A stretch of 64,000 nt of DNA from Flavobacterium sp. MK4S-17 (GTDB lineage: Bacteria > Bacteroidota > Bacteroidia > Flavobacteriales > Flavobacteriaceae): assembly GCF_009848495.1 (NCBI RefSeq), contig NZ_WWEP01000018.1, positions 1 through 64,000 on the forward strand, read 5' to 3'. Position 1 is the stretch's first letter; each line of letters starts with the position of its first letter. Under the pieces are notes generated by a model, which had not been told where the DNA came from, did no database searches, and worked only from the letters and a program-made list of their open reading frames with translations. The translations under genes and the position numbers were made by a program. Positions 1-64,000 of the stretch are shown piece after piece.

Positions 1-1
1 C

Positions 2-3000
2 GGAGGTACTTATACCATAACGGCAACCGACCAAAACGGCTGTGTTACTTTTGATACTTTTACCGTAGGCATGCCGCCTGCACCACCTGTAGCGCCTGTA
101 CTGGATACTCCTGTACAGCCAACCTGCAGTACAAATGCCGGCAGCATTACCGTGTTATCCCCTACAGGCACTGGTTATAGTTATAGCATAAACAGTTCAC
201 CTTTTCAGGGAACTCCTGTATTTAACGGTTTACAGCCGAATACTTATTCTATAGTGGTAAAATATCCTGATGGCTGCATATCACAGCCTGCACAGGCAAT
301 AATCAACCCGGCACCGGGCACTCCGGCTACACCACAGGCTGTAGCTTCAGCTTTACAGTGTGGCGATATAAACGGTACTGTAACTGTTAACCAACCTCTT
401 GGTACTGACTTAACCTATAGCCTTGACAATGGCCCATTCCAGGCATCGCCGGTATTTAATGCTGTGCCTCCCGGTATTTATCCGGTAGTTGCTAAAAATT
501 CGGCAGGATGTATTTCTCCTGTTGGGTATGTTACAGTAAATCCTGCACCGGTTGCACCTGTAATACAGGCCACACAGGTAAACCCTGACTGCGCAGGTAC
601 TATGGGCAGTATAGTTGTAACGGCTCCTGTTGGAACTGGTTATATGTACAGCCTTGATGGCGGTACCCCGCAGGCTTCTCCTGTATTCAATAACCTTGCA
701 CAAGGAACTTATACCATAGTGGCCGATAATGGCATAGCCTGCCCTGCAACAAGGCAGTTTACGCTTTCGCAGCCATCATCTTTATTTGTATTTGGTACAA
801 TAATACAGGATGCCACCTGTTCATCGCCCGGAAGTTTTACAGTTACCTTCCCTGTAGGCCCTGAATATACTTATAGTGTGAACGGTGGTGCCCCGCAAAC
901 ATCAGTAGTATTTAATAATCTTCCTGTTGATGATTATATTATTACTGCCGTAAGCACTAACGGATGTGTGCATCAGGGCACATTCCGCATATCAACACCT
1001 GCGCCACCAGCCACACCTGTTGCAAGCGCATCGGTTTTGGATTGTGAGGACACAACAGGAAGTATAGTAGTTGTATTCCCTACAGGAAGTGATATAACTT
1101 ACAGTATAAACGGAACCGCAGGGCCATTCCAGGCATCTCCATTATTTACGGGGCTTATACCCGATACTTATGAAGTAACAGTTAAAAATGGCAAGGATTG
1201 TACATCATCCAGAATGGTAACAATTAACCCTGCGCCTGCTTCACCTGCAATGCCTGATGTAACTACACCTGTTATAAATTGTGGGAATACCACAACAAGC
1301 CTAACGGTTAATTCACCTACAGGAACAGGTTTAACATACAGTATAAATGGAACCGCAGGGCCATTCCAGTCCTCACGCCTATTTACGGGTATAACTTCCG
1401 GAACATATAACGTAATTGCAAGGAACAGTGCCGGCTGTTATTCTCCCGTAAAGCAGGTGGAAGTAGAGCCTGCGCCTGTTGTTCCAGCCGCTCCGCAGGC
1501 AACAGCATCTGTGCTGGCATGTGGCGATACTACAGGAACTATAACTTTTACCAACCCAACAGGTAGTGACATTATCTACAGTATTAACGGTACAGCAGGC
1601 CCTTTCCAGGCATCTCCGGTATTTAATAATGTTGCCCCCGGCACATATACTCTTATTGTTGAAACAGTACAGGGATGCCGCTCGGCAACAAAGCAGATAG
1701 TTGTAAACCCTGCGCAGGCAGCACCGGCTATTACTGCAACTATTACACCTATAAACTGTACCGGCGGCAGTACTGCCACAATTGAGGTAACAGCACCAAC
1801 AGGAGCAGGATATATGTATAGTATTGATAGTGGTACACCTCAGGCATCGCCAATATTTACAGGGTTAAATGCAGGCACCTACACTATTACTGCCGTTAAT
1901 GGCAATAACTGTATTTCAACACAATCATTTACCATAAATCCACCAACTGCTGCCCCTGCAATGCCTGTTGTATCGGCTCCGGCGTTGGCTTGTGGTGATA
2001 CCACAGGTACCATCACCATATTATCACCAAGAGGCAGCGGGTTAACTTACAGTATTAATGGTGAAGACGGCCCTTTCCAGCCATCGCCTGTATTCAATAA
2101 TGTTTCCCCGAATCTGTATGATGTAGTGGTTCGCAATTCGTCAGGATGCTTTTCTCCTGTAAGCCAGGTTACTATAAACCCGGCTCCGGCGGCTCCATTG
2201 CTTGTAGCAAACAAAACTGATGAAACATGTACCGCTTTAGGAAGTATTACTATAACCGCCCCTGTAGGTACGGGTTATAGCTATAGTATTAATGGTGGCA
2301 CTCCGCAAACATCAAGAACATTCAATAACTTATCAGCAGGTACCTATACTCTTACTGCTGATAACGGTTCAGGTTGTATCTCAACGAAAGAAATCAATAT
2401 TGGAGCACCTGTTTATCCTTCTGTTCCGCAATACTCTGTAACCGATACAGATTGCAGTAATGCAACAGGCAGTATAATCATAACCAATTATGTAGTGGGC
2501 AACCAGTACCAACTGGATAGCGGCCCATGGCAGAGCAGTGCCACATTCAGCAATTTAATGCCGGGCTTATATACTGTTACAGTAAGGAGTGCCAACGGTT
2601 GTACTGTAAGCAATACAGTGCAGGCAGAAATTAACACGCCTCCTGCACCTGCGCCCAGCCCTGGTACTATTACAGGAAACAATGATGTATGTGCCGGGGA
2701 AACTTTACAACTTGTCAATACGGTAACAGGCGGTATATGGTCAAGCGGCAATGAGACTATAGCAACTGTAGACAATAATGGGCTTGTTACTGCTTTAAGG
2801 GCGGGTACTGTTACTATCGGTTATACCGTAGGCACAACATGTACCGCTATGGCTACCAAAACAATTACTGTGTATGCACTGCCTGCACCAAATATTGAAG
2901 ACATGTATTTATGCCAGAATAATGATACACTAGAGGTAGAATCCGGAGTACTGGCTTCCGGCCTTTCCCCTGCCGATTATATATTTACCTGGAGTAAAGA

Positions 3001-3616
3001 TGGTTCGGCACTTACCTATACTACGCCTAATATTATTATTAACCAGCCGGGTACTTATACTGTTACGGCTACCAACCGTGTAACCGGTTGTGTTGGCGAA
3101 GATAGTGCAGTTGTAGGATTATCATCACCTGCCATAGCTTATGCTACTGTTGGGCAGGATTTTAATTATAACCAGACGATTACTGTTCATGTAGATGGTG
3201 CATCAAAAGGTATATATGAATACAGCCTTGATAATGAAAACTGGCAGAATGAGCCTTATTTCAGCAATATATACGAAGGTATATACACGGTTTACATAAG
3301 GGATATTAACGGATGTTCGCCTATTGAGCTTGAAGTTTATGCCCTGAATTACCCAAGGTTCTTCTCCCCTAACGGAGATGGCGTTAGGGATACATGGAAT
3401 ATTACAGGACTGCGTAACCAAAAAGATGCTTATATTTACATATTCGACAGGTATGGCAAACTTGTGGCATCAATAAAACCTTCAGGCCCGGGCTGGGACG
3501 GAACCTATAACGGTGAACGCCTGCCTGCAACTGATTACTGGTTTACATTGATGTACCAATCGCCAAATACCGGAGCGGCAAAAGAATTTAAGGCACACTT
3601 CTCGTTGCTACGTTAG
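2..3616 (+). CDS. T9SS type B repeat adhesin (C-terminal part)
   Basis: The reading frame is open from base 2 with no start, so the 5' part lies outside the window; the first visible ATG (base 71) is internal. At least 12 imperfect units of about 70-80 residues follow one another, each with an early Cys, a central YSINGG/YSINGTAGPFQ-like strand motif, a GTYT motif and a late GC. Counting from the ATG at 71, residues about 862-937 look like a bacterial Ig-like (Big_2) domain, followed by a PKD/Ig-like segment and one more unit. Residues about 1093-1181 are a gliding-motility-type C-terminal domain (FFSPNGDGVRDTW, then DRYGKLV), the type B T9SS sorting signal. This predicts a large cell-surface adhesin or gliding-related filament of the SprB kind, but it is not SprB by any feature I can verify. 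The next gene starts 5 bases after the stop, so the two are probably cotranscribed. Confidence 0.85.
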   Translation, partial: GGTYTITATDQNGCVTFDTFTVGMPPAPPVAPVLDTPVQPTCSTNAGSITVLSPTGTGYSYSINSSPFQGTPVFNGLQPNTYSIVVKYPDGCISQPAQAIINPAPGTPATPQAVASALQCGDINGTVTVNQPLGTDLTYSLDNGPFQASPVFNAVPPGIYPVVAKNSAGCISPVGYVTVNPAPVAPVIQATQVNPDCAGTMGSIVVTAPVGTGYMYSLDGGTPQASPVFNNLAQGTYTIVADNGIACPATRQFTLSQPSSLFVFGTIIQDATCSSPGSFTVTFPVGPEYTYSVNGGAPQTSVVFNNLPVDDYIITAVSTNGCVHQGTFRISTPAPPATPVASASVLDCEDTTGSIVVVFPTGSDITYSINGTAGPFQASPLFTGLIPDTYEVTVKNGKDCTSSRMVTINPAPASPAMPDVTTPVINCGNTTTSLTVNSPTGTGLTYSINGTAGPFQSSRLFTGITSGTYNVIARNSAGCYSPVKQVEVEPAPVVPAAPQATASVLACGDTTGTITFTNPTGSDIIYSINGTAGPFQASPVFNNVAPGTYTLIVETVQGCRSATKQIVVNPAQAAPAITATITPINCTGGSTATIEVTAPTGAGYMYSIDSGTPQASPIFTGLNAGTYTITAVNGNNCISTQSFTINPPTAAPAMPVVSAPALACGDTTGTITILSPRGSGLTYSINGEDGPFQPSPVFNNVSPNLYDVVVRNSSGCFSPVSQVTINPAPAAPLLVANKTDETCTALGSITITAPVGTGYSYSINGGTPQTSRTFNNLSAGTYTLTADNGSGCISTKEINIGAPVYPSVPQYSVTDTDCSNATGSIIITNYVVGNQYQLDSGPWQSSATFSNLMPGLYTVTVRSANGCTVSNTVQAEINTPPAPAPSPGTITGNNDVCAGETLQLVNTVTGGIWSSGNETIATVDNNGLVTALRAGTVTIGYTVGTTCTAMATKTITVYALPAPNIEDMYLCQNNDTLEVESGVLASGLSPADYIFTWSKDGSALTYTTPNIIINQPGTYTVTATNRVTGCVGEDSAVVGLSSPAIAYATVGQDFNYNQTITVHVDGASKGIYEYSLDNENWQNEPYFSNIYEGIYTVYIRDINGCSPIELEVYALNYPRFFSPNGDGVRDTWNITGLRNQKDAYIYIFDRYGKLVASIKPSGPGWDGTYNGERLPATDYWFTLMYQSPNTGAAKEFKAHFSLLR

Positions 3617-3621
3617 TAAAT

Positions 3622-4668
3622 ATGAAAAAAGTATTATTAGGTTTATTTTTATTACCGGCTTATTGTATAGCGCAGATACCTGCATATTACAATACTATTG
3701 ATTTTAATTTAACCGGAGATGCATTAAAAAACCAGTTAGGCACTTTAATAACCAGTACCCACAATGCCAACCTGGAGTATACCCCGGGAGTATGGGATGC
3801 ACTCAAGCAGACTGACCATGACCCCGATAATCCGGAAAATGTATTATTGATATACGGCTATGATGATACTGATAACGACCCGGATAATGACAGGACAAGG
3901 GATAAAGACGATAGCTGCCATACATCAAGCTGCGTTGGGCTGTGGGTAAGGGAACATGTTTACCCCCGCTCTTTGGGTACTCCTAATTTAGGGTATGAAG
4001 GGCCGGGTTCCGACCCTCATCATCTAAGGGCGGTAGATTACTATATGAATAACTCACGCAGCAATAAACGTTTTGCCGACGGCTCCGGAAATTCCACATC
4101 ATTGTCCGGCGGCTTTTTTTACCCGGGAGACGAATGGAAGGGCGATGTTGCACGGATGATGATGTATATGTATGTACGCTACCAGTCGCGTTGCCTGCCT
4201 AATGCTGTTGGTTCGGGCAGTTCATCTTACAGTACTTTTGGCGACATGCCGGATATATTCCTGGAATGGAATGAAGAAGACCCTGTAAGCCAATATGAAA
4301 TTAACCGTAATAATATTTTACAGAACATTCAGGGCAACAGAAACCCCTTTATTGACAACCCCTATCTTGCCACAATTATTTGGAACGGCCCGGAAGCAGA
4401 GGATAGCTGGGGGGTATTGGCAACAACATATCCTAATAGCAGCGTAGCCAAATTGTTTGCCTACCCTACCGTTACAACCGGGGTTGTTACTATAGCCAAT
4501 GCAGAAAGCAACCCTTATCAATACAGTGTATATAATAGTATGGGACAGAAAATAAATGCTAAGGTTAATGATAATGTTATTGATATAAGCCATAATGCTG
4601 GAGGCATTTATTTTATAACTGCAACTGTGGATAATGAACGAAAAACTTTTAAAATTATCCTTAATTAA
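3622..4668 (+). CDS. Secreted endonuclease I family nuclease with T9SS type A sorting domain
   Basis: A 348-residue protein with a Sec signal peptide (cleavage near CIAQ, residue 18). The endonuclease I fold is indicated by REHVYPRS (His112, the expected catalytic His region), DPHHLRAVD (His133-His134) and GDVARMMMYMYVRY at about 174-187. An Asp-rich insertion lies at residues 81-97, followed by two nearby cysteines (C99, C104) that could form a disulfide. The last 75 residues (VAKLFAYPT onward to FKIILN) resemble a type A T9SS C-terminal domain, so the enzyme should be exported and either anchored or released at the surface. The family cuts DNA and RNA non-specifically, with a divalent metal. 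It sits 5 bases after the adhesin gene and is followed by a strong terminator, so it is probably the last gene of that transcript. A role in using extracellular DNA is inference. Confidence 0.88.
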   Translation: MKKVLLGLFLLPAYCIAQIPAYYNTIDFNLTGDALKNQLGTLITSTHNANLEYTPGVWDALKQTDHDPDNPENVLLIYGYDDTDNDPDNDRTRDKDDSCHTSSCVGLWVREHVYPRSLGTPNLGYEGPGSDPHHLRAVDYYMNNSRSNKRFADGSGNSTSLSGGFFYPGDEWKGDVARMMMYMYVRYQSRCLPNAVGSGSSSYSTFGDMPDIFLEWNEEDPVSQYEINRNNILQNIQGNRNPFIDNPYLATIIWNGPEAEDSWGVLATTYPNSSVAKLFAYPTVTTGVVTIANAESNPYQYSVYNSMGQKINAKVNDNVIDISHNAGGIYFITATVDNERKTFKIILN

Positions 4669-4694
4669 AAAATAACTAAAACTTAATAAAAACT

Positions 4695-4719
4695 AAACCC
4701 GCTTAAAAGCGGGTTTTTT
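4695..4719 (+). terminator. Rho-independent terminator after endonuclease I
   Basis: Perfect 8-bp stem (AAACCCGC / GCGGGTTT at 4695-4702 and 4709-4716) with a TTAAAA loop and a run of T to 4719. It ends the adhesin-nuclease transcript. Confidence 0.9.
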
Positions 4720-4806
4720 GTGCTTCAAACACTTAATAAAAGTCTGTTAACGTAATGATAACAGTCATTTGACCAAAATGACCCCCTTTATTTAAAATGA
4801 GAATTA

Positions 4807-4814
4807 TATTTTTG
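4807..4814 (+). promoter_or_regulatory. Candidate -7 promoter box
   Basis: TATTTTTG matches the Bacteroidota -7 consensus TAnnTTTG, 59 bases before the ATG at 4874. No TTG is found 17-19 bases upstream, so only half of the promoter is supported. Confidence 0.4.
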
Positions 4815-4873
4815 TATTAGCTTGATTTACAACACTCAAATAATATCTAAATATTAATTAATAGTTTTTACTA

Positions 4874-7800
4874 ATGAAGCAAAAAAACTTTTTTCTTACC
4901 AAAAAAACGCTTTTATTCTATTCCTTTACCTTACTTTTTGCATTCCTTGCAACAAGTCGTGTTTCGGCGCAGGTTTCAATAGGTAGCCATAATACTGCTG
5001 TTGTAACTAGCCTTAACGGATGGAACGGCAATCTGCCAAATGGCTATGCCATGTCAGGATCAGCAGATACATACAGAGGAACAAGTGCAAGCACATCAGG
5101 AGGTGTATATGCTATTTCAAACGCAGGTTTTGGCTACCAGCCATCCAGTAGTGCCGGGAGCATAACACTTACAGGAACCTACAGGAACAGCACAGGGAGT
5201 GCAATTACAAAACTTGAGATTTCTTATAAGGCTTTTGAAGTAGTAGCAAGATCATCCAGAACACCCGGGTGGACAGTAACATCGTCCGCAGGAGATGTTG
5301 CCGCGCTAAACTGGTCATTCAATGCTTCCAGTTCACCTTCCAGCCCTGATACTAAAAATGTAACTCTTACACTTTCAGGCTCAGGCATTGCCAACAATGC
5401 AACTTTTACAATTAGTTTTGCTTCTGACAGAGGTAATGGCAGTGGCTCATCTCCTTTAATAGGCCTTAAGGATATAAGTGTAAAATCAGTGAAAGGCTCC
5501 CCTCCTACTGTAGTTACCACAACAGCAACCAATATTGCTTTAAACACTGCAACCTCAGGAGGTAATGTTTCAAGTGACGGGGGTGCTGCAGTTACCGCCA
5601 GAGGTGTGGTATGGGGAACATCGCAAAACCCTACAACAGCGTTAACTACAAAAACAACAAATGGAACAGGTACAGGAAACTTTACCAGCAGCCTTACCAA
5701 TCTTGCACAAAACACTACCTATTACTACAGGGCTTATGCAACAAATAGCGAAGGCACCAGCTATGGTACCCAATACAGCTTTACTACGCTGGCTTTGCCT
5801 ACAGTAACTACAGTTATACCGGCTACCGATATTTCAATAAATTCTGCCACTACAGGTGGTGAGGTTACCAGCGAAGGTACTTCTGCCGTTACCGCTAAAG
5901 GTATTGTTTGGGGAACCTCCCCCAACCCTACCGTTGCACTTGCCACAAAAACGCAGGACGGCACAGGTACAGGCGCATTTGTGAGCAGTATTACAGGTTT
6001 GGAAATGGGGGCTACTTATTATTTCAGGGCGTATGCAACCAATGCACAGGGTACAGCTTACGGCAGCGAATCATCATTTACAACGCTTAACGTTGTTGCT
6101 CCTACCGTAGAGACAGCAGATTTTGATGCACAAAATGATGCAGATACAACTATAGCGTTCTTTTTAGGAGGCGTAAATAATAATGGTAATGAAACAGTAA
6201 CTGAAAGAGGTTTTGTATGGAATGAAAGCAATGCAGACTTAACTGTAGGACAAAACTATACCCTTATAAGCAACGGCCCGGATGATAGTGACCTGGCATT
6301 TACAGCCATTGCTGAGAACTTAACGCCCAATACACGTTACTACTACAGGGCCTATGCTACAAACACTACAGGCGGAACAGGTTATGGTAACACCAATAGC
6401 TTTTATACCCTTGCCGCCACACCTGGCGAACCTGCCGTGAGCAATGCCACAACCACTACGCTTACTGCAACTGCAAATACAAATGGAAACCCGGAAGCTA
6501 CCGAATATCTTATAAGGGTACTTGTTGGGGGCAACTATTATTATGTTAACCAGTATTCTGAATTACAGAGCCAGCCTGCATGGCTTGCCGGTTCAATGCT
6601 AACAACGCCTGTAACCGTTACAGGCTTAACGCCGGGAACAAATTATACTTTCAGTATGAAGGCACGAAACGTTTCAGGTGTAGAAACATCTTGGAGTGCC
6701 ACAACTGCACTTGCAACCGCAACGCCATCTACTCCGTTTTTTACACTTATAGATTCAGACCTTGATTTTGGCGCAGTATGTACAAATACCACATCAGCGG
6801 CAGGATTTTTCACGTTCTCTGCCAGCAACCTGCCAATGAACCAGCAGATAGCCATATATAACCTTAACGGCTTCAGTTATTCACTAACAGAAAATGGCAC
6901 TTATTCTTCAGGTTTGTTTATACCTTATACAGGCCAGACAAGCATTACTGTTTATGTAAAATTTACACCTACAGAGGTTAAGGATTACCCTGAAAGCATA
7001 GAGGGTATACCGGGAACAATCAATATAAACTCATCAGGAACAAGCACTTTAAACATAGCTGTTTATGGAAATGGAGTAAACACACCAGCCACTGTACTGA
7101 CAGATGCTGCTTCGGGTATTACTGTAACTTCTGCAACACTTGCAGCACTGGCTGAACAGGGATGTACAACAATTACTGCTTACGGCTTTGAGTACAGCAC
7201 CACACAAGGTTTTACAAATGGAACGGGAACAACTGTAAATGCTACCAATTTTAACGGTATTGATTTCAGTGCTGATTTAACAGGGCTTTCTGCCTGTACA
7301 ACTTATTATTACAAAGCATTTACAACTGACTCGGCAGGCACACACTATGGCGATGAGATAAGTTTTACTACCGGTAACCTGCCGGCCGCACCGGTTGCTG
7401 TTAGTGCTGCCAACATTGCCCAGGAAGGCTTTACTGCCAACTGGGAAGCTGTTGAGGGTGCAACAGGATATTATATAGATGTAGCCGATAATACAGCGTT
7501 CGGTTCTTCCATAAGCGTTTCAGGTGTATTTGATGATTTTACAGCTACCTCTACACCATCAACCGTTACCTGGACAGCTTCAGGTATAAACTGGACAGCC
7601 TACAGGGCAAGAAAACATGCATCTGCTTTATCAGGCAGTAATTTTACAAAAGGGCTGCTAATGTACAATACTGCAGGTACTGCAGGCCCTGACTATGATA
7701 ACGGTTATTTCATTTCAGATATAATACCTGCAGGCGGTTTACAAAACGTTTCTTTAGACCTGATATGCAGTATATCAACAGTCAATGAAAAAGTTGCCGT

Positions 7801-10800
7801 TGCAGCCCTTACTGCCCCGGATTATAACTTTAGTGAAAGAATTGTACTTGGCTCGCAGGATATACAATCAGGAAACGTAAACCATTTAAGTTTTACAGGA
7901 AATATCACAGGCCCATACAAGCTGGTTGTATATAGGGAAGGTTTAAGTGCTGGTGGAACTGGTGACTATATCTATTTAGGTAACCTTGAATTTAGCGGCA
8001 GTACTGCCCCTGTAATTTCGGGTGCAGATGCAGGCAACGCACTTTCCTATAATGTAACCGGACTGAACCCGGGCACAACATATTATTACAGGATTCGGGC
8101 ATATTCTGACAATTGCAGCACCGGAAATTCCAATGTTGTTGAAGTAGAAACGTTAAACTATCTTACCCTTGAAGATGCTTCACTTGCATTTGGTGAGGTA
8201 TGTACCAATGGTGAAGGCAATGGTTTCTTTACTTTCAGCGGGTCAGGAATGTCAAATGCAAGTTTTAATGTATCGGCACTGGAAGGTTTCAGCTATTCAT
8301 TAACCGAAAACGGGGAATATACCGAAACCTTAACCATAAGTAATTACAGCGGTGCTGAAACTACCGTTTATGTTAAGTTTACCCCTAATACTACTGGTGA
8401 GTACATGGGCAGTATAAGCCTGGACGGAGCCTCTCCTTATGAAGCCGCAGAGCTTATCATGAATGCAAGTGGCGAAGGTATATACACTCCTGCCGTAGCT
8501 ACAGCAGGTGTTGCATCTGACATTACAATAGCATCTGCAACCTTACCGGGACAGTCTGTTGATGGAAACTGTGATGCTACTACAGCCTATGGTATAGAAT
8601 ACAGTACAGTAAATAATTTTGCTGATGGCGATGGTACTCAAATACAGGGCGACAACATTAACGGCGGTAATTACAGTGTAACTGTTTCCAATTTATTGCC
8701 TTGTACCACTTATTATTATAAAGCCTACACTGTTACTGAAAGTGGTACGGTTTACAGTTCGCAACAGTCATTTTCCACAACATCACTGGAAACCTCAACA
8801 GCATTAACAGCGGCCGACATTACCCAGTCGGGATTTACAGCCCAATGGGGTGCTGTTGAAGGTGCTTCAGGCTACAGGCTTGATATTTCCACCAGCCCTG
8901 AATTTGGTATCCAGGTTCCAGGCACCAGTTTTACGGAAGATATTGAACTGGCTTCCGGTTCAAGTTATGCTACAAGATCCTGGACAGGAACAAACGGTAT
9001 TGAATGGACAGCTTATAAATCAAGGACTGACAGGCATATGGACGGCAGAAGTGATAATCATATCACGCTAAGAAATGAATCGGATTCTTATATTATTTCA
9101 GGGACAATTCCGGGAGGTATATCCAATATTAAATTTAAAATCCAGCAGACTTATTCCGGTTCAGGCGGAGAAGTTACTGTAACTATTTTATCGGGTGCAG
9201 GGTTTGCAAATGAAACAGCTGTAGGTACAATTGATTATAACCAAAGTGAAATCAAAGTTTTTGACAGTGGAAATATTACAGGTATTAATGGCGACTTTAT
9301 TGTAAGGATAGACAATAATGCGGCGGCAAGGCCAATGATAGATGATATAGTAATAACATCGGCCGACATTGATGAACCTTACTATCTTGAAGGTTATGAG
9401 CAACTTGATGTAAACGATGTAACATCCTATACGGTAACAGGACTTGATGATTATACCACTTATTACTATAGGGTTACTGCCTATGCTGACAATTGCAACT
9501 CATCCAACTCTAATGTGGTTTCGGTAAGTACAAAGCCGGACGGTGTAATGTGGACTGGTACAGCCTGGACACCGGCAACACAGGCTGACGGAGTTACCCC
9601 TCTTGTGCTTGACACTACTATTGAAGTAACCATAAACGGTGATTATAATTCGGGCGCAAACGGCAGTTTTACTTCTAAAAAACTTACCTTAAACGAAGGC
9701 TATACATTTACTGTAGCCGATGGTACAACCGTTACCGTAGAAGATGAAATTATAAATAATGCAGGAGCCGCTAACTTTATCGTTGAAAATAATGCGTCAT
9801 TGATGCAGGTTAATGATAACCCTAACCTTAATACAGATGAAATAACTGTTATAAAAAACAGCACCCCGTTATTCAGGCAGGATTATACTATGTGGGCTTC
9901 TCCTGTTAAAGGCCAGTTGCTGCGCCAGTTCTCGCCAAAAACACTTGCAAACCGCTTTTATGTATATGGTACGGCAAGTAATTCTTATGAAGGTGTAAGC
10001 GGTTTAAGCGATATTTCAACAAATACTTTTGAAACCGGCAAAGGATATCTTATAAGGATGCCAAATACCAATACAGATGTAGAAGGTTATGATGAAGGTA
10101 CTACAGCTTATGCTTACCAGGGTATATTTACAGGTGTTCCGCACAACGGTACTATTCAGGTAAACCTGCCAACATCAGGAAGCCGTTACAGTGGTATCGG
10201 TAACCCGTATCCATCCCCTATTAATGTACAGGAATTCCTTAACCAGAATTCAGGAGTACTTAATCCGGGTTCGGCACTTTACTTCTGGAGGAAGAAAAAC
10301 AACGCAAGCGCATCATCTTATGCAGTACTTACAGCAGACGCCTATATTTATAACAAAGCTGTAGGTGGCGAAGATGGTGAAGACATGCTGGGTGGTGCTG
10401 AATGGGATGATTTATTTAATGTTGATTCAGATCCGTCTGAGTGGGTTATTAACCCGGGGCAGGGCTTTATTGTTAAAGCTGCTGAAAACCCTACAGGGCC
10501 ACTGGTATTTAATAACAGCATGCGTGTAGGCAATGTTCATAATAACCAGTTCTTCAGGTCTTCACAAGGTACAACCTCACCGCTTTCGCGCTTTTGGCTT
10601 AATATAGAAGGCAATGCAGGCGGCTTTAGCCAAACGGCTGTTGTGTACAGCAGCACTGCAACTCTTGGTATTGACTACGGCAGGGACGGAAGGGTATTTA
10701 CAGATGGCGGTTCAACCTTTATATATTCAAAAGCAGGAGACGAAAAACTTGCCGTACAGGCCAGGCCGGAGTTTACGGATACTGATATAGTTCCTGTAGA

Positions 10801-11251
10801 GTATAAAGTAAATAATGCCGGTACATATACTATAAAACTTCACCGTTTTGATGGTGTATTCACCAACCAGGCTATTTACCTGAAAGACAATGTAACCAAT
10901 ACAATACAAAACCTTAAGGAGGGCAGCTATACCTTTGCTACCGAAGCCGGAACTTTTGAAAACAGGTTTGAAATTGTATATGTTAATGAAGCTCTTAGTG
11001 TTGAAAATCCTGTTGCCGACAGTAACAGTATAATAATTTACAAACAGGACAATACCCTAAAGATTGACACCGGAAAATATGAAATGACTGGTGTAACGGT
11101 ATTTGATATAAGCGGAAGGCTTCTTTATAACAAACAAAGCATTAACGCTGCACAGCATACTGTAAACCAGTTGGCAGTACAAAACCAGGTATTGATAGTA
11201 CAGGTTACTACAGCAAATAACGGTACAATCAGTAAAAAAATAGCTTTCTAG
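4874..11251 (+). CDS. Giant multidomain T9SS type A surface or secreted protein
   Basis: 2125 residues with a clear signal peptide (cleavage near VSAQ, residue 33). An N-terminal beta-rich domain (about 34-208) is followed by at least three fibronectin-III-like modules with the pattern ATNIALNTATSGG, ARGVVWGTS, TTYYYRAYATNS (about 210-515). Then come two copies of a cassette of about 460-475 residues: a choice-of-anchor-type module (LDFGAVCTN at about 630, LAFGEVCTN at about 1104), a YYYKA module, a FTANWEAVEGATGY-type FN3 strand, a jelly-roll-like insert and a closing YYYRIRAYSDNC segment. Residues about 1560-2050 resemble the C-terminal half of long Flavobacteriaceae T9SS proteins of unknown function, ending in a type A sorting domain (FDISGRLLYN, final KKIAF). 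No catalytic residues were recognised. Adhesion or polymer binding is a guess. Confidence 0.85.
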   Translation: MKQKNFFLTKKTLLFYSFTLLFAFLATSRVSAQVSIGSHNTAVVTSLNGWNGNLPNGYAMSGSADTYRGTSASTSGGVYAISNAGFGYQPSSSAGSITLTGTYRNSTGSAITKLEISYKAFEVVARSSRTPGWTVTSSAGDVAALNWSFNASSSPSSPDTKNVTLTLSGSGIANNATFTISFASDRGNGSGSSPLIGLKDISVKSVKGSPPTVVTTTATNIALNTATSGGNVSSDGGAAVTARGVVWGTSQNPTTALTTKTTNGTGTGNFTSSLTNLAQNTTYYYRAYATNSEGTSYGTQYSFTTLALPTVTTVIPATDISINSATTGGEVTSEGTSAVTAKGIVWGTSPNPTVALATKTQDGTGTGAFVSSITGLEMGATYYFRAYATNAQGTAYGSESSFTTLNVVAPTVETADFDAQNDADTTIAFFLGGVNNNGNETVTERGFVWNESNADLTVGQNYTLISNGPDDSDLAFTAIAENLTPNTRYYYRAYATNTTGGTGYGNTNSFYTLAATPGEPAVSNATTTTLTATANTNGNPEATEYLIRVLVGGNYYYVNQYSELQSQPAWLAGSMLTTPVTVTGLTPGTNYTFSMKARNVSGVETSWSATTALATATPSTPFFTLIDSDLDFGAVCTNTTSAAGFFTFSASNLPMNQQIAIYNLNGFSYSLTENGTYSSGLFIPYTGQTSITVYVKFTPTEVKDYPESIEGIPGTININSSGTSTLNIAVYGNGVNTPATVLTDAASGITVTSATLAALAEQGCTTITAYGFEYSTTQGFTNGTGTTVNATNFNGIDFSADLTGLSACTTYYYKAFTTDSAGTHYGDEISFTTGNLPAAPVAVSAANIAQEGFTANWEAVEGATGYYIDVADNTAFGSSISVSGVFDDFTATSTPSTVTWTASGINWTAYRARKHASALSGSNFTKGLLMYNTAGTAGPDYDNGYFISDIIPAGGLQNVSLDLICSISTVNEKVAVAALTAPDYNFSERIVLGSQDIQSGNVNHLSFTGNITGPYKLVVYREGLSAGGTGDYIYLGNLEFSGSTAPVISGADAGNALSYNVTGLNPGTTYYYRIRAYSDNCSTGNSNVVEVETLNYLTLEDASLAFGEVCTNGEGNGFFTFSGSGMSNASFNVSALEGFSYSLTENGEYTETLTISNYSGAETTVYVKFTPNTTGEYMGSISLDGASPYEAAELIMNASGEGIYTPAVATAGVASDITIASATLPGQSVDGNCDATTAYGIEYSTVNNFADGDGTQIQGDNINGGNYSVTVSNLLPCTTYYYKAYTVTESGTVYSSQQSFSTTSLETSTALTAADITQSGFTAQWGAVEGASGYRLDISTSPEFGIQVPGTSFTEDIELASGSSYATRSWTGTNGIEWTAYKSRTDRHMDGRSDNHITLRNESDSYIISGTIPGGISNIKFKIQQTYSGSGGEVTVTILSGAGFANETAVGTIDYNQSEIKVFDSGNITGINGDFIVRIDNNAAARPMIDDIVITSADIDEPYYLEGYEQLDVNDVTSYTVTGLDDYTTYYYRVTAYADNCNSSNSNVVSVSTKPDGVMWTGTAWTPATQADGVTPLVLDTTIEVTINGDYNSGANGSFTSKKLTLNEGYTFTVADGTTVTVEDEIINNAGAANFIVENNASLMQVNDNPNLNTDEITVIKNSTPLFRQDYTMWASPVKGQLLRQFSPKTLANRFYVYGTASNSYEGVSGLSDISTNTFETGKGYLIRMPNTNTDVEGYDEGTTAYAYQGIFTGVPHNGTIQVNLPTSGSRYSGIGNPYPSPINVQEFLNQNSGVLNPGSALYFWRKKNNASASSYAVLTADAYIYNKAVGGEDGEDMLGGAEWDDLFNVDSDPSEWVINPGQGFIVKAAENPTGPLVFNNSMRVGNVHNNQFFRSSQGTTSPLSRFWLNIEGNAGGFSQTAVVYSSTATLGIDYGRDGRVFTDGGSTFIYSKAGDEKLAVQARPEFTDTDIVPVEYKVNNAGTYTIKLHRFDGVFTNQAIYLKDNVTNTIQNLKEGSYTFATEAGTFENRFEIVYVNEALSVENPVADSNSIIIYKQDNTLKIDTGKYEMTGVTVFDISGRLLYNKQSINAAQHTVNQLAVQNQVLIVQVTTANNGTISKKIAF

Positions 11252-11278
11252 TCTAGATTACAAACAGGTTATTTATTG

Positions 11279-11304
11279 AAAAGCCCCGTAGTTGCGGGGC
11301 TTTT
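11279..11304. terminator. Bidirectional terminator
   Basis: Stem AAAAGCCCCG / CGGGGCTTTT with loop TAGTTG. It lies between the end of the 2125-residue gene and the convergent pseudouridine synthase gene and can serve both strands. Confidence 0.88.
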
Positions 11305-11328
11305 ATTTTTGCTTAAATAGTAAAGTAC

Positions 11329-11898
11329 TTATAATTCAAACTCCTTAACCTGCCTTACCTCTCCCGGCTGTAGGTTTCCTAACAAAATATTGCCTACCCG
11401 TACCCTTACCAGCCTTAGCGTGGGAAAACCTACAGCAGAAGTCATTTTTCTTACCTGTCGGAACTTCCCCTCTGTAACCGTTATGGATACCCATGAGGTT
11501 GGGCCATGCCTCTCATCACGTATTTTTTTGCCCCTTTCAGGCAGTTCAGGCGGATTATTCAATATTTGTGCCCGGCAGGGTAAAGTAGTATACTTTTCAC
11601 CCTTTACCCCAATTACTACCCCACTGGCAAGCTGTGCTGCCGCTTTGGGGGTTATAAGCCCGTCAACTTGTGCATAATATTCTTTCTCAACTTTCCTGCC
11701 CCTCACAATTTCACTCATCATCCCGTCAGTTGTCAGCAGCAATAACCCTTCGGAATCTTCATCCAGCCTGCCTATAGCCATAATTCCTTCAGGAAAATCG
11801 TATAATTCTCCCAATAGCTTTTTATTGCGCTTCAGGTTATAGTTAAACTGGCTAAGGTAGCCATAAGGCTTATAAATAATAAAATGCTGGTGCGGCAT
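11329..11898 (-). CDS. rluE: RluE/RsuA-family 23S rRNA pseudouridine synthase
   Basis: 189 residues. It carries the family signature GRLDEDSEGLLLLT, whose Asp46 is the expected catalytic residue converting uridine to pseudouridine in rRNA, and the closing GKFRQVRKM motif. The length and the absence of an N-terminal S4 domain fit the RluE branch (E. coli RluE modifies U2457) better than RluB/RluF; the exact target here is inferred by family. It is the last gene of a minus-strand run and begins 30 bases after the HMA protein stop, but a functional link to copper handling is unlikely. Confidence 0.85.
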   Translation of the reverse strand: MPHQHFIIYKPYGYLSQFNYNLKRNKKLLGELYDFPEGIMAIGRLDEDSEGLLLLTTDGMMSEIVRGRKVEKEYYAQVDGLITPKAAAQLASGVVIGVKGEKYTTLPCRAQILNNPPELPERGKKIRDERHGPTSWVSITVTEGKFRQVRKMTSAVGFPTLRLVRVRVGNILLGNLQPGEVRQVKEFEL

Positions 11899-11928
11899 AA
11901 ACGGCTTTTTGTTTATGCAAAGTTAACT

Positions 11929-12141
11929 TTATAAACGTTCAATTTTAAAACCTGCCTTTTTTACGGCCTCCACAACATCATTTTCTGTAGCACCATTTGG
12001 TTCTACAGTAAGTATTTTATGAGGATTATCCGTATCCACCTTCCAGTTGATTATGCCTTTAGTGGCATTAAGCAAAGGAGTTACTTTAGCCACGCAGCCG
12101 CCACAATTAATACTTGTCTTAAATTTCATTTCTTTTTCCAT
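11929..12141 (-). CDS. HMA-domain copper chaperone (CopZ-like)
   Basis: A 70-residue single heavy-metal-associated domain. The metal-binding loop NCGGC (Cys13, Cys16) follows the first strand, and GFKIERL closes the fold. The family carries Cu(I) in the cytoplasm and hands it to CopA-type ATPases. It starts 13 bases after the stop of the copA-like gene, so cotranscription and partnership are likely. Position 14 is Gly-Gly between the cysteines rather than the commoner Met-x-Cys-x-x-Cys arrangement, and the preceding residues are SIN rather than GM, so metal preference is not certain. Confidence 0.85.
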   Translation of the reverse strand: MEKEMKFKTSINCGGCVAKVTPLLNATKGIINWKVDTDNPHKILTVEPNGATENDVVEAVKKAGFKIERL

Positions 12142-12154
12142 ATCACAGATTATA

Positions 12155-14584
12155 TTATAATTTTTTTGTTTTTAAAAGCAGGCTGTTGCTTACAACACTA
12201 ACACTACTAAGTGCCATTGCTGCACCGGCAATCATCGGGCTTAACAAAAAGCCGTTTACAGGATAAAGCACTCCCGCTGCTATAGGTATCCCTATAACAT
12301 TATAAATAAAAGCCCAAAAAAGGTTTTGCCGTATGGTAGCCACAGTCTGCGCTGAAAGCTTTATGGCCTGTGGTACCTTTAATAAATCGCCTGATATAAT
12401 AGTTACCTTTGCCACATCTATGGCAATGTCGCTCCCTGTACCCATGGCAATACCCAAATCTGCCTGTGCCAAAGCCGAACTGTCATTAATGCCGTCACCA
12501 GCCATAGCTACTATCTTTCCTTCGCCTTGCAATTCTTTTACAAAATCCGATTTATCCTGCGGCAATACACCCGCCTTATAGTGTTTAATATTCACACTTT
12601 GTGCTACAGCTTTGGCTGTATGCTCATTATCACCTGTAAGCATATATACTTCAACACCTTCATCCTGTAACATCTTCACTGCCTGTGCAGAACTTTCCTT
12701 AATTGTATCGGCTATAGCTATAGCACAAAGTACTTCTTTTTCATCTGCAAACAACACAACAGTATTAGCAAGCAAAAGCTTTTCATCAACCCATTTTCGA
12801 ACTTCACCGGTGAGCATAACACCCTTGCTGTTTGTAAGTTTTTCATTACCTATACTGTATTGCCTTCCGTTATATATTGCTGTTATTCCCATGCCTTCCC
12901 TGTTTTCCAACTGTACATTTTCAAGAAAAGAAGCTTCTTTGAAATGTGCAGCAACAGCTTCCGCTAAAGGATGCTCCGATGATTTTTCAATGGTATATAA
13001 AATATTGAGCATTTCATTATTCTCATTGGTAAACCATTTACTATCAGTAACAGCAGGTTTTCCTTTTGTAATAGTACCTGTTTTATCTAATATTATTGCA
13101 TTTACTTTTTTGGCGATTTCAAGGCTATGGGCATCTTTTATTAATATGCCATACTGTGCACCCTTACCTACTCCCACCATTATTGCAGTAGGTGTTGCAA
13201 GCCCCAGTGCACATGGGCAGGCTATTACCAACACTGTAATCATGGCAAGCAAGCCCTGAGTAAAACCATTTTCGCCCCCAAATATTATCCATACTATAAA
13301 TGTAATTATAGCCATACCTATTACTATCGGCACAAAAATACCTGCTATTTTATCTACAAGCCTTTGCACCGGTGCTTTGCTGCCCTGTGCATCCTGTACC
13401 ATTTTAATTATCTGTGCCAGCAGGGTTTCACTGCCTACTTTTTCGGCCCTGAACTTAAAGCTACCCTTTTGGTTTATTGTACCTGAAAATACTTTGCTGC
13501 CTTTTTCTTTTTCTACAGGAACAGGTTCACCACTTATCATGCTTTCATCTACAAAGGAGCTACCTGAAATTACCTCACCGTCAACCGCTATTTTTTCTCC
13601 GGGTTTTACTAAAATAATATTCCCTTTTTGTACCTCTACAATGGGTATTTGCACCTGGTGGCCGCCTTCGTGTATAATGGTTACTGTTTTGGGCTGCAAT
13701 CCCATAAGGTTTTTAATGGCTGATGAAGTACTGCCTTTAGCTTTTTCTTCAAGCATTTTTCCTAAAAGTATAAATGCAATTACTACTGCGGCAGCTTCAA
13801 AATACACATGCGCATGCAGCCCCCTGCTGTGCCAAAAAGAGGGAAATAGTGTATTAAATACACTGAAGATATAAGCCGTACCTGTGCTTACGGCTACCAA
13901 TGTATCCATATTAGCTGACCGGTGTTTTGCCTGTTTCCATGCACCTGTAAAAAACTGCCTGCCGAAATATAGCACAACAGGCGTGGCCAGTGCCCACATT
14001 ATATAATTAGCATAAGGCATTACCATAAGGGCAGGTATCATGCCAATGGCAACCAAAGGCACAGAAAACAGTATTGCCCAAAGGGTACGCTTTTTAAGGG
14101 ATTTGTAATGATCCCGCTGAAGCTCTTCAAGCGTGGCAGCTGCATCGTCACTTTCATCGATTATTAAATCATAACCAACGGATTGCAATGCTGATTTTAG
14201 TTTTTGAGCATCGGTAACAGTGGGTACATATTCAACCGTTCCGTTACCATTGGCGTAATTAACCGATGCGTTAACCACGCCGGGCTGCATTAGTAAAATA
14301 TCCTGGCTGCTTGCCGCACAGGATGCGCAGCTCATTCCTGTTACAGGATACGTTTTTTTTACAGTAGCTACGCTATATCCTAAATCGCGTATTTGTTTTA
14401 CCGCTTCAGTTATTGCTGTTTGTAAGTCAGCAGTTTCAATAACAGCCCTGTTATTATTAAGCTCAACCCTGTAATTATCAATGGAGCGTATATTTGACAG
14501 CCCCTTGCCAATAATCTGGGCACAATGTTCGCTTTCTACACCCTGTAAGGGTAAATAAGCTCTTTTATTTATATCTTCTGCCAT
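12155..14584 (-). CDS. copA: Copper-exporting P1B-type ATPase, CopA
   Basis: 809 residues. Two N-terminal HMA-like domains are visible: the first (about 8-75) has a degenerate site, ESEHC, with only one Cys (C21); the second has the intact GMSCASC (C86, C89). Transmembrane helices follow. The CPCALG metal-transport motif lies near residue 456, the phosphorylation site DKTGT near 500, the P1B-specific SEHPLAEA motif downstream, and the hinge [16 protein letters not shown] near the end. The protein pumps Cu(I) (or Ag(I)) out of the cytoplasm. It lies between an HMA-AraC regulator upstream and the HMA chaperone downstream, all on the minus strand. The long frames on the opposite strand are shadows of this gene. 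Confidence 0.95.
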
Positions 14585-14654
14585 ACCATTTACTATTCAT
14601 ATAGCAAAGTTCAATAATAAGCTATCAAATAATTTATACAATCAAGGAAAGTGT

Positions 14655-15224
14655 TTATACTTTTTTGGTAATGCTGTCTAAAGGCTGGCGCATGTTTTTA
14701 CCTTGCTTTTTAAAAGCCGTTGGGGTAAAGCCTGTGGTTTTGCGAAATTGTGCTGAAAGATGTGCCACGCTGCTGTAACCCAGCATATAGGCAATTTCAC
14801 TTAACGTTAGTTCATTATACAAAAGCAGTTCTTTGGCTTTTTCTATCTTTTGAAGTATAATAAACTGTTCAATAGTAATGCCTTCGTTTGCAGAAAACAA
14901 TTTGCTTAGTGCCGAGTAATCGCGGTTAAGTTCCCTGGACAGCAGTTCGGAAAATACAATATGGCTTTCTGCTAAATGATGTACTTTTTCTACAATAACC
15001 GCTTTAATCTTTTCAATAATCTGCGCTTTATTGTCTTCAATCAGCTCAAAGCCTGCATCTTTCAGCTTTTGTTTTAGGGCTGCCATTTGATTTTCATCAG
15101 GTTGTATTCCTGTTACGGCTTCGCCAAGCTGAATATTGAGGGGATTTAAATGCAAATCCTCCAATATTTTTTCCACGGCTGTTATACAACGCGGGCAAAC
15201 CATATTTTTAACAGAAAGTTTCAT
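14655..15224 (-). CDS. AraC-type regulator with N-terminal HMA-like metal domain
   Basis: 189 residues using the ATG at 15224 (MKLSVKNMVCPRC). A longer frame to 15278 exists but would start upstream of a perfect -7 box (15238-15245), so the shorter start is preferred. Residues 1-70 form an HMA-like fold with a CPRC loop (Cys10, Cys13); residues about 95-180 hold the two AraC helix-turn-helix motifs (LTLSEIAYMLGYSSVAHLSAQFRKTTG). The gene ends 70 bases before copA on the same strand. The inferred role is a Cu(I)-sensing activator of the copper-export genes; the sensing step is not shown by sequence alone. AraC proteins usually bind small organic effectors, so a metal-binding input domain is notable. 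Confidence 0.85.
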   Translation of the reverse strand: MKLSVKNMVCPRCITAVEKILEDLHLNPLNIQLGEAVTGIQPDENQMAALKQKLKDAGFELIEDNKAQIIEKIKAVIVEKVHHLAESHIVFSELLSRELNRDYSALSKLFSANEGITIEQFIILQKIEKAKELLLYNELTLSEIAYMLGYSSVAHLSAQFRKTTGFTPTAFKKQGKNMRQPLDSITKKV

Positions 15225-15237
15225 AATCAGGCAGATA

Positions 15238-15245
15238 CAAAGATA
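15238..15245 (-). promoter_or_regulatory. Candidate -7 box for the HMA-AraC regulator
   Basis: On the minus strand this reads TATCTTTG, a full match to TAnnTTTG, 13 bases before the ATG at 15224. No TTG lies at the right spacing. It supports the shorter start codon. Confidence 0.5.
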
Positions 15246-15352
15246 GCCATTTTTACGGGTATAATAACTGCTTTGCAATCCTGTTTTAGTAAGTATTTTT
15301 TTAGGAAAATTTTAAAAGTGACCTGTTAAAATTATATATACTTTTAGCATAA

Positions 15353-18300
15353 ATGAACACAAAGCTTAAAAAATATCTGAAGAAAAGTTTAAAAATACTA
15401 TTATGGATAATAGGTTCTGTAATAGCTTTATTTTTACTAATAGTACTGCTGCTGCAAATTCCTTATATTCAAAATAAGGTTAAAGACAAGGCCGTAGCCT
15501 ACCTTGAAGAGAAAATAGGTACCGAAGTACAGGTAGGAAAAATAGAAATAGGGCTCCCTAAAAAAGTAATACTGGAAGATATTTATTTTGAAAGCCGGCA
15601 GGGAGATACCCTTTTAGCCGGTGAGAAACTTGCAATTGATATAAGCCTGTTTAAACTGCTTAGCAATGAAGTACAAATAAATTCGGTAAGCCTTCAGGGT
15701 ATTGTAGCCAATGTAAAAAGAGGCAGGGATTCTGTTTTTAATTTTGACTATATTATTGATGCCTTTGCTTCAGATAAGCCCAAAGACACCACTTCTGCAC
15801 CCATGCAATTCTCCATAAACAGGGTTAACCTTGACAGGGTACGTGTTAAATTTGATGATGCCATATCTAAAAATAACCTTGCCGTAAATCTTGGTCATTT
15901 TGATACCCGGATTAAAACATTCGATCTGGATAATATGGAATTTGAAGTGCCGGACATTAATCTTGACGGCCTTAAGCTTACACTTGAACAGGGAATAGTT
16001 GACAATATAGCACGGAGTACACAAAAAGCGGCTGAAGAAGCCTCTAAAAAGCCTGATTTGAAAATAAAACTGGGGGAAGTAAACCTTGCCAATATAGATG
16101 TGGGATATGATAATAAAGACAGCAGGCTTGATACCCGCCTGAAGCTAAAAAAACTTGCAGTTGAAGTTAATGACATAGACCTTAAGAACCAGCTTATAGA
16201 CCTTGACAAACTTGAGTTGGAGGATGTAAAAGGGCAGCTCGCGCTTGGCCGGTTTGAAAAACAGGTTCAGGAGTCTTTGCCGGAACAAAGTAAAGAAGTT
16301 GCTTCGGCACAATGGAAGTTTAAGCTAAACACTACTGAAATTAAAGATGTAAACTTCAGGTTTGATGATATGAATGCCATTCCTGCATCCAAAGGCATAG
16401 ATTATAAGCACCTTGATATAAAAGAGTTTAATCTCAGCGCAAATGATTTGTCTTATACACCCAATGCAATTTCCGGCGATATTGAGAATCTTTCGGTGAA
16501 AGAAAAAAGTGGTTTAAACATCAAGGAACTACGTGCTGATTTTAATTACTCAGAGCAAGGTGCGGAATTAAATGATTTTTACCTTGAAACACCGCAAACA
16601 CTTATACAGGATAAAATTGCAGTAAGCTATTCATCCTTACAGTCGTTACAGAAAAACATAGGCGAACTGAAAGTAGATGCCAATCTGGACGGTAGCCGCG
16701 TTGGTTTTAAAGATGTGTTATTGTTTGCCCCCGCCCTTGCAAACACTAATCCTTTTAAAAGCAACCCTAACGGCACGCTGTATATTAACAGCCGTGTTGA
16801 AGGAAAGGTGAATGACCTTTATATAAACAATCTGGAAATAAAGGGCATAGGCAGCACAGTGGTGGCAGCAAGCGGCAGGATAAAAGGCCTGCCTGATGCT
16901 AAAAATGCTTACTTTGACCTTGATGTGAGAGAACTGCGCACCACTGCGAAAGATATTAATACTTTTGTGCCAACCGGTACTATACCTGCCAACATAAAAC
17001 TTCCGCGTACTATTGCCGCAAAAGCAAAGGTAAAAGGAACACTTGAAAACTTTAATGCCAATATAAATCTTGCCAGCAGCTATGGCAAAGCAAAAATTAA
17101 GGCTGCTTTTGACCAGCGCAGGAAAAATTATGAAAAATATGATGCCGATATTGCTATTGATAATTTTGATATAGGCAGCCTTTTAAGTAATGATTCGCTT
17201 GGAAGGGTAACTTTAAAAGCTGACGTAAAAGGCACAGGGCTTGACCCGAAAACTGCCAACGCAAAGCTTACGGCAAAACTTATAAAAGCTGATTTTAACA
17301 GTTACACTTATAGAAACCTTGATGTTGATGGCAAAATAAACAACGGTACGTTTGAAGCTACTGCAGGCATGGATGACCCTAACCTTGATTTCGACCTTAC
17401 TGCAAAAGGCGGTTTTAAAGATAAATACCCTACAGGCACATTGCGCCTTAATGTTGACATTGCCGACTTGAATAAACTTAACCTGCATGCGGGTCCATTA
17501 AAACTTAGGGGAAATGTTGATGCTGATATTGCCGATGCCAACCCTGCCAACCTGAATGGGAAAATAAGCATGCATCATTTTATGTTTGCCAACGGTAAGG
17601 AGGAATTCGGGCTTGACTCTGTTAACATTGTAGCAGAATCAACAGCTGAAAAAAATTCAATACTGATTAAGTCGCAAATTGTTAATGCCACTATGGAAGG
17701 TAAATATAATATTACCGAAGTTGGCACGGCCCTTTCCAATACTATAGCTAAATATTATAATACTAATCCCGGTGCGCAAAGAGAAAGTGTGCCACCACAA
17801 AACTTTGTAGTAAGGCTAAAAGTAAATAATGACCCGGTGTTATATAAACTCATGCCACAAATAGAAAGGCTGGAACCTATTGTTTTGGCCGGGAGATACA
17901 ACAGCGAAGGAGATACCCTTTTGGTAAACGGGGTAATACCAAGGCTGGTTTACGGCAGTTATACAATTTCAGGGGCAAGCATTAACATTAAGAGCCGTGA
18001 TACAGCGTTGGTATATGATGTTGTTATAGATGAAGTGCAAAGTGAGCAGCTTCGCCTGCCACACACCAGCCTTGCAGGAGATTTAAAAAACAACACACTT
18101 AATTACAGGCTGGAAATAATAGGCCGCAAGGAAGAGGAGCAGTATGTTGTAGCCGGGCAACTGAAATCGGTAGATGGCAATACTGAAATTATGCTGAACC
18201 CGGATGGGCTTACATTAAATTATGAGCCCTGGGCTATAGCTGCCGATAACATAATCCGTTTTGGTGAAGCGGGTATATATGCCAATAATTTTGAAATGAG

Positions 18301-20467
18301 CAACGAAGGCAGTTCAATCAGCCTGCAGTCGCAGTCAGAAAAACCGGGTGCACCACTCGATGTGGCGTTACAGGATTTTAAAATTGAAACGCTTACCAAT
18401 ATCATCCAAAAAGATGAACTTAAAATTGCCGGTACCATAAATGGCGATGCAGAACTACGCAATATTACTACAAACCTTGAATTTACATCTGACATTACTA
18501 TAGAAAACCTTGCAGTAAGTAAAGATACCGTTGGCAATGTAAGCATAAAGGTTAATAATGAAAAAGCCAACACCTACGCTGCACAGGTCAGCATAACCGG
18601 GCAGGGCAATCAGGTAAACCTGGATGGTAACTATTATACCAGCAACAGCAGCTTTGACCTTAACCTTAACCTGCAAAAGCTGAACATGGAAAGTGTGCAG
18701 GCCTTTACTTTCGGTAATTTAAAAGAAGGCGATGGGTACCTTTCGGGTGATTTTAAAATAACAGGAACAGCTAATGACCCTAATGTTACGGGCAACCTAA
18801 AATTTAACGAAGTCGCTTTCAGGGTAACTCCGCTTAATTCCTATTATCAGTCAATGAACGATAATATCGTTTTTACAGATAGCGGTATTGAATTTAATAA
18901 CTTTTCGGTTCAGGATAAAAAAAATAACCTGCTTTCCCTCAATGGAAACATAGCTACTACCAATTACAGGGAATTTGGCTTTAACATGCAGGTAAATGCC
19001 GAAAATTTCAGGGTGGTTAATTCTACCGCAAAAGATAATGACCTTTACTATGGTGACCTGTTTATAGATACTAATCTCAACATAAAAGGCACACTTGAAA
19101 GCCCTGTAGTTGACGGAAGTTTAAGGATAAATGAAGACACCGAATTTACAGTGGTACTGCCGCAGCAGGACCCTGCCATAGCCGACAGGGAAGGTATTGT
19201 TGAGTTTATTGACCAGGATAATATGGAAATAAAGCAACGCCTGCAAATGGAGGAAGACTTTAACAGTACCGATGTAAAAGGCATAGATGTTTCGGTTGCT
19301 ATAGAAATAGTTAAGGAAGCAGAGCTTAACCTTATAATTGATAAAGGCAATGGCGATTATCTTAAACTAAAAGGGGAAGCAGAGCTTACCGGCGGCATAG
19401 ACCCTTCAGGAAAAACTACCCTTACTGGGCGGTATGAGTTTAGTGAAGGTGCTTATGAAATGACTTTTAACTTCCTTAAAAGGAGGTTTGAAATACAGGA
19501 AGGCAGCTATATATTATGGACGGGAGAACCTACAGAAGCTACAATAAATATTACTGCCGTATATGAAACCGAAGCCCCTCCTATTGACTTGGTGGACAAC
19601 CAACTTGGAGGTGCAACAAACTCTGTAAGGAACACTTATAAGCAAAAAATACCTTTCCATACACTTTTAAAAATGGAAGGCGAGCTTTTAAAGCCGGAGT
19701 TGTCGTTTGATATTGTTTTACCCGAAGGCAATTATGCGGTTTCAACCGAGATACTTAATACTACCCGTGCCAAGCTGGAGCAATTGCGCCAGCAGCCTTC
19801 GGAGCTTAACAAACAGGTTTTTGCCCTTTTACTATTGAACCGTTTTATTGGGGAAAATCCTTTTGCAAGCGAAGCAGGAGGAACAAGCGGCGAGGCATTG
19901 GCAAGGCAGAGTGTGAGTAAAATACTTTCACAGCAGTTAAACAACCTTGCATCCGACCTTGTAAATGGCGTGGAACTTAATTTTGACCTTGAATCTACAG
20001 AAGATTATACAACCGGGCAGCGTGAAAACCGTACAGACTTAAATGTGGGGGTTTCCAAAAGGCTGCTTAACGACAGGCTAAATGTAACTGTAGGCAGCAG
20101 CTTTGGGCTTGAAGGGCCACAACAGGCTAATGAGGAAACTACTAACATTGCGGGTGATGTTTCGGTTGACTACCAGCTAACCAAAGATGGCAGGTATATG
20201 GTGCGCGCCTACCGTAAAAACGAATACCAGGTAGCGTTACAGGGGCAGGTGATTGAAACAGGTGTTGCCTTTATAATTACCATGGATTATAATAAATTTC
20301 GAGAGCTTTTCCACAGGACGGAAGAGGAAAAAGCAATGAGGCAAAGGGAAAAAGAAAGAAAACAGCGCGAAAAGGAAGAAAAGAAGCAGAGGAAAGAAAA
20401 AGAGAAAGAAGAAAAGGAAAACAGTGATTTACCGCCAAACAGTGAAAAAAATGAAAGTGAAGAATAA
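15353..20467 (+). CDS. tamB: TamB, translocation and assembly module inner-membrane protein
   Basis: 1704 residues. A single N-terminal transmembrane helix (about 13-36, after a Lys-rich stretch) anchors a very long periplasmic beta-rich AsmA/TamB-like body. The C-terminal TamB (DUF490) region spans roughly 1300-1650 and contains IDKGNGDYLKLKGEAELTGG and GRYEFSEGAYEM. From residue 1656 the protein ends in a highly charged Lys/Glu tail encoded by a purine-rich stretch; this tail is odd for TamB. The family forms a hydrophobic groove bridging the periplasm, implicated in lipid transport or outer-membrane protein assembly. Its last 17 bases overlap the start of the TamL gene, so the two are translationally coupled partners. 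Confidence 0.92.
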   Translation: MNTKLKKYLKKSLKILLWIIGSVIALFLLIVLLLQIPYIQNKVKDKAVAYLEEKIGTEVQVGKIEIGLPKKVILEDIYFESRQGDTLLAGEKLAIDISLFKLLSNEVQINSVSLQGIVANVKRGRDSVFNFDYIIDAFASDKPKDTTSAPMQFSINRVNLDRVRVKFDDAISKNNLAVNLGHFDTRIKTFDLDNMEFEVPDINLDGLKLTLEQGIVDNIARSTQKAAEEASKKPDLKIKLGEVNLANIDVGYDNKDSRLDTRLKLKKLAVEVNDIDLKNQLIDLDKLELEDVKGQLALGRFEKQVQESLPEQSKEVASAQWKFKLNTTEIKDVNFRFDDMNAIPASKGIDYKHLDIKEFNLSANDLSYTPNAISGDIENLSVKEKSGLNIKELRADFNYSEQGAELNDFYLETPQTLIQDKIAVSYSSLQSLQKNIGELKVDANLDGSRVGFKDVLLFAPALANTNPFKSNPNGTLYINSRVEGKVNDLYINNLEIKGIGSTVVAASGRIKGLPDAKNAYFDLDVRELRTTAKDINTFVPTGTIPANIKLPRTIAAKAKVKGTLENFNANINLASSYGKAKIKAAFDQRRKNYEKYDADIAIDNFDIGSLLSNDSLGRVTLKADVKGTGLDPKTANAKLTAKLIKADFNSYTYRNLDVDGKINNGTFEATAGMDDPNLDFDLTAKGGFKDKYPTGTLRLNVDIADLNKLNLHAGPLKLRGNVDADIADANPANLNGKISMHHFMFANGKEEFGLDSVNIVAESTAEKNSILIKSQIVNATMEGKYNITEVGTALSNTIAKYYNTNPGAQRESVPPQNFVVRLKVNNDPVLYKLMPQIERLEPIVLAGRYNSEGDTLLVNGVIPRLVYGSYTISGASINIKSRDTALVYDVVIDEVQSEQLRLPHTSLAGDLKNNTLNYRLEIIGRKEEEQYVVAGQLKSVDGNTEIMLNPDGLTLNYEPWAIAADNIIRFGEAGIYANNFEMSNEGSSISLQSQSEKPGAPLDVALQDFKIETLTNIIQKDELKIAGTINGDAELRNITTNLEFTSDITIENLAVSKDTVGNVSIKVNNEKANTYAAQVSITGQGNQVNLDGNYYTSNSSFDLNLNLQKLNMESVQAFTFGNLKEGDGYLSGDFKITGTANDPNVTGNLKFNEVAFRVTPLNSYYQSMNDNIVFTDSGIEFNNFSVQDKKNNLLSLNGNIATTNYREFGFNMQVNAENFRVVNSTAKDNDLYYGDLFIDTNLNIKGTLESPVVDGSLRINEDTEFTVVLPQQDPAIADREGIVEFIDQDNMEIKQRLQMEEDFNSTDVKGIDVSVAIEIVKEAELNLIIDKGNGDYLKLKGEAELTGGIDPSGKTTLTGRYEFSEGAYEMTFNFLKRRFEIQEGSYILWTGEPTEATINITAVYETEAPPIDLVDNQLGGATNSVRNTYKQKIPFHTLLKMEGELLKPELSFDIVLPEGNYAVSTEILNTTRAKLEQLRQQPSELNKQVFALLLLNRFIGENPFASEAGGTSGEALARQSVSKILSQQLNNLASDLVNGVELNFDLESTEDYTTGQRENRTDLNVGVSKRLLNDRLNVTVGSSFGLEGPQQANEETTNIAGDVSVDYQLTKDGRYMVRAYRKNEYQVALQGQVIETGVAFIITMDYNKFRELFHRTEEEKAMRQREKERKQREKEEKKQRKEKEKEEKENSDLPPNSEKNESEE

Positions 20468-22751
20468 ATATGTACCCTTGCTTTTAACCGCATTGTTTTT
20501 TGCAGCAGGCTGCAGCAATACCAAATACCTGCCCGAGGGCGATATGCTGTATGTGGGTGGAAGCGTAAAAGTGGAGGATTCATTAATTTCTAAAAAAGAA
20601 AGGAAAGCACTGGAAAGTGAAATGGAAGACCTTTTACGACCAAAACCCAACAGGAAAATATTAGGTATGAGGGTTAAGTTGTTTTTTTATAACCTTGCAG
20701 GCGAGCCGAAAAAAGACAAAGGTTTCCGGTACTGGCTGCGCAATAAAGTGGGCGAGCCTCCTGTTTTATTCAGCCAGGTTGACCTTGATTACAATGCCGA
20801 TTTACTTCAGAATTACTCAGAAAACAAAGGGTATTTTAAAACCATCACCTCTGCCGATTCCACTTCGCGCAATAGGAAAGCAAGGGCTGAATATACTGTA
20901 GAGCCGGGCAGGCAGTACAAAATACGTAATGTTATTTTCCCTTCTGACTCTACCATGCTGGACAGCACCATAATGAGTGTGCAAAAAAGAAGCCGGTTAA
21001 GGCCGGGGCGCCCTTATGACCTTGGTGTGATTAAAACAGAGCGCGAAAGGATTGACAGAAGGCTGAAGCAAAAAGGATATTACTATTTTAATCCTGACTA
21101 CATACTGGTACAGGTGGACAGTACAGTAGGCAACCATGAGGTTGACCTGTTGGTAAAAGTGAAAGAGGAAACGCCCCAAAAAGCCAGGCAGGTGTATAAA
21201 ATAGACAGTATTTATATATATCCTAATTATTCAATTACATCGGCAGATACTTTAATGTATAATGAAAATGCGGTGGAGCAGTACAAGGATTTTACCATAA
21301 TAGACCCCGAGCACACCTTTCGCCCTATTATATATGACCGCACATTATTTTTTCATAAAGGGGATATTTATAACAGGCGTGACCATAACCTTTCGTTAAA
21401 CAGGCTGGTTAACCTGGGTACATTCAAATTTGTAAAAAATGAGTTTAAACTTGCCGACACTATTTCAAATAAACTGAATGCTTATTACTACTTTACCCCC
21501 CTGCCCAAAAAATCTATACGGGTTGAAGTACTGGCAAAAACAAACTCTGCCAATTATAACGGCTCTGAGCTTAATGTAAACTGGAGCAACAGGAACACTT
21601 TCCGTGCAGCAGAGCTTTTAACCATTTCAGCTTTCGGGGGCCTTGAGGTACAGGTATCCGGGCAAAATAAAGGTTATAACGTATATCGTGTGGGTAGCGA
21701 GGCAAGCCTGGTTTGGCCGCGCTTCATCACTCCGTTTAAGGTGAAGGACTCCAGTGCCTATGTGCCGCGTACCAGGGCAATGGTAAGTTATGAATACCAA
21801 AACAGGGCAAGGCTGTACTCTTTAAATTCCTTCAGGTCGCAATTTGGCTATTTATGGAAAAATAACATCCGTACCGAACATCAGCTGAACGTTGCCGATA
21901 TAAACTATGTTAGCCCTGCAAATGTAACCGAGGAATATAATGATAGGGTTAAAGAAAATGAATCATTGGGAAGGGTGATAGAAAAACAATTGATTTTTGG
22001 CCCTACCTATTCCTATACATTTACCAATACAATGAGGCGTTTTAAAAAGCATACTTTTTATTATAAAGGCTCGTTAGACCTGGCAGGAAACATTACCGGG
22101 CTTGTTATGGGAGCCGATGTTAAAGGCGGCAACCAAAAAGAAATTTTGGGCGTGCCTTTCAGCCAGTTTGTAAAAATGGAGCATGATTTCAGGCATTATT
22201 TAAGGCTTGGGCGCAATTCCCAACTTGCAAGCCGTATAATAGCAGGTGTAGGGCTTCCTTACGGTAACTCAAGGGAGCTGCCGTTTATAAGGCAGTTTTT
22301 CATTGGAGGTACAAACAGTATAAGGGCGTTTAGGGCACGTGCCATAGGCCCCGGCTCGCATGACCCTACGGCTGATGAGGACGAATTTCTTGCAGACCAA
22401 AGCGGCGACCTTAAACTGGAACTTAACACCGAATACCGTGCTAAGCTTTTCAGTGTGGTGCATGGTGCCATATTTGTAGATGCCGGTAATATATGGCTAT
22501 GGAATAAAAATGAAGCCAAGGCCGGTGCTGAGTTTACAAAGGATTTTTATAAAGAGCTTGCAGTTGGTACAGGAGTAGGCCTTAGGTTTGACCTTTCATT
22601 CCTTGTATTACGCACCGACCTTGCTTTCCCTATACGCAAACCGTGGCTTCCTGAAAATGAGCGCTGGGTGCTTGATGACATAGATTTTGGTAGTAAATAC
22701 TGGCGCAGGGAAAATCTTGTTTTTAACCTTGCAATAGGATATCCGTTTTAA
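20451..22751 (+). CDS. tamL: TamL, lipoprotein Omp85-family outer-membrane protein
   Basis: 766 residues from the ATG at 20451, chosen because it gives a lipoprotein signal peptide directly (LFFAAGC, Cys21); an ATT start 27 bases earlier is less likely. POTRA-like periplasmic segments come first, then a 16-strand Omp85 barrel. The conserved loop motif GGTNSIRAFRARAIGPG is visible, and the protein ends in IGYPF, a C-terminal aromatic beta-signal. In Bacteroidota the TamA counterpart is a lipoprotein called TamL, paired with TamB, which agrees with the 17-base overlap here. The next gene starts 24 bases downstream and encodes a predicted surface lipoprotein. Confidence 0.92.
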   Translation: MKVKNKYVPLLLTALFFAAGCSNTKYLPEGDMLYVGGSVKVEDSLISKKERKALESEMEDLLRPKPNRKILGMRVKLFFYNLAGEPKKDKGFRYWLRNKVGEPPVLFSQVDLDYNADLLQNYSENKGYFKTITSADSTSRNRKARAEYTVEPGRQYKIRNVIFPSDSTMLDSTIMSVQKRSRLRPGRPYDLGVIKTERERIDRRLKQKGYYYFNPDYILVQVDSTVGNHEVDLLVKVKEETPQKARQVYKIDSIYIYPNYSITSADTLMYNENAVEQYKDFTIIDPEHTFRPIIYDRTLFFHKGDIYNRRDHNLSLNRLVNLGTFKFVKNEFKLADTISNKLNAYYYFTPLPKKSIRVEVLAKTNSANYNGSELNVNWSNRNTFRAAELLTISAFGGLEVQVSGQNKGYNVYRVGSEASLVWPRFITPFKVKDSSAYVPRTRAMVSYEYQNRARLYSLNSFRSQFGYLWKNNIRTEHQLNVADINYVSPANVTEEYNDRVKENESLGRVIEKQLIFGPTYSYTFTNTMRRFKKHTFYYKGSLDLAGNITGLVMGADVKGGNQKEILGVPFSQFVKMEHDFRHYLRLGRNSQLASRIIAGVGLPYGNSRELPFIRQFFIGGTNSIRAFRARAIGPGSHDPTADEDEFLADQSGDLKLELNTEYRAKLFSVVHGAIFVDAGNIWLWNKNEAKAGAEFTKDFYKELAVGTGVGLRFDLSFLVLRTDLAFPIRKPWLPENERWVLDDIDFGSKYWRRENLVFNLAIGYPF

Positions 22752-22775
22752 TATATTAGCTTAAAAATATATACT

Positions 22776-23354
22776 ATGAAAAAGTTTCTTTTTTTAAGCC
22801 TGCTGTTCACGCTGGTATTGACTTCATGCTCTGATGATGATAATAAAACCCAGGGAACTGCAAATAAAGGCACACTTACAGTAAACGGAGTTGACTATGA
22901 TGTTAACAGGGCTTACCTTATACCTAACTACACAGGGCAGAATCCTGAGTATGATAAAAGGCGCTTTTATATTGTACTGGCCAATGGCGGTTTAAGCCTT
23001 AATAATAATGAATTTGTATACTCAGGCGGTATTACACAGCTGATAGATTTTAATCTATACACTTCTGATGGAAACCCGGGCAGTATTGAAGAAACTACTT
23101 ACGGACTATGGAGCAATACACCCAACACCGAAGCTTACATAGCACATGCAGGGATAAATACTGATGTTGAAGTACAAAACGGGGAATTTATATCGGCCAA
23201 CTCATTAAGTTCTGACGATATGGATAGCAGACAGGTTACTATTTCAAAAAATAACGGTGTATATACCATAACCTTCTCTTTCAGTAATGAAACCAATACC
23301 GTAACCGGAAGTTATAAAGGCACGTTGCAGAGCCTTAATTATAATTATGAATAA
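22776..23354 (+). CDS. Predicted surface-exposed lipoprotein, function unknown
   Basis: 192 residues. The lipobox LTSC places Cys18 at the mature N-terminus, followed by Ser-Asp-Asp-Asp, which matches the lipoprotein export signal known for Flavobacterium (Ser then acidic residues) and so predicts transport to the cell surface. The body is beta-rich, with no catalytic motif recognised. It is the third gene of the tamB-tamL transcript and is closed by a strong terminator. I do not recognise a family. Confidence 0.78.
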   Translation: MKKFLFLSLLFTLVLTSCSDDDNKTQGTANKGTLTVNGVDYDVNRAYLIPNYTGQNPEYDKRRFYIVLANGGLSLNNNEFVYSGGITQLIDFNLYTSDGNPGSIEETTYGLWSNTPNTEAYIAHAGINTDVEVQNGEFISANSLSSDDMDSRQVTISKNNGVYTITFSFSNETNTVTGSYKGTLQSLNYNYE

Positions 23355-23369
23355 CCGTTTGATTCCATA

Positions 23370-23400
23370 AAAAGAGCCCGGGCAATGCCCGGGCTCTTTT
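23370..23400. terminator. Bidirectional terminator
   Basis: 14-bp perfect stem AAAAGAGCCCGGGC / GCCCGGGCTCTTTT with an AAT loop. It separates the tamB-tamL-lipoprotein unit from the convergent NDH-2 gene. Confidence 0.93.
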
Positions 23401-23413
23401 TATGGGAATACTA

Positions 23414-24685
23414 TTATGCCGGTGTTTTATTCTTTTTTTCAGGACGTATAATCATTCGGAAAGCCTGGTCTTTTGAAAAGTACGCAACCATCCAGTTCCA
23501 AAATGTGGTAAGCCTGTTACGGTAGCTGATTAATGACATGAGGTGAATAAACAACCACATGAGCCATGCTATAAATCCTTTAAAATGAAGTTTAGGCTTG
23601 GGCAGGTCAACCACTGCCTTATTTTTACCGATAATAGCCATAGAGCCTTTATCTTTATATTTAAAAGGCTTTAACTCCTCACTTTTTACCATACGTTTAA
23701 AATTTTTAGCAAGATGCTCCCCCTGCTGTATTGCTACCTGGGCTACCTGTGGGTGCCCCTGCGGAAAATCCTTATCGGTAGTTTGCAGACAGGTATCGCC
23801 AATAGCATAAATATTTTCGGTATTGGCAACTTTATTAAATTCATTCACTATCATCCTCCTGCCGCGCCCGTAACTTTCCTGTGGCAATCCCTCAAATATT
23901 TTAGCAGATACACCTGCTGCCCATATCAGGTTTTTAGACTGAATGGTTTCCCCATTGGCAAAGTGTACAGTGTCATCAATATAATCAGTTACACGGGCAT
24001 TAAGCTTTATAATCACCCCCATTTTTTTCAGGGCATCATAGGTATCCTTTTGCGATTTTTCGCTCATTGGTGCAAGCAGTGCATCTCCCCCGTCAACAAG
24101 GTAAATATTACTGGCACTTGTTGCCAGCTCAGGATATTCCTTGCGTAATACACCATTACGCATTTCGGCAAACATTCCTGAAACCTCAACACCGGTAGGC
24201 CCTCCCCCTGCCACAACAATATTTAAATATTTCCTGCGCTCACGGCTGTTTTTGCAAATGGCTGCCTTTTCCATACGCTGCAATAACTTATTGCGCATTT
24301 CTATGGCATCATTAAGGGTTTTCATGGGTATGGCGTTTTTCATAACATTTTCCATACCAAAATAATTTGTTTCGGCACCTGTGGCAAAAACAAGGCTGTC
24401 ATATTCCAGCTCGCCATTGTGCAGCACAACTTTATTTTCCTGAGGCTTTACCGAAAGCAGCTCGCCAAGGCGAAATTGTACATTTTTTCTATTCCTGAAT
24501 AATTTACGGAAAGGATAGCTTATACTTGAAGGTTCAAGATAGGCGGTGGCTACCTGGTATATTAACGGCGGAAAAAAATTATAGTTATTTTTATCCACCA
24601 ATGTAATTTTAAAATCCTTATTTCCGGCAAGCTCTTCGGCAAGGTTAATGCCGGCAAAACCTCCCCCTATTATAACTATCCTCAT
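23414..24685 (-). CDS. ndh: Type II NADH dehydrogenase (NDH-2)
   Basis: 423 residues. The FAD-binding dinucleotide fold is at the N-terminus (IIGGGFAG, Gly7-Gly12), an ATGAETNYFG strand follows, the second NAD-binding fold is VVAGGGPTGVEVSG, and the FAD-contacting AIGDTC motif precedes PQVAQVAIQQG. The C-terminus has a hydrophobic/aromatic amphipathic region (FIAWLMWLFIHLMSL) for monotopic membrane attachment. It transfers electrons from NADH to menaquinone without proton pumping. It is transcribed alone on the minus strand, divergent from the BrkB gene across a 244-base gap. Confidence 0.92.
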   Translation of the reverse strand: MRIVIIGGGFAGINLAEELAGNKDFKITLVDKNNYNFFPPLIYQVATAYLEPSSISYPFRKLFRNRKNVQFRLGELLSVKPQENKVVLHNGELEYDSLVFATGAETNYFGMENVMKNAIPMKTLNDAIEMRNKLLQRMEKAAICKNSRERRKYLNIVVAGGGPTGVEVSGMFAEMRNGVLRKEYPELATSASNIYLVDGGDALLAPMSEKSQKDTYDALKKMGVIIKLNARVTDYIDDTVHFANGETIQSKNLIWAAGVSAKIFEGLPQESYGRGRRMIVNEFNKVANTENIYAIGDTCLQTTDKDFPQGHPQVAQVAIQQGEHLAKNFKRMVKSEELKPFKYKDKGSMAIIGKNKAVVDLPKPKLHFKGFIAWLMWLFIHLMSLISYRNRLTTFWNWMVAYFSKDQAFRMIIRPEKKNKTPA

Positions 24686-24929
24686 ACCTTACTATTTTAG
24701 TTTTATAGAATGCTTAAAAGGCTATATAAAGTTAGCCAATTTAGCATTAACAGCCAATGAAACTACCTGTTGCCAAACTAAATTTATGAAATAATTGGCT
24801 TTTTAAATAAGGATTTACAATTATCATTTAAACAAGGATTTTCCTATACAAATAGTTATATAGATATGTTAATAAAATAGCTTTTAGCCTGTTCAATATT
24901 TACTTTTATGGGTAAATAATTTCCACACT

Positions 24930-25895
24930 ATGGCAAAAATTTTCAGCAGGCAGTTTTTTAAAAACAGTTTTTCAATATTAAAAGAAGCCTTTATGGGTTT
25001 TATGGAAGACAAAGGGCTTAAATTAAGTGCTTCGCTTTCGTACTACACGGTTTTTTCCATGGCTCCCCTGCTTTTACTTGTAATATCGTTGGCAGGTGCT
25101 TTTTTTGGCAATGAAGCTATTGAGGGAAGAGTCTTTTCAGAAATTAACGGATTGATTGGCGATAAGGCCGCAGGGCAGGTTCAGGAAATTATAAGTAACC
25201 TGAAATTATCAGGTAAAACAACCTTTTCGGTAATTATAGGTGCAATTACACTGGTTATAGGTGCCACTACCGTTTTTGCCGAAATACAGGACTCCATAAA
25301 TATAATCTGGAAAATAAGGGCTAAGCCTAAAAAAGGTTGGCTAAAGCTGCTAAAAGACAGGTTACGTTCGGGTTCTATAATTGTGGGGCTCGGATTTTTA
25401 TTAATTGTTACCCTTATTATAAACGGGTTACTTTTGGCTTTAAGTGATATACTGCACCAGTATTTTCCTGACATAACACTTGTACTGGTAAACATTATAA
25501 ATATAGCCATTAGCTTTTTTGTTATAACGGTGCTTTTCGGGGTAATATTTAAAGTACTGCCCGATGCGTACATTGCCTGGAAAGACGTTAGGGCCGGTGC
25601 CTTTTTTACGGCATGCCTTTTTATGCTTGGGCGTTACCTTATAGGTGTATATATAGAAACAACGGGTGCAGGCTCGCCCTATGGCGCGGCAGGTTCTATC
25701 ATAATAATATTGCTGTGGGTATATTACACCGCTGCCATATTGTACTTCGGTGCTGAATTTACAAAAGCCTATGCCAATTTTATAGGGGCGCAAATACGCC
25801 CATCAGAATATGCGGTTTATGTAGAGCAAAAGGAAGTTGAAAAGATAGTTGATGCAATACCCGCCAAAGAACGCAAAGAAGATAATAACAGCTAA
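24930..25895 (+). CDS. YihY/virulence factor BrkB family membrane protein
   Basis: 321 residues with about six transmembrane helices. Family marks include SASLSYYTVFSMAPLLL near residues 32-48, a WKDVRAGA segment, and GSPYGAAGSIIIILLWVYY toward the end. Once labelled ribonuclease BN by mistake, the family has no established biochemical function; roles in envelope integrity or transport have been suggested. The preceding 244-base gap shows no complete promoter of the Flavobacterium type. A strong terminator follows directly. Confidence 0.9.
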   Translation: MAKIFSRQFFKNSFSILKEAFMGFMEDKGLKLSASLSYYTVFSMAPLLLLVISLAGAFFGNEAIEGRVFSEINGLIGDKAAGQVQEIISNLKLSGKTTFSVIIGAITLVIGATTVFAEIQDSINIIWKIRAKPKKGWLKLLKDRLRSGSIIVGLGFLLIVTLIINGLLLALSDILHQYFPDITLVLVNIINIAISFFVITVLFGVIFKVLPDAYIAWKDVRAGAFFTACLFMLGRYLIGVYIETTGAGSPYGAAGSIIIILLWVYYTAAILYFGAEFTKAYANFIGAQIRPSEYAVYVEQKEVEKIVDAIPAKERKEDNNS

Positions 25896-25935
25896 AAAAA
25901 ATGCCATCCCGTTTTATCGGGATGGCATTTTTTTT
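25894..25935. terminator. Bidirectional terminator
   Basis: Perfect 18-bp stem including ATGCCATCCCG / CGGGATGGCAT with A and T flanks and loop TTTTAT. It begins within the brkB stop codon and serves the convergent stress-protein gene too. Confidence 0.93.
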
Positions 25936-25948
25936 AATTTATAGGCTA

Positions 25949-26458
25949 TTAAACTTTTAGCCTGCCTTCAAGGCTGTTATCATCTACTCCTTTGCCTAAT
26001 ATTGCACCCGCTGCCCATTTAATAAGCGATATCATTTTTCCACTTTTTGTATCCCAGTAATAGGCATCTTCAGGCGCAACCTTAATCACAGTTACATCCG
26101 GGTCTTCCTTTCCTTCTTCAAACCATGTTTTTGCAATAGGTGTCCACACCTCATCAATATGTGCTTTATCACGGTAAATTACTGCTTTGCCAAAAAGCGA
26201 TAAAAAATGGGCATCAGCATTTTTTGCAAAAATAAGCTGTACATCCTCATCATGCTTAATTTCAAAATTCTTATTGCTTTTTGCAGAACTGATGAACCAT
26301 ATATTCCCTTCATCATCCACCTCCTGCACTGCCATTGGCCTTGTTGGTATCGGCCTTACCGAAAGTTCTGTGCAAAACATGCACATTTTAATATCTTCTG
26401 CCATTTCCTTTATTTTGGCAACAGCTTCTTTACTGAATAAATCTTTATGATTTCCCAT
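25949..26458 (-). CDS. Pyridoxamine 5'-phosphate oxidase-like general stress protein
   Basis: 169 residues with the split-barrel flavin-binding fold: RPMAVQEVDDEGNIWFIS and the later DVQLIFAKNADAHFLSLFG strand pair, plus PEDAYYWDTKSG near the end. It resembles general stress protein 26-like members that bind FMN or FAD rather than true PdxH. The substrate is unknown. It is the downstream partner of the SpoIIAA-like gene (24-base gap), a pairing that suggests a stress response. Confidence 0.85.
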   Translation of the reverse strand: MGNHKDLFSKEAVAKIKEMAEDIKMCMFCTELSVRPIPTRPMAVQEVDDEGNIWFISSAKSNKNFEIKHDEDVQLIFAKNADAHFLSLFGKAVIYRDKAHIDEVWTPIAKTWFEEGKEDPDVTVIKVAPEDAYYWDTKSGKMISLIKWAAGAILGKGVDDNSLEGRLKV

Positions 26459-26482
26459 AGCTTTTTATTTTTAATTAGTTAT

Positions 26483-26845
26483 TTATTTTCCTGAAACCCA
26501 ATTTACCGCACTATTATAATCTGCTTTGTGAAAGCCACGGAATTCACCCGGCATTACTTTACTGAATGCATCCGTAAATTCTATAACTGCATCAGAATCT
26601 GATACAATAGCAGCACGGTTCCATTTGGTAATGTGGTTAATACCCAGCAGCGCATCCTGCAGCCATGCGCCCATTGTAAAGTCTTTTGGAGAATTATCAA
26701 GAAACAAAAGGTAGTTTAGTTTCCCTGTTTTTTCTACCAGTGAAGCTACCTGTTGCTTTACAATTTCAAAATCGTCTTTGGTTACTTCGCCTTCAGAGCG
26801 GAAGCCAACCATATTTTCCGGCAATCCGGTAATTTGCGTTATCAT
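26483..26845 (-). CDS. SpoIIAA/STAS-like small protein
   Basis: 120 residues resembling the SpoIIAA-like (STAS-fold, DUF3478-type) family: an N-terminal VGFRSEGEVTKDDFE segment, a YLLFLDNSPKDF core strand and a C-terminal FRGFHKADYNSAVNW. No anti-sigma kinase or sigma factor lies nearby, so a partner-switching role cannot be claimed. It shares a transcript with the following flavin-type stress protein. Confidence 0.72.
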   Translation of the reverse strand: MITQITGLPENMVGFRSEGEVTKDDFEIVKQQVASLVEKTGKLNYLLFLDNSPKDFTMGAWLQDALLGINHITKWNRAAIVSDSDAVIEFTDAFSKVMPGEFRGFHKADYNSAVNWVSGK

Positions 26846-26929
26846 AGTACAAGGGTTTAAAGTTTATACTAATTTACCCTTTACCTTATTAAACGCATGT
26901 TAGTGTAATCATAATAATTCTGAAAGTTA

Positions 26930-27430
26930 TTATAAATCATGCAGTTGCTTTTCCATAATATAATCTTCCATAAGGTATCCCTGCCCTATATCAATGTCCT
27001 CTTCGCCGGTTTTTATAAATCCGGTTTTAGTATAAAACTGTAGTGCGCTATTAAACCGGTTAACGTTTAAGGTTAAAACACTATTGCCGGCAGCCTTGGC
27101 GGCTTTCTCAATAGCGTTGGTTAAAATACTTCCGGCACCTTTGCCCTGGGCTTCGGGCATAATGTATAGTTTATGGATTTTTGTAACGCCGGTACGGTAA
27201 TTTATTTCATAAGAAGCGAAGCCAAGATATACACCATTATCCTGTAATAACAGAAATTCATGCCTGTTTTGTGTTAACTGACGTAAAATACTTTCAGGGC
27301 TGTACATCATGCCAAACATGTAATCCAATTGCTCTTTACTGAGTATATGCCTATAGGTTGGCTCCCATACCCTGCCTGCAAGCTGGTTAATTAAGTTTAC
27401 ATCATTATCTGTTATCCTTCTTACTTCCAT
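26930..27430 (-). CDS. GNAT family N-acetyltransferase
   Basis: 166 residues. The acetyl-CoA pyrophosphate-binding motif A is QGKGAGSIL, preceded by the strand KIHKLYIMPEA; NVNRFNSALQFYTKTGF is the typical motif B region. The acceptor is unknown. It is separated by 84 bases from the SpoIIAA-like gene and may share its transcript. Confidence 0.88.
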   Translation of the reverse strand: MEVRRITDNDVNLINQLAGRVWEPTYRHILSKEQLDYMFGMMYSPESILRQLTQNRHEFLLLQDNGVYLGFASYEINYRTGVTKIHKLYIMPEAQGKGAGSILTNAIEKAAKAAGNSVLTLNVNRFNSALQFYTKTGFIKTGEEDIDIGQGYLMEDYIMEKQLHDL

Positions 27431-27570
27431 AAATTTATATTTTGCGACTGCTTTATTTAAAAGGCTTTCCTTAGTATAAAGGTACTCAAAAAAATTATTG
27501 GCACAGTAATTGGTTTATGGTAAGCAAACAACAAAACTTTTATACAAAGGCACTATAATTACCTAAAATC

Positions 27571-28722
27571 ATGAAAACTTATTTACTACATATAGCCGTT
27601 TTTACACTGCTTACCTTAAGCAATGCATTTGCACAGGATGTTACTACTGTGCGGGCTAACAGCTACGATATAAGCGATAACCTGAACCTGAAGGCTGTAG
27701 CCTCCATATTTGGAGAATCGCGCGACCTTGAAGATTTTGAAAGAAAGCTTAATGACCCGGAACTGCAAATATCAAACCTTGACCTTAACGGTGATAACAG
27801 GGTAGATTATTTAAGGGTTATTGAAGTAACAGAAAATAACACGCACGTAATTATACTGCAATCTGTTTTGGGTATTGACACCTTTCAGGATGTAGCTACT
27901 ATTGAAGTGGAAAGAGACAGGTATAACAATGTACAGGTTCAGGTTGTGGGCGATGTTTATATGTATGGGCCGAACTATATATATGAGCCCGTTTATGTTA
28001 GCAGGCCATTAATTTATGATGTGTTTTGGGCAAGCAGCTACAGGCCATATTACTCGCCATGGTATTGGGGTTATTACCCTGTATATTATACTTATTGGGC
28101 ACCCTACCCTGCTTACAGGTACAGGAACCATATACATGTACATATAAATACAAGGAATAATTATAACTATGTAAACGGCGGAAGAAGCTCAAGGGCTGTG
28201 GCATTATACAGCGGAAGAAGGGCAAATGCCTATGAAAGACAAAATCCGGATAATTCATTTACCAGCAGGACGTCTTCTACAAACAGGTATGCGCTTGAAC
28301 AAACAAGGACAACTTCTGCAACGCGCAATTCAGTTCCTGCAACCAGGACATCTTATAACAATTCATCAAGAAATTCAGGCACAAGGTTAAGCAATACCAG
28401 TGCCACAAGGAATAGCAGCATAACAACGCCGCAAAGGACAAATACTTCAGTAAGAAGCACAACTCCTTCAAGGCCGGCCGCTACACCTGCAAGGAGCAGC
28501 AGTACAATAACAAGGACAAGCCCTTCTTATGAAAGAAGCCGTACACAGCCGGCCAGGAGCGGTAATACCGTTAGAAGTTCTGCACCGGCAAGAAGCAGTG
28601 CCCCGGCAGTAAGAAGTACACCTTCCAGTTCAAGAAGTTCATCTACAATAAGAAGCTCACAGCCCCAGCCAAGGCAAAGTTCGCCATCAAGGCAATCAGG
28701 CTCAGGACGTTCAAGAGGTTAA
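27571..28722 (+). CDS. Secreted protein with aromatic core and basic Ser/Thr/Arg-rich tail
   Basis: 383 residues with a signal peptide (cleavage near AFAQ, residue 22). Residues 23-135 form a conserved-looking domain containing LDLNGDNRVDYLRV, an EF-hand-like Asp-rich loop. Residues about 140-200 are extremely rich in Tyr, Trp and Pro (YYSPWYWGYYPVYYTYW) with a HIHVHI strand. From about 205 to the end the sequence is low complexity, dominated by Ser, Thr, Arg, Ala and Pro, strongly basic and surely disordered. I recognise no catalytic family. Binding to polyanions such as DNA or polysaccharide in the envelope is speculation. Confidence 0.75.
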   Translation: MKTYLLHIAVFTLLTLSNAFAQDVTTVRANSYDISDNLNLKAVASIFGESRDLEDFERKLNDPELQISNLDLNGDNRVDYLRVIEVTENNTHVIILQSVLGIDTFQDVATIEVERDRYNNVQVQVVGDVYMYGPNYIYEPVYVSRPLIYDVFWASSYRPYYSPWYWGYYPVYYTYWAPYPAYRYRNHIHVHINTRNNYNYVNGGRSSRAVALYSGRRANAYERQNPDNSFTSRTSSTNRYALEQTRTTSATRNSVPATRTSYNNSSRNSGTRLSNTSATRNSSITTPQRTNTSVRSTTPSRPAATPARSSSTITRTSPSYERSRTQPARSGNTVRSSAPARSSAPAVRSTPSSSRSSSTIRSSQPQPRQSSPSRQSGSGRSRG

Positions 28723-28735
28723 TTTATTATATTCG

Positions 28736-28767
28736 AAAAAAGCACCGCGTACTGCGGTGCTTTTTTT
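28736..28767. terminator. Bidirectional terminator
   Basis: 13-bp stem AAAAAAGCACCGC / GCGGTGCTTTTTT with loop GTACT. It lies between the basic-tail protein gene and the convergent DUF421 gene. Confidence 0.92.
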
Positions 28768-29458
28768 ATACAATACGTTTAGTATTTATGGCTTCTGCCC
28801 ATTCATCCCTGCCGCATACAGAGCAGTTGGCAGCAACAGGCTCCAGTTGCTGTATATTAGCACAAAAAGTGCAGGCGTAAACGCCTGACTTTGGTATATT
28901 TCTGGTTTTTAGGTTAAACAACTGGGGGCGTATTGGCAGGCCATATTTTATATCTTTATCTTCATAAAAATAAATACTTATGGCTCCGTTTGTTTCTATA
29001 TAGGCATACCTCACCTGCCCCAGGTGCTCAACCGATTTTAGCCTGAGTTCTGCAAAAAACTCGTCCTGCGCCAAATCTTCCTTTTCAAAGCTTGATAATG
29101 AAAACTGCCCGTCTTCAATAATACATTTGGTTTTGCCTTCAATAAAATTTTCAAACCGCTTGCTTTTACCCAACAGCCAGGTAACACTCCTGTACATGGC
29201 GAGTATGCACATAAAAACCATTATGGCAGGTATAAGCCCTACATCTTCATAAAACATAGGGTCCCCTGCTGCCGAACCCAGCGAAATGATAATTACCACC
29301 TCAAATATAGAAAGCTGTTTTACCCCACGTTTACCGGTAAACTTAAGCGTAAGCAAAACAACTATGAACATTACAACAGTGCGGAAAATTACTTCCAGTA
29401 CAAATGTTATGGGCAGGTCATTCAGCAGCACCCTTTTCCATTCAAATATTTCATCCAT
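28766..29458 (-). CDS. DUF421 (YetF-like) membrane protein with C-terminal zinc ribbon
   Basis: 230 residues from the ATG at 29458 (MDEIFEWKRVLL); a start 60 bases upstream would add a non-conserved hydrophobic lead and is less likely. Three transmembrane helices are followed by the DUF421 signature (GKRGVKQLSIFEVVIIISLGSAAGDP is the start of that block) and a soluble domain with FFAELRLKSVEHLGQVRYAYIE. The last 30 residues hold CTFC and CSVCGRDEW, a four-Cys rubredoxin-like or zinc-ribbon pair not usual for YetF. Function unknown. Confidence 0.85.
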   Translation of the reverse strand: MDEIFEWKRVLLNDLPITFVLEVIFRTVVMFIVVLLTLKFTGKRGVKQLSIFEVVIIISLGSAAGDPMFYEDVGLIPAIMVFMCILAMYRSVTWLLGKSKRFENFIEGKTKCIIEDGQFSLSSFEKEDLAQDEFFAELRLKSVEHLGQVRYAYIETNGAISIYFYEDKDIKYGLPIRPQLFNLKTRNIPKSGVYACTFCANIQQLEPVAANCSVCGRDEWAEAINTKRIV

Positions 29459-29604
29459 ATAAATAAAATCTGTTTTAAAAATACTACTTTTCCCAGCAGC
29501 GTTAACAAATATTAGCACAACTTTAGTAGTGTATTAAAACACGTATAACCATCTAAATGGTAATTTTATAACTGTAAAAATTACTAATCAAAAAAATTAA
29601 AATC

Positions 29605-30153
29605 ATGAGCAAGAAAGTAGCTATACTGGCAACTGACGGTTTTGAAGAAAGCGAACTTAAATCACCAAAAGAATATCTTGAAGAACAAGGCTGGACAGCA
29701 CATATTGTCAGCTTAAAATCAGGTTCAATTAAAGCTTGGGCTGAAAAAGACTGGGGTGATGAATATAAAGTGGATAAAACCCTTGATGAAGTAACATCTG
29801 GAGATTATCATGCCCTCGTACTGCCAGGAGGCGTTATAAACCCAGACCTGCTAAGGAGGGAAGAAAAAGCAATAAGCTTTGTAAAAGACTTTTTTAAAGA
29901 ACATAAGCCTGTAGCGGCAATATGCCATGGCCCGCAGCTTTTAATTAATGCTGAAGTGGTAGATGGCAGGGAACTTACATCATTCCCATCTGTAAGGAAA
30001 GACCTTGAAAATGCCGGTGCAAAATGGGTAGATAAAGAAGTAGTGGTTGATAACGGCCTTGTTACCAGCCGTAACCCTAACGACCTTCCTGCATTCAACA
30101 AAAAAATGGTAGAAGAAATTAAAGAAGGTAAGCACGAGTTGCAAAGAGCATAA
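29605..30153 (+). CDS. DJ-1/PfpI family protein
   Basis: 182 residues with the class-I glutamine-amidotransferase-like fold. FEESELKSP carries the conserved Glu, and AICHGPQ the nucleophilic Cys (around residue 107) followed by His. It resembles E. coli YhbO/YajL-type and PfpI proteins, for which protease, chaperone and glyoxalase/deglycase activities have been debated. It is probably protective against carbonyl stress. It is monocistronic, with a hairpin-rich leader (see findings) and a terminator after it. Confidence 0.9.
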   Translation: MSKKVAILATDGFEESELKSPKEYLEEQGWTAHIVSLKSGSIKAWAEKDWGDEYKVDKTLDEVTSGDYHALVLPGGVINPDLLRREEKAISFVKDFFKEHKPVAAICHGPQLLINAEVVDGRELTSFPSVRKDLENAGAKWVDKEVVVDNGLVTSRNPNDLPAFNKKMVEEIKEGKHELQRA

Positions 30154-30177
30154 TTAAGGTTACTACTTTAATTCACC

Positions 30178-30217
30178 GAAAGCTTTTATGTGTAATGCAT
30201 AAAAGCTTTCTTTTTTT
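30178..30217 (+). terminator. Rho-independent terminator after DJ-1/PfpI gene
   Basis: 13-bp stem GAAAGCTTTTATG / CATAAAAGCTTTC, loop TGTAATG, then seven T. It rules out the earlier ATG at 30195 as start of the next gene. Confidence 0.92.
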
Positions 30218-30251
30218 TATATTTTTACATTTAAATCATCCACCTTTATTT

Positions 30252-31022
30252 ATGAAGAAATATTTTACATGCATAACCTTAATCCTTATGGCTTTACCCG
30301 GTTATGCGCAGCTAAAAGCAGTTGCTTATAAAGACGGTAGCCAAAAGCTTAACGGCTATGCTGCAAAACCTGTAAAAGCATTACCCGAAAATCCGGGAAT
30401 ACTTATACTGCCTGCCTGGAAAGGTATAAGCACCCACTCTAAGGAGGTGGCCCAAAAACTTGCCGATGCCGGTTATCATGCTTTTATTGCCGATATTTAT
30501 GGTGAAGGCAATTACCCTTCAACAACCGAAGAAGCCGGAAAAATAGCAGGATATTATAAAACCAATTATAAAGAATACCAAAAAAGGATTTCGCTTGCGC
30601 TTGATGAGCTTATAAAATCAGGGGCAAGCCCGGAAAACCTTGTAATAATAGGTTATTGTTTTGGCGGTATAGGCGCTCTTGAAGCTGTCCGCGCCGGCCT
30701 TGGTGTAAGAGGTGTGGCGAGCTTTCATGGCGGGTTGGGTAAAGATGCCTCCAGGCCCAACGGAAAAATACGTACAAAGGTTTTAGTGCTTCATGGGGCT
30801 GATGACCCTTATGTGCCGCAAAAGGATATTGAATCATTCCAAAAGGAAATGCGCGATGGCAAAGCCGATTGGCAAATGATATATTATTCGGATGCAGTGC
30901 ATGCTTTTACCGAAAAAGAAGCAGGTAACGACAACTCTAAGGGTGCTGCCTATAATGAAACTGCCGACAGGAGAAGCTGGCAGCATTTTATGCTGTTTCT
31001 GGATGAAATACTGAGCGAATAA
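30252..31022 (+). CDS. Dienelactone hydrolase family protein, exported
   Basis: 256 residues from the ATG at 30252, which gives a clean signal peptide (MALPGYAQ end); the in-frame ATG at 30195 lies inside the preceding terminator. The alpha/beta-hydrolase triad is visible: GYCFGG with nucleophile Cys136, Asp in HGADDPYVP, His in DAVHAFT. The Cys nucleophile is the hallmark of the dienelactone hydrolase branch. The substrate is unknown; the signal peptide places it in the periplasm. It starts a plus-strand run continuing with DUF3667. Confidence 0.88.
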   Translation: MKKYFTCITLILMALPGYAQLKAVAYKDGSQKLNGYAAKPVKALPENPGILILPAWKGISTHSKEVAQKLADAGYHAFIADIYGEGNYPSTTEEAGKIAGYYKTNYKEYQKRISLALDELIKSGASPENLVIIGYCFGGIGALEAVRAGLGVRGVASFHGGLGKDASRPNGKIRTKVLVLHGADDPYVPQKDIESFQKEMRDGKADWQMIYYSDAVHAFTEKEAGNDNSKGAAYNETADRRSWQHFMLFLDEILSE

Positions 31023-31051
31023 CATTCTTTTTCAATTAGCCAATATACTGT

Positions 31052-31996
31052 ATGGGTAAGCACCATTTAAGGACAGATAAGAATTGCGAAAACTGCGGTT
31101 ATACTGTAGATTTAGCCTACTGCTCTAACTGCGGGCAAAAAAACGTGGAAACCAGGCAGTCGTTCATTCATCTTATAACACACTTTGCAGAAGATTTTAC
31201 GCATTATGACAATGCCTTCTGGAAGACTATTAAATATCTTTTATTCCGCCCTGCAAAACTTACAAAAGAATATCTTGCAGGACGCAGGCAAATGTATGTA
31301 CCGCCTGTAAAACTTTACATATTTATCAGCTTTGTTACTTTTTTCCTTTTAATTTTTCTTGACGGGTACCAGAATCGTGAACATGAAGAAGAAATTACAA
31401 CTGCAAATAAGGAAATGGCACATAGCCAGGAAATTACCCTTTGGGATAAAACCTATACTTCAAAAGAAGATTTTATACAAAAACAGGCTGTCCTGCCCGA
31501 AGATAAAAAACTACCGCCCATGCAATATAAGCTGGGTAAAAGTATACTGGAACTTTCAGAAAAAAACCTTACGGGAAAACAGTTTGCAGAAGTGTTTTTC
31601 CATACCATGCCAAAGGCCCTGTTTTTATATATGCCTTTTTTTGCGTTTTTACTGTGGCTTTTTCATGGTAAAAAGCGCTGGTATTTTTTTGACCACGGTA
31701 TTTTTACCCTTCATTACTTTTCGCTGTTGTTATTATTGGTAACACTATGCCTTTTATTCGACTGGCTTGTAAGTTCTGTTTTCAGTACGTCAATATCAGA
31801 TGCCTTAAGTTCTTTTATGGTAATTGTTGCAATGCTTTACGGGTTTTATTACTTCTTCCGTTCCCATAGCAGGATGTATGGCGAAACAAAAACCATATCA
31901 AGGCTTAAAAGTTTGGCTTTATTTATTATAAACTTTATTTTTTTAAACATAATTTTAATAGCTATAGCAATATATACTATATACCATATTGACTAA
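31052..31996 (+). CDS. DUF3667 membrane protein with N-terminal zinc ribbon
   Basis: 314 residues. An N-terminal zinc ribbon is formed by Cys12, Cys15, Cys24 and Cys27 (CENCG, CSNCGQ). It is followed by the DUF3667 core (FWKTIKYLLFRPAKLTKEYLAGRR, split here by function into an amphipathic and a basic part) and about five transmembrane helices. This family is widespread in Bacteroidota and has no assigned function. It lies 29 bases after the hydrolase and 11 bases before the M28 peptidase gene, so the three are likely cotranscribed. Confidence 0.88.
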   Translation: MGKHHLRTDKNCENCGYTVDLAYCSNCGQKNVETRQSFIHLITHFAEDFTHYDNAFWKTIKYLLFRPAKLTKEYLAGRRQMYVPPVKLYIFISFVTFFLLIFLDGYQNREHEEEITTANKEMAHSQEITLWDKTYTSKEDFIQKQAVLPEDKKLPPMQYKLGKSILELSEKNLTGKQFAEVFFHTMPKALFLYMPFFAFLLWLFHGKKRWYFFDHGIFTLHYFSLLLLLVTLCLLFDWLVSSVFSTSISDALSSFMVIVAMLYGFYYFFRSHSRMYGETKTISRLKSLALFIINFIFLNIILIAIAIYTIYHID

Positions 31997-32007
31997 TTAA
32001 AACCCAG

Positions 32008-33033
32008 ATGATAATGAAAAAAATTGCGATACTTTCCCTTTCTCTTTTTGTACTGTCATGCAGTAGCACAAAAGTTAAGGACTATACCAAGGCAGATGTA
32101 AACAAATATATGAATACCATATCGGCAGAAGACCTTAAAAAACATCTTTACATAGTAGCATCAGATGAAATGGAAGGGCGCAATACCGGCGAGCCTGGAC
32201 AAAAAAAAGCAGGCGAATATTTGATTTCACAATATGAAAAAAATAATATTTCCTATCCAGAAAAAGCTGGCAGTTTTTACCAGAAAGTACCTTCAGCATT
32301 TATGGTAAGGCCATTTAGCCCACGCTTAAACGACTCCGAAAATATCTGGGCTTATATAAAAGGGACGGAAAAACCTGAAGAAGTATTAGTTATTTCTGCC
32401 CATTATGACCACGTGGGCATGAAAAACGGCGAAGTTTACAATGGTGCCGATGATGATGGTTCGGGCACGGTTGCATTGCTTGAAATAGCCCAGGCATTTA
32501 TGGAAGCCAAAAAAGAGGGTTACGGCCCTAAACGCTCAATACTTTTCCTTCACGTAACAGGTGAAGAACACGGCCTGCACGGTTCACGCTATTATTCGGA
32601 AAATCCACTGTTCCCTATTGACAGTACCATTGCCGACCTCAATATTGACATGATTGGGCGCAGGGATAACAACCACAAGGATAATGGAAATTATGTGTAT
32701 GTTATAGGCTCTGACCGCCTTAGTACAGAACTGCATAACATTAATGAGGAAGCCAATAAAAAATATACCCGCCTGGAACTTGATTACAAATATAATGACA
32801 GAAATGACCCTAACCAGTTTTACTACAGGTCAGACCATTATAATTTTGCCAAGAAAGGTATTCCTATTATATTTTATTTTAACGGTGTACATGCTGATTA
32901 CCACATGCCTACAGATACTCCTGATAAAATTGAATATGACCTGCTTGCAAAAAGGGCGCAGCTTGCTTTTGTTACCGCATGGGAACTGGCTAACAGGGAA
33001 AACCGCCCTGTAGTTGATAAAGACGGAAAATAA
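32008..33033 (+). CDS. M28 family zinc aminopeptidase, lipoprotein
   Basis: 341 residues with a lipobox (FVLSC) and thus probable lipid anchoring. The start may be 32008 or the second ATG at 32014. Zinc and catalytic motifs of family M28 are present in order: SAHYDHVG, NGADDDGSGT, TGEEHGLHGS, NIDMIGR, and a C-terminal HADYHMPTDTPDKI. The acidic export signal of surface lipoproteins is absent after the Cys (SSTK), so periplasmic facing is expected. It degrades peptides; the specific substrate is unknown. Confidence 0.92.
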   Translation: MIMKKIAILSLSLFVLSCSSTKVKDYTKADVNKYMNTISAEDLKKHLYIVASDEMEGRNTGEPGQKKAGEYLISQYEKNNISYPEKAGSFYQKVPSAFMVRPFSPRLNDSENIWAYIKGTEKPEEVLVISAHYDHVGMKNGEVYNGADDDGSGTVALLEIAQAFMEAKKEGYGPKRSILFLHVTGEEHGLHGSRYYSENPLFPIDSTIADLNIDMIGRRDNNHKDNGNYVYVIGSDRLSTELHNINEEANKKYTRLELDYKYNDRNDPNQFYYRSDHYNFAKKGIPIIFYFNGVHADYHMPTDTPDKIEYDLLAKRAQLAFVTAWELANRENRPVVDKDGK

Positions 33034-33060
33034 TTATAAGCCAGTATTGCTGTTTTTAGT

Positions 33061-33561
33061 ATGGATACTATAACTATAAGGGAGGCTACACCTAACGACT
33101 TACCCGGAATATTGAGTATTATAAACTATAACATACTGCACACTACGGCAGTTTATGACTATGAGCCAAAAAACATGCAGTATATGGAAACATGGCTTAA
33201 CGAAAAGCAGCAGGCAGCTTTTCCTGTATTTTTAGCACATGATGTTTCAGGGCAAATAACAGGCTATGCCTCATATGGCAATTTTAAGCAAAAAGACGGT
33301 TACAGGCATACTGTAGAACATTCTGTATATACGGCAGAAAGTTATTCAGGAAAAGGTATTGGAAATTTATTAATGCTTGCGCTGCTGCAACATGCAAAAT
33401 CTCAACACGTACACTGCATGATAGGGCTTATTGATGCTGATAACCATGCCAGTATTTACTTTCATAAAAAGCATGGCTTTACAGAAGCAGGTATTATAAA
33501 ACAGGCAGGATATAAATTTAACCGCTGGCTTGATGTATTAATAATGCAGGTACTATTATAA
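33061..33561 (+). CDS. GNAT acetyltransferase of the phosphinothricin/methionine-sulfoximine type
   Basis: 166 residues. N-terminal IREATPNDLPGILSIIN and HTTAVYDYEP, plus SVYTAESYSGKGIGNLLM (acetyl-CoA loop), are characteristic of the PAT/MddA branch, which acetylates methionine analogues. HVHCMIGLIDADNHASIYFH is the typical second half. The real acceptor is unknown. Its stop codon abuts the stop of the convergent DUF1003 gene with no spacer. Confidence 0.87.
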   Translation: MDTITIREATPNDLPGILSIINYNILHTTAVYDYEPKNMQYMETWLNEKQQAAFPVFLAHDVSGQITGYASYGNFKQKDGYRHTVEHSVYTAESYSGKGIGNLLMLALLQHAKSQHVHCMIGLIDADNHASIYFHKKHGFTEAGIIKQAGYKFNRWLDVLIMQVLL

Positions 33562-34257
33562 TTACTTTTTGTCCATACGCGCCAGTATATCATTCATCAT
33601 GTCAATCTGAACCCTCTGTATCTCAATAAGCGACTGTTCCTGGTGCAGGATAAGGTGATCCAGCTTTTCATGCAGCATGCGTATTTCGAGTTCTGACTTC
33701 AAGTTTACCATATAATCGTTTTTTGCCCTTTCCCTGTCTTTCTCTTCCTGCCTGTTTTGGCTCATCATAATAACAGGAGCCTGTAATGCTGCAATACACG
33801 AAAGTATAAGGTTAAGCAATATAAACGGGTAAGGGTCAAACCCTTTATTGGCAAGAAAGAAGATATTTACCGCAATCCATATCAGTAAAAAGGTTACAAA
33901 AGATATAATAAATGTCCAGCTTCCGCCAAAGTCGGCTACTTTATCGGCCACTCGCTGACCAAATGTAGAGGTTCCTGCCTCATCTTCAAGTTTATCGGCA
34001 AGCAGCGTACGGTTTTTAAGTGAATCCAGTACTTTATTCTCCATTTGGGAAAGCTCCCCCATCTCCTTAGTAAGAAAATCAGAAATATACCTTTCCCTGT
34101 AATGGTTAAGCTCAGCCATCGAAAGGCTGCAGGTAACATTAAAATCAGGATGGTCTTTTTGTATAATATCCAATATTGGTTTTCTTACCAGTCTTGCCAT
34201 CACCCTTTCCTTAGCAGGGAATTCCTTTCCGGAAATATCGCTTATAAACTTCTGCAT
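33562..34257 (-). CDS. DUF1003 membrane protein
   Basis: 231 residues. The DUF1003 core has two transmembrane helices and the pattern FGQRVADKVADFGGSW, NLILSCIAALQAPVIMMSQN, then a coiled-coil-like C-terminus. The N-terminal 100 residues contain MARLVRKP. The gene starts one base after the stop of corA, which implies translational coupling; a role in magnesium transport or membrane stress is inferred only from that context. Confidence 0.88.
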   Translation of the reverse strand: MQKFISDISGKEFPAKERVMARLVRKPILDIIQKDHPDFNVTCSLSMAELNHYRERYISDFLTKEMGELSQMENKVLDSLKNRTLLADKLEDEAGTSTFGQRVADKVADFGGSWTFIISFVTFLLIWIAVNIFFLANKGFDPYPFILLNLILSCIAALQAPVIMMSQNRQEEKDRERAKNDYMVNLKSELEIRMLHEKLDHLILHQEQSLIEIQRVQIDMMNDILARMDKK

Positions 34258-34258
34258 A

Positions 34259-35335
34259 TTAAAACCAGTCTTTTCTTTTAAAATAAATTATCATAACTAT
34301 TGCTATTAAAACCATTACGCCCAGGGTTATATAATAGCCGTTTTGGGTGTGCAGTTCGGGTATGTTTTCAAAGTTCATCCCATATACCCCCACAATAAAA
34401 GTGAGCGGCATAAAAATAACCGAAAATATGGTAAGGGTTTTCATTATCTGGTTCATACGCTGGCTTTGCGCCGAATAATGAAAATTTGAAATACTGTCCA
34501 GCGAGTTCAGGTCATATTCCACCTGGTCTAATAACTCAAGGCTTTTTTGATAAAGCCTTGCAAAAAAAGTGCGGCTGGCTTTGCCAATATTTTCATATTC
34601 CTCATCGTCCTCAGTATCCTTTAGCTTGTACAGTGCTTCCCTAAGCGGATTGAGTGAGCGTTTAAGGTAATTAAGGTTTTCCCTTCCCCTCTCAATCTTG
34701 GCTACTAAATCAGCTTTTACATTTGTCTTAGCCTCGGTATTTAGCACCTCAATACGGTCTTCAAACTTCTCAATGGTTATAAAATAATTTTCCATTATGG
34801 CATCAAGCATAAGGTACAACAGGTAATCATTCTTTTTCTTTCTTATTATGCCTGTGCCCGTCCTTATACGTTCGCGTATGTGTGTAAAATAATCACTTTT
34901 CTTTTCCTGAAAAGAAATAATAAGGCTGCCTGTAAGCAAAAAACTTATCTGTTCTGTTATAATCACTCCTTCCTCCTCTTCCGGCAATACTGACTTCACG
35001 CTGAAAAAAAGTGTATCCCCAAGTTCTTCAATACGCGTGCGGCGGGAAGTATTCAGGATATCGCCCACAACCATGTTATCAATCTGCAGTTGGCCTGCTA
35101 TCTTTTTTATAAGATTAACATCATGCAGCCCATGCACATTAAGCCATTTAACATCCTGCGGGTTTGCATTGCACTCCTGCTGGGCATTTTCCGGGGAAAT
35201 ATTTACAAACTCCTTATAACCCTCTTCATTATATAAAAAAAGCTGTACCTGTACAGGTTCGGTAGTATAACTTCCTGTATATTCAAAATTATAAGGCTGT
35301 ACTTTGCGTACTTTACGGTATTTTATCCTTCTCAT
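34259..35335 (-). CDS. corA: CorA family magnesium/divalent cation channel
   Basis: 358 residues from the ATG at 35335 (MRRIKYRKVRKVQ); a start at 35380 adds 15 residues and cannot be excluded. A long soluble alpha/beta and helical domain is followed by two C-terminal transmembrane helices, with the signature GMN in YGMNFENIPE and a basic end KRKDWF. CorA forms pentamers that admit Mg2+ (and Co2+/Ni2+). It is divergent from hutI and coupled to the DUF1003 gene. Confidence 0.92.
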   Translation of the reverse strand: MRRIKYRKVRKVQPYNFEYTGSYTTEPVQVQLFLYNEEGYKEFVNISPENAQQECNANPQDVKWLNVHGLHDVNLIKKIAGQLQIDNMVVGDILNTSRRTRIEELGDTLFFSVKSVLPEEEEGVIITEQISFLLTGSLIISFQEKKSDYFTHIRERIRTGTGIIRKKKNDYLLYLMLDAIMENYFITIEKFEDRIEVLNTEAKTNVKADLVAKIERGRENLNYLKRSLNPLREALYKLKDTEDDEEYENIGKASRTFFARLYQKSLELLDQVEYDLNSLDSISNFHYSAQSQRMNQIMKTLTIFSVIFMPLTFIVGVYGMNFENIPELHTQNGYYITLGVMVLIAIVMIIYFKRKDWF

Positions 35336-35406
35336 GTACTGCATTTGTTTGTATAAATATAGGAGTTTTTTAAAATCCATTCTATTTTTACAAAAAGTTT
35401 AGTGTA

Positions 35407-36645
35407 ATGAACATACTTATTAAAAATATTAAAGAATTACTACAGGTAAGGGAACCCGGAACTGATAAAATTGCAGGAAAGGAAATGGCAACCCTGCCAA
35501 AACTGGAAAGTGCCTGGTTATTAATAGAAGGCAACAACATAACCGATTTTGGTACAATGGATAGTTGCCCTGAAGTTAATGCAGCCAGTACTATAGATGC
35601 CACCGGAAAAACCGTATTACCCGCATGGTGCGACAGCCACACACATATTGTTTATGCAGGAAACCGGGAGCAGGAATTTGTAGACCGGATAAACGGGTTG
35701 ACCTATGAGGAAATTGCAGCACGCGGCGGCGGCATACTCAATTCGGCAAAGAAACTGAATGAAACCAGTGAAGAAGATTTATACCTGCAATCGTGCCAAC
35801 GCCTTGAGGAAGTGATGCGGTTAGGCTCCGGCGCGGTAGAAATAAAATCAGGCTATGGGCTTACTGTGGAAGGTGAACTAAAGATGCTGCGCGTTATAAA
35901 AAGGCTTAAGGAAGAATACCCTGTTGCCATAAAGGCCACTTTTTTAGGCGCACATGCTTTTCCAAAAGAGTTTAAGGAAAACCATAAAGGCTACGTTGAT
36001 ATAATAATAAATGAAATGCTGCCTGTTATTGCAAAAGAACAACTTGCCAATTATATTGATGCCTTTTGCGAAACAGGCTACTTTTCGGTTGAGGAAACGG
36101 AGCAAATTATAGAGGCCGGAAAAAAATATGGCTTGCAGGCCAAAATACATGTAAACCAGTTTACCGCCATTGGCGGTATTGAAGCCTGCGTAAAGCATGG
36201 TGCATTATCTGTTGACCATCTTGAAATTGTAACTGATGAGGATATTGAAGTTTTAAAAAACAGCAATACCATACCTGTAGCTTTGCCATCATGCTCTTTC
36301 TTTATCAGCATACCATACACACCTGCCCGTAAAATGCTGGACAATGGGCTGCCTTTGGCTCTTGCTACCGATTTTAACCCCGGCACAACACCATCAGGCA
36401 ATATGAACCTTGTAGTGGCAACAGCCTGTATAAAAATGAAAATGACTCCGGAAGAAGCTATAAATGCAGCTACCCTAAACGGGGCTTATGCCATGGGTAT
36501 TTCCAAAACACATGGAAGCATAACTAAAGGCAAAAGGGCTAATGTTATAATTACAAAACCCCTTACCTCCTATTACCAGTTACCATATGCCTTTGGCAGC
36601 AACCTGATTGACAGTGTAATTATAGAGGGTGAAATTATAAAGTAA
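35407..36645 (+). CDS. hutI: Imidazolonepropionase, histidine degradation
   Basis: 412 residues of the amidohydrolase superfamily. The first metal motif is CDSHTHIVYAG; EIKSGYGLT, HVNQF and LATDFNPGT follow in the order of HutI. It opens the ring of imidazolone-5-propionate to N-formimino-L-glutamate. HutG, the next enzyme in the pathway, is encoded about 1 kb downstream; hutH and hutU are not in the window. A near-consensus -7 element (TATTTTTA) lies close upstream. Confidence 0.95.
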   Translation: MNILIKNIKELLQVREPGTDKIAGKEMATLPKLESAWLLIEGNNITDFGTMDSCPEVNAASTIDATGKTVLPAWCDSHTHIVYAGNREQEFVDRINGLTYEEIAARGGGILNSAKKLNETSEEDLYLQSCQRLEEVMRLGSGAVEIKSGYGLTVEGELKMLRVIKRLKEEYPVAIKATFLGAHAFPKEFKENHKGYVDIIINEMLPVIAKEQLANYIDAFCETGYFSVEETEQIIEAGKKYGLQAKIHVNQFTAIGGIEACVKHGALSVDHLEIVTDEDIEVLKNSNTIPVALPSCSFFISIPYTPARKMLDNGLPLALATDFNPGTTPSGNMNLVVATACIKMKMTPEEAINAATLNGAYAMGISKTHGSITKGKRANVIITKPLTSYYQLPYAFGSNLIDSVIIEGEIIK

Positions 36646-36650
36646 CCTGC

Positions 36651-36708
36651 ATAAAATTTAATGAAAAAAAAGGGAGTTTAAACTCCCTTTTTTTTCATTA
36701 AATTTTAT
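36651..36708. terminator. 58-bp perfect palindrome, bidirectional terminator
   Basis: Two 29-base arms (36651-36679 and 36680-36708) are exact reverse complements with no spacer. The centre is AAGGGAGTTTAAACTCCCTT flanked by A8 and T8, which act as terminator tails for both strands. The stop codon of the convergent gene (36705-36707) lies inside it. Confidence 0.93.
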
Positions 36709-37580
36709 CTCAACGTGAATGTTGAACTGCCCACAAGTTTATCCTTGTCAAAAAGGTTTACATAATAAAGCCCTTTTTCAAAATCTTTACCTGAAAGTGT
36801 TTCGTTTACATTTACGGTTTTATTGTCATAGCTCACATTTGTGGTAAAGCTGTAAGTTAAATTATACTCACCAAAAACTTCATTTTTCTTTTCGCCTAAA
36901 ACATTGTTTTTGCTGTCAATAATCTGCACATAATACATTCTTTCACCAGACTGTGCCACTTCATTGGCTGCTATGGTAAAACTAATTTTAATCTTATCAA
37001 CACGCCTTGCTTTATCAGTAGCAACCAGCTTGCCGGAATTCCTTTCTTTAAAAGGCTCTGCCTTAACGTTTAATATAGTCAGCTTGCTGGCTTTCTCAAC
37101 AGTTTTGCTAAGGTTTTCATTTTGTGTAACCAGTGTATCGGCATACCTTCTTGACTCATCAAGTGCTGTCATGGTACTGTCGCGCTCACTGGTAAGCATG
37201 GCATTTTGTTCTTTAAGCTGTTTATTCTCTGCCATCAGCTTATCCATTTCACGCTTAAGCCTGCTGTAATCATCTTTAAATTTCCTTAATGAATTGGCAT
37301 CGCCTTTCCATTTTTCCACTTCAGCCATCAGCTTTTCAATTTTATCCCTTTCAGCCTGTAACTCACTTTTAAGTCCTGAATTATCAGCTATAGCTGCATC
37401 ATAGCTATCCCTTGCTTCCTTTAGGTCAGCCAAAAGTTGTTCTTTGTCAGATTTGTAAACTTTTTCTGCTTTTTCACTTTCGCTGCTCATTTTATACATA
37501 TAGGCCAAACTACCTACCAGCAGTATGGCAAGCACTACAATAATGGCTTTTAAACTTGAATTGCTTCTTTGTTGTTCCAT
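36705..37580 (-). CDS. Single-pass membrane protein with long coiled coil, function unknown
   Basis: 291 residues. One transmembrane helix (about 13-31) is followed by a heptad-rich coiled coil from about 35 to 165, then a beta-rich C-terminal domain (about 170-291) with paired strands ISFTIAAN, YYVQIIDSKNNVLG and YYVNLFDKDKLVGSSTF. The topology suggests a cytoplasmic N-terminus and a periplasmic coiled coil. No family is recognised. It sits between hutI and hutG on the opposite strand, so it is probably unrelated to histidine degradation. Its stop lies in the palindromic terminator. Confidence 0.8.
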   Translation of the reverse strand: MEQQRSNSSLKAIIVVLAILLVGSLAYMYKMSSESEKAEKVYKSDKEQLLADLKEARDSYDAAIADNSGLKSELQAERDKIEKLMAEVEKWKGDANSLRKFKDDYSRLKREMDKLMAENKQLKEQNAMLTSERDSTMTALDESRRYADTLVTQNENLSKTVEKASKLTILNVKAEPFKERNSGKLVATDKARRVDKIKISFTIAANEVAQSGERMYYVQIIDSKNNVLGEKKNEVFGEYNLTYSFTTNVSYDNKTVNVNETLSGKDFEKGLYYVNLFDKDKLVGSSTFTLR

Positions 37581-37596
37581 GCTAAAAAAATTTTCT

Positions 37597-37604
37597 CAAA
37601 TTTA
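37597..37604 (-). promoter_or_regulatory. Candidate -7 box for the coiled-coil gene
   Basis: The minus strand reads TAAATTTG, matching TAnnTTTG, 16 bases before the ATG at 37580. No correctly spaced TTG is seen. Confidence 0.4.
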
Positions 37605-37656
37605 TATATATTTTAATTTCTCCTTTTCATTTTAACGAAATTTTATCTGAAAATAT

Positions 37657-37664
37657 TATTTTTG
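37657..37664 (+). promoter_or_regulatory. Candidate -7 box for hutG
   Basis: TATTTTTG matches TAnnTTTG, 17 bases before the ATG at 37682. No correctly spaced TTG upstream. Confidence 0.4.
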
Positions 37665-37681
37665 AATGTACTTAAAAAGCT

Positions 37682-38716
37682 ATGGAAAACATAATAAGGT
37701 TTACAGAAAACGACCTCTCTAAATACACACAGCACCGAAGCGGGGAAGTTAAATTTGGTGAGAGGATTCATACAATTCAATCTTCAGGCTCAATAGCCGA
37801 AAACTTAAAAAATTCTGACGCTCAATTTGTTGTGCTTGGCATACCCGAAGATATTGGTGTACGGGCAAACTTTGGCCGTGCCGGTGCTTCATCAGCCTGG
37901 GAATCGGCTATTAAAGCTATTGTAAACCTGCAGCATAATAAATTTTGCAAAGGCAGTAACATGCTTATCTTAGGGCAAATTGATACCTCAAAAGAAATGG
38001 AGGAAGCTTCTACACTTAATGCTGCCGTAAAAGAAGACCGTAAAAAACTGTCGGAACTAGTTAAGGTGATAGATAAGGAAGTTTCGCATAGTATATGCCA
38101 GATTATAAATGCCGGTAAAATTCCTGTAGTAATTGGCGGGGGGCACAATAATGCCTACGGCAATATAAAAGGTACAGCCTTAGCCAAAGGCCGCCCTGTA
38201 AATGCAATAAATTTTGATGCCCATTCCGATTTCAGGATACTGGAAGGCAGGCATAGCGGCAACGGATTTTCCTACGCTTTTGAAGAAGGCTTCCTTAAAA
38301 AATATTTCATATTTGGGCTGCATGAAAATTACACTTCTAAAGCGGTAATGGAAAATATAAAAAAGCTGTCAGACCGTGTAAAGTACAATACTTATGAGCA
38401 GATAGCCGTACGCAAGGAAAAAAGCCTTTCGGATGAATTGGGTCATGCACTGGGATTTATTGAAGATGAGCCTTTTGGTATTGAAATTGACCTTGATGCC
38501 CTACCAAATATTGCAAGCAGCGCAATTACACCAACGGGTTTCAGTATTGAAAAGGTAAGGCAGTTTATAAATTATTTCGGGAAAAGCAGGCAGGCTTCCT
38601 ATCTGCATATTTGCGAAGGTGCGCCAAGCCTGGATAATGAAAAAAACAACCACCTTACAGGAAAGCTAATTGCTTACTTAATTACCGATTTTATGAAAGC
38701 AAGGGCAGCAGATTAG
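37682..38716 (+). CDS. hutG: Formimidoylglutamase (arginase superfamily)
   Basis: 344 residues of the ureohydrolase fold. Manganese ligands are visible in GGGHNNAYG (His), NFDAHSDFR (Asp, His, Asp) and EIDLDAL (Asp, Asp). It hydrolyses N-formimino-L-glutamate to glutamate and formamide, directly after HutI in the pathway. The nearby hutI supports HutG over arginase or agmatinase. It is probably transcribed from its own promoter. Confidence 0.9.
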   Translation: MENIIRFTENDLSKYTQHRSGEVKFGERIHTIQSSGSIAENLKNSDAQFVVLGIPEDIGVRANFGRAGASSAWESAIKAIVNLQHNKFCKGSNMLILGQIDTSKEMEEASTLNAAVKEDRKKLSELVKVIDKEVSHSICQIINAGKIPVVIGGGHNNAYGNIKGTALAKGRPVNAINFDAHSDFRILEGRHSGNGFSYAFEEGFLKKYFIFGLHENYTSKAVMENIKKLSDRVKYNTYEQIAVRKEKSLSDELGHALGFIEDEPFGIEIDLDALPNIASSAITPTGFSIEKVRQFINYFGKSRQASYLHICEGAPSLDNEKNNHLTGKLIAYLITDFMKARAAD

Positions 38717-38735
38717 GCTTTTAATTTATTTAACC

Positions 38736-38743
38736 TACCTTTG
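38736..38743 (+). promoter_or_regulatory. Candidate -7 box for the DEAD-box helicase
   Basis: TACCTTTG matches TAnnTTTG. A start site 5-7 bases downstream would put the hairpin at 38751 at the very 5' end of the mRNA. No TTG at 17-19 bases. Confidence 0.45.
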
Positions 38744-38750
38744 TAACCTC

Positions 38751-38774
38751 TAAGCATTAACTAATTAGTGCTTA
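38751..38774 (+). promoter_or_regulatory. Leader hairpin upstream of DEAD-box helicase
   Basis: 10-bp stem TAAGCATTAA / TTAGTGCTTA with one G-U pair and loop CTAA, ending 15 bases before the ATG. No T tail, so it is not a terminator. Possible autoregulatory or mRNA-stability element. Confidence 0.5.
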
Positions 38775-38789
38775 ACACATTATTTATAC

Positions 38790-40055
38790 ATGACATTTAA
38801 AGATCTTAATTTACTGCGCAATATAGAACAGGCCCTTTTGGATGAGGGTTATGAATTGCCCACACCAATACAACAGCAGGCAATTCCTGTAATACTGGAA
38901 GAAAACGACCTTGTGGGCTGTGCGCAGACTGGAACAGGAAAAACAGCAGCTTTTGCCATACCTATACTTAACTCGTTGCACCATATAGTAGGTTCTGCAA
39001 AAAAAGTGAAGTATATACGCACACTTGTTATTACCCCTACACGCGAGCTTGCATTACAGGTAGGTGAAAGTTTTGATACCTACGGTAAATATACTAATAT
39101 AAGGCAGCTAACTATTTTTGGCGGGGTTAACCAGACACCACAGGTTGACCAGCTTAAAAAAGGCGTTGATGTGCTTATTGCAACACCGGGACGCCTGCTT
39201 GATTTACACAAGCAGGGCTTTATAAACCTTGACCACCTGCACCACCTTGTGCTTGATGAAGCAGACCTTATGCTGGATATGGGTTTTATAAATGATGTAA
39301 AGAAAATTATAAAGCTGACACCTGATAACAGGCAAACATTATTGTTTTCAGCCACTATGCCTATTGCCATACGCGAACTGGCAGATACTTTCCTTACCAA
39401 CCCCAAATATGTATCGGTAGCACCTGTATCTTCTACCGCTGAAAAAGTAAAACAGCAGCTTTACAATGTGGATAAAGCGGATAAACGCAAATTACTGTAC
39501 CACCTTATACGCAATGAAAACCTTTCTAACGTATTGGTGTTTACCCGTACTAAACACGGGGCTGATAATGTAGTAAAGGCATTAAAGAAAAACGGTGTTG
39601 AGGCCGGGGTTATACACGGGGATAAATCGCAAAGCGCAAGGCAGAGAATGCTGGATGCTTTTAAAAATAAGGAAATTTCGGTACTGGTAGCTACCGATAT
39701 TGCCGCCAGGGGAATAGATATTGAAAGCCTGCCGTATGTAATTAATTTTGACCTACCCAATATACCTGAAACCTACGTGCACCGCATTGGCCGGACAGGA
39801 AGAGCCGGTAACGAGGGGCTTGCAATATCGTTTTGCAGTAAGGACGAACTGCCTTACCTGAAGGATATTGAAAAACTTATCAGGATGAAGATAAAAGTTA
39901 TAGACGGGCATCCTTATCCTTATGCAGAAACAGCCGGAGAAAAACCGGAACAGCAAAAACCTGATTTAAGGAATAAAAAAACAAATCAGCGTTCAGGAAA
40001 ATCAAAATCAAGAAAGTCAGACGCTTCTAAAAAGAATAAAAAACGTTGGTATTAA
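38790..40055 (+). CDS. DEAD-box ATP-dependent RNA helicase
   Basis: 421 residues with all core motifs in order: Q motif (PTPIQQQAIP), AQTGTGKT, PTRELALQ, TPGRLLD, DEAD (VLDEADLMLDMGF), SATMP, VATDIAARGID and HRIGRTGRAG. The last 45 residues are a Lys/Arg/Ser-rich basic tail expected to bind RNA. RhlE/CshA-like assignment is plausible: ribosome assembly or RNA decay at low temperature. The promoter box and hairpin leader upstream, and a terminator overlapping the last codons, make it a self-contained unit. Confidence 0.93.
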   Translation: MTFKDLNLLRNIEQALLDEGYELPTPIQQQAIPVILEENDLVGCAQTGTGKTAAFAIPILNSLHHIVGSAKKVKYIRTLVITPTRELALQVGESFDTYGKYTNIRQLTIFGGVNQTPQVDQLKKGVDVLIATPGRLLDLHKQGFINLDHLHHLVLDEADLMLDMGFINDVKKIIKLTPDNRQTLLFSATMPIAIRELADTFLTNPKYVSVAPVSSTAEKVKQQLYNVDKADKRKLLYHLIRNENLSNVLVFTRTKHGADNVVKALKKNGVEAGVIHGDKSQSARQRMLDAFKNKEISVLVATDIAARGIDIESLPYVINFDLPNIPETYVHRIGRTGRAGNEGLAISFCSKDELPYLKDIEKLIRMKIKVIDGHPYPYAETAGEKPEQQKPDLRNKKTNQRSGKSKSRKSDASKKNKKRWY

Positions 40056-40067
40056 CCAGCGTTTTTT
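40038..40067 (+). terminator. Terminator overlapping the end of the helicase gene
   Basis: 13-bp stem (40038-40050 with 40055-40067) with one G-U pair and loop ATTA, ending in T6. The left arm encodes the final residues and the stop codon sits at the loop. Confidence 0.8.
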
Positions 40068-40097
40068 ATTTTAATTTTACTGCTGAAATTTTTTAGT

Positions 40098-40619
40098 ATG
40101 AAAAGGAATATAGCACTGATAGCTTTATTTATTGGCTTATCATTATACGCGCAAAATAAGCCTGCCGCCTCTGGCGTTAAGCAGGACTGGGATTTACTGG
40201 ATGAAACCTTTATTACCCTTATTCAGGCTCTTGAAAAGGGCAATGAAGCAAGCTTTAAATCGGTAAGCCTTGCCAATTTGGACTGTGTGGATTGTGTTGG
40301 CCCAACAGAATACAGCCAGGGGGGTGTTTTTGTGCCATCGGGCTTTTTCTTCGCGGTTATCAGCAAAAATTTTACAGCATCGCCCGTATATAAGGCACTG
40401 GCAAAAAAAGGTTATTCCTTCAGTTCGGTAACTGTAAAAAATTTCAGGCCGCCGGTATTGCCAAAAACCTTTCCAAAAGACACAAAGTTTTATGAGGTTT
40501 GGGTAGAAACCTACAAACCGGGGGAACTATCTAAAAACCATACCGGCACAAGCCATTCTTTCCGGTTTGTAAAAGTTAACGGAAAATTCAAATTTTACGG
40601 GCTAACCTCTATACCCTGA
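40098..40619 (+). CDS. Exported protein of unknown function
   Basis: 173 residues with a signal peptide (cleavage near LYAQ, residue 19). A LDCVDCVGP motif with two close cysteines lies near residue 60, and the C-terminus is strand-rich (SHSFRFVKVNGKFKFYGL). I do not recognise a family. It is preceded by the helicase terminator, so has its own promoter, not identified. Confidence 0.72.
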   Translation: MKRNIALIALFIGLSLYAQNKPAASGVKQDWDLLDETFITLIQALEKGNEASFKSVSLANLDCVDCVGPTEYSQGGVFVPSGFFFAVISKNFTASPVYKALAKKGYSFSSVTVKNFRPPVLPKTFPKDTKFYEVWVETYKPGELSKNHTGTSHSFRFVKVNGKFKFYGLTSIP

Positions 40620-40628
40620 TACGTTTAA

Positions 40629-40663
40629 TTGCTTAAATTTACATAGTATTAAATTTTAAGCAA
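40629..40663 (+). promoter_or_regulatory. Hairpin abutting a start codon
   Basis: Left arm 40629-40641 (TTGCTTAAATTTA) pairs with 40650-40663 (TAAATTTTAAGCAA) with a single bulged T, loop CATAGTAT. The ATG of the next gene begins at the very next base. Lacks a T tail. Confidence 0.55.
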
Positions 40664-40981
40664 ATGGATATACAATACCACTACGCCACTGTTTACAAAG
40701 CTATAGAGGAACTAAGAGCCAAAGGCTATACTGAAGATTTTAACCTTCATGAAAACTGCTTGGTTTGCAACTCTGCAAAGTTTAACGACGATGATTTTGA
40801 AGTTACCCATATTTATTTTTATGAGGGTGAAACAGATCCGGGAGATGAAGCTACGGTATATGGCATAGAATCAAAATCAGGCATAAAGGGGATTTTGGTA
40901 ACTGGTGATGAAATGGACACTGACCCCATGACAAACAGTGTGATAAATAAATTGCTGGTGCACAGGAAAAGAAAAAGGTAA
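40664..40981 (+). CDS. Small conserved protein of unknown function
   Basis: 105 residues, acidic, ending in a basic HRKRKR tail. From memory, relatives in Flavobacteriaceae are often labelled phosphoribosylpyrophosphate synthetase, but no PRPP-binding motif or kinase feature is present and the protein is far too short, so that label should not be copied. Two cysteines in ENCLVCNSAKF could bind metal. The stop overlaps the ATG of the next gene by one base (TAATG), indicating translational coupling. Confidence 0.75.
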   Translation: MDIQYHYATVYKAIEELRAKGYTEDFNLHENCLVCNSAKFNDDDFEVTHIYFYEGETDPGDEATVYGIESKSGIKGILVTGDEMDTDPMTNSVINKLLVHRKRKR

Positions 40982-41832
40982 TGTGCAGCCTTAAAACATA
41001 TATCTTTCTTTTGCTTATAGCCACCGCCTCTTTACAGGCACAAACGGTAAAGGTTATTACCTATAACATAAGGCTTGATATAGCTTCAGATGGTGAAAAC
41101 CGCTGGGATAACCGTAAAGAAATGCTGGCAAAGCAACTACAGTTTTACCATCCTGATTTTTTTGGGGTACAGGAGGCCCTGCCGTCACAAATGGCATACT
41201 TATTACTGTACTTTAATAACCAGTATGATGCTGTTGGAGTGGGAAGGGATGATGGAAAAACCAACGGGGAATATTCGGCTATATTTTATGATATAAATAA
41301 ATATAAGGTAGTGCGGCAATCTACCTTCTGGTTATCCCAAACACCTGAGAAGCCATCATTGGGCTGGGACGCTGCCTACAATAGGATATGCACTTACGGG
41401 CTTTTTGAAAACATAAAAACCAAACAAAGGCTTTGGGTATTTAATACTCATTTTGACCATGTGGGTGAAACAGCAAGAATGGAAAGCGCCCGGCTTATTC
41501 TTAGCAAAATACAGGAGCTAAATGAGCAGAATTTACCTTTTGTACTAACCGGCGATTTTAACCTTGAACCTGAAAGTGTCCCAATACAATTAATCACCGG
41601 GGAGCTTTACGATGCAAAAAATGTTAGCCCTTTTACTTATGGCCCGCAGGGTACATTTAATGCTTTTGAGTTTAATAAACCCGTTACACGCAGGATAGAT
41701 TATATATTTATCCCTAAAAAGGGTATTGAAGTTAAAAAATATGCGGTTTTAAGCGATTCTGACAATTGCCGCTATCCTTCTGACCACCTTCCCGTATATG
41801 CAGAGCTCGAAATTATAAAGCCGGCAGAGTAA
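40981..41832 (+). CDS. Exported endonuclease/exonuclease/phosphatase family hydrolase
   Basis: 283 residues with a signal peptide (cleavage near LQAQ, residue 21). EEP motifs are present: ITYNIRLD, GVQEALPSQ (catalytic Glu), THFDHVG, TGDFNLEPES (Asp, Asn), and SDHLPVYAELE (Asp-His). The export signal and the YNIRLD start suit a phosphodiesterase or carbohydrate/lipid phosphatase more than a DNA repair enzyme. Convergent with the PrcB-like gene, six bases apart and without a terminator. Confidence 0.9.
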   Translation: MCSLKTYIFLLLIATASLQAQTVKVITYNIRLDIASDGENRWDNRKEMLAKQLQFYHPDFFGVQEALPSQMAYLLLYFNNQYDAVGVGRDDGKTNGEYSAIFYDINKYKVVRQSTFWLSQTPEKPSLGWDAAYNRICTYGLFENIKTKQRLWVFNTHFDHVGETARMESARLILSKIQELNEQNLPFVLTGDFNLEPESVPIQLITGELYDAKNVSPFTYGPQGTFNAFEFNKPVTRRIDYIFIPKKGIEVKKYAVLSDSDNCRYPSDHLPVYAELEIIKPAE

Positions 41833-41838
41833 AAGGAA

Positions 41839-42279
41839 TTACTCCTCAAACTCAACAATTACTTCCTTTGATTTTGGTATAACCGCAATACAGTATGGTG
41901 AGGTTAAGGCTGTAGTAACCATACCTCCATCCGGCCTGGTTTCCCTTACCTTTACTGTTACCGTATTATTATCATCAACCGTAATGCTCTTAACACTGAT
42001 GCTGTAACCGCCTGTATTTTTTTGTCCCATAAAAATGGCCACAACATTATTTTTAGTAAAGTCTACATCGGGAGGGGTGCCCAGCCCGAGTTCCTTATAA
42101 AGTGCATCAAGCCCCTGTTTGCCGGTTACTACTTCATGCGACTCATTTTCCCTGCCCCCATACGATTCTTCTTTTAAGACTTTAAAACTAATTCCCGGTG
42201 TGTTGATATTATTTACAATTTTAATATGGCAGCTTGTTACAATAACTAAAAGCAGAGCCAGGTTTACTAATTTTTTCAT
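41839..42279 (-). CDS. PrcB C-terminal domain lipoprotein
   Basis: 146 residues with lipobox IVTSC (Cys17). The core KNVVAIFMGQKNTGGYSI is typical of the PrcB_C domain first named from the Treponema dentilisin protease complex. A protease partner is not in the window. The start codon overlaps the bshA stop by four bases (ATGA), so its expression is coupled to bacillithiol synthesis; whether this is functional is unknown. Confidence 0.82.
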   Translation of the reverse strand: MKKLVNLALLLVIVTSCHIKIVNNINTPGISFKVLKEESYGGRENESHEVVTGKQGLDALYKELGLGTPPDVDFTKNNVVAIFMGQKNTGGYSISVKSITVDDNNTVTVKVRETRPDGGMVTTALTSPYCIAVIPKSKEVIVEFEE

Positions 42280-43409
42280 GTGTGTTGTTTTAAAGCTTTA
42301 CGGTATAGTTGTTCATATAACGGCATTATATTCTGTATATCAAATTCTTCGGCTACTTTAAGGGCATTTGTTTTAAACTGAAATAGCCTGTCATCATCAG
42401 AAAGTATGTGCAATGCCTTTTTGGCCATTTCCTGCACATCGCCCACATTTCCCAGATACCCGGAATACCCTTCTCTGTTAACTTCCGGCAAGCCCCCTGT
42501 ATTGCTCGATATTACAGGTACACCGCAAGCCATGGCCTCCAGTGCTGCAAGCCCGAAGCTTTCTGTTTCAGATGGTAAAAGGAACAAGTCGGAAAAACAT
42601 AAAATCTCCCCTATTTCGTTACTATTCCCAAAAAATATAACCTTATCACTAATGCCAAGCTCCTCACAAAGCCTCTCGGCGGGTACTCGTTCCGGCCCAT
42701 CACCAACCATCATCAGCTTTGAAGGAATCTGTTTTTGTATTTCATAAAATATCCTGATAACATCGGGTATCCGTTTTACTTTCCTGAAATTACTTATGTG
42801 GGTTATTATCTTTTGTGTATCGGTAGCCATCATGGAGCGGTGGCATTGCGAATTTACATCCATCCTGCTCCTGTCAATCTCAATAAAATTTGGTATTACC
42901 ACTATATCCCTGTTAATGTCAAAAAGCCTGTAGGTTTCGTCTTTAAGGTTTTGTGATACCGATGTAACCACATCGGAATGGTTTATACTAAAACTAACGG
43001 CTGGTTTATACGTTGGGTGGTTGCCTACCAGTGTAATATCTGTGCCGTGCAGTGTGGTAACCATCGGTATTTTTATGCCCTGTTCCTTAAGCATCTTTTT
43101 TGCCATATATCCTGCATAGGCATGGGGTATCGCATAATGAACGTGCAACAGTTCTATGCCATGCAGTTTTACCATATCTACCAGCTTACTTGAAAGCGCA
43201 AGCTCATAAGGCTGGTATAAAAACAAAGGATATTCGGGTACATGTACTTCGTGATAATGGATATTTTTATTAAGCAGCGCAAGCCTTACGGGCTGGCTGT
43301 AGGTAATAAAATGTATTTCGTGCCCCCTCCGGGCAAGCTCCAACCCCAGTTCGGTAGCTACTACCCCGCTGCCCCCAAAGGTTGGGTAACATACTATTGC
43401 AATTTTCAT
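42276..43409 (-). CDS. bshA: BshA, N-acetyl-alpha-D-glucosaminyl L-malate synthase
   Basis: 377 residues of glycosyltransferase family 4. YPTFGGSGVVATELG at the N-terminus, HVHYAIPHAYAGYMA, TTLHGTDITLVGNHP and SETESFGLAALEAMACGVP (split between the Glu-rich and Gly-rich parts) are characteristic of BshA. It joins UDP-GlcNAc and L-malate as the first step of bacillithiol synthesis, the thiol used by many Bacteroidota instead of glutathione. bshB and bshC lie elsewhere. A terminator separates it from the upstream DUF1801 gene. Confidence 0.93.
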   Translation of the reverse strand: MKIAIVCYPTFGGSGVVATELGLELARRGHEIHFITYSQPVRLALLNKNIHYHEVHVPEYPLFLYQPYELALSSKLVDMVKLHGIELLHVHYAIPHAYAGYMAKKMLKEQGIKIPMVTTLHGTDITLVGNHPTYKPAVSFSINHSDVVTSVSQNLKDETYRLFDINRDIVVIPNFIEIDRSRMDVNSQCHRSMMATDTQKIITHISNFRKVKRIPDVIRIFYEIQKQIPSKLMMVGDGPERVPAERLCEELGISDKVIFFGNSNEIGEILCFSDLFLLPSETESFGLAALEAMACGVPVISSNTGGLPEVNREGYSGYLGNVGDVQEMAKKALHILSDDDRLFQFKTNALKVAEEFDIQNIMPLYEQLYRKALKQHT

Positions 43410-43440
43410 AGATTGTTTAATGAAGTAACGAATTTAAATA

Positions 43441-43466
43441 AAAAAAACAGGCTAAGCCTGCTTTTT
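43441..43466 (-). terminator. Terminator after DUF1801 gene
   Basis: Minus-strand hairpin around GCAGGC TTA GCCTGT extended by an A/T stem and ending in a T run. It splits the long minus-strand series into two transcripts before bshA. Confidence 0.7.
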
Positions 43467-43490
43467 ACGCAATTAATGCTAATTCTTTAC

Positions 43491-43946
43491 TCAGCGTTTC
43501 AACTGTGCTTCATACAAATCAATCCATTGCTTAGGCGTCATCTTTGCAACAAGTTCGCCAATAAGCGTAAAAGGTATAAGCTCCGGTTTTTTAAAACGGA
43601 TACAGCTTTTACCCATATCCAGTTTTGTTTTGCAGTGTTTTGGATATTCAGCCACAAACCAGACATATAACCCTTTATCAGCATATAAGCCCATATGGTA
43701 CAGGGCAATAAAGTTTTTTTGAGAGGCAATACTTAAAAAAGGCAGTGCCTGCTCAGGATTGCAGTGATAGCCCGCAGGATATACCGAATGTGGCACTACC
43801 CAGCCAAGCATGCCATAAGCCATGGTTTCCTTAAAGCCTTCAGGCAGGTTTTGTAAAATAGTATCCCTCAGTCCTGCCATAGCTTTTTTCCTGTCTTCGG
43901 GCAGGCTTTCCAGGTATTCTGATGTGGTTTTTGCTTCTGATTGCAT
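43491..43946 (-). CDS. DUF1801 (YdhG-like) small cytoplasmic protein
   Basis: 151 residues. The N-terminal EYLESLPEDRKKAMAGLRDTI, the middle MAYGMLGWVVP and a C-terminal KMTPKQWIDLYE follow the DUF1801/YdhG pattern. No activity is established for the family. It lies 3 bases after the stop of the GH3 fusion gene, so it is cotranscribed with it, and a terminator follows. Confidence 0.85.
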   Translation of the reverse strand: MQSEAKTTSEYLESLPEDRKKAMAGLRDTILQNLPEGFKETMAYGMLGWVVPHSVYPAGYHCNPEQALPFLSIASQKNFIALYHMGLYADKGLYVWFVAEYPKHCKTKLDMGKSCIRFKKPELIPFTLIGELVAKMTPKQWIDLYEAQLKR

Positions 43947-43949
43947 AAA

Positions 43950-46898
43950 TTATGGTTTAGGCTCAGGCAAAACAGCTTCCTGTATTACCTTTTGTATATC
44001 TTCACGTATATTTTCTTTAGATAGCCTGTTTTCTCCCGCTTCAGGATATGTCCTGTTGGAAAGGAAAACATAAACGATTTCAGTTTCAGGATCGGCCCAT
44101 GCCATAGTACCTGTAAAGCCCGTATGCCCAAAGCTGGATTTTGATACACAGCCGCAGGTTGGCCCTGATTTTTCTATTTGCGGCTTGTCGAAGCCCAGGC
44201 CTCGCCTATTGCCTTCCCGGCAATCATAACAGGTATTAAAAGTATCAAATGTTTTGGCAGAAAAATACTCTTTTCCTCCGTATGTACCCTTATTAAGGTA
44301 CATCTGCATAATTTTGGCTACATCCATAGCATTGGAAAACAGTCCTGCATGCCCTGCTACACCATCCTGCATTGCGGCTGCCATATCGTGCACATAACCC
44401 TGTATAACCTGGTAACGGTAATAATTATCTATTTCTGTAGGCGGTATAATGCTCATATCAAACTTTCGCAGCGGATTATAAGTAGTATAAGATGCCCCAA
44501 GCGGCTTGTAAAAATTTTCATTGCTTAGTATGTCAAGCTTCTTGCCTGTTTTATTTTCAAGATATTCCTTAAGCAGTATAAAGGTAAAATCACTATACTT
44601 ATATTCCTTTTTTCTTAAAAGTTTGCTTTCAGCAATACGGGCAATTATAGTATCCTGGTAATCTTTCCTTAAATAAAGGTTTTCTGCCACCTGGTACGGA
44701 AATTCAGCACTATACATTTTACTGTAATAAGTGGAATCAGGATGCTTGCCGGCATCAAGCGTTGCCTTGTAAAAAGGCAGCCAGGGCTGGAATTTTGCCT
44801 GGTGCAAAAGCATATCTTTTAAAGTTATATTTTTTTTATCAGTATGGGCAAAAACAGGAAGTAATTTGCCGAGCTTATCGTCAAGCTTTAACTCGCCTCT
44901 GTCATAAAGCTGCATTATGTTAGGCAGGGTAGCAAGTATTTTGGTAAGCGATGCCACATCATAAATATCAGAATTCCTTACCTTCATATCATTATCATAC
45001 GTATGGTAACCAAAAGACTTTTGGTAAACCACCTTGCCTTTCCTTGCCACAAGTACCTGAAGGCCGGGCGTCATCTTTTCGTTAATGGCACGTTGTGCAA
45101 TTAAATCAATTTTTGTAAGCCATGCTGTATTCATTCCCGCATTTTGTGGTGTTGTAAAGCCAAGCCTGCCCAACTCCCTTGTCTGCACTCCCTGATTAAG
45201 CCTGAATGAACCGGCAATGGTTACCGGCAGTTTCCCTTTTGAGCCTATGGCGCCAAATACAATCTCTGCAGCCACTGTCTGGGCAATTTCATTATTTTGG
45301 TATGCCATTATAACGCCTTCTATATTCCTGTAGTTTTTTAGTGGTATAAGTGTGTAAGGCTTAGCAAAAACGGTTAAAATAGTTTTATTATTTTTTGCAA
45401 TACTATCAATCCAGGTTAGTTCCTTAGCGGTAAAATCATGCTTTTTCCATGCACCGTCTGCCTTATGAAAGCCAAGTATAACTGTTGAATAATCCTTAAG
45501 CTTTTCCATCAGCAAGTGCAGGCTGTCTTCTTTAATTTCAGTAACTTCAGTATATTTCTGCAATGTGTTCAGGTAAACCGAACCGTCATCATCACCAAGC
45601 TTTACATAAGCTATTTTTTCATTTTCAATATGTTCTACAGGCAATAGCCCTTCATCATTTTTAAGTACCGTAACTGCGTTTTCATAAAGCTTGTAATTAA
45701 GGTCTTCATATTCGCTTGCATTAAGGTCGTTATAAAGATTTTGAAGGTCTACAGGTGTATAATTATTAAGCCCTGCCCTGAATTTGTGTGCTAAAATCTT
45801 TTTTACCGAATAAGACAGCCTTTCTTCCGTAAGTACATTATCCACAAATGCCTGACGGAACTTTTCTATGGCTACAGGTACATTTTCTGCAAAAAGCAAA
45901 ACATCATTACCTGCTAAAAACGCTTCAAGGTCAATATCGCCCGGCTGCATATAGCTGCTGGCACCTTTCATATTAAGTGCATCTGTAAAAATGAGCCCTT
46001 TAAAGCCCAACTCACCTTTAAGGATATTGGTAATTACATTATAGGAAATAGAGGTGGGATAATTTTTGGCAGCTTCTATACTCGGTACATTAAGGTGTGC
46101 CACCATTATACTTGCCAAACCTTCATCAAAAAGTTTTTTATAAGGGTAAAATTCTATATTATCTAATCGCTGCCTGTCAAAGGGCAGGTAAGGCAATCCG
46201 TAATGGGAATCAGAGGCAGTATCGCCATGCCCCGGAAAGTGTTTTCCTGTTGCATAAATACCCTGGCTCTGTATGCCTCTCATTAATGCCAGTGCCCTTT
46301 CGGCCACATTTTGCCTGTCTTCCCCAAATGAGCGGTTGCCGATAATAGGGTTGGCGGGGTTTGAGTTAATGTCCAGTACCGGGGCAAAATTAAAATGTAT
46401 GCCCATCCTGTTGGCCTGCATACCCATCTGCTCTCCCATAGTTTCCAACAGGCTCATATCCTGTACCGCGCCCAAAGTCATATTCCAGGGATAACGGTAG
46501 GTTGAATCAAGCCTCATACTAAGCCCCCACTCTGCATCTATACCTATAAATAACGGTACTTCCGACTCTGCCTGGTACCTGTTGGTTAGTTTGGCTTGCC
46601 TTACCGGGCCGCCCTGAAAAAAAATAAGTCCGCCAACCTTATAATCGGTTACAAGCTTATCTATACTTTTTACATGCTCCATATCCTTGTTGGAATAGGC
46701 AGCTACCATAAATAACTGCCCTACCCTTTCATCAAAAGATAGTTTATTGTAAATGCTGTCAACCCATTTGCGTTCAGCTGCCGACTCATAATCGTTAAAT
46801 ATCTTTTCCTGCTGTGCAAAAACTGTATTTATAACCAAGAAAAAAACCAGTACCGATAACCTCATTAATCTGTTCTTTATTAAATTAAAAATCATCAT
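43950..46898 (-). CDS. GH3 beta-N-acetylglucosaminidase fused to a beta-lactamase-type serine hydrolase
   Basis: 982 residues with a signal peptide (cleavage near VFAQ, residue 29). The N-terminal half is a NagZ-like GH3 catalytic domain: KHFPGHGDTASDSHYGLP near residue 217 holds the acid/base His-Asp dyad, and TDALNMKGA near residue 304 the nucleophile Asp. A GH3 C-terminal-type segment follows (about 400-570). From about 600 the protein is a class C beta-lactamase/penicillin-binding-like domain with the SxxK motif in VASLTKI (about 650) and a YSDFTF motif. Both halves look catalytically intact. Peptidoglycan recycling or muropeptide trimming in the periplasm is likely. The start codon lies in a hairpin. 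Confidence 0.93.
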   Translation of the reverse strand: MMIFNLIKNRLMRLSVLVFFLVINTVFAQQEKIFNDYESAAERKWVDSIYNKLSFDERVGQLFMVAAYSNKDMEHVKSIDKLVTDYKVGGLIFFQGGPVRQAKLTNRYQAESEVPLFIGIDAEWGLSMRLDSTYRYPWNMTLGAVQDMSLLETMGEQMGMQANRMGIHFNFAPVLDINSNPANPIIGNRSFGEDRQNVAERALALMRGIQSQGIYATGKHFPGHGDTASDSHYGLPYLPFDRQRLDNIEFYPYKKLFDEGLASIMVAHLNVPSIEAAKNYPTSISYNVITNILKGELGFKGLIFTDALNMKGASSYMQPGDIDLEAFLAGNDVLLFAENVPVAIEKFRQAFVDNVLTEERLSYSVKKILAHKFRAGLNNYTPVDLQNLYNDLNASEYEDLNYKLYENAVTVLKNDEGLLPVEHIENEKIAYVKLGDDDGSVYLNTLQKYTEVTEIKEDSLHLLMEKLKDYSTVILGFHKADGAWKKHDFTAKELTWIDSIAKNNKTILTVFAKPYTLIPLKNYRNIEGVIMAYQNNEIAQTVAAEIVFGAIGSKGKLPVTIAGSFRLNQGVQTRELGRLGFTTPQNAGMNTAWLTKIDLIAQRAINEKMTPGLQVLVARKGKVVYQKSFGYHTYDNDMKVRNSDIYDVASLTKILATLPNIMQLYDRGELKLDDKLGKLLPVFAHTDKKNITLKDMLLHQAKFQPWLPFYKATLDAGKHPDSTYYSKMYSAEFPYQVAENLYLRKDYQDTIIARIAESKLLRKKEYKYSDFTFILLKEYLENKTGKKLDILSNENFYKPLGASYTTYNPLRKFDMSIIPPTEIDNYYRYQVIQGYVHDMAAAMQDGVAGHAGLFSNAMDVAKIMQMYLNKGTYGGKEYFSAKTFDTFNTCYDCREGNRRGLGFDKPQIEKSGPTCGCVSKSSFGHTGFTGTMAWADPETEIVYVFLSNRTYPEAGENRLSKENIREDIQKVIQEAVLPEPKP

Positions 46899-46920
46899 TA
46901 CAAGGAAATAATGATGATTT
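46889..46920 (-). promoter_or_regulatory. 12-bp hairpin enclosing the GH3 start codon
   Basis: Arms 46889-46900 and 46909-46920 are exact reverse complements. On the mRNA: AAATCATCATTA, loop TTTCCTTG, TAATGATGATTT. Both possible ATG codons (46898 and 46895) lie in the 3' arm, so translation could be gated by opening the stem. Confidence 0.6.
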
Positions 46921-46947
46921 ATATTTATACTGTGCCGAAAGCATCTT

Positions 46948-47430
46948 TTAAAAGAAGCGGCTGTGCCAGCTTTCAGCAGCAGGTACTTCCCAAAAATCCT
47001 GCCATTCTCCTACTGTATTAACGAGATTATTAAATACAATAGTATTAGCAGATACAGCCTTTTCTTTGGCCATTTTTTTAAACTCAATTAAAGGCTTGTG
47101 CGTTATATGCTCCCCCATTTTAAAGGTAACATTCATTTTATCAAGCAACTCCACATCATATTTCTTTTCAAGCTCCTGTATAAAATGCACAGAGGCATCT
47201 ATAGAACAGCCTGTGGAAGCCTGAACCTCCTGGTTTACAGCCAGTATAATAAACCTGTTGTATTTTATTAAATAAGAAGCTTCAAGCCCGGTGCCATGTG
47301 CTGCCCAGTTTTCAATAAAATTTTTTAAGGCATTGTCTATTTCCGCTATTTCTTCATCAGAGAATTTCCTGTTGGACTGGTATATCCAGATCCTTGATTC
47401 TTCCGGCAGCGTTTCAAAAGGTACATACAT
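46948..47430 (-). CDS. Conserved protein of unknown function
   Basis: 160 residues. It begins MYVPFETLPEESRIWIYQSN and includes a GCSIDASVHFIQELE helix with one Cys. From memory, relatives are labelled ABC transporter ATPase in databases, but there is no Walker A or B motif, so that label is wrong on sequence grounds. It follows the Fe-S protein by 2 bases and may serve that module. Confidence 0.75.
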   Translation of the reverse strand: MYVPFETLPEESRIWIYQSNRKFSDEEIAEIDNALKNFIENWAAHGTGLEASYLIKYNRFIILAVNQEVQASTGCSIDASVHFIQELEKKYDVELLDKMNVTFKMGEHITHKPLIEFKKMAKEKAVSANTIVFNNLVNTVGEWQDFWEVPAAESWHSRFF

Positions 47431-47432
47431 AA

Positions 47433-48227
47433 TTATAAATCCTTTGCATTGGCAATAAGTTCTGCCACATCCATAACTTCAATTTCGGCTTCCCTGTTTT
47501 TAGCCTTAACACCATCTGTAAGCATGGTATTGCAAAAAGGGCATCCTGCAGCTATAATCTGCGGCTGTGTTTCAAGGGCATCCTCAGTCCTCTCCACATT
47601 CACATCCTTACGGCCGGGTTCCGGCTCCTTAAACATTTGTGCACCACCTGCACCACAACATAGGCCGTTCCTGCGCGAACGTTTCATTTCCACCAGTTCA
47701 GCATCCAGTTTTTCAATAAGGTCGCGCGGGGCTTCATATATATTATTGGCACGGCCTAAATAGCAAGGGTCATGAAAAGTTATGCGTTTTCCTTTAAACT
47801 GCCCGCCTTCTATGCTTAGCCTTCCTTCATCCAGCAGCGATTTTAGAAATTGTGTGTGGTGCACCACCTCATAATTACCGCCTAAGCCGGGATATTCATT
47901 TTTAATTGTATTAAAACAATGCGGGCATGCCGTAACTATCTTTTTTACTTCATACCCATCCAGCACCTGTATATTCATCATGGCCTGCATCTGAAACAAA
48001 AACTCATTCCCTGCCCTCTTTGCAGGGTCGCCCGTACAGCTTTCCTCTGTTCCCAATACTGCAAACGATACATTTGCCTGGTTAAGCAGCTTTACAAATG
48101 CTTTTGTTATTTTTTTGGCCCTGTCATCAAAACTGCCGGAACAGCCAACCCAAAAAAGAACTTCGGGCTGTTTTCCCTGCGCCATCATTTCGGCCATAGT
48201 CGGAACTGTCAAAATTTCTTCTGCCAT
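47433..48227 (-). CDS. CCG-domain Fe-S oxidoreductase subunit (HdrB/GlpC-like)
   Basis: 264 residues with two cysteine-rich CCG-type repeats: the first runs from WVGCSGSF through GTEESCTGDPAKRAG to TACPHCFN, the second through HDPCYLGRANN, GLCCGAGGAQMF and GCPFCNTML. This layout binds non-cubane [4Fe-4S] clusters as in HdrB or the GlpC/LutA family. It should accept electrons from the membrane Fe-S protein encoded upstream, with a HAD gene in between (4-base gap). The electron donor and acceptor are not identifiable from the window. Confidence 0.88.
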   Translation of the reverse strand: MAEEILTVPTMAEMMAQGKQPEVLFWVGCSGSFDDRAKKITKAFVKLLNQANVSFAVLGTEESCTGDPAKRAGNEFLFQMQAMMNIQVLDGYEVKKIVTACPHCFNTIKNEYPGLGGNYEVVHHTQFLKSLLDEGRLSIEGGQFKGKRITFHDPCYLGRANNIYEAPRDLIEKLDAELVEMKRSRRNGLCCGAGGAQMFKEPEPGRKDVNVERTEDALETQPQIIAAGCPFCNTMLTDGVKAKNREAEIEVMDVAELIANAKDL

Positions 48228-48230
48228 ATC

Positions 48231-48692
48231 TTATAATATCTCATCTTCATCGTGCTTACCATCATCAAAAACCTGTATGGTAACCGCTTTGTCAATTAAA
48301 TCTGTAAATTTCCCTCGGTATCTTGTAGCTTTTACAAGGTGGTTGTCAATCCAGTGATAATTACCACCTCGTGGCTTGCCCATAAGCATGCCATGGTATT
48401 TAAAACCATGCCTGTTAAGCCATTCTTCCGTTACTTCACGGTGTGCTTCTGTCCTGGAAGTGAAAAAGTATATTATATGCCCTTCGTCATACCACCTGTT
48501 TAAGGTTTCCAGTGCATCAGGATATACTTCTGCAGTTACCATACGCTCCGGCTCCTCATTTGGTATATCATCACAAATAGTACCGTCAATATCTATAAGG
48601 TAATTCTTTATTCCCGGTGGAAGTATGGGGCTAACATGCTCCCCATTTTCGGTTAGGGGCTGCAAGTTTTTATCTATATCTTCTTTCTTCAT
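48231..48692 (-). CDS. HAD superfamily phosphatase-like protein
   Basis: 153 residues from the ATG at 48692 (MKKEDIDKNLQPL), chosen because it gives a one-base TAATG overlap with the preceding stop; the frame extends upstream to 48740. HAD motif I is IDIDGTICDD, motif II FFTSRTEA, and a late GNYHWIDNHLVKA/FDDGKH region holds the acidic pair. Compact, without an evident cap domain. A phosphatase activity is likely; the substrate is unknown. It is coupled between two subunits of an Fe-S module. Confidence 0.85.
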   Translation of the reverse strand: MKKEDIDKNLQPLTENGEHVSPILPPGIKNYLIDIDGTICDDIPNEEPERMVTAEVYPDALETLNRWYDEGHIIYFFTSRTEAHREVTEEWLNRHGFKYHGMLMGKPRGGNYHWIDNHLVKATRYRGKFTDLIDKAVTIQVFDDGKHDEDEIL

Positions 48693-50023
48693 TATAGCTC
48701 TTCTTTCCAGTTTAACCTGTCCATCTGGCTGTACTGCCATGGTGCGCCGTTATTTTCAACATTTGTCATCATGCCGTTAAGCTCTGTTGGGGCAGCACTT
48801 TGCTCCATTACAAGGAACCTCCTTAAATCCATGATGATTGAAAGCGGATCAATATTAACCGGGCATGCCTCAACACAACCGTTGCAGGTAGTACAGGCCC
48901 AAATCTCTTCGGGCGTTATATAGTCAAAAAGTAGTGTTTTACCGTCTTCTACAAATGTGCCTTTATTTTTATCTATATTTTTACCCACTTCTTCAAGCCT
49001 GTCGCGGGTATCCATCATTATTTTTCGTGGAGATAATTTTTTACCGGTAAGGTTGGCAGGGCAGGATGCCGTACAGCGGCCACATTCAGTACAGGTATAA
49101 GCATTCATAAGCTGCACCCAGTTTAAATCCTGAACATCACTCGCACCAAACTTTGCCGGCACATCTCCTTCGGCAGCTGGCGGGGCAGCAGCAAAAGGGT
49201 CTGCATTCGGGTCCATCATAAGCTTTACCTCATTGGTTACCGATTCAAGGTTTTCAAATTTACCTTTAGGCTTAAGGTTTGCATAATATGTGTTTGGAAA
49301 AGCCAGAAGGATATGAAGGTGTTTTGAATAATACAGGTAGTTCATAAATATTAATATACCTGTTATATGAAGCCACCACGCAGCACGTTCAATAATTATA
49401 ACCGTGTCCTGCGACATCCCTTCAAACAACGGCGATATAAACCCAGAAACTGGAAATGCACCGGCCTGTACATAATGATCGGCGCCAACTCCCTGTAAAT
49501 AATGGTCAGCAGCATTCATAGTAAGGAACAGCAACATTAATACTGTTTCAAAATACAGAATATAATTGGCATCGTTATGCGGCCAGCCTTTAAGGTCGCC
49601 ATGTGCAAAACGCCAAAGCTTTATAACATTTCTCCTTATCCAGAAAACAACTACTGAAAAAATAACCGCAAAAGCTAATATTTCAAAAAAGCCTATTAAA
49701 AACCCATAAAAGCCGCCCATGAATGAAAACAGCCTGTGGGTACCAAAAATACCATCAATAACTATTTCCAGCAGTTCAATATTAATAATAACAAAGCCTA
49801 CATAAACTATAATGTGCAATATGCCCGCAACAGGCCGCCTAACCATTTTTGACTGTCCTAACGCAATAAGTGCCATGTTGCCCCAGCGCGCACCGGGATT
49901 ATCTGAACGGTCGGCATCCCTGCCCAGCTTTATATTACGGATAAGCTTTTTTACATTAAAGGCAAAAAAGCCTATGCCTGCGGCAAAAATCAGTACAAAT
50001 AAAATATTGTCTATATAACTCAT
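48692..50023 (-). CDS. Membrane-bound (Fe-S) electron-transfer protein, NarI-like plus ferredoxin
   Basis: 443 residues. About five transmembrane helices with His residues suited to haem b ligation resemble the NarI/DsrM fold. The C-terminal 130 residues carry two [4Fe-4S] motifs, CTECGRCTASCPANLTG (about 310) and CTTCNGCVEACPVNID (about 375). It resembles HdrC/HdrE-type proteins that move electrons between quinone and a cytoplasmic CCG subunit, here encoded two genes downstream. The exact redox partners are unknown. Confidence 0.88.
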   Translation of the reverse strand: MSYIDNILFVLIFAAGIGFFAFNVKKLIRNIKLGRDADRSDNPGARWGNMALIALGQSKMVRRPVAGILHIIVYVGFVIINIELLEIVIDGIFGTHRLFSFMGGFYGFLIGFFEILAFAVIFSVVVFWIRRNVIKLWRFAHGDLKGWPHNDANYILYFETVLMLLFLTMNAADHYLQGVGADHYVQAGAFPVSGFISPLFEGMSQDTVIIIERAAWWLHITGILIFMNYLYYSKHLHILLAFPNTYYANLKPKGKFENLESVTNEVKLMMDPNADPFAAAPPAAEGDVPAKFGASDVQDLNWVQLMNAYTCTECGRCTASCPANLTGKKLSPRKIMMDTRDRLEEVGKNIDKNKGTFVEDGKTLLFDYITPEEIWACTTCNGCVEACPVNIDPLSIIMDLRRFLVMEQSAAPTELNGMMTNVENNGAPWQYSQMDRLNWKEEL

Positions 50024-50052
50024 AGTAAAAGATAAGCCTGCTTTAGCAATGG

Positions 50053-50997
50053 TTATTTTTTTGTTTCTTCATAAGGTGTACCCTTTTTGCCAAATATTGA
50101 AAAATGCACATAGCGCTTTGGGTTGTTTTTTATATCGGCAAGGAGTTCCTTCAGTTCTTTAGATGCCCCGTCAAGATTGTTGTACATCGAGTCATCTTTA
50201 AGCAATTTTCCAATAGAGCCTTTGCCGTGCTCAACATCGCTTATAATGCTGTCAACATTAGCAAGGGTATGCTCAAGCCTCCTTACAGTGTGGGCAAGGT
50301 TGGCAGAATTTATTGAATCTGTAATTTTAGCAAGATTTTCAGTAGTTGCATTAAGGTTGCTTAATGTTCCGTCTATATTTTCCCTGTTGCTTGCCACCAT
50401 ACCGTTTACGGAACGGGCCGCCTTGCTGAATTCCTTCATGGTATTGCTCAGTTCCGCTATGGCAACATGAATATTTTCCTGTGTCCTTTCATCAAACACA
50501 TTATTAAGGCTGGTTAAAAGGCTGTCGGCAGTTACAACAGTTGCTTCCACCTTTGTTTGTAACGGGGAAAGCTTTTCACCCACAACACTCAGCATACCCG
50601 GTTTCAAGCCTGCTACAAGGTAATCTCCACTTTCGGCCAGTTCACGGTTATCGGTATCCGGTATTATTGCTATCTGTTTTCCTCCCAGTAAGCCGGGCTC
50701 ATATAATGTTGCATGACTGGTTTTAGATATAGGAAAATCTGTTTTTACCTGCATTTCAATCCTTAGTTTTCCTGTGGCATGGTCAGTAAATGTTATTCCT
50801 GTTACCTGCCCAACCGTAAGTCCGTTAAGCGTTACGGGAGCAGAAGGTGAAAGCCCTTCCACATCATTATACACCACATAAAAGGTTTTGTAGGAATTAA
50901 ATAAATCCCTTCCTTTTAAAAAACTGTACCCCCAAATAAATACCAGTATTGCTCCTATAACCAGTATGGCTGTTTTTACTTCTCTTGTTACTTTCAA
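50053..50997 (-). CDS. MlaD family (MCE domain) lipid-transport protein
   Basis: 314 residues. One N-terminal transmembrane helix (about 7-25) and an MCE domain (about 37-115: VVYNDVEGLSPSAPVTLNGL, GQVTGITF) precede a helical region. MCE proteins bind phospholipids and shuttle them across the periplasm, usually with an MlaE permease and MlaF ATPase; neither is encoded here. Transcribed after the amidase gene, about 30 bases before the Fe-S protein gene. Confidence 0.88.
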   Translation of the reverse strand: MKVTREVKTAILVIGAILVFIWGYSFLKGRDLFNSYKTFYVVYNDVEGLSPSAPVTLNGLTVGQVTGITFTDHATGKLRIEMQVKTDFPISKTSHATLYEPGLLGGKQIAIIPDTDNRELAESGDYLVAGLKPGMLSVVGEKLSPLQTKVEATVVTADSLLTSLNNVFDERTQENIHVAIAELSNTMKEFSKAARSVNGMVASNRENIDGTLSNLNATTENLAKITDSINSANLAHTVRRLEHTLANVDSIISDVEHGKGSIGKLLKDDSMYNNLDGASKELKELLADIKNNPKRYVHFSIFGKKGTPYEETKK

Positions 50998-51014
50998 AAT
51001 AGGTTATTTTTTAA

Positions 51015-51033
51015 CAAATGTAGGACAAATATA
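51015..51033 (-). promoter_or_regulatory. Two candidate -7 boxes upstream of mlaD-like gene
   Basis: The minus strand reads TATATTTG (51033-51026) and TACATTTG (51022-51015), both full matches to TAnnTTTG, 18 and 29 bases before the ATG. No spaced TTG. Confidence 0.4.
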
Positions 51034-51051
51034 TTTATTAAAATGTGAATA

Positions 51052-52176
51052 TTATTTTAAAGCTTCCTGCAACGATATTTTTTTACCGTCTTTAAAAGCT
51101 ACTACAAATGCCGAGGTAAACCCTTTAGATTTCGCTTCATCAAGAAGTTGCCTTGATGCCGCATAGTCCGAAGTCTGCCCGTAAAAATATTTTATTACAG
51201 AAGTACTTTCATCTTTTGAAAGGTCATTAAGCCCATTAAAGTTTTCAGGCACAAGTTCCAGGTTTTTCCCGCTTGCTGCAATCTGTACTTTAAAAACCAC
51301 ACCTTTTGCCGTTTCCGGGTTAGCTGCGGGTTTCTGTTCCACCACCTCAGCTTTGGGTTTTGTTTCTTTTACTACAGCAGGTTCTTGGTAATCGGTACTG
51401 CCTATAGGTATAAAATATTCCTTCTTGTAGCTTAGTATTGCCTCAGCAATCCCTTCAGCCAATTTGTCCTGACCAGCCTCCGAATTAAGGAAATTCCCTT
51501 CATTTTTATTGGAAATAAAGCCAAGCTCTACCAAAACCCTGGGCATATAAATGTCGCGAAGCACAAGGAAACCTGCCTGCTTTACACCTCGGCTTTTTCT
51601 TTTAAGGTCGGTGCTTATGGCTGTTTCTATTTTGCTTGCCAGTTCAATACTCTGGTCAAGGTATTCTTCCTGCATAATTTTAAGCCCTATAAACGATTCG
51701 GGCGAATTAGGGTCATAGCCTTTATACTTGATTTTATAATCCTTCTCCATGGTAACCACGGCATTCTCCTTTTTAGCCACCTCAAGGTTTGAAGCATTAC
51801 GCGTAATACCCATTACAAACGTTTCAGTACCGTATGCGGTTTGATTGGCGGCACCGTTACAGTGAATGGAAACAAAAATATTTGCATTGTTGTTGTTAGC
51901 AATATTAGCCCTTTCTGTCAACTCAATAAATACATCCGTCTTGCGTGTATATACCAATTGTACAGATGGATCTTTTTCTAATAGCCTGCCCACCTTAAGT
52001 GCTACATTAAGTGCTATATTCTTTTCTATAAAACCATGATATATAGCCCCATAGTCTTTTCCGCCGTGGCCGGCATCCAGCACAACTTTAAATTTGGAAG
52101 CCTGCTGCCCGAAAGACACGTTGCCCAGTATAATAAATGCGATAAAAGCCAGTTTTAATTTCAAGTTCCCTCTCAT
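51052..52176 (-). CDS. N-acetylmuramoyl-L-alanine amidase with SPOR-like C-terminus
   Basis: 374 residues with a signal peptide (VSFGQQ end). Amidase_3 zinc motifs: VLDAGHGGKDYGA (His), EKNIAL (Glu), VSIHCNGAA (His), and the catalytic Glu in RVLVELGFISN. A Pro/Glu-rich linker leads to a C-terminal domain (FKVQIAAS, SKGFTSAFVVAF) with the look of a SPOR septal-peptidoglycan-binding domain. It cleaves the amide bond between muramic acid and stem peptide, probably at division. A complete promoter (52245-52272) drives it, divergent from lptD. Confidence 0.92.
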   Translation of the reverse strand: MRGNLKLKLAFIAFIILGNVSFGQQASKFKVVLDAGHGGKDYGAIYHGFIEKNIALNVALKVGRLLEKDPSVQLVYTRKTDVFIELTERANIANNNNANIFVSIHCNGAANQTAYGTETFVMGITRNASNLEVAKKENAVVTMEKDYKIKYKGYDPNSPESFIGLKIMQEEYLDQSIELASKIETAISTDLKRKSRGVKQAGFLVLRDIYMPRVLVELGFISNKNEGNFLNSEAGQDKLAEGIAEAILSYKKEYFIPIGSTDYQEPAVVKETKPKAEVVEQKPAANPETAKGVVFKVQIAASGKNLELVPENFNGLNDLSKDESTSVIKYFYGQTSDYAASRQLLDEAKSKGFTSAFVVAFKDGKKISLQEALK

Positions 52177-52222
52177 TGTAATATTGATATTATTCCTCTT
52201 AGGTATGGGTTATATGGTTATT

Positions 52223-52230
52223 TATATTTG
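52223..52230 (+). promoter_or_regulatory. Candidate -7 box for lptD
   Basis: TATATTTG is a full match to TAnnTTTG. A start site 5-8 bases later fits the TTG start codon at 52261 and excludes the TTG at 52228, which lies inside the box. Confidence 0.5.
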
Positions 52231-52244
52231 CTGTTCAATTTTAC

Positions 52245-52272
52245 CAAAAATATCGTAAGTTTGACACTTCAA
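52245..52272 (-). promoter_or_regulatory. Complete promoter for the amidase gene
   Basis: Minus strand: TTG at 52272-52270, a 17-base spacer, then TATTTTTG at 52252-52245. This is an exact match to the Flavobacterium TTG-N17-19-TAnnTTTG consensus. The leader would be about 65 bases. Confidence 0.7.
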
Positions 52273-55002
52273 AAAATAAGCCACATTTTTACAAAAATAG
52301 TATTAAAACCGTTGCGTACAAACTTATTTCATATCGTTTTATTATCATTTTTCCTAACAACGGGATGCTTTAAAATTTCGGCGCAGGAAATACCTGTAAA
52401 AACAAAACCGATACCCACTGTAAAAGAGAATGATACCATTAAACCCGCAGCAGAAGATACTATAACAATTGCATTGCAGGATACCATTAAGCCTGTAAAA
52501 AATGACAGTGTTAAAAAAAATAAATCAGGGCTTGATGCTATTATAAAGAGGAAAGCAAAGGACTATGAAAAGCTTGACCAAAAGAAAAAAGAGCTTACCC
52601 TGTATAATGAGGCCGAACTGTATTATAAGGATATTGAACTAAAGGCAGGCATAATTATAATGAATTATGAAAAGGATGAAGTGTATGCAGGCCGTATAAA
52701 AGATTCTTTGGGCAACTACTCGCAACTACCCTATTTTAAACAGGGAAGCAATGTGGTAGAAGCCGATTCCATACATTTTAATACCAAAACAAAAAAGGCA
52801 AGGGTTTGGAATTCGAGGTCAGACCAGGGAGAGTTCAGAATAAAGGGCGAGATTACAAAAAAGGAAAACGACTCGGTTTACTTTATAAAAGGTGCACGCT
52901 TTACTACATCAAAAAATATTGACGATCCTGAATATTACTTTTATACGGACAGGATTAAGCTTGTGCCGGGTAAAAAGGTAGTGGTAGGCTTTACTAACAT
53001 GGTTATTGCCGATGTGCCCACACCACTGGCACTACCGTTTGCATTTTTCCCGATGACGGATAAAGCCGAATCCGGTTTTATAGTCCCTACTTTTGGCGAG
53101 AATAATACCAGGGGTTACTTTTTGCAGAACGGGGGTTATTATTTTGCCCTAAGTGATTATTATGACCTTACGGTGTTGGGCGACTATTATACCAATGGCA
53201 GCTACGGGCTACGGTTCCAGTCCAACTACGGCCTGCGCTATAAGTTTAACGGTAACCTAAACCTACGTTTTGAAAATACTGTGCAAAGCGAAAGAGGTTT
53301 CCCCAATTATGCCAAGACTAGGCAATACAGCATCCAGTGGACACATAACCAGGACCCTAAGGCCAACCCTAACCACAGGTTTACTGCAAATGTAAACGTG
53401 GCTTCGTCACAGTACTTCAGGCAGTCGTTAAATACCAGTAATATTGGTGCCTCATTGAATAATACACTTACTTCCTCTATTTCCTATACAGGAACAATAC
53501 GCACTGTACCGCAGGTAAATATATCGGCAGCATTAAGGCATTCCCAAAATACCAATACCGAAAGGATTGACATGAGCCTGCCAACCTTCCAGGCCAGCGT
53601 TGACAGGATATTCCCTTTTGCTTCGGACGATGAGCCTAAAAAAGGTATTTTTAAAAATATAAACCTGCAATATACGGTGCGTGGCGAAAATAGCATCCAG
53701 ACTACAGATTCGCTTTTCTTTAAGCCGGAAATGTTCAGGGACGCACGTACTGGCTTTCAGCATACCATCCCATTATCAACTAACTTTAAGATTTTTAAAT
53801 ATTTTAGTGTTTCTGCGAGTACAAACTATCAGGAAACATGGGTTTTTAATACTATAAGGAAAGAATATACCGATACTTTGGTTGTGCGCGATGTTAGGGG
53901 TTTTGATTCTTTCCGTACCTACAACTTCTCTTCAAGCATAGGTACTACCATATATGGTACTTTTAATTTTGGCGAAGATAAAAAAATACAGGCTATACGC
54001 CACGTAATACGCCCGTCAGTGTCCTATACCTATACCCCATCTTTTGACCAATACTGGGATATTCACCCTATTGATGCCGCCGGAACCACCTACAGGGAAT
54101 ACAGCCGTTTTGAAGGGGGGCTTTTCGGCACACCGGGCAACAGGTACGCCAGCAGTATAGGCATAGGCGTAAATAACACCTTTGAGGCAAAGGTTAGAAA
54201 CGATGAAGATGAAACAGCTACCGAGCCTAAAAAGATAATGCTGCTAAATAACCTTAATTTCCAGACGGCTTATGATATGGCAGCCGACTCATTAAACTGG
54301 GCAGAATTAAGGGTATCGGCAGGTACTAACCTGCTAAAAGATAAAATGAATGTTAACTTTACATCTATACTAGATCCTTATGCCTTAGATAATGCCGGCA
54401 GAAGGATTGATACTTATAATATAAACAACGGAGGCAGCCTTTTCAGGCTTACACAGGCAAACTTTACCGTTAATTACTCCTACAGCAGTAAAGACGGCCA
54501 ATCGGGTGCAGGAAACAATAAGGATAGCCAAACAGCGCGTAACGGTGGCCGTGAAGACGACCTTTTTGGTACAGCAACCGACCTGAGCGATAACCGTACC
54601 AGCATGTTTGATGAAGAGGAAGAAAATACAACCGAAGATAAAAGTTCGGGAGGTTTTTATAATGCCAAACTACCATGGGACTTAAGGCTTGCCTATTCCC
54701 TTACCTACTCCAACGCGCGAAGGCAAAAGGAAATTACAGGAAACTCAATAATGGTATCGGGTAATATGGATATTACGCCCAAATGGAAAATGGGCTTTTC
54801 AACAGGTTATGATTTTGTACAAAAGGGGGTTACTTTTACCCAGCTGCGTTTTGAACGCGACCTTTTAAGCTGGAGGATGGACTTTAACTGGGTACCTATG
54901 GGCGTTAATAAATACTGGTCGTTCTTTATAGGCATCAAATCATCTGTATTAAGCGATATTAAGTGGGAAAAACGCCAGGTTCCTGACAGGGTATTACGAT
55001 AG
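52261..55002 (+). CDS. lptD: LptD-like outer-membrane LPS assembly protein
   Basis: 913 residues from a TTG start at 52261 (LTLQKISHIFTKIVL), chosen because a -7 box covers the other candidate (TTG at 52228); no in-frame ATG precedes the signal peptide. The signal peptide ends at KISAQ; the GC inside it makes a weak lipobox. An OstA-like beta-jellyroll (about 110-280) precedes a large beta-barrel, ending VPDRVLR. An acidic insertion (about 790-815) occurs in the barrel. No cysteine occurs in the mature protein, so the disulfides of E. coli LptD are missing. The protein should insert LPS into the outer leaflet. Confidence 0.87.
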   Translation: MTLQKISHIFTKIVLKPLRTNLFHIVLLSFFLTTGCFKISAQEIPVKTKPIPTVKENDTIKPAAEDTITIALQDTIKPVKNDSVKKNKSGLDAIIKRKAKDYEKLDQKKKELTLYNEAELYYKDIELKAGIIIMNYEKDEVYAGRIKDSLGNYSQLPYFKQGSNVVEADSIHFNTKTKKARVWNSRSDQGEFRIKGEITKKENDSVYFIKGARFTTSKNIDDPEYYFYTDRIKLVPGKKVVVGFTNMVIADVPTPLALPFAFFPMTDKAESGFIVPTFGENNTRGYFLQNGGYYFALSDYYDLTVLGDYYTNGSYGLRFQSNYGLRYKFNGNLNLRFENTVQSERGFPNYAKTRQYSIQWTHNQDPKANPNHRFTANVNVASSQYFRQSLNTSNIGASLNNTLTSSISYTGTIRTVPQVNISAALRHSQNTNTERIDMSLPTFQASVDRIFPFASDDEPKKGIFKNINLQYTVRGENSIQTTDSLFFKPEMFRDARTGFQHTIPLSTNFKIFKYFSVSASTNYQETWVFNTIRKEYTDTLVVRDVRGFDSFRTYNFSSSIGTTIYGTFNFGEDKKIQAIRHVIRPSVSYTYTPSFDQYWDIHPIDAAGTTYREYSRFEGGLFGTPGNRYASSIGIGVNNTFEAKVRNDEDETATEPKKIMLLNNLNFQTAYDMAADSLNWAELRVSAGTNLLKDKMNVNFTSILDPYALDNAGRRIDTYNINNGGSLFRLTQANFTVNYSYSSKDGQSGAGNNKDSQTARNGGREDDLFGTATDLSDNRTSMFDEEEENTTEDKSSGGFYNAKLPWDLRLAYSLTYSNARRQKEITGNSIMVSGNMDITPKWKMGFSTGYDFVQKGVTFTQLRFERDLLSWRMDFNWVPMGVNKYWSFFIGIKSSVLSDIKWEKRQVPDRVLR

Positions 55003-55036
55003 TACTTCTTAAATAAATAATATAACAACCAACTTT

Positions 55037-55417
55037 ATGAAAAAAGTAATTTTTACCGATAAGGCACCCGCGCCTATCGGGCCATACAGCCAGGCTATAT
55101 TTTCAGGCAATACCTTATACACCTCAGGCCAGATTGCAATTCATCCTGAAAGCGGTGAACTGGTGCTTGGTTCTATAGAAGAAGAAACAAAGCAGGTAAT
55201 GGAAAATATGAAAGCTGTTCTTGAAGCTGCCGAAATGACTTTTGAAAATGTAATAAAGGCTACTATATTTATAAGCGACATGAATGATTTTTCCCGCATA
55301 AACTCAGTTTACGGGAATTATTTTAATGAAAAAACCGCTCCTGCAAGAGAAACGGTTCAGGTGGCATGCCTGCCTAAAAATGTTAATGTGGAAATATCTA
55401 TGATTGCTGTGAAATAG
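55037..55417 (+). CDS. ridA: RidA family enamine/imine deaminase
   Basis: 126 residues. IGPYSQAI near the N-terminus, TSGQIAIHPESG, and PARETVQVACLPKNVNVEI with the conserved Arg are the family signature. RidA hydrolyses reactive 2-aminoacrylate and related imines from amino-acid metabolism. It follows lptD by 34 bases and its 3' end overlaps that of the convergent mgsA by 20 bases. Confidence 0.93.
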   Translation: MKKVIFTDKAPAPIGPYSQAIFSGNTLYTSGQIAIHPESGELVLGSIEEETKQVMENMKAVLEAAEMTFENVIKATIFISDMNDFSRINSVYGNYFNEKTAPARETVQVACLPKNVNVEISMIAVK

Positions 55418-55772
55418 CCCGGAGGAACAACTCGGCACTGGCAGGGTTTGTGGCCAGCGGCACATTGTGCACATCGCAAACCCTTATCAGCATATTTATA
55501 TCTGCCTCATGTGGGTGGCTTGCCAAAGGATCTTTAAAAAAGAAAACCATTTTGGTTTTTCCTTCCGCAACCCTTGCTGCTATCTGCGCATCGCCGCCCA
55601 ATGGGCCTGAAAGCATTTTTTTTACTTTAAACCCGGCTTTTTCGGCCTTGCTTCCGGTTGTGCCTGTGGCAATCAGCTTTATGCCTTCTTTAATAAGTAT
55701 ATCCTTGTTTTTATTAAGGAACTGCACCATTTCGGCCTTCATGCCATCGTGTGCAATAATAGCTATTTCCAT
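55398..55772 (-). CDS. mgsA: Methylglyoxal synthase
   Basis: 124 residues. IAIIAHDGMK at the start, LIATGTTG, SGPLGGDAQIAARV (catalytic Asp), DPLASHPHEADI and CDVHNVPLATNPASA are canonical. It converts dihydroxyacetone phosphate to methylglyoxal and phosphate, a bypass of lower glycolysis. It lies downstream of pfkA, gapA and the kinase gene on the same strand, 9 bases after the kinase. Confidence 0.94.
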   Translation of the reverse strand: MEIAIIAHDGMKAEMVQFLNKNKDILIKEGIKLIATGTTGSKAEKAGFKVKKMLSGPLGGDAQIAARVAEGKTKMVFFFKDPLASHPHEADINMLIRVCDVHNVPLATNPASAELFLRAISQQS

Positions 55773-55781
55773 TTTATATTG

Positions 55782-56630
55782 TTAATCCAGTTTATGGTAC
55801 TCAATAAGCCCGTCAATCGGCCTTCTTAGCACATTACCCAGCTTCAGGTTGTTTTTTGCCATTATTTCGGCAAGCTCGGCCTTCAGGTAAAATGCAATAG
55901 AGCCTACAAAGTGCACAGGCACTTCGTGCGCATTTTCATATTGTGTTATATAATTATCAATAAACACCTGCATTGCATCAAAAATAAGCGACCTTATAAA
56001 GGTATCATCTTTATGCTGTATAAGAAACTTTGCAAATGTAGCAAGATATGCGTTAGGATTAGGCTCTTTATATAAATTATGCTTTATCGTGTCCGGGTCA
56101 AGGTCATATTCTTTTTCAAAAATTTCCGAAAGGTGCTTTGGCATCTTATTAAAGTAATAAGCACGAAGCAAATCCCTGCCAAACCTGTTACCGCTGCAAT
56201 CATCCATGGCAATATAGCCTAAAGACTGTACCTTTTGGTGCAGCTCCTCGCCATCAAAATAACTGCAGTTAGAGCCTGTGCCCAGTATGCATATAATAGC
56301 CTTATCTTTTGCAGGGTTTGTGGCATAGGCTGCCGCATAGGTATCTTCTTTAACAGAAACCTCAGCTTTTGGAAAAAACTCACGGAAAATGTCGGTCATA
56401 AACTTCTTCATCCTGTCGGTACCGCAACCTGCACCATAAAAATAAAGGCTTGTAACATCGTTCCTGTTATTATAAATATCAAAGCGCGCTTCCAGTCTTT
56501 CTATGGCCTCTTCCTTACCAATAACTTCGGGGCTAAGGCCTAATGTTTGTGTGGTAAATAACCTGTTGCCGTTGTCATCAAGGGCAATCCAGTCAGCTTT
56601 TGTGGCACCACTGTCTACTAATAATTTCAT
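55782..56630 (-). CDS. BadF/BadG-type N-acetylglucosamine kinase-like protein
   Basis: 282 residues of the ASKHA superfamily. The phosphate-1 motif is DSGATKADWIALD; GTGSNCSYFDG and DDCSGNRFGRDLLR follow. This matches the BadF/BadG family that includes GlcNAc kinase; sugar specificity is inferred. The leader holds a 13-base tandem repeat and contains no G in the mRNA for 98 bases. It lies between gapA and mgsA. Confidence 0.85.
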   Translation of the reverse strand: MKLLVDSGATKADWIALDDNGNRLFTTQTLGLSPEVIGKEEAIERLEARFDIYNNRNDVTSLYFYGAGCGTDRMKKFMTDIFREFFPKAEVSVKEDTYAAAYATNPAKDKAIICILGTGSNCSYFDGEELHQKVQSLGYIAMDDCSGNRFGRDLLRAYYFNKMPKHLSEIFEKEYDLDPDTIKHNLYKEPNPNAYLATFAKFLIQHKDDTFIRSLIFDAMQVFIDNYITQYENAHEVPVHFVGSIAFYLKAELAEIMAKNNLKLGNVLRRPIDGLIEYHKLD

Positions 56631-56640
56631 TTTGATTTTT

Positions 56641-56678
56641 TGGGTTAGTTTTTTGGGTTAGTTTTTTGAGTTAGTTTT
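56641..56678. repeat. 13-base tandem repeat upstream of the sugar-kinase gene
   Basis: GGGTTAGTTTTTT is repeated exactly twice (56642-56654, 56655-56667), followed by a third copy with one change (GAGTTAGTTTT). It ends a few bases before the start codon at 56630 on the minus strand, where it reads CTAACCC-rich. Related degenerate units continue to about 56728. Confidence 0.8.
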
Positions 56679-56763
56679 AAGTTAAGTTTGTGGGTTTAGT
56701 TATATTTTTAAGTTTAATTAAGGTTAAGCTTTGGGTTTGGCTTTCGCTTATAAAAATAAAAAA

Positions 56764-56791
56764 TCCCGCCTTTACAAATGTACAGGCGGGA
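56764..56791 (-). terminator. Terminator after gapA
   Basis: TCCCGCCT / AGGCGGGA stem with a 12-base loop region that itself can pair; on the minus strand it is followed by a T-rich run. It lies 9 bases after the gapA stop. Confidence 0.85.
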
Positions 56792-56799
56792 TAATAATA

Positions 56800-57813
<1,014 letters not shown>

Positions 57814-57828
57814 TTAGTTTATCTTTAA

Positions 57829-58815
57829 TTATATCGAAACTATGTCCGAAACTCTTATTAATTCTTTATCAATCTGCGATTTGCCCTTAACCGCCTGTTC
57901 CAGTGGCGTAAGTACAATTTCGTCTTTTATAAGCCCAACCATATAGTTGGATTTTCCTTCCAGTATTGTTTCTACAGCCTTAACGCCCAGCCTGCTGGCC
58001 AGTACCCTGTCAAAACACGAAGGCGAACCGCCACGCTGCATGTGCCCAAGTATGGAAACACGCACATCATATTCAGGCATGTTTTCCTCCACATAATCTT
58101 TAAGCTCAAATGCATTTTTGCCTATTTTATCGCCCTCTGCAATAACCACTATGCTTGACGATTTTCCTGATGCCTTACTTTTCCTTAGTGATTCCAAAAG
58201 CCTGTCAAGCCCCATATCCTCTTCAGGTATCAGTATTTCCTCGGCACCTGCGCCTATACCTGCATTAAGTGCTATATGCCCCGCATCGCGCCCCATAACC
58301 TCTACAAAGAAAAGCCTGTTGTGCGAACTGGCTGTGTCCCTTATTTTATCTATAACTTCCACTACTGTGTTAAGTGCGGTGTCATACCCCAAGGTGAAGC
58401 TGGTACCGTAAATATCATTATCAATAGTGCCGGGTATGCCTATAACGGGGAAACCAAATTCTTTATTAAAAAGAAGCCCGCCTGTAAAACTGCCGTTACC
58501 GCCAATTACAACCAGTGCTTCAATACCAGCCGACTTTAAATTTTCATATGCTTTTTTACGGCCTTCTTCTGTCATGAATTCTTTAGACCTTGCCGATTTA
58601 AGTATTGTACCTCCCTTGTTAATTATATTATTTACCGAACGGGGTCCCATTTCTTTAAAATCGCCTTCAATCATACCCTGATACCCCCTGTATATGCCCA
58701 CACATTCTACGTTATGGTAAGCACAGGTACGCACCACGGCCCTGATAGCAGCATTCATTCCGGGCGAGTCTCCCCCGGATGTCAGCACGCCTATTTTTTT
58801 CACTTTTGTTGACAT
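57829..58815 (-). CDS. pfkA: ATP-dependent 6-phosphofructokinase
   Basis: 328 residues. LTSGGDSPGMNAAIR binds ATP, GIPGTIDNDI carries the catalytic Asp, and EVMGRDAGHIAL and LGHMQRGGSP are canonical. It phosphorylates fructose-6-phosphate. First gene of the glycolytic run. The 208-base upstream gap holds the terminator of the downstream-facing tamB gene and only a 7-of-8 match to the -7 box (AACGTTTG). Confidence 0.96.
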   Translation of the reverse strand: MSTKVKKIGVLTSGGDSPGMNAAIRAVVRTCAYHNVECVGIYRGYQGMIEGDFKEMGPRSVNNIINKGGTILKSARSKEFMTEEGRKKAYENLKSAGIEALVVIGGNGSFTGGLLFNKEFGFPVIGIPGTIDNDIYGTSFTLGYDTALNTVVEVIDKIRDTASSHNRLFFVEVMGRDAGHIALNAGIGAGAEEILIPEEDMGLDRLLESLRKSKASGKSSSIVVIAEGDKIGKNAFELKDYVEENMPEYDVRVSILGHMQRGGSPSCFDRVLASRLGVKAVETILEGKSNYMVGLIKDEIVLTPLEQAVKGKSQIDKELIRVSDIVSI

Positions 58816-58950
58816 TTTTTAATATTTGATTGTAAAATTAATAATTTTATATCATTAATTTATTCGTTTTTGCAATCCATTAATAAATCTGTAACATTTC
58901 AAACGTTTTCGTTAATAAGTTTTTCTTACATTTATAATATTTAAAACTAA

Positions 58951-58986
58951 AAAGCAGCTTATATATTGAATTATAAGCTGCTTTTT
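58951..58986. terminator. Terminator after the second tamB-like gene
   Basis: 14-bp stem AAAAGCAGCTTATA / TATAAGCTGCTTTT with an 8-base loop. It ends the minus-strand TamB transcript 37 bases after its stop. Confidence 0.88.
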
Positions 58987-59023
58987 TTTGTATAATAAAA
59001 TATTATCTGATAAAAATTACAGA

Positions 59024-62000
59024 TTAATCAGTTTCCGGTATCCTGTTAGGCTGGTTTTGATTATTTTGTTTTTTCTTATTCCTGCTTTCAGTCCATTTAA
59101 TAAATTCCGGCGAAAGGTCGGAGTCCGGTATATCATTGGCAGGGTTATTAGTATCTGTTTCCTTTTTCTGTGCCTTTTTAAATATTTCACGTAAAAGCTC
59201 GCGGAAAGTATCAAAATCAACCTCATAAGTTAAACCTACACCCTGTGTATAATTTATACCTTCCCCTAAAAAGTTAATATCATTTTCACGGTTAAATACC
59301 CTTGCTTTTAATGTACCGTCTTCATTAAGGCGCAGTTGTATTTCCACATTACCCACAATAACCGATTCATTAACCCCACCCACAGGCACACCAAGCTGCC
59401 CGTTTATTGTAATCCTGTCATTTATTTGTGAGGAAAGCGTTAGCCCCAGTTGTGAATTGGTTTCTACATAAGGGTTCCTGTCTGCCTGTACATAGTTAAA
59501 ACCTACCTGTACCTTACTGTCATCATCGGCAAAAATATCGTTGAACAAGCTACTGGCTGTTTCAAACAAACTTCCATAAGCTACAGAGTTAGCGTTGGTA
59601 GGGCTTAAAAACGTTCTTGAATATAATAGCGAAAGTGCCTGCCGCTGCCTCATATCATTATCGCTAAGCCTGTATTCCAAATCTGATTTTACGACAGAAC
59701 TAACACTTGGAAATTCAATTGCAAAGTCTGGCTGCGGATTGCTAAGGTTACCATTCAGCATAATAACCACCTCAACAGGTATGTTACGGTTAAAATTAGG
59801 GTTTTCCAGTAGAATTGAGGGATTTGCCTGGGTTTTGTAAACTGCCTCAAGGTTTAGCCTTGCTTTTGTAGGATCGCCTTCCCAAACCAGATAACCGCCT
59901 TCCCGCACAACAAATTTTTTGTCCAGAAGCCCCCCGTATTTAAAGTTATACAACCCTTCCCTAACCTGGAAATCGCCCCACATATTAAACTTACCCAACG
60001 TATTTATTTCCAGCAACAGGTTACCGTTGCCATTTGCCATAAGGCTATGCCCGGTGTTCTTATCTATAATTACCTCCAGGTGCGCATCAGGTGTTATAGT
60101 AAGGTCAAAATTCATTTCGAGCCCTTTGTAGGTACGGGTGGCAATTTCCTGTATGCCTTTGCCTTTATTTTTCTTTTCTTCGGGGCTGGTAAAGTGAATA
60201 AAAGAACTGTTGCCGACACCTGACGTATTATTTATAGGTATTTTAATATCTGTACCGTTGGCAGAAGTTGCCTGTACATCTATATTCAGGGCTGTTGTAG
60301 GCCCCATTATTGATGCAGTTCCCTCTATAAAGGCAGTACCATAATATAAGGCCTCATCACTATCTTCCGTATCCAGTACAAGCATCCTGTCGCTGGTAAG
60401 GCTCAAATCCAGTTCCCAGTCTTTAAATATATTGTGTTTTACGCTGCCGTTCAGCCTGCCCTTTGTATTATATTTTGTATCGGTAAGCTCAATATTCCTG
60501 AACAAAATAAGGCGCTCGGTTATATTAACTATAGAGTTTTGCTCAAAATTATAATCGGTATTAAGGTAGCCCACTTTCAGGCCTGCATCCTTTAGGTACA
60601 ATTGACCATCAATTTCCGGGCTTTTAATATTACCTACTATAGCTGCCCTGCCCGATGCCTTTCCCCGCATTTCGGGGAATACTGAATGCAGGAAAACCTC
60701 AAGGAAGCCTATATCAAAATCAGTAAAGCTGGCATCAAGCGACAGGTTGGTTTGCTGATTGTCAACTTCTATTGTACCTGATGTATATAATGCTTCCTCG
60801 TCATTCCTGAATATTGAGGAACTAACATTAAATTTTTTCAAATACCTGTCACCATAAATCTGTAAATCCAGGTCGCCCAGCAAATGCTTATTAATCTTTA
60901 AATCATTAATAATAAGCGTAGATGTGGGCTGGAATTCCGAGCGGTTTTGTTTAAGGCTTACCTCACCGTTAAGAAGTCCGCTGAAATTAATACTATCCAG
61001 TGACGGGGTTATTTTTTCAAGGTCAACATCTTTAAATGAGAGTTTTAAATCTTTATAGGTGGAATCCCTTATAACACCGCCCACTTCCATTTTTTGGTCG
61101 TTATGCGAAAGTGATATCTTATCAATGGTAAAATCAGTCAGTTTTTTATTAAAAACTATTTTATTATCTCGGGAATCGTTTTCATTAAGGTACCACAGGT
61201 AGTCCTTAAAGTTAACCTCCGACTTTTTGAAACCCACCACCGATTTGTTATCCTTATCAATAGTATGGTAAAGGTTAAGGTTAAAAAAGTCCCTGGCATC
61301 ATTACCGCCTTTAAACTCTGTGCGAAGGTAAAGGGTGTCATTTTGCGTAACATTAATCAAGCTGAAATCAGAAACCTTGTATAAATTGGTACGAAGGCTG
61401 TCCATGCTTACGTAAGCATTGTACAAAGGGTTTTTGTTATTGACATCTATCCGTATATTATTAAAATAATTTTCACTGACTGATATCTTAGGCGAATTGA
61501 AAAGCAACTGAAAATCTCCTTTATCAGCATTTATCCTGCCCCGCAGTGTGGTGTTGGCACCAACATCTACATCAGGTAAAAGTATTTCAACTATTTTATT
61601 GTAAATGGTAAAATCAAAATTTAGGAACTGCCCCTTTTTAACTTTATGCGGGGAATAGTTTGTATAAAGGCTTCCCAGTGCATTTTCTATAAGCTCTGGC
61701 AGCTCTTTGGTATCATAAATACCCCTAACCCTGCCTTCTACTATATCTTTGGAGTTTACGGTTATTGTCCTTATATTCTTATCATCAAAAGAAGACTCTA
61801 TAAAAAAGTCCTCAAAATAATAACTGTCAAGGCTGTTTTGGTAAGAAAGCCTTGAAATCTGGAGCTTGCCTGCTAAATTGTTTAAATTGTTTCCCGATGC
61901 ATCAAACAGTAAATCGCCCTTAAATATTGAAAGCGTATCCTCTTTCATAAAGTTAAGCAACACAAGGTCAGCATAGTCAATCTGCGCATGGAAGTCATAA

Positions 62001-63571
62001 TTATTCCTTGCTTTGCTCATATCCACAAGCCCGTCAAACGACATCATAAGGTTAGGGTCATTACTGTTTACATAACCCTTAAAGTAAGGCCATTTCATGC
62101 GCCCGTCAACATCAATTTTCGTATAGTTGTATCCGTTGAATACAAAACTCTTAATATCGCCTTTTACTACTGTGTTTAATGATTTTTGGTTAAACCCTTT
62201 GCCGTTAACATTAAGATGGGCTGTAGCCCTGCCAATGCTTTTATCATCTATAACTGCACCTATATTAAATGCATCAAGGTCAATAATGCCTTTATATGTA
62301 GCAAGGTCAGGCTTGTTATAATCAGCTATGGAAAGTTTTGCATCAGCTTCTCCCAAAGCCGACATTACATATAAATCGGTTTGCAGGTCTTTTTTAGTAA
62401 GCAGCACATTACCCACCAGGTCAACCCTGCCAAGTTTTTCCAAAACTGCCGGAAGGCTTTTCCCCAAAATACCCGGCATAATATTCCTGAGGGTATTATA
62501 ATCCGATGACACACGGTCAAAATTGCCATCCATATAAAAACCGGGGCCCTGCTTGCTAAATAACTGCCTGAAATTTACTTCACCAATAATCTCGGAGCGG
62601 TTATCGTCCAGCAACCGCAGGTTATGAAGCACAAAGTTATTAAGCGGCCCCTCTAAAGTAGTGGAAAGGTAAAATTTCTGGTTTTTGCCAAACTCATTAT
62701 AAAAATAATTAAGCTCGTTGGAAGCAATACTTGCCTTGTCCACCCTGAAATCAAACTTAACCTTATTAACAAAATCTTTCATATCCTCCCTTGTATAGGT
62801 AAGCTTAACTGCACCTGAAAGTTTGGATTCAGAAGTTACAAGATTAAGGTTATTCAGTACAATATTGGTTTTTGTGTAGGCAAAGCCAGCCTTAAGGTTC
62901 TCTACAAAAAGCCCCCTGTGGTCCAGCAGTGAAAGCTTTTGTATGTCGGTACTTACATCGCCCCCTTTAATATAAAAATTATCAAGGTTGCCGTTAAGCT
63001 TTTTAAAATCAAGTATTTTTGCTGTAGCGTTATTTTCATTTGTCAGCCTGAACCTGCTGTTGGTTACATCAAGATTCTTTGCCCTGAGCCTGAATTTGCC
63101 TGACCCCGGCTTGCCATCATCAAAAGCATTTACAAAAACATCAAGATTGGTTGTTTCCTCATTTTTATATGTCTTCAGGTGAAAAATAAGGCCATCCGCC
63201 TTGATATCTCCAAATTGCAGGTTACTTTTCGCGGCATTGCGGAAGCTAAGCAGGTTGGTTTGCAGTTTAGAAGCCGATATTAAAGTATCATTATGGTGGT
63301 CCAGCACCAAAACACCCTTTAACTTAACGCTGCCAAACAGTGTAATGGCAACTTTGTTTATCTGTATATGTGTGCCAAAATCTTCATTAATGGTATTGGC
63401 GGCATAACGGGCAATACGGGTTTGTACAAAAGGTAATGATAAAGCTATGCCAAGCAGCAGCAAAAACAGGACTATGCCTATAATGGTGCGTATAAGTATT
63501 TTTTTAAATTTTTTGATACTGCTATTTGTTTTAAATTTGCCTTTTGGCAGCCTTTGCGGTTTTTGTAGCAA
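59024..63571 (-). CDS. Second TamB-like (DUF490) protein
   Basis: 1515 residues if the TTG at 63571 is used. One transmembrane helix (about 27-48) leads into a long periplasmic beta-rich body; the C-terminal TamB region is at about 1150-1460 ([33 protein letters not shown]). It ends its barrel-like core with [12 protein letters not shown], similar to YNKFRELFHRTE of the first TamB, then a polar tail. No TamL-like gene is adjacent. The start is uncertain: a complete promoter -7 box covers the TTG, so translation may begin downstream at a non-ATG codon. It may serve a different cargo from the first TamB. Confidence 0.87.
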
Positions 63572-63596
63572 AAGTAGGAATTTTTACTATTTGCAA
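63569..63596 (-). promoter_or_regulatory. Complete promoter for the second tamB-like gene
   Basis: Minus strand: TTG at 63596-63594, 17-base spacer, TACTTTTG at 63576-63569. Exact match to the Flavobacterium consensus. The transcript would begin near 63565. Confidence 0.7.
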
Positions 63597-63642
63597 AGCC
63601 CGAGGCAGGCCATTTTTAAAACTCAAATTCCATGCCTTAGTT

Positions 63643-64000
63643 ATGACAGAACAGCCTATTTATATATTAGCTATTGAAAGTTCCTGCGATGACACAGCCG
63701 CTGCTGTATTGCAAAACGGCAAAGTACTGTCAAATGTTGTGGCAAGGCAGTCGGTTCATGAGGAATATGGCGGTGTTGTGCCTGAGCTTGCTTCGCGTGC
63801 GCACCAGCAAAACATTGTACCTGTGGTAGATGTTGCTTTAAACAAGGCAAACATAAGCCGAAACCAATTAAATGCTATTGCATTTACACAGGGGCCGGGA
63901 CTCATGGGATCCTTGCTTGTGGGCAGTTCTTTTGCTAAATCAATGGCACAGGCTTTAAATATCCCGCTAATTGCGGTAAACCATATGCAGGCACATATAC
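63643..64000 (+). CDS. tsaD: TsaD, tRNA threonylcarbamoyladenosine transferase subunit (partial)
   Basis: The first 119 residues before the window ends. [22 protein letters not shown], with the family start IESSCDDT, then [16 protein letters not shown] and [13 protein letters not shown], and the beginning of the metal-binding HMQAH motif. TsaD transfers threonylcarbamoyl to A37 of ANN-decoding tRNAs. The gene is divergent from the second tamB with 71 bases between the two candidate starts. Confidence 0.95.

Follow-up and report, generated by a model that had tools for sequence, protein, structure and literature searches.

Flavobacterium sp. MK4S-17 carries, between a gene for a 160-residue protein and a gene for a GH3/beta-lactamase protein, a hairpin that is very likely a functional cis-element, because a part of the orthologous loci share a conserved stem with covarying pairs. 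It was located in a 64 000-nucleotide stretch of DNA (the window; positions 1–64,000 of contig NZ_WWEP01000018.1, assembly GCF_009848495.1) from the 2.95-Mb genome. The reading that we prefer, and to which we give an even chance, is that of a hairpin that forms in RNA where two transcription units meet and that would serve as the terminator of the upstream unit and possibly as a 5′ element of the GH3 mRNA. The observations behind it are RNA-type pairing that is conserved within part of the genus, a terminator-like setting and the reading frames, all taken from the sequences compared. A preliminary description of this DNA had proposed that the hairpin locks the start codon of the GH3 gene, with a temperature switch as one possibility and a DNA operator as the alternative. 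The repeat and its character as a conserved, covarying cis-element have held, whereas ATGATG as a start codon, the lock and the thermometer have not, and the operator is disfavoured. The features are listed in Table 1.

Table 1. Features around the hairpin, in window coordinates.
Feature	Position	Strand	Remarks
GH3/beta-lactamase gene, from the better supported start	43950–46865	−	Starts MRLSVLVFF..., which is codon 12 onwards in the listed ORF; PF00933, PF01915, PF00144
Listed N-terminal extension, probably outside the protein	46866–46898	−	MMIFNLIKNRL, 11 codons; frame and stops vary among relatives
U-rich run after core TGATG	46881–46892	−	T at 8 of 12 positions; part of the run is paired in the stem
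Conserved hairpin	46889–46920	−	5′ arm 46920–46909, loop 46908–46901, 3′ arm 46900–46889; core CATCA/TGATG
Upstream gene, 160 residues	46948–47430	−	No Pfam or NCBIfam match; stop-to-hairpin distance 27 nt; taken as last gene of the upstream operon

Structure and setting of the hairpin

The minus strand from 46920 to 46889 reads AAATCATCATTA-TTTCCTTG-TAATGATGATTT, with 12 of 12 perfect pairs and a loop of eight bases, exactly the inverted repeat that had been described. The isolated 32-mer is predicted to fold as RNA at −12.7 kcal/mol (z = −7.1); within a context of 101 nt the fold is unremarkable (z = −1.1), with an equally good one in 28 of 200 shuffles. The window contains seven perfect stems of at least 12 bp (loop 3–10), compared with none in each of 20 dinucleotide shuffles, and eight of at least 10 bp (same loop range), compared with a mean of 0.85 over 20 shuffles. 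The repeat is thus beyond chance, since no stem of its length arose in the 20 shuffled windows. All eight stems of at least 10 bp are located at the 3′ ends of genes (as called from open reading frames), five of them between convergent genes. Owing to this excess and this placement, we regard the hairpin as real and as a member of a class that marks gene ends in the window. The longest of the eight is a perfect 27-bp inverted repeat with a four-base loop at 36651–36708, between convergent genes.

The motif ATCATCATN{6,26}ATGATGAT occurs at a single place in the 2.95-Mb genome, which led us to reject a repeat family or a mobile element. Neither the exact pattern nor a model search of the genome returned a second site of similar quality, and the runner-up in the model search, at E = 0.008, proved to be a hairpin at a gene end. 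A known RNA family was also rejected, as the Rfam 15 covariance models gave no match to positions 46000–48000 up to E = 1. A plasmid search with 401 bases gave no match. No paper on the hairpin is evident from titles or abstract openings, which are no proof of absence.

The GH3/beta-lactamase fusion named in the preliminary description is confirmed by Pfam matches to both types of domain. The same domain build is found in RmNag3 of Rhodothermus marinus, a characterised protein for which the authors suggest a link to peptidoglycan turnover; the likeness is in the protein only, the available part of that paper containing no hairpin (PMC6987092). Orthologs with the hairpin (L002–L174) mostly have an ordinary-looking signal peptide, and many without it have a lipoprotein-like N-terminus, both as read by eye.

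Reading frames at the start of the GH3/beta-lactamase gene

Reading frames were compared in 35 hairpin-bearing loci, some of which are near-duplicates. The ATG in the 3′ arm is retained in all 35, is in frame and open in nine (the window among them), is in frame but stopped in five and lies in another frame in 21. Translation from this ATG in L003, as one instance, gives MVILL and then a stop. An in-frame ATG is located 21–31 nt beyond the TGATG core in 34 of the 35 loci (L139 lacks one, and L003 has an additional in-frame ATG 12 nt beyond the core); in the window this ATG is codon 12. The sequences better support a GH3 start codon outside the hairpin, at codon 12, and the 11-codon extension probably does not belong to the real protein. 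A small upstream reading frame opening at ATGATG was considered as well, and it differs in frame and length between species.

On the sequence evidence, the lock fails because the 3′-arm ATG is mostly out of frame or stopped (26 of 35 loci) and a better ATG lies past the core. ATGATG is indeed placed in the 3′ arm as described, where it is fully paired in the predicted fold, and the retention of the ATG in every locus, with an open frame in nine, speaks for a lock. The mean pairing near codon 12, however, is 0.51 with the hairpin and 0.52 without it. Between 10 and 42 °C the predicted fold stays the same, its energy going from −21.2 to −11.1 kcal/mol, which makes a temperature switch unlikely, and a thermometer was rejected on this predicted stability. 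A start-codon lock or thermometer as first proposed is hardly credible.

In the available part of their study of F. johnsoniae, Baez et al. describe AUG as under-represented near start codons in Bacteroidetes and pairing as reduced from −20 to +20 around the start (PMC6847099); the end of the hairpin falls just outside this low-pairing zone. Elsewhere in the window, at 30178–30210, a 13-bp hairpin lies across the start given for another ORF (30195, plus strand). This start was probably called too early, since a second possible start, internal to the ORF and reading MKKYF... with a signal-like stretch, lies downstream.

Conservation of the stem and its apparent link to the neighbouring genes

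The stem changes between species in the manner of paired RNA. Among 21 sequences, pre-filtered for at least nine of ten pairs with wobble allowed, 99.6% of 252 cells are paired, four pairs are altered on both sides and all ten one-sided changes are of the G–U type. Covarying stems of the kind proposed earlier are therefore present in part of the orthologs; most loci lack the repeat altogether. The loop ranges from 3 to 13 nt among the hairpin loci (5, 5 and 4 nt in L145, L171 and L174, respectively) and the half-sites are 11–17 nt apart in the other 32 loci. Stem changes that preserve pairing, together with loops of such variable length, favour RNA over a DNA operator, and the loop range and the G–U-type changes are incompatible with a rigid DNA dimer site. 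A dimeric regulator bound to inverted half-sites beside a promoter would account for the conserved half-site and for a dyad at a possible transcript start. With variable spacing, wobble-type one-sided changes, no second site in the genome and none of the five neighbours tested recognisable as a regulator (the 160-residue protein being without an assigned family), such an operator is very improbable.

In its setting the RNA hairpin resembles an intrinsic terminator that closes the upstream operon. It lies outside the genes, and in all 35 hairpin loci the 12 nt after the core contain 6–10 T, in a run that is partly paired. Like the intrinsic terminators of Flavobacterium, it follows soon after a stop codon, with A-rich sequence before it and U-rich sequence after it, and the same site behind the 160-residue gene is occupied in other species. 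It differs from them in that only two of its 12 pairs are G–C, so that the stem is not G+C-rich; 34 of the 35 loci have two or three such pairs (three each in L145, L171 and L174), and a terminator scan requiring at least three G–C pairs found none in 46500–47500.

The 160-residue protein was detected in all 30 genomes searched. In 20 of these no GH3 gene is present in the locus (∼1.5 kb on each side), and a hairpin follows the stop codon of the 160-residue gene in 17 of the 20, at a distance of 18–24 nt in 14 and of 6, 6 and 47 nt in the others. Among loci in which the GH3 gene comes next and the hairpin is absent, 12 show an intergenic distance of 7–42 nt, as in one operon; L046, L054, L060, L082 and L083 have a long gap and yet no hairpin. 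The gap lengths and the hairpins behind the 160-residue stop codon argue, with these exceptions, that the hairpin probably ends the upstream unit.

These results would also fit an ordinary intrinsic terminator with the GH3 gene close by happenstance, given that the place and form of the hairpin are shared with the other gene-end hairpins of the window and that it recurs behind the 160-residue gene in most genomes without GH3 in the locus. The behaviour of the stem sequence speaks against this. We compared 24 genomes chosen for carrying the hairpin (seven protein-picked and 17 found via the model R1), a set that is informative only as a contrast between the stem and the controls because hairpin presence was the selection criterion. 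When the 20 stem bases of the window are matched to the 23 other genomes, the best match of each differs at a median of 0 positions, and at no more than four in 22 of the 23. Three control terminators in the same genomes, which follow what are presumably tamB-like, NADH-dehydrogenase-like and pseudouridine-synthase-like genes, have medians of 8, 11 and 9 mismatches, the level of shuffled sequence, and none matches with four or fewer (0 of 22, 0 of 10 and 0 of 21). The stem at the GH3 site is thus almost invariant between species and those of the three controls are not conserved.

A second contrast is given by loci with and without the GH3 gene. With GH3 in the locus, stems differ at 0.5–0.6 of 16 bases where the 160-residue proteins are 80–90% identical, and at 0.5–1.1 of 16 bases over 60–90% identity, in a set chosen because the stem contains ATCATCA (of the 32 loci whose stem reaches at least 11 bp, 30 qualify and L161 and L169 were dropped). 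Without GH3 in the locus they differ at 3.4–3.7 of 16 bases at 80–90% identity, although this comparison set is another clade. In five loci a gene for a 406-residue protein, which we take to be serB, intervenes between the 160-residue gene and the hairpin, and the hairpin remains beside the GH3 gene. In L169 a CGTCA/TGACG hairpin follows the 160-residue gene several hundred nucleotides from the GH3 gene. Owing to the conservation relative to the controls, the drift in loci without GH3 and the hairpin staying with the GH3 gene, the constraint on the stem sequence appears to be tied to the GH3 gene. By these comparisons the hairpin is more than an ordinary terminator, and a role as nothing else is doubtful. 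Part of the invariance of the core CATCA stems from the method, since CATCA was itself the search string. The spacing from hairpin to start is tighter than that from stop to hairpin at p = 0.066, from which no claim is made.

A constraint of this kind might also reflect a sequence-specific attenuator or leader, in which the CAUCA/UGAUG stem is recognised by a protein or a small RNA that controls read-through into, or translation of, the GH3 gene. The core varies little even though wobble pairs would be tolerable, and in the 19 best-scoring of 398 genomes of the genus (the source genome included, and some having fed the model) every match is at the GH3 gene. The minimum-energy structures contain no competing fold, a candidate factor is not known and the genome has no second target of similar score; we consider this mechanism possible but unlikely.

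Two protein-picked sets of relatives were used to trace the hairpin. In set A, 61 genomes were searched and 44 loci looked at (30 loci and 14 stretches); set B comprises the best 80 of 240 candidates and shares a few genomes with set A. A core-bearing hairpin precedes the gene in seven of the 44 loci and in 20 of the 80. F. cerinum and F. odoriferum are among the species with hairpin-bearing strains. Orthologs without the repeat, which the preliminary description had named as evidence against its proposal, therefore make up most of the loci looked at. A first listing had 26 of 110 loci with the hairpin, L066 and L069 being left out as chance occurrences far upstream. In a tree of 71 partial proteins, 32 of them with the hairpin (ten rows short, midpoint root), the hairpin is found in three separate parts and seven gains or losses are required, five of them forced by well-supported branches. 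A single origin followed by losses is the simpler reading, as the stem is nearly identical throughout. L172 (G027) has only the 3′ half of the motif (TTTGATGATG), shortly before the GH3 start, with no matching 5′ arm.

Of the 398 genomes of the genus, 172 were matched by the model R1 (E up to 0.01), some of the matched genomes having also contributed to the model. Of 30 loci read among the matches listed, 24 are at the GH3 gene and six are gene-end hairpins. When 397 genomes of the family were searched with a limit of E = 1e-4, 12 other genomes matched at 14 loci, at which neither neighbouring gene (GH3 or 160-residue) is present. These matches, none of them at a GH3 gene, look like plain terminators, and a spread beyond the genus was rejected.

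Possible transcript start and proposed role

A −7 box (TAnnTTTG) ends 4–6 nt before the CATCA core in 15 of the 35 hairpin loci, which suggests that the GH3 mRNA may begin at or next to CATCA in the loci that bear it. In F. psychrophilum the box occupies positions −12 to −5, according to the available part of PMC9723704. Twelve of the 15 box-bearing loci are in the tree, all within one 15-row clade of modest support (85/81); the clade of the window lacks the box, and the box also stands before two of the 13 terminators that served as a comparison and have no GH3 gene nearby in the locus. For these reasons we treat the −7 box as a lead and not as a result. A promoter common to all species was rejected, as only 15 of the 35 loci have the box. 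The transcript start inside the repeat, which the preliminary description had named as refuting its proposal, is accordingly a prediction for 15 of 35 loci and finds no counterpart in the clade of the window.

In Escherichia coli, ompA is an example of an mRNA stabilised by a 5′-terminal stem-loop. The arrangement in the box-bearing clade would be similar, with the core falling on approximately positions +1 to +3 in the GH3 mRNA; it differs in that the start is only predicted here and in that the clade of the window is without the box. Structured leaders are also found within the same genus: the available part of PMC9723704 lists 64 structured 5′ regions in F. psychrophilum mRNAs, while the present hairpin has no Rfam match.

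From position and sequence we infer termination, a transcript start and an effect on the mRNA in the following form. First, the hairpin would act behind the 160-residue gene, the last of the upstream operon, as an intrinsic terminator that is rich in A and U and weak. Its second job, which is less certain, would belong to the GH3/beta-lactamase gene. A sigma-A −7 box that ends 4–6 nt before the core in one large clade would there direct the GH3 mRNA to start at or next to CAUCA, so that the messenger would carry the hairpin as a 5′-terminal stem-loop, 21–31 nt ahead of the start codon. Such a stem-loop could shield the mRNA from decay or hold the region of translation initiation free of structure. 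Several points weigh against this reading: the few G–C pairs in nearly all loci are weak for a terminator, an ordinary terminator role leaves the fixed stem sequence unexplained, the −7 box is missing in the clade of the window and present before some comparison terminators, and most orthologs looked at lack the hairpin, some despite a long gap.

A broader and more tentative proposal, which we think improbable at present, is that of a new cis-acting RNA element of Flavobacterium that combines a terminator and the 5′ end of the downstream gene in one, with the CAUCA/UGAUG stem read by a putative factor and the gene for the secreted GH3/beta-lactamase protein thereby coupled to wall turnover. 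If the reading as a junction element is true, a terminator-like hairpin would keep its stem sequence across several branches of the genus while three other terminators of the same genomes turn over freely. The case would then illustrate how start-codon calls can be misled by a hairpin that lies over an ATG in genomes without Shine–Dalgarno sequences, and a cis-element of a cell-wall enzyme would become directly testable.
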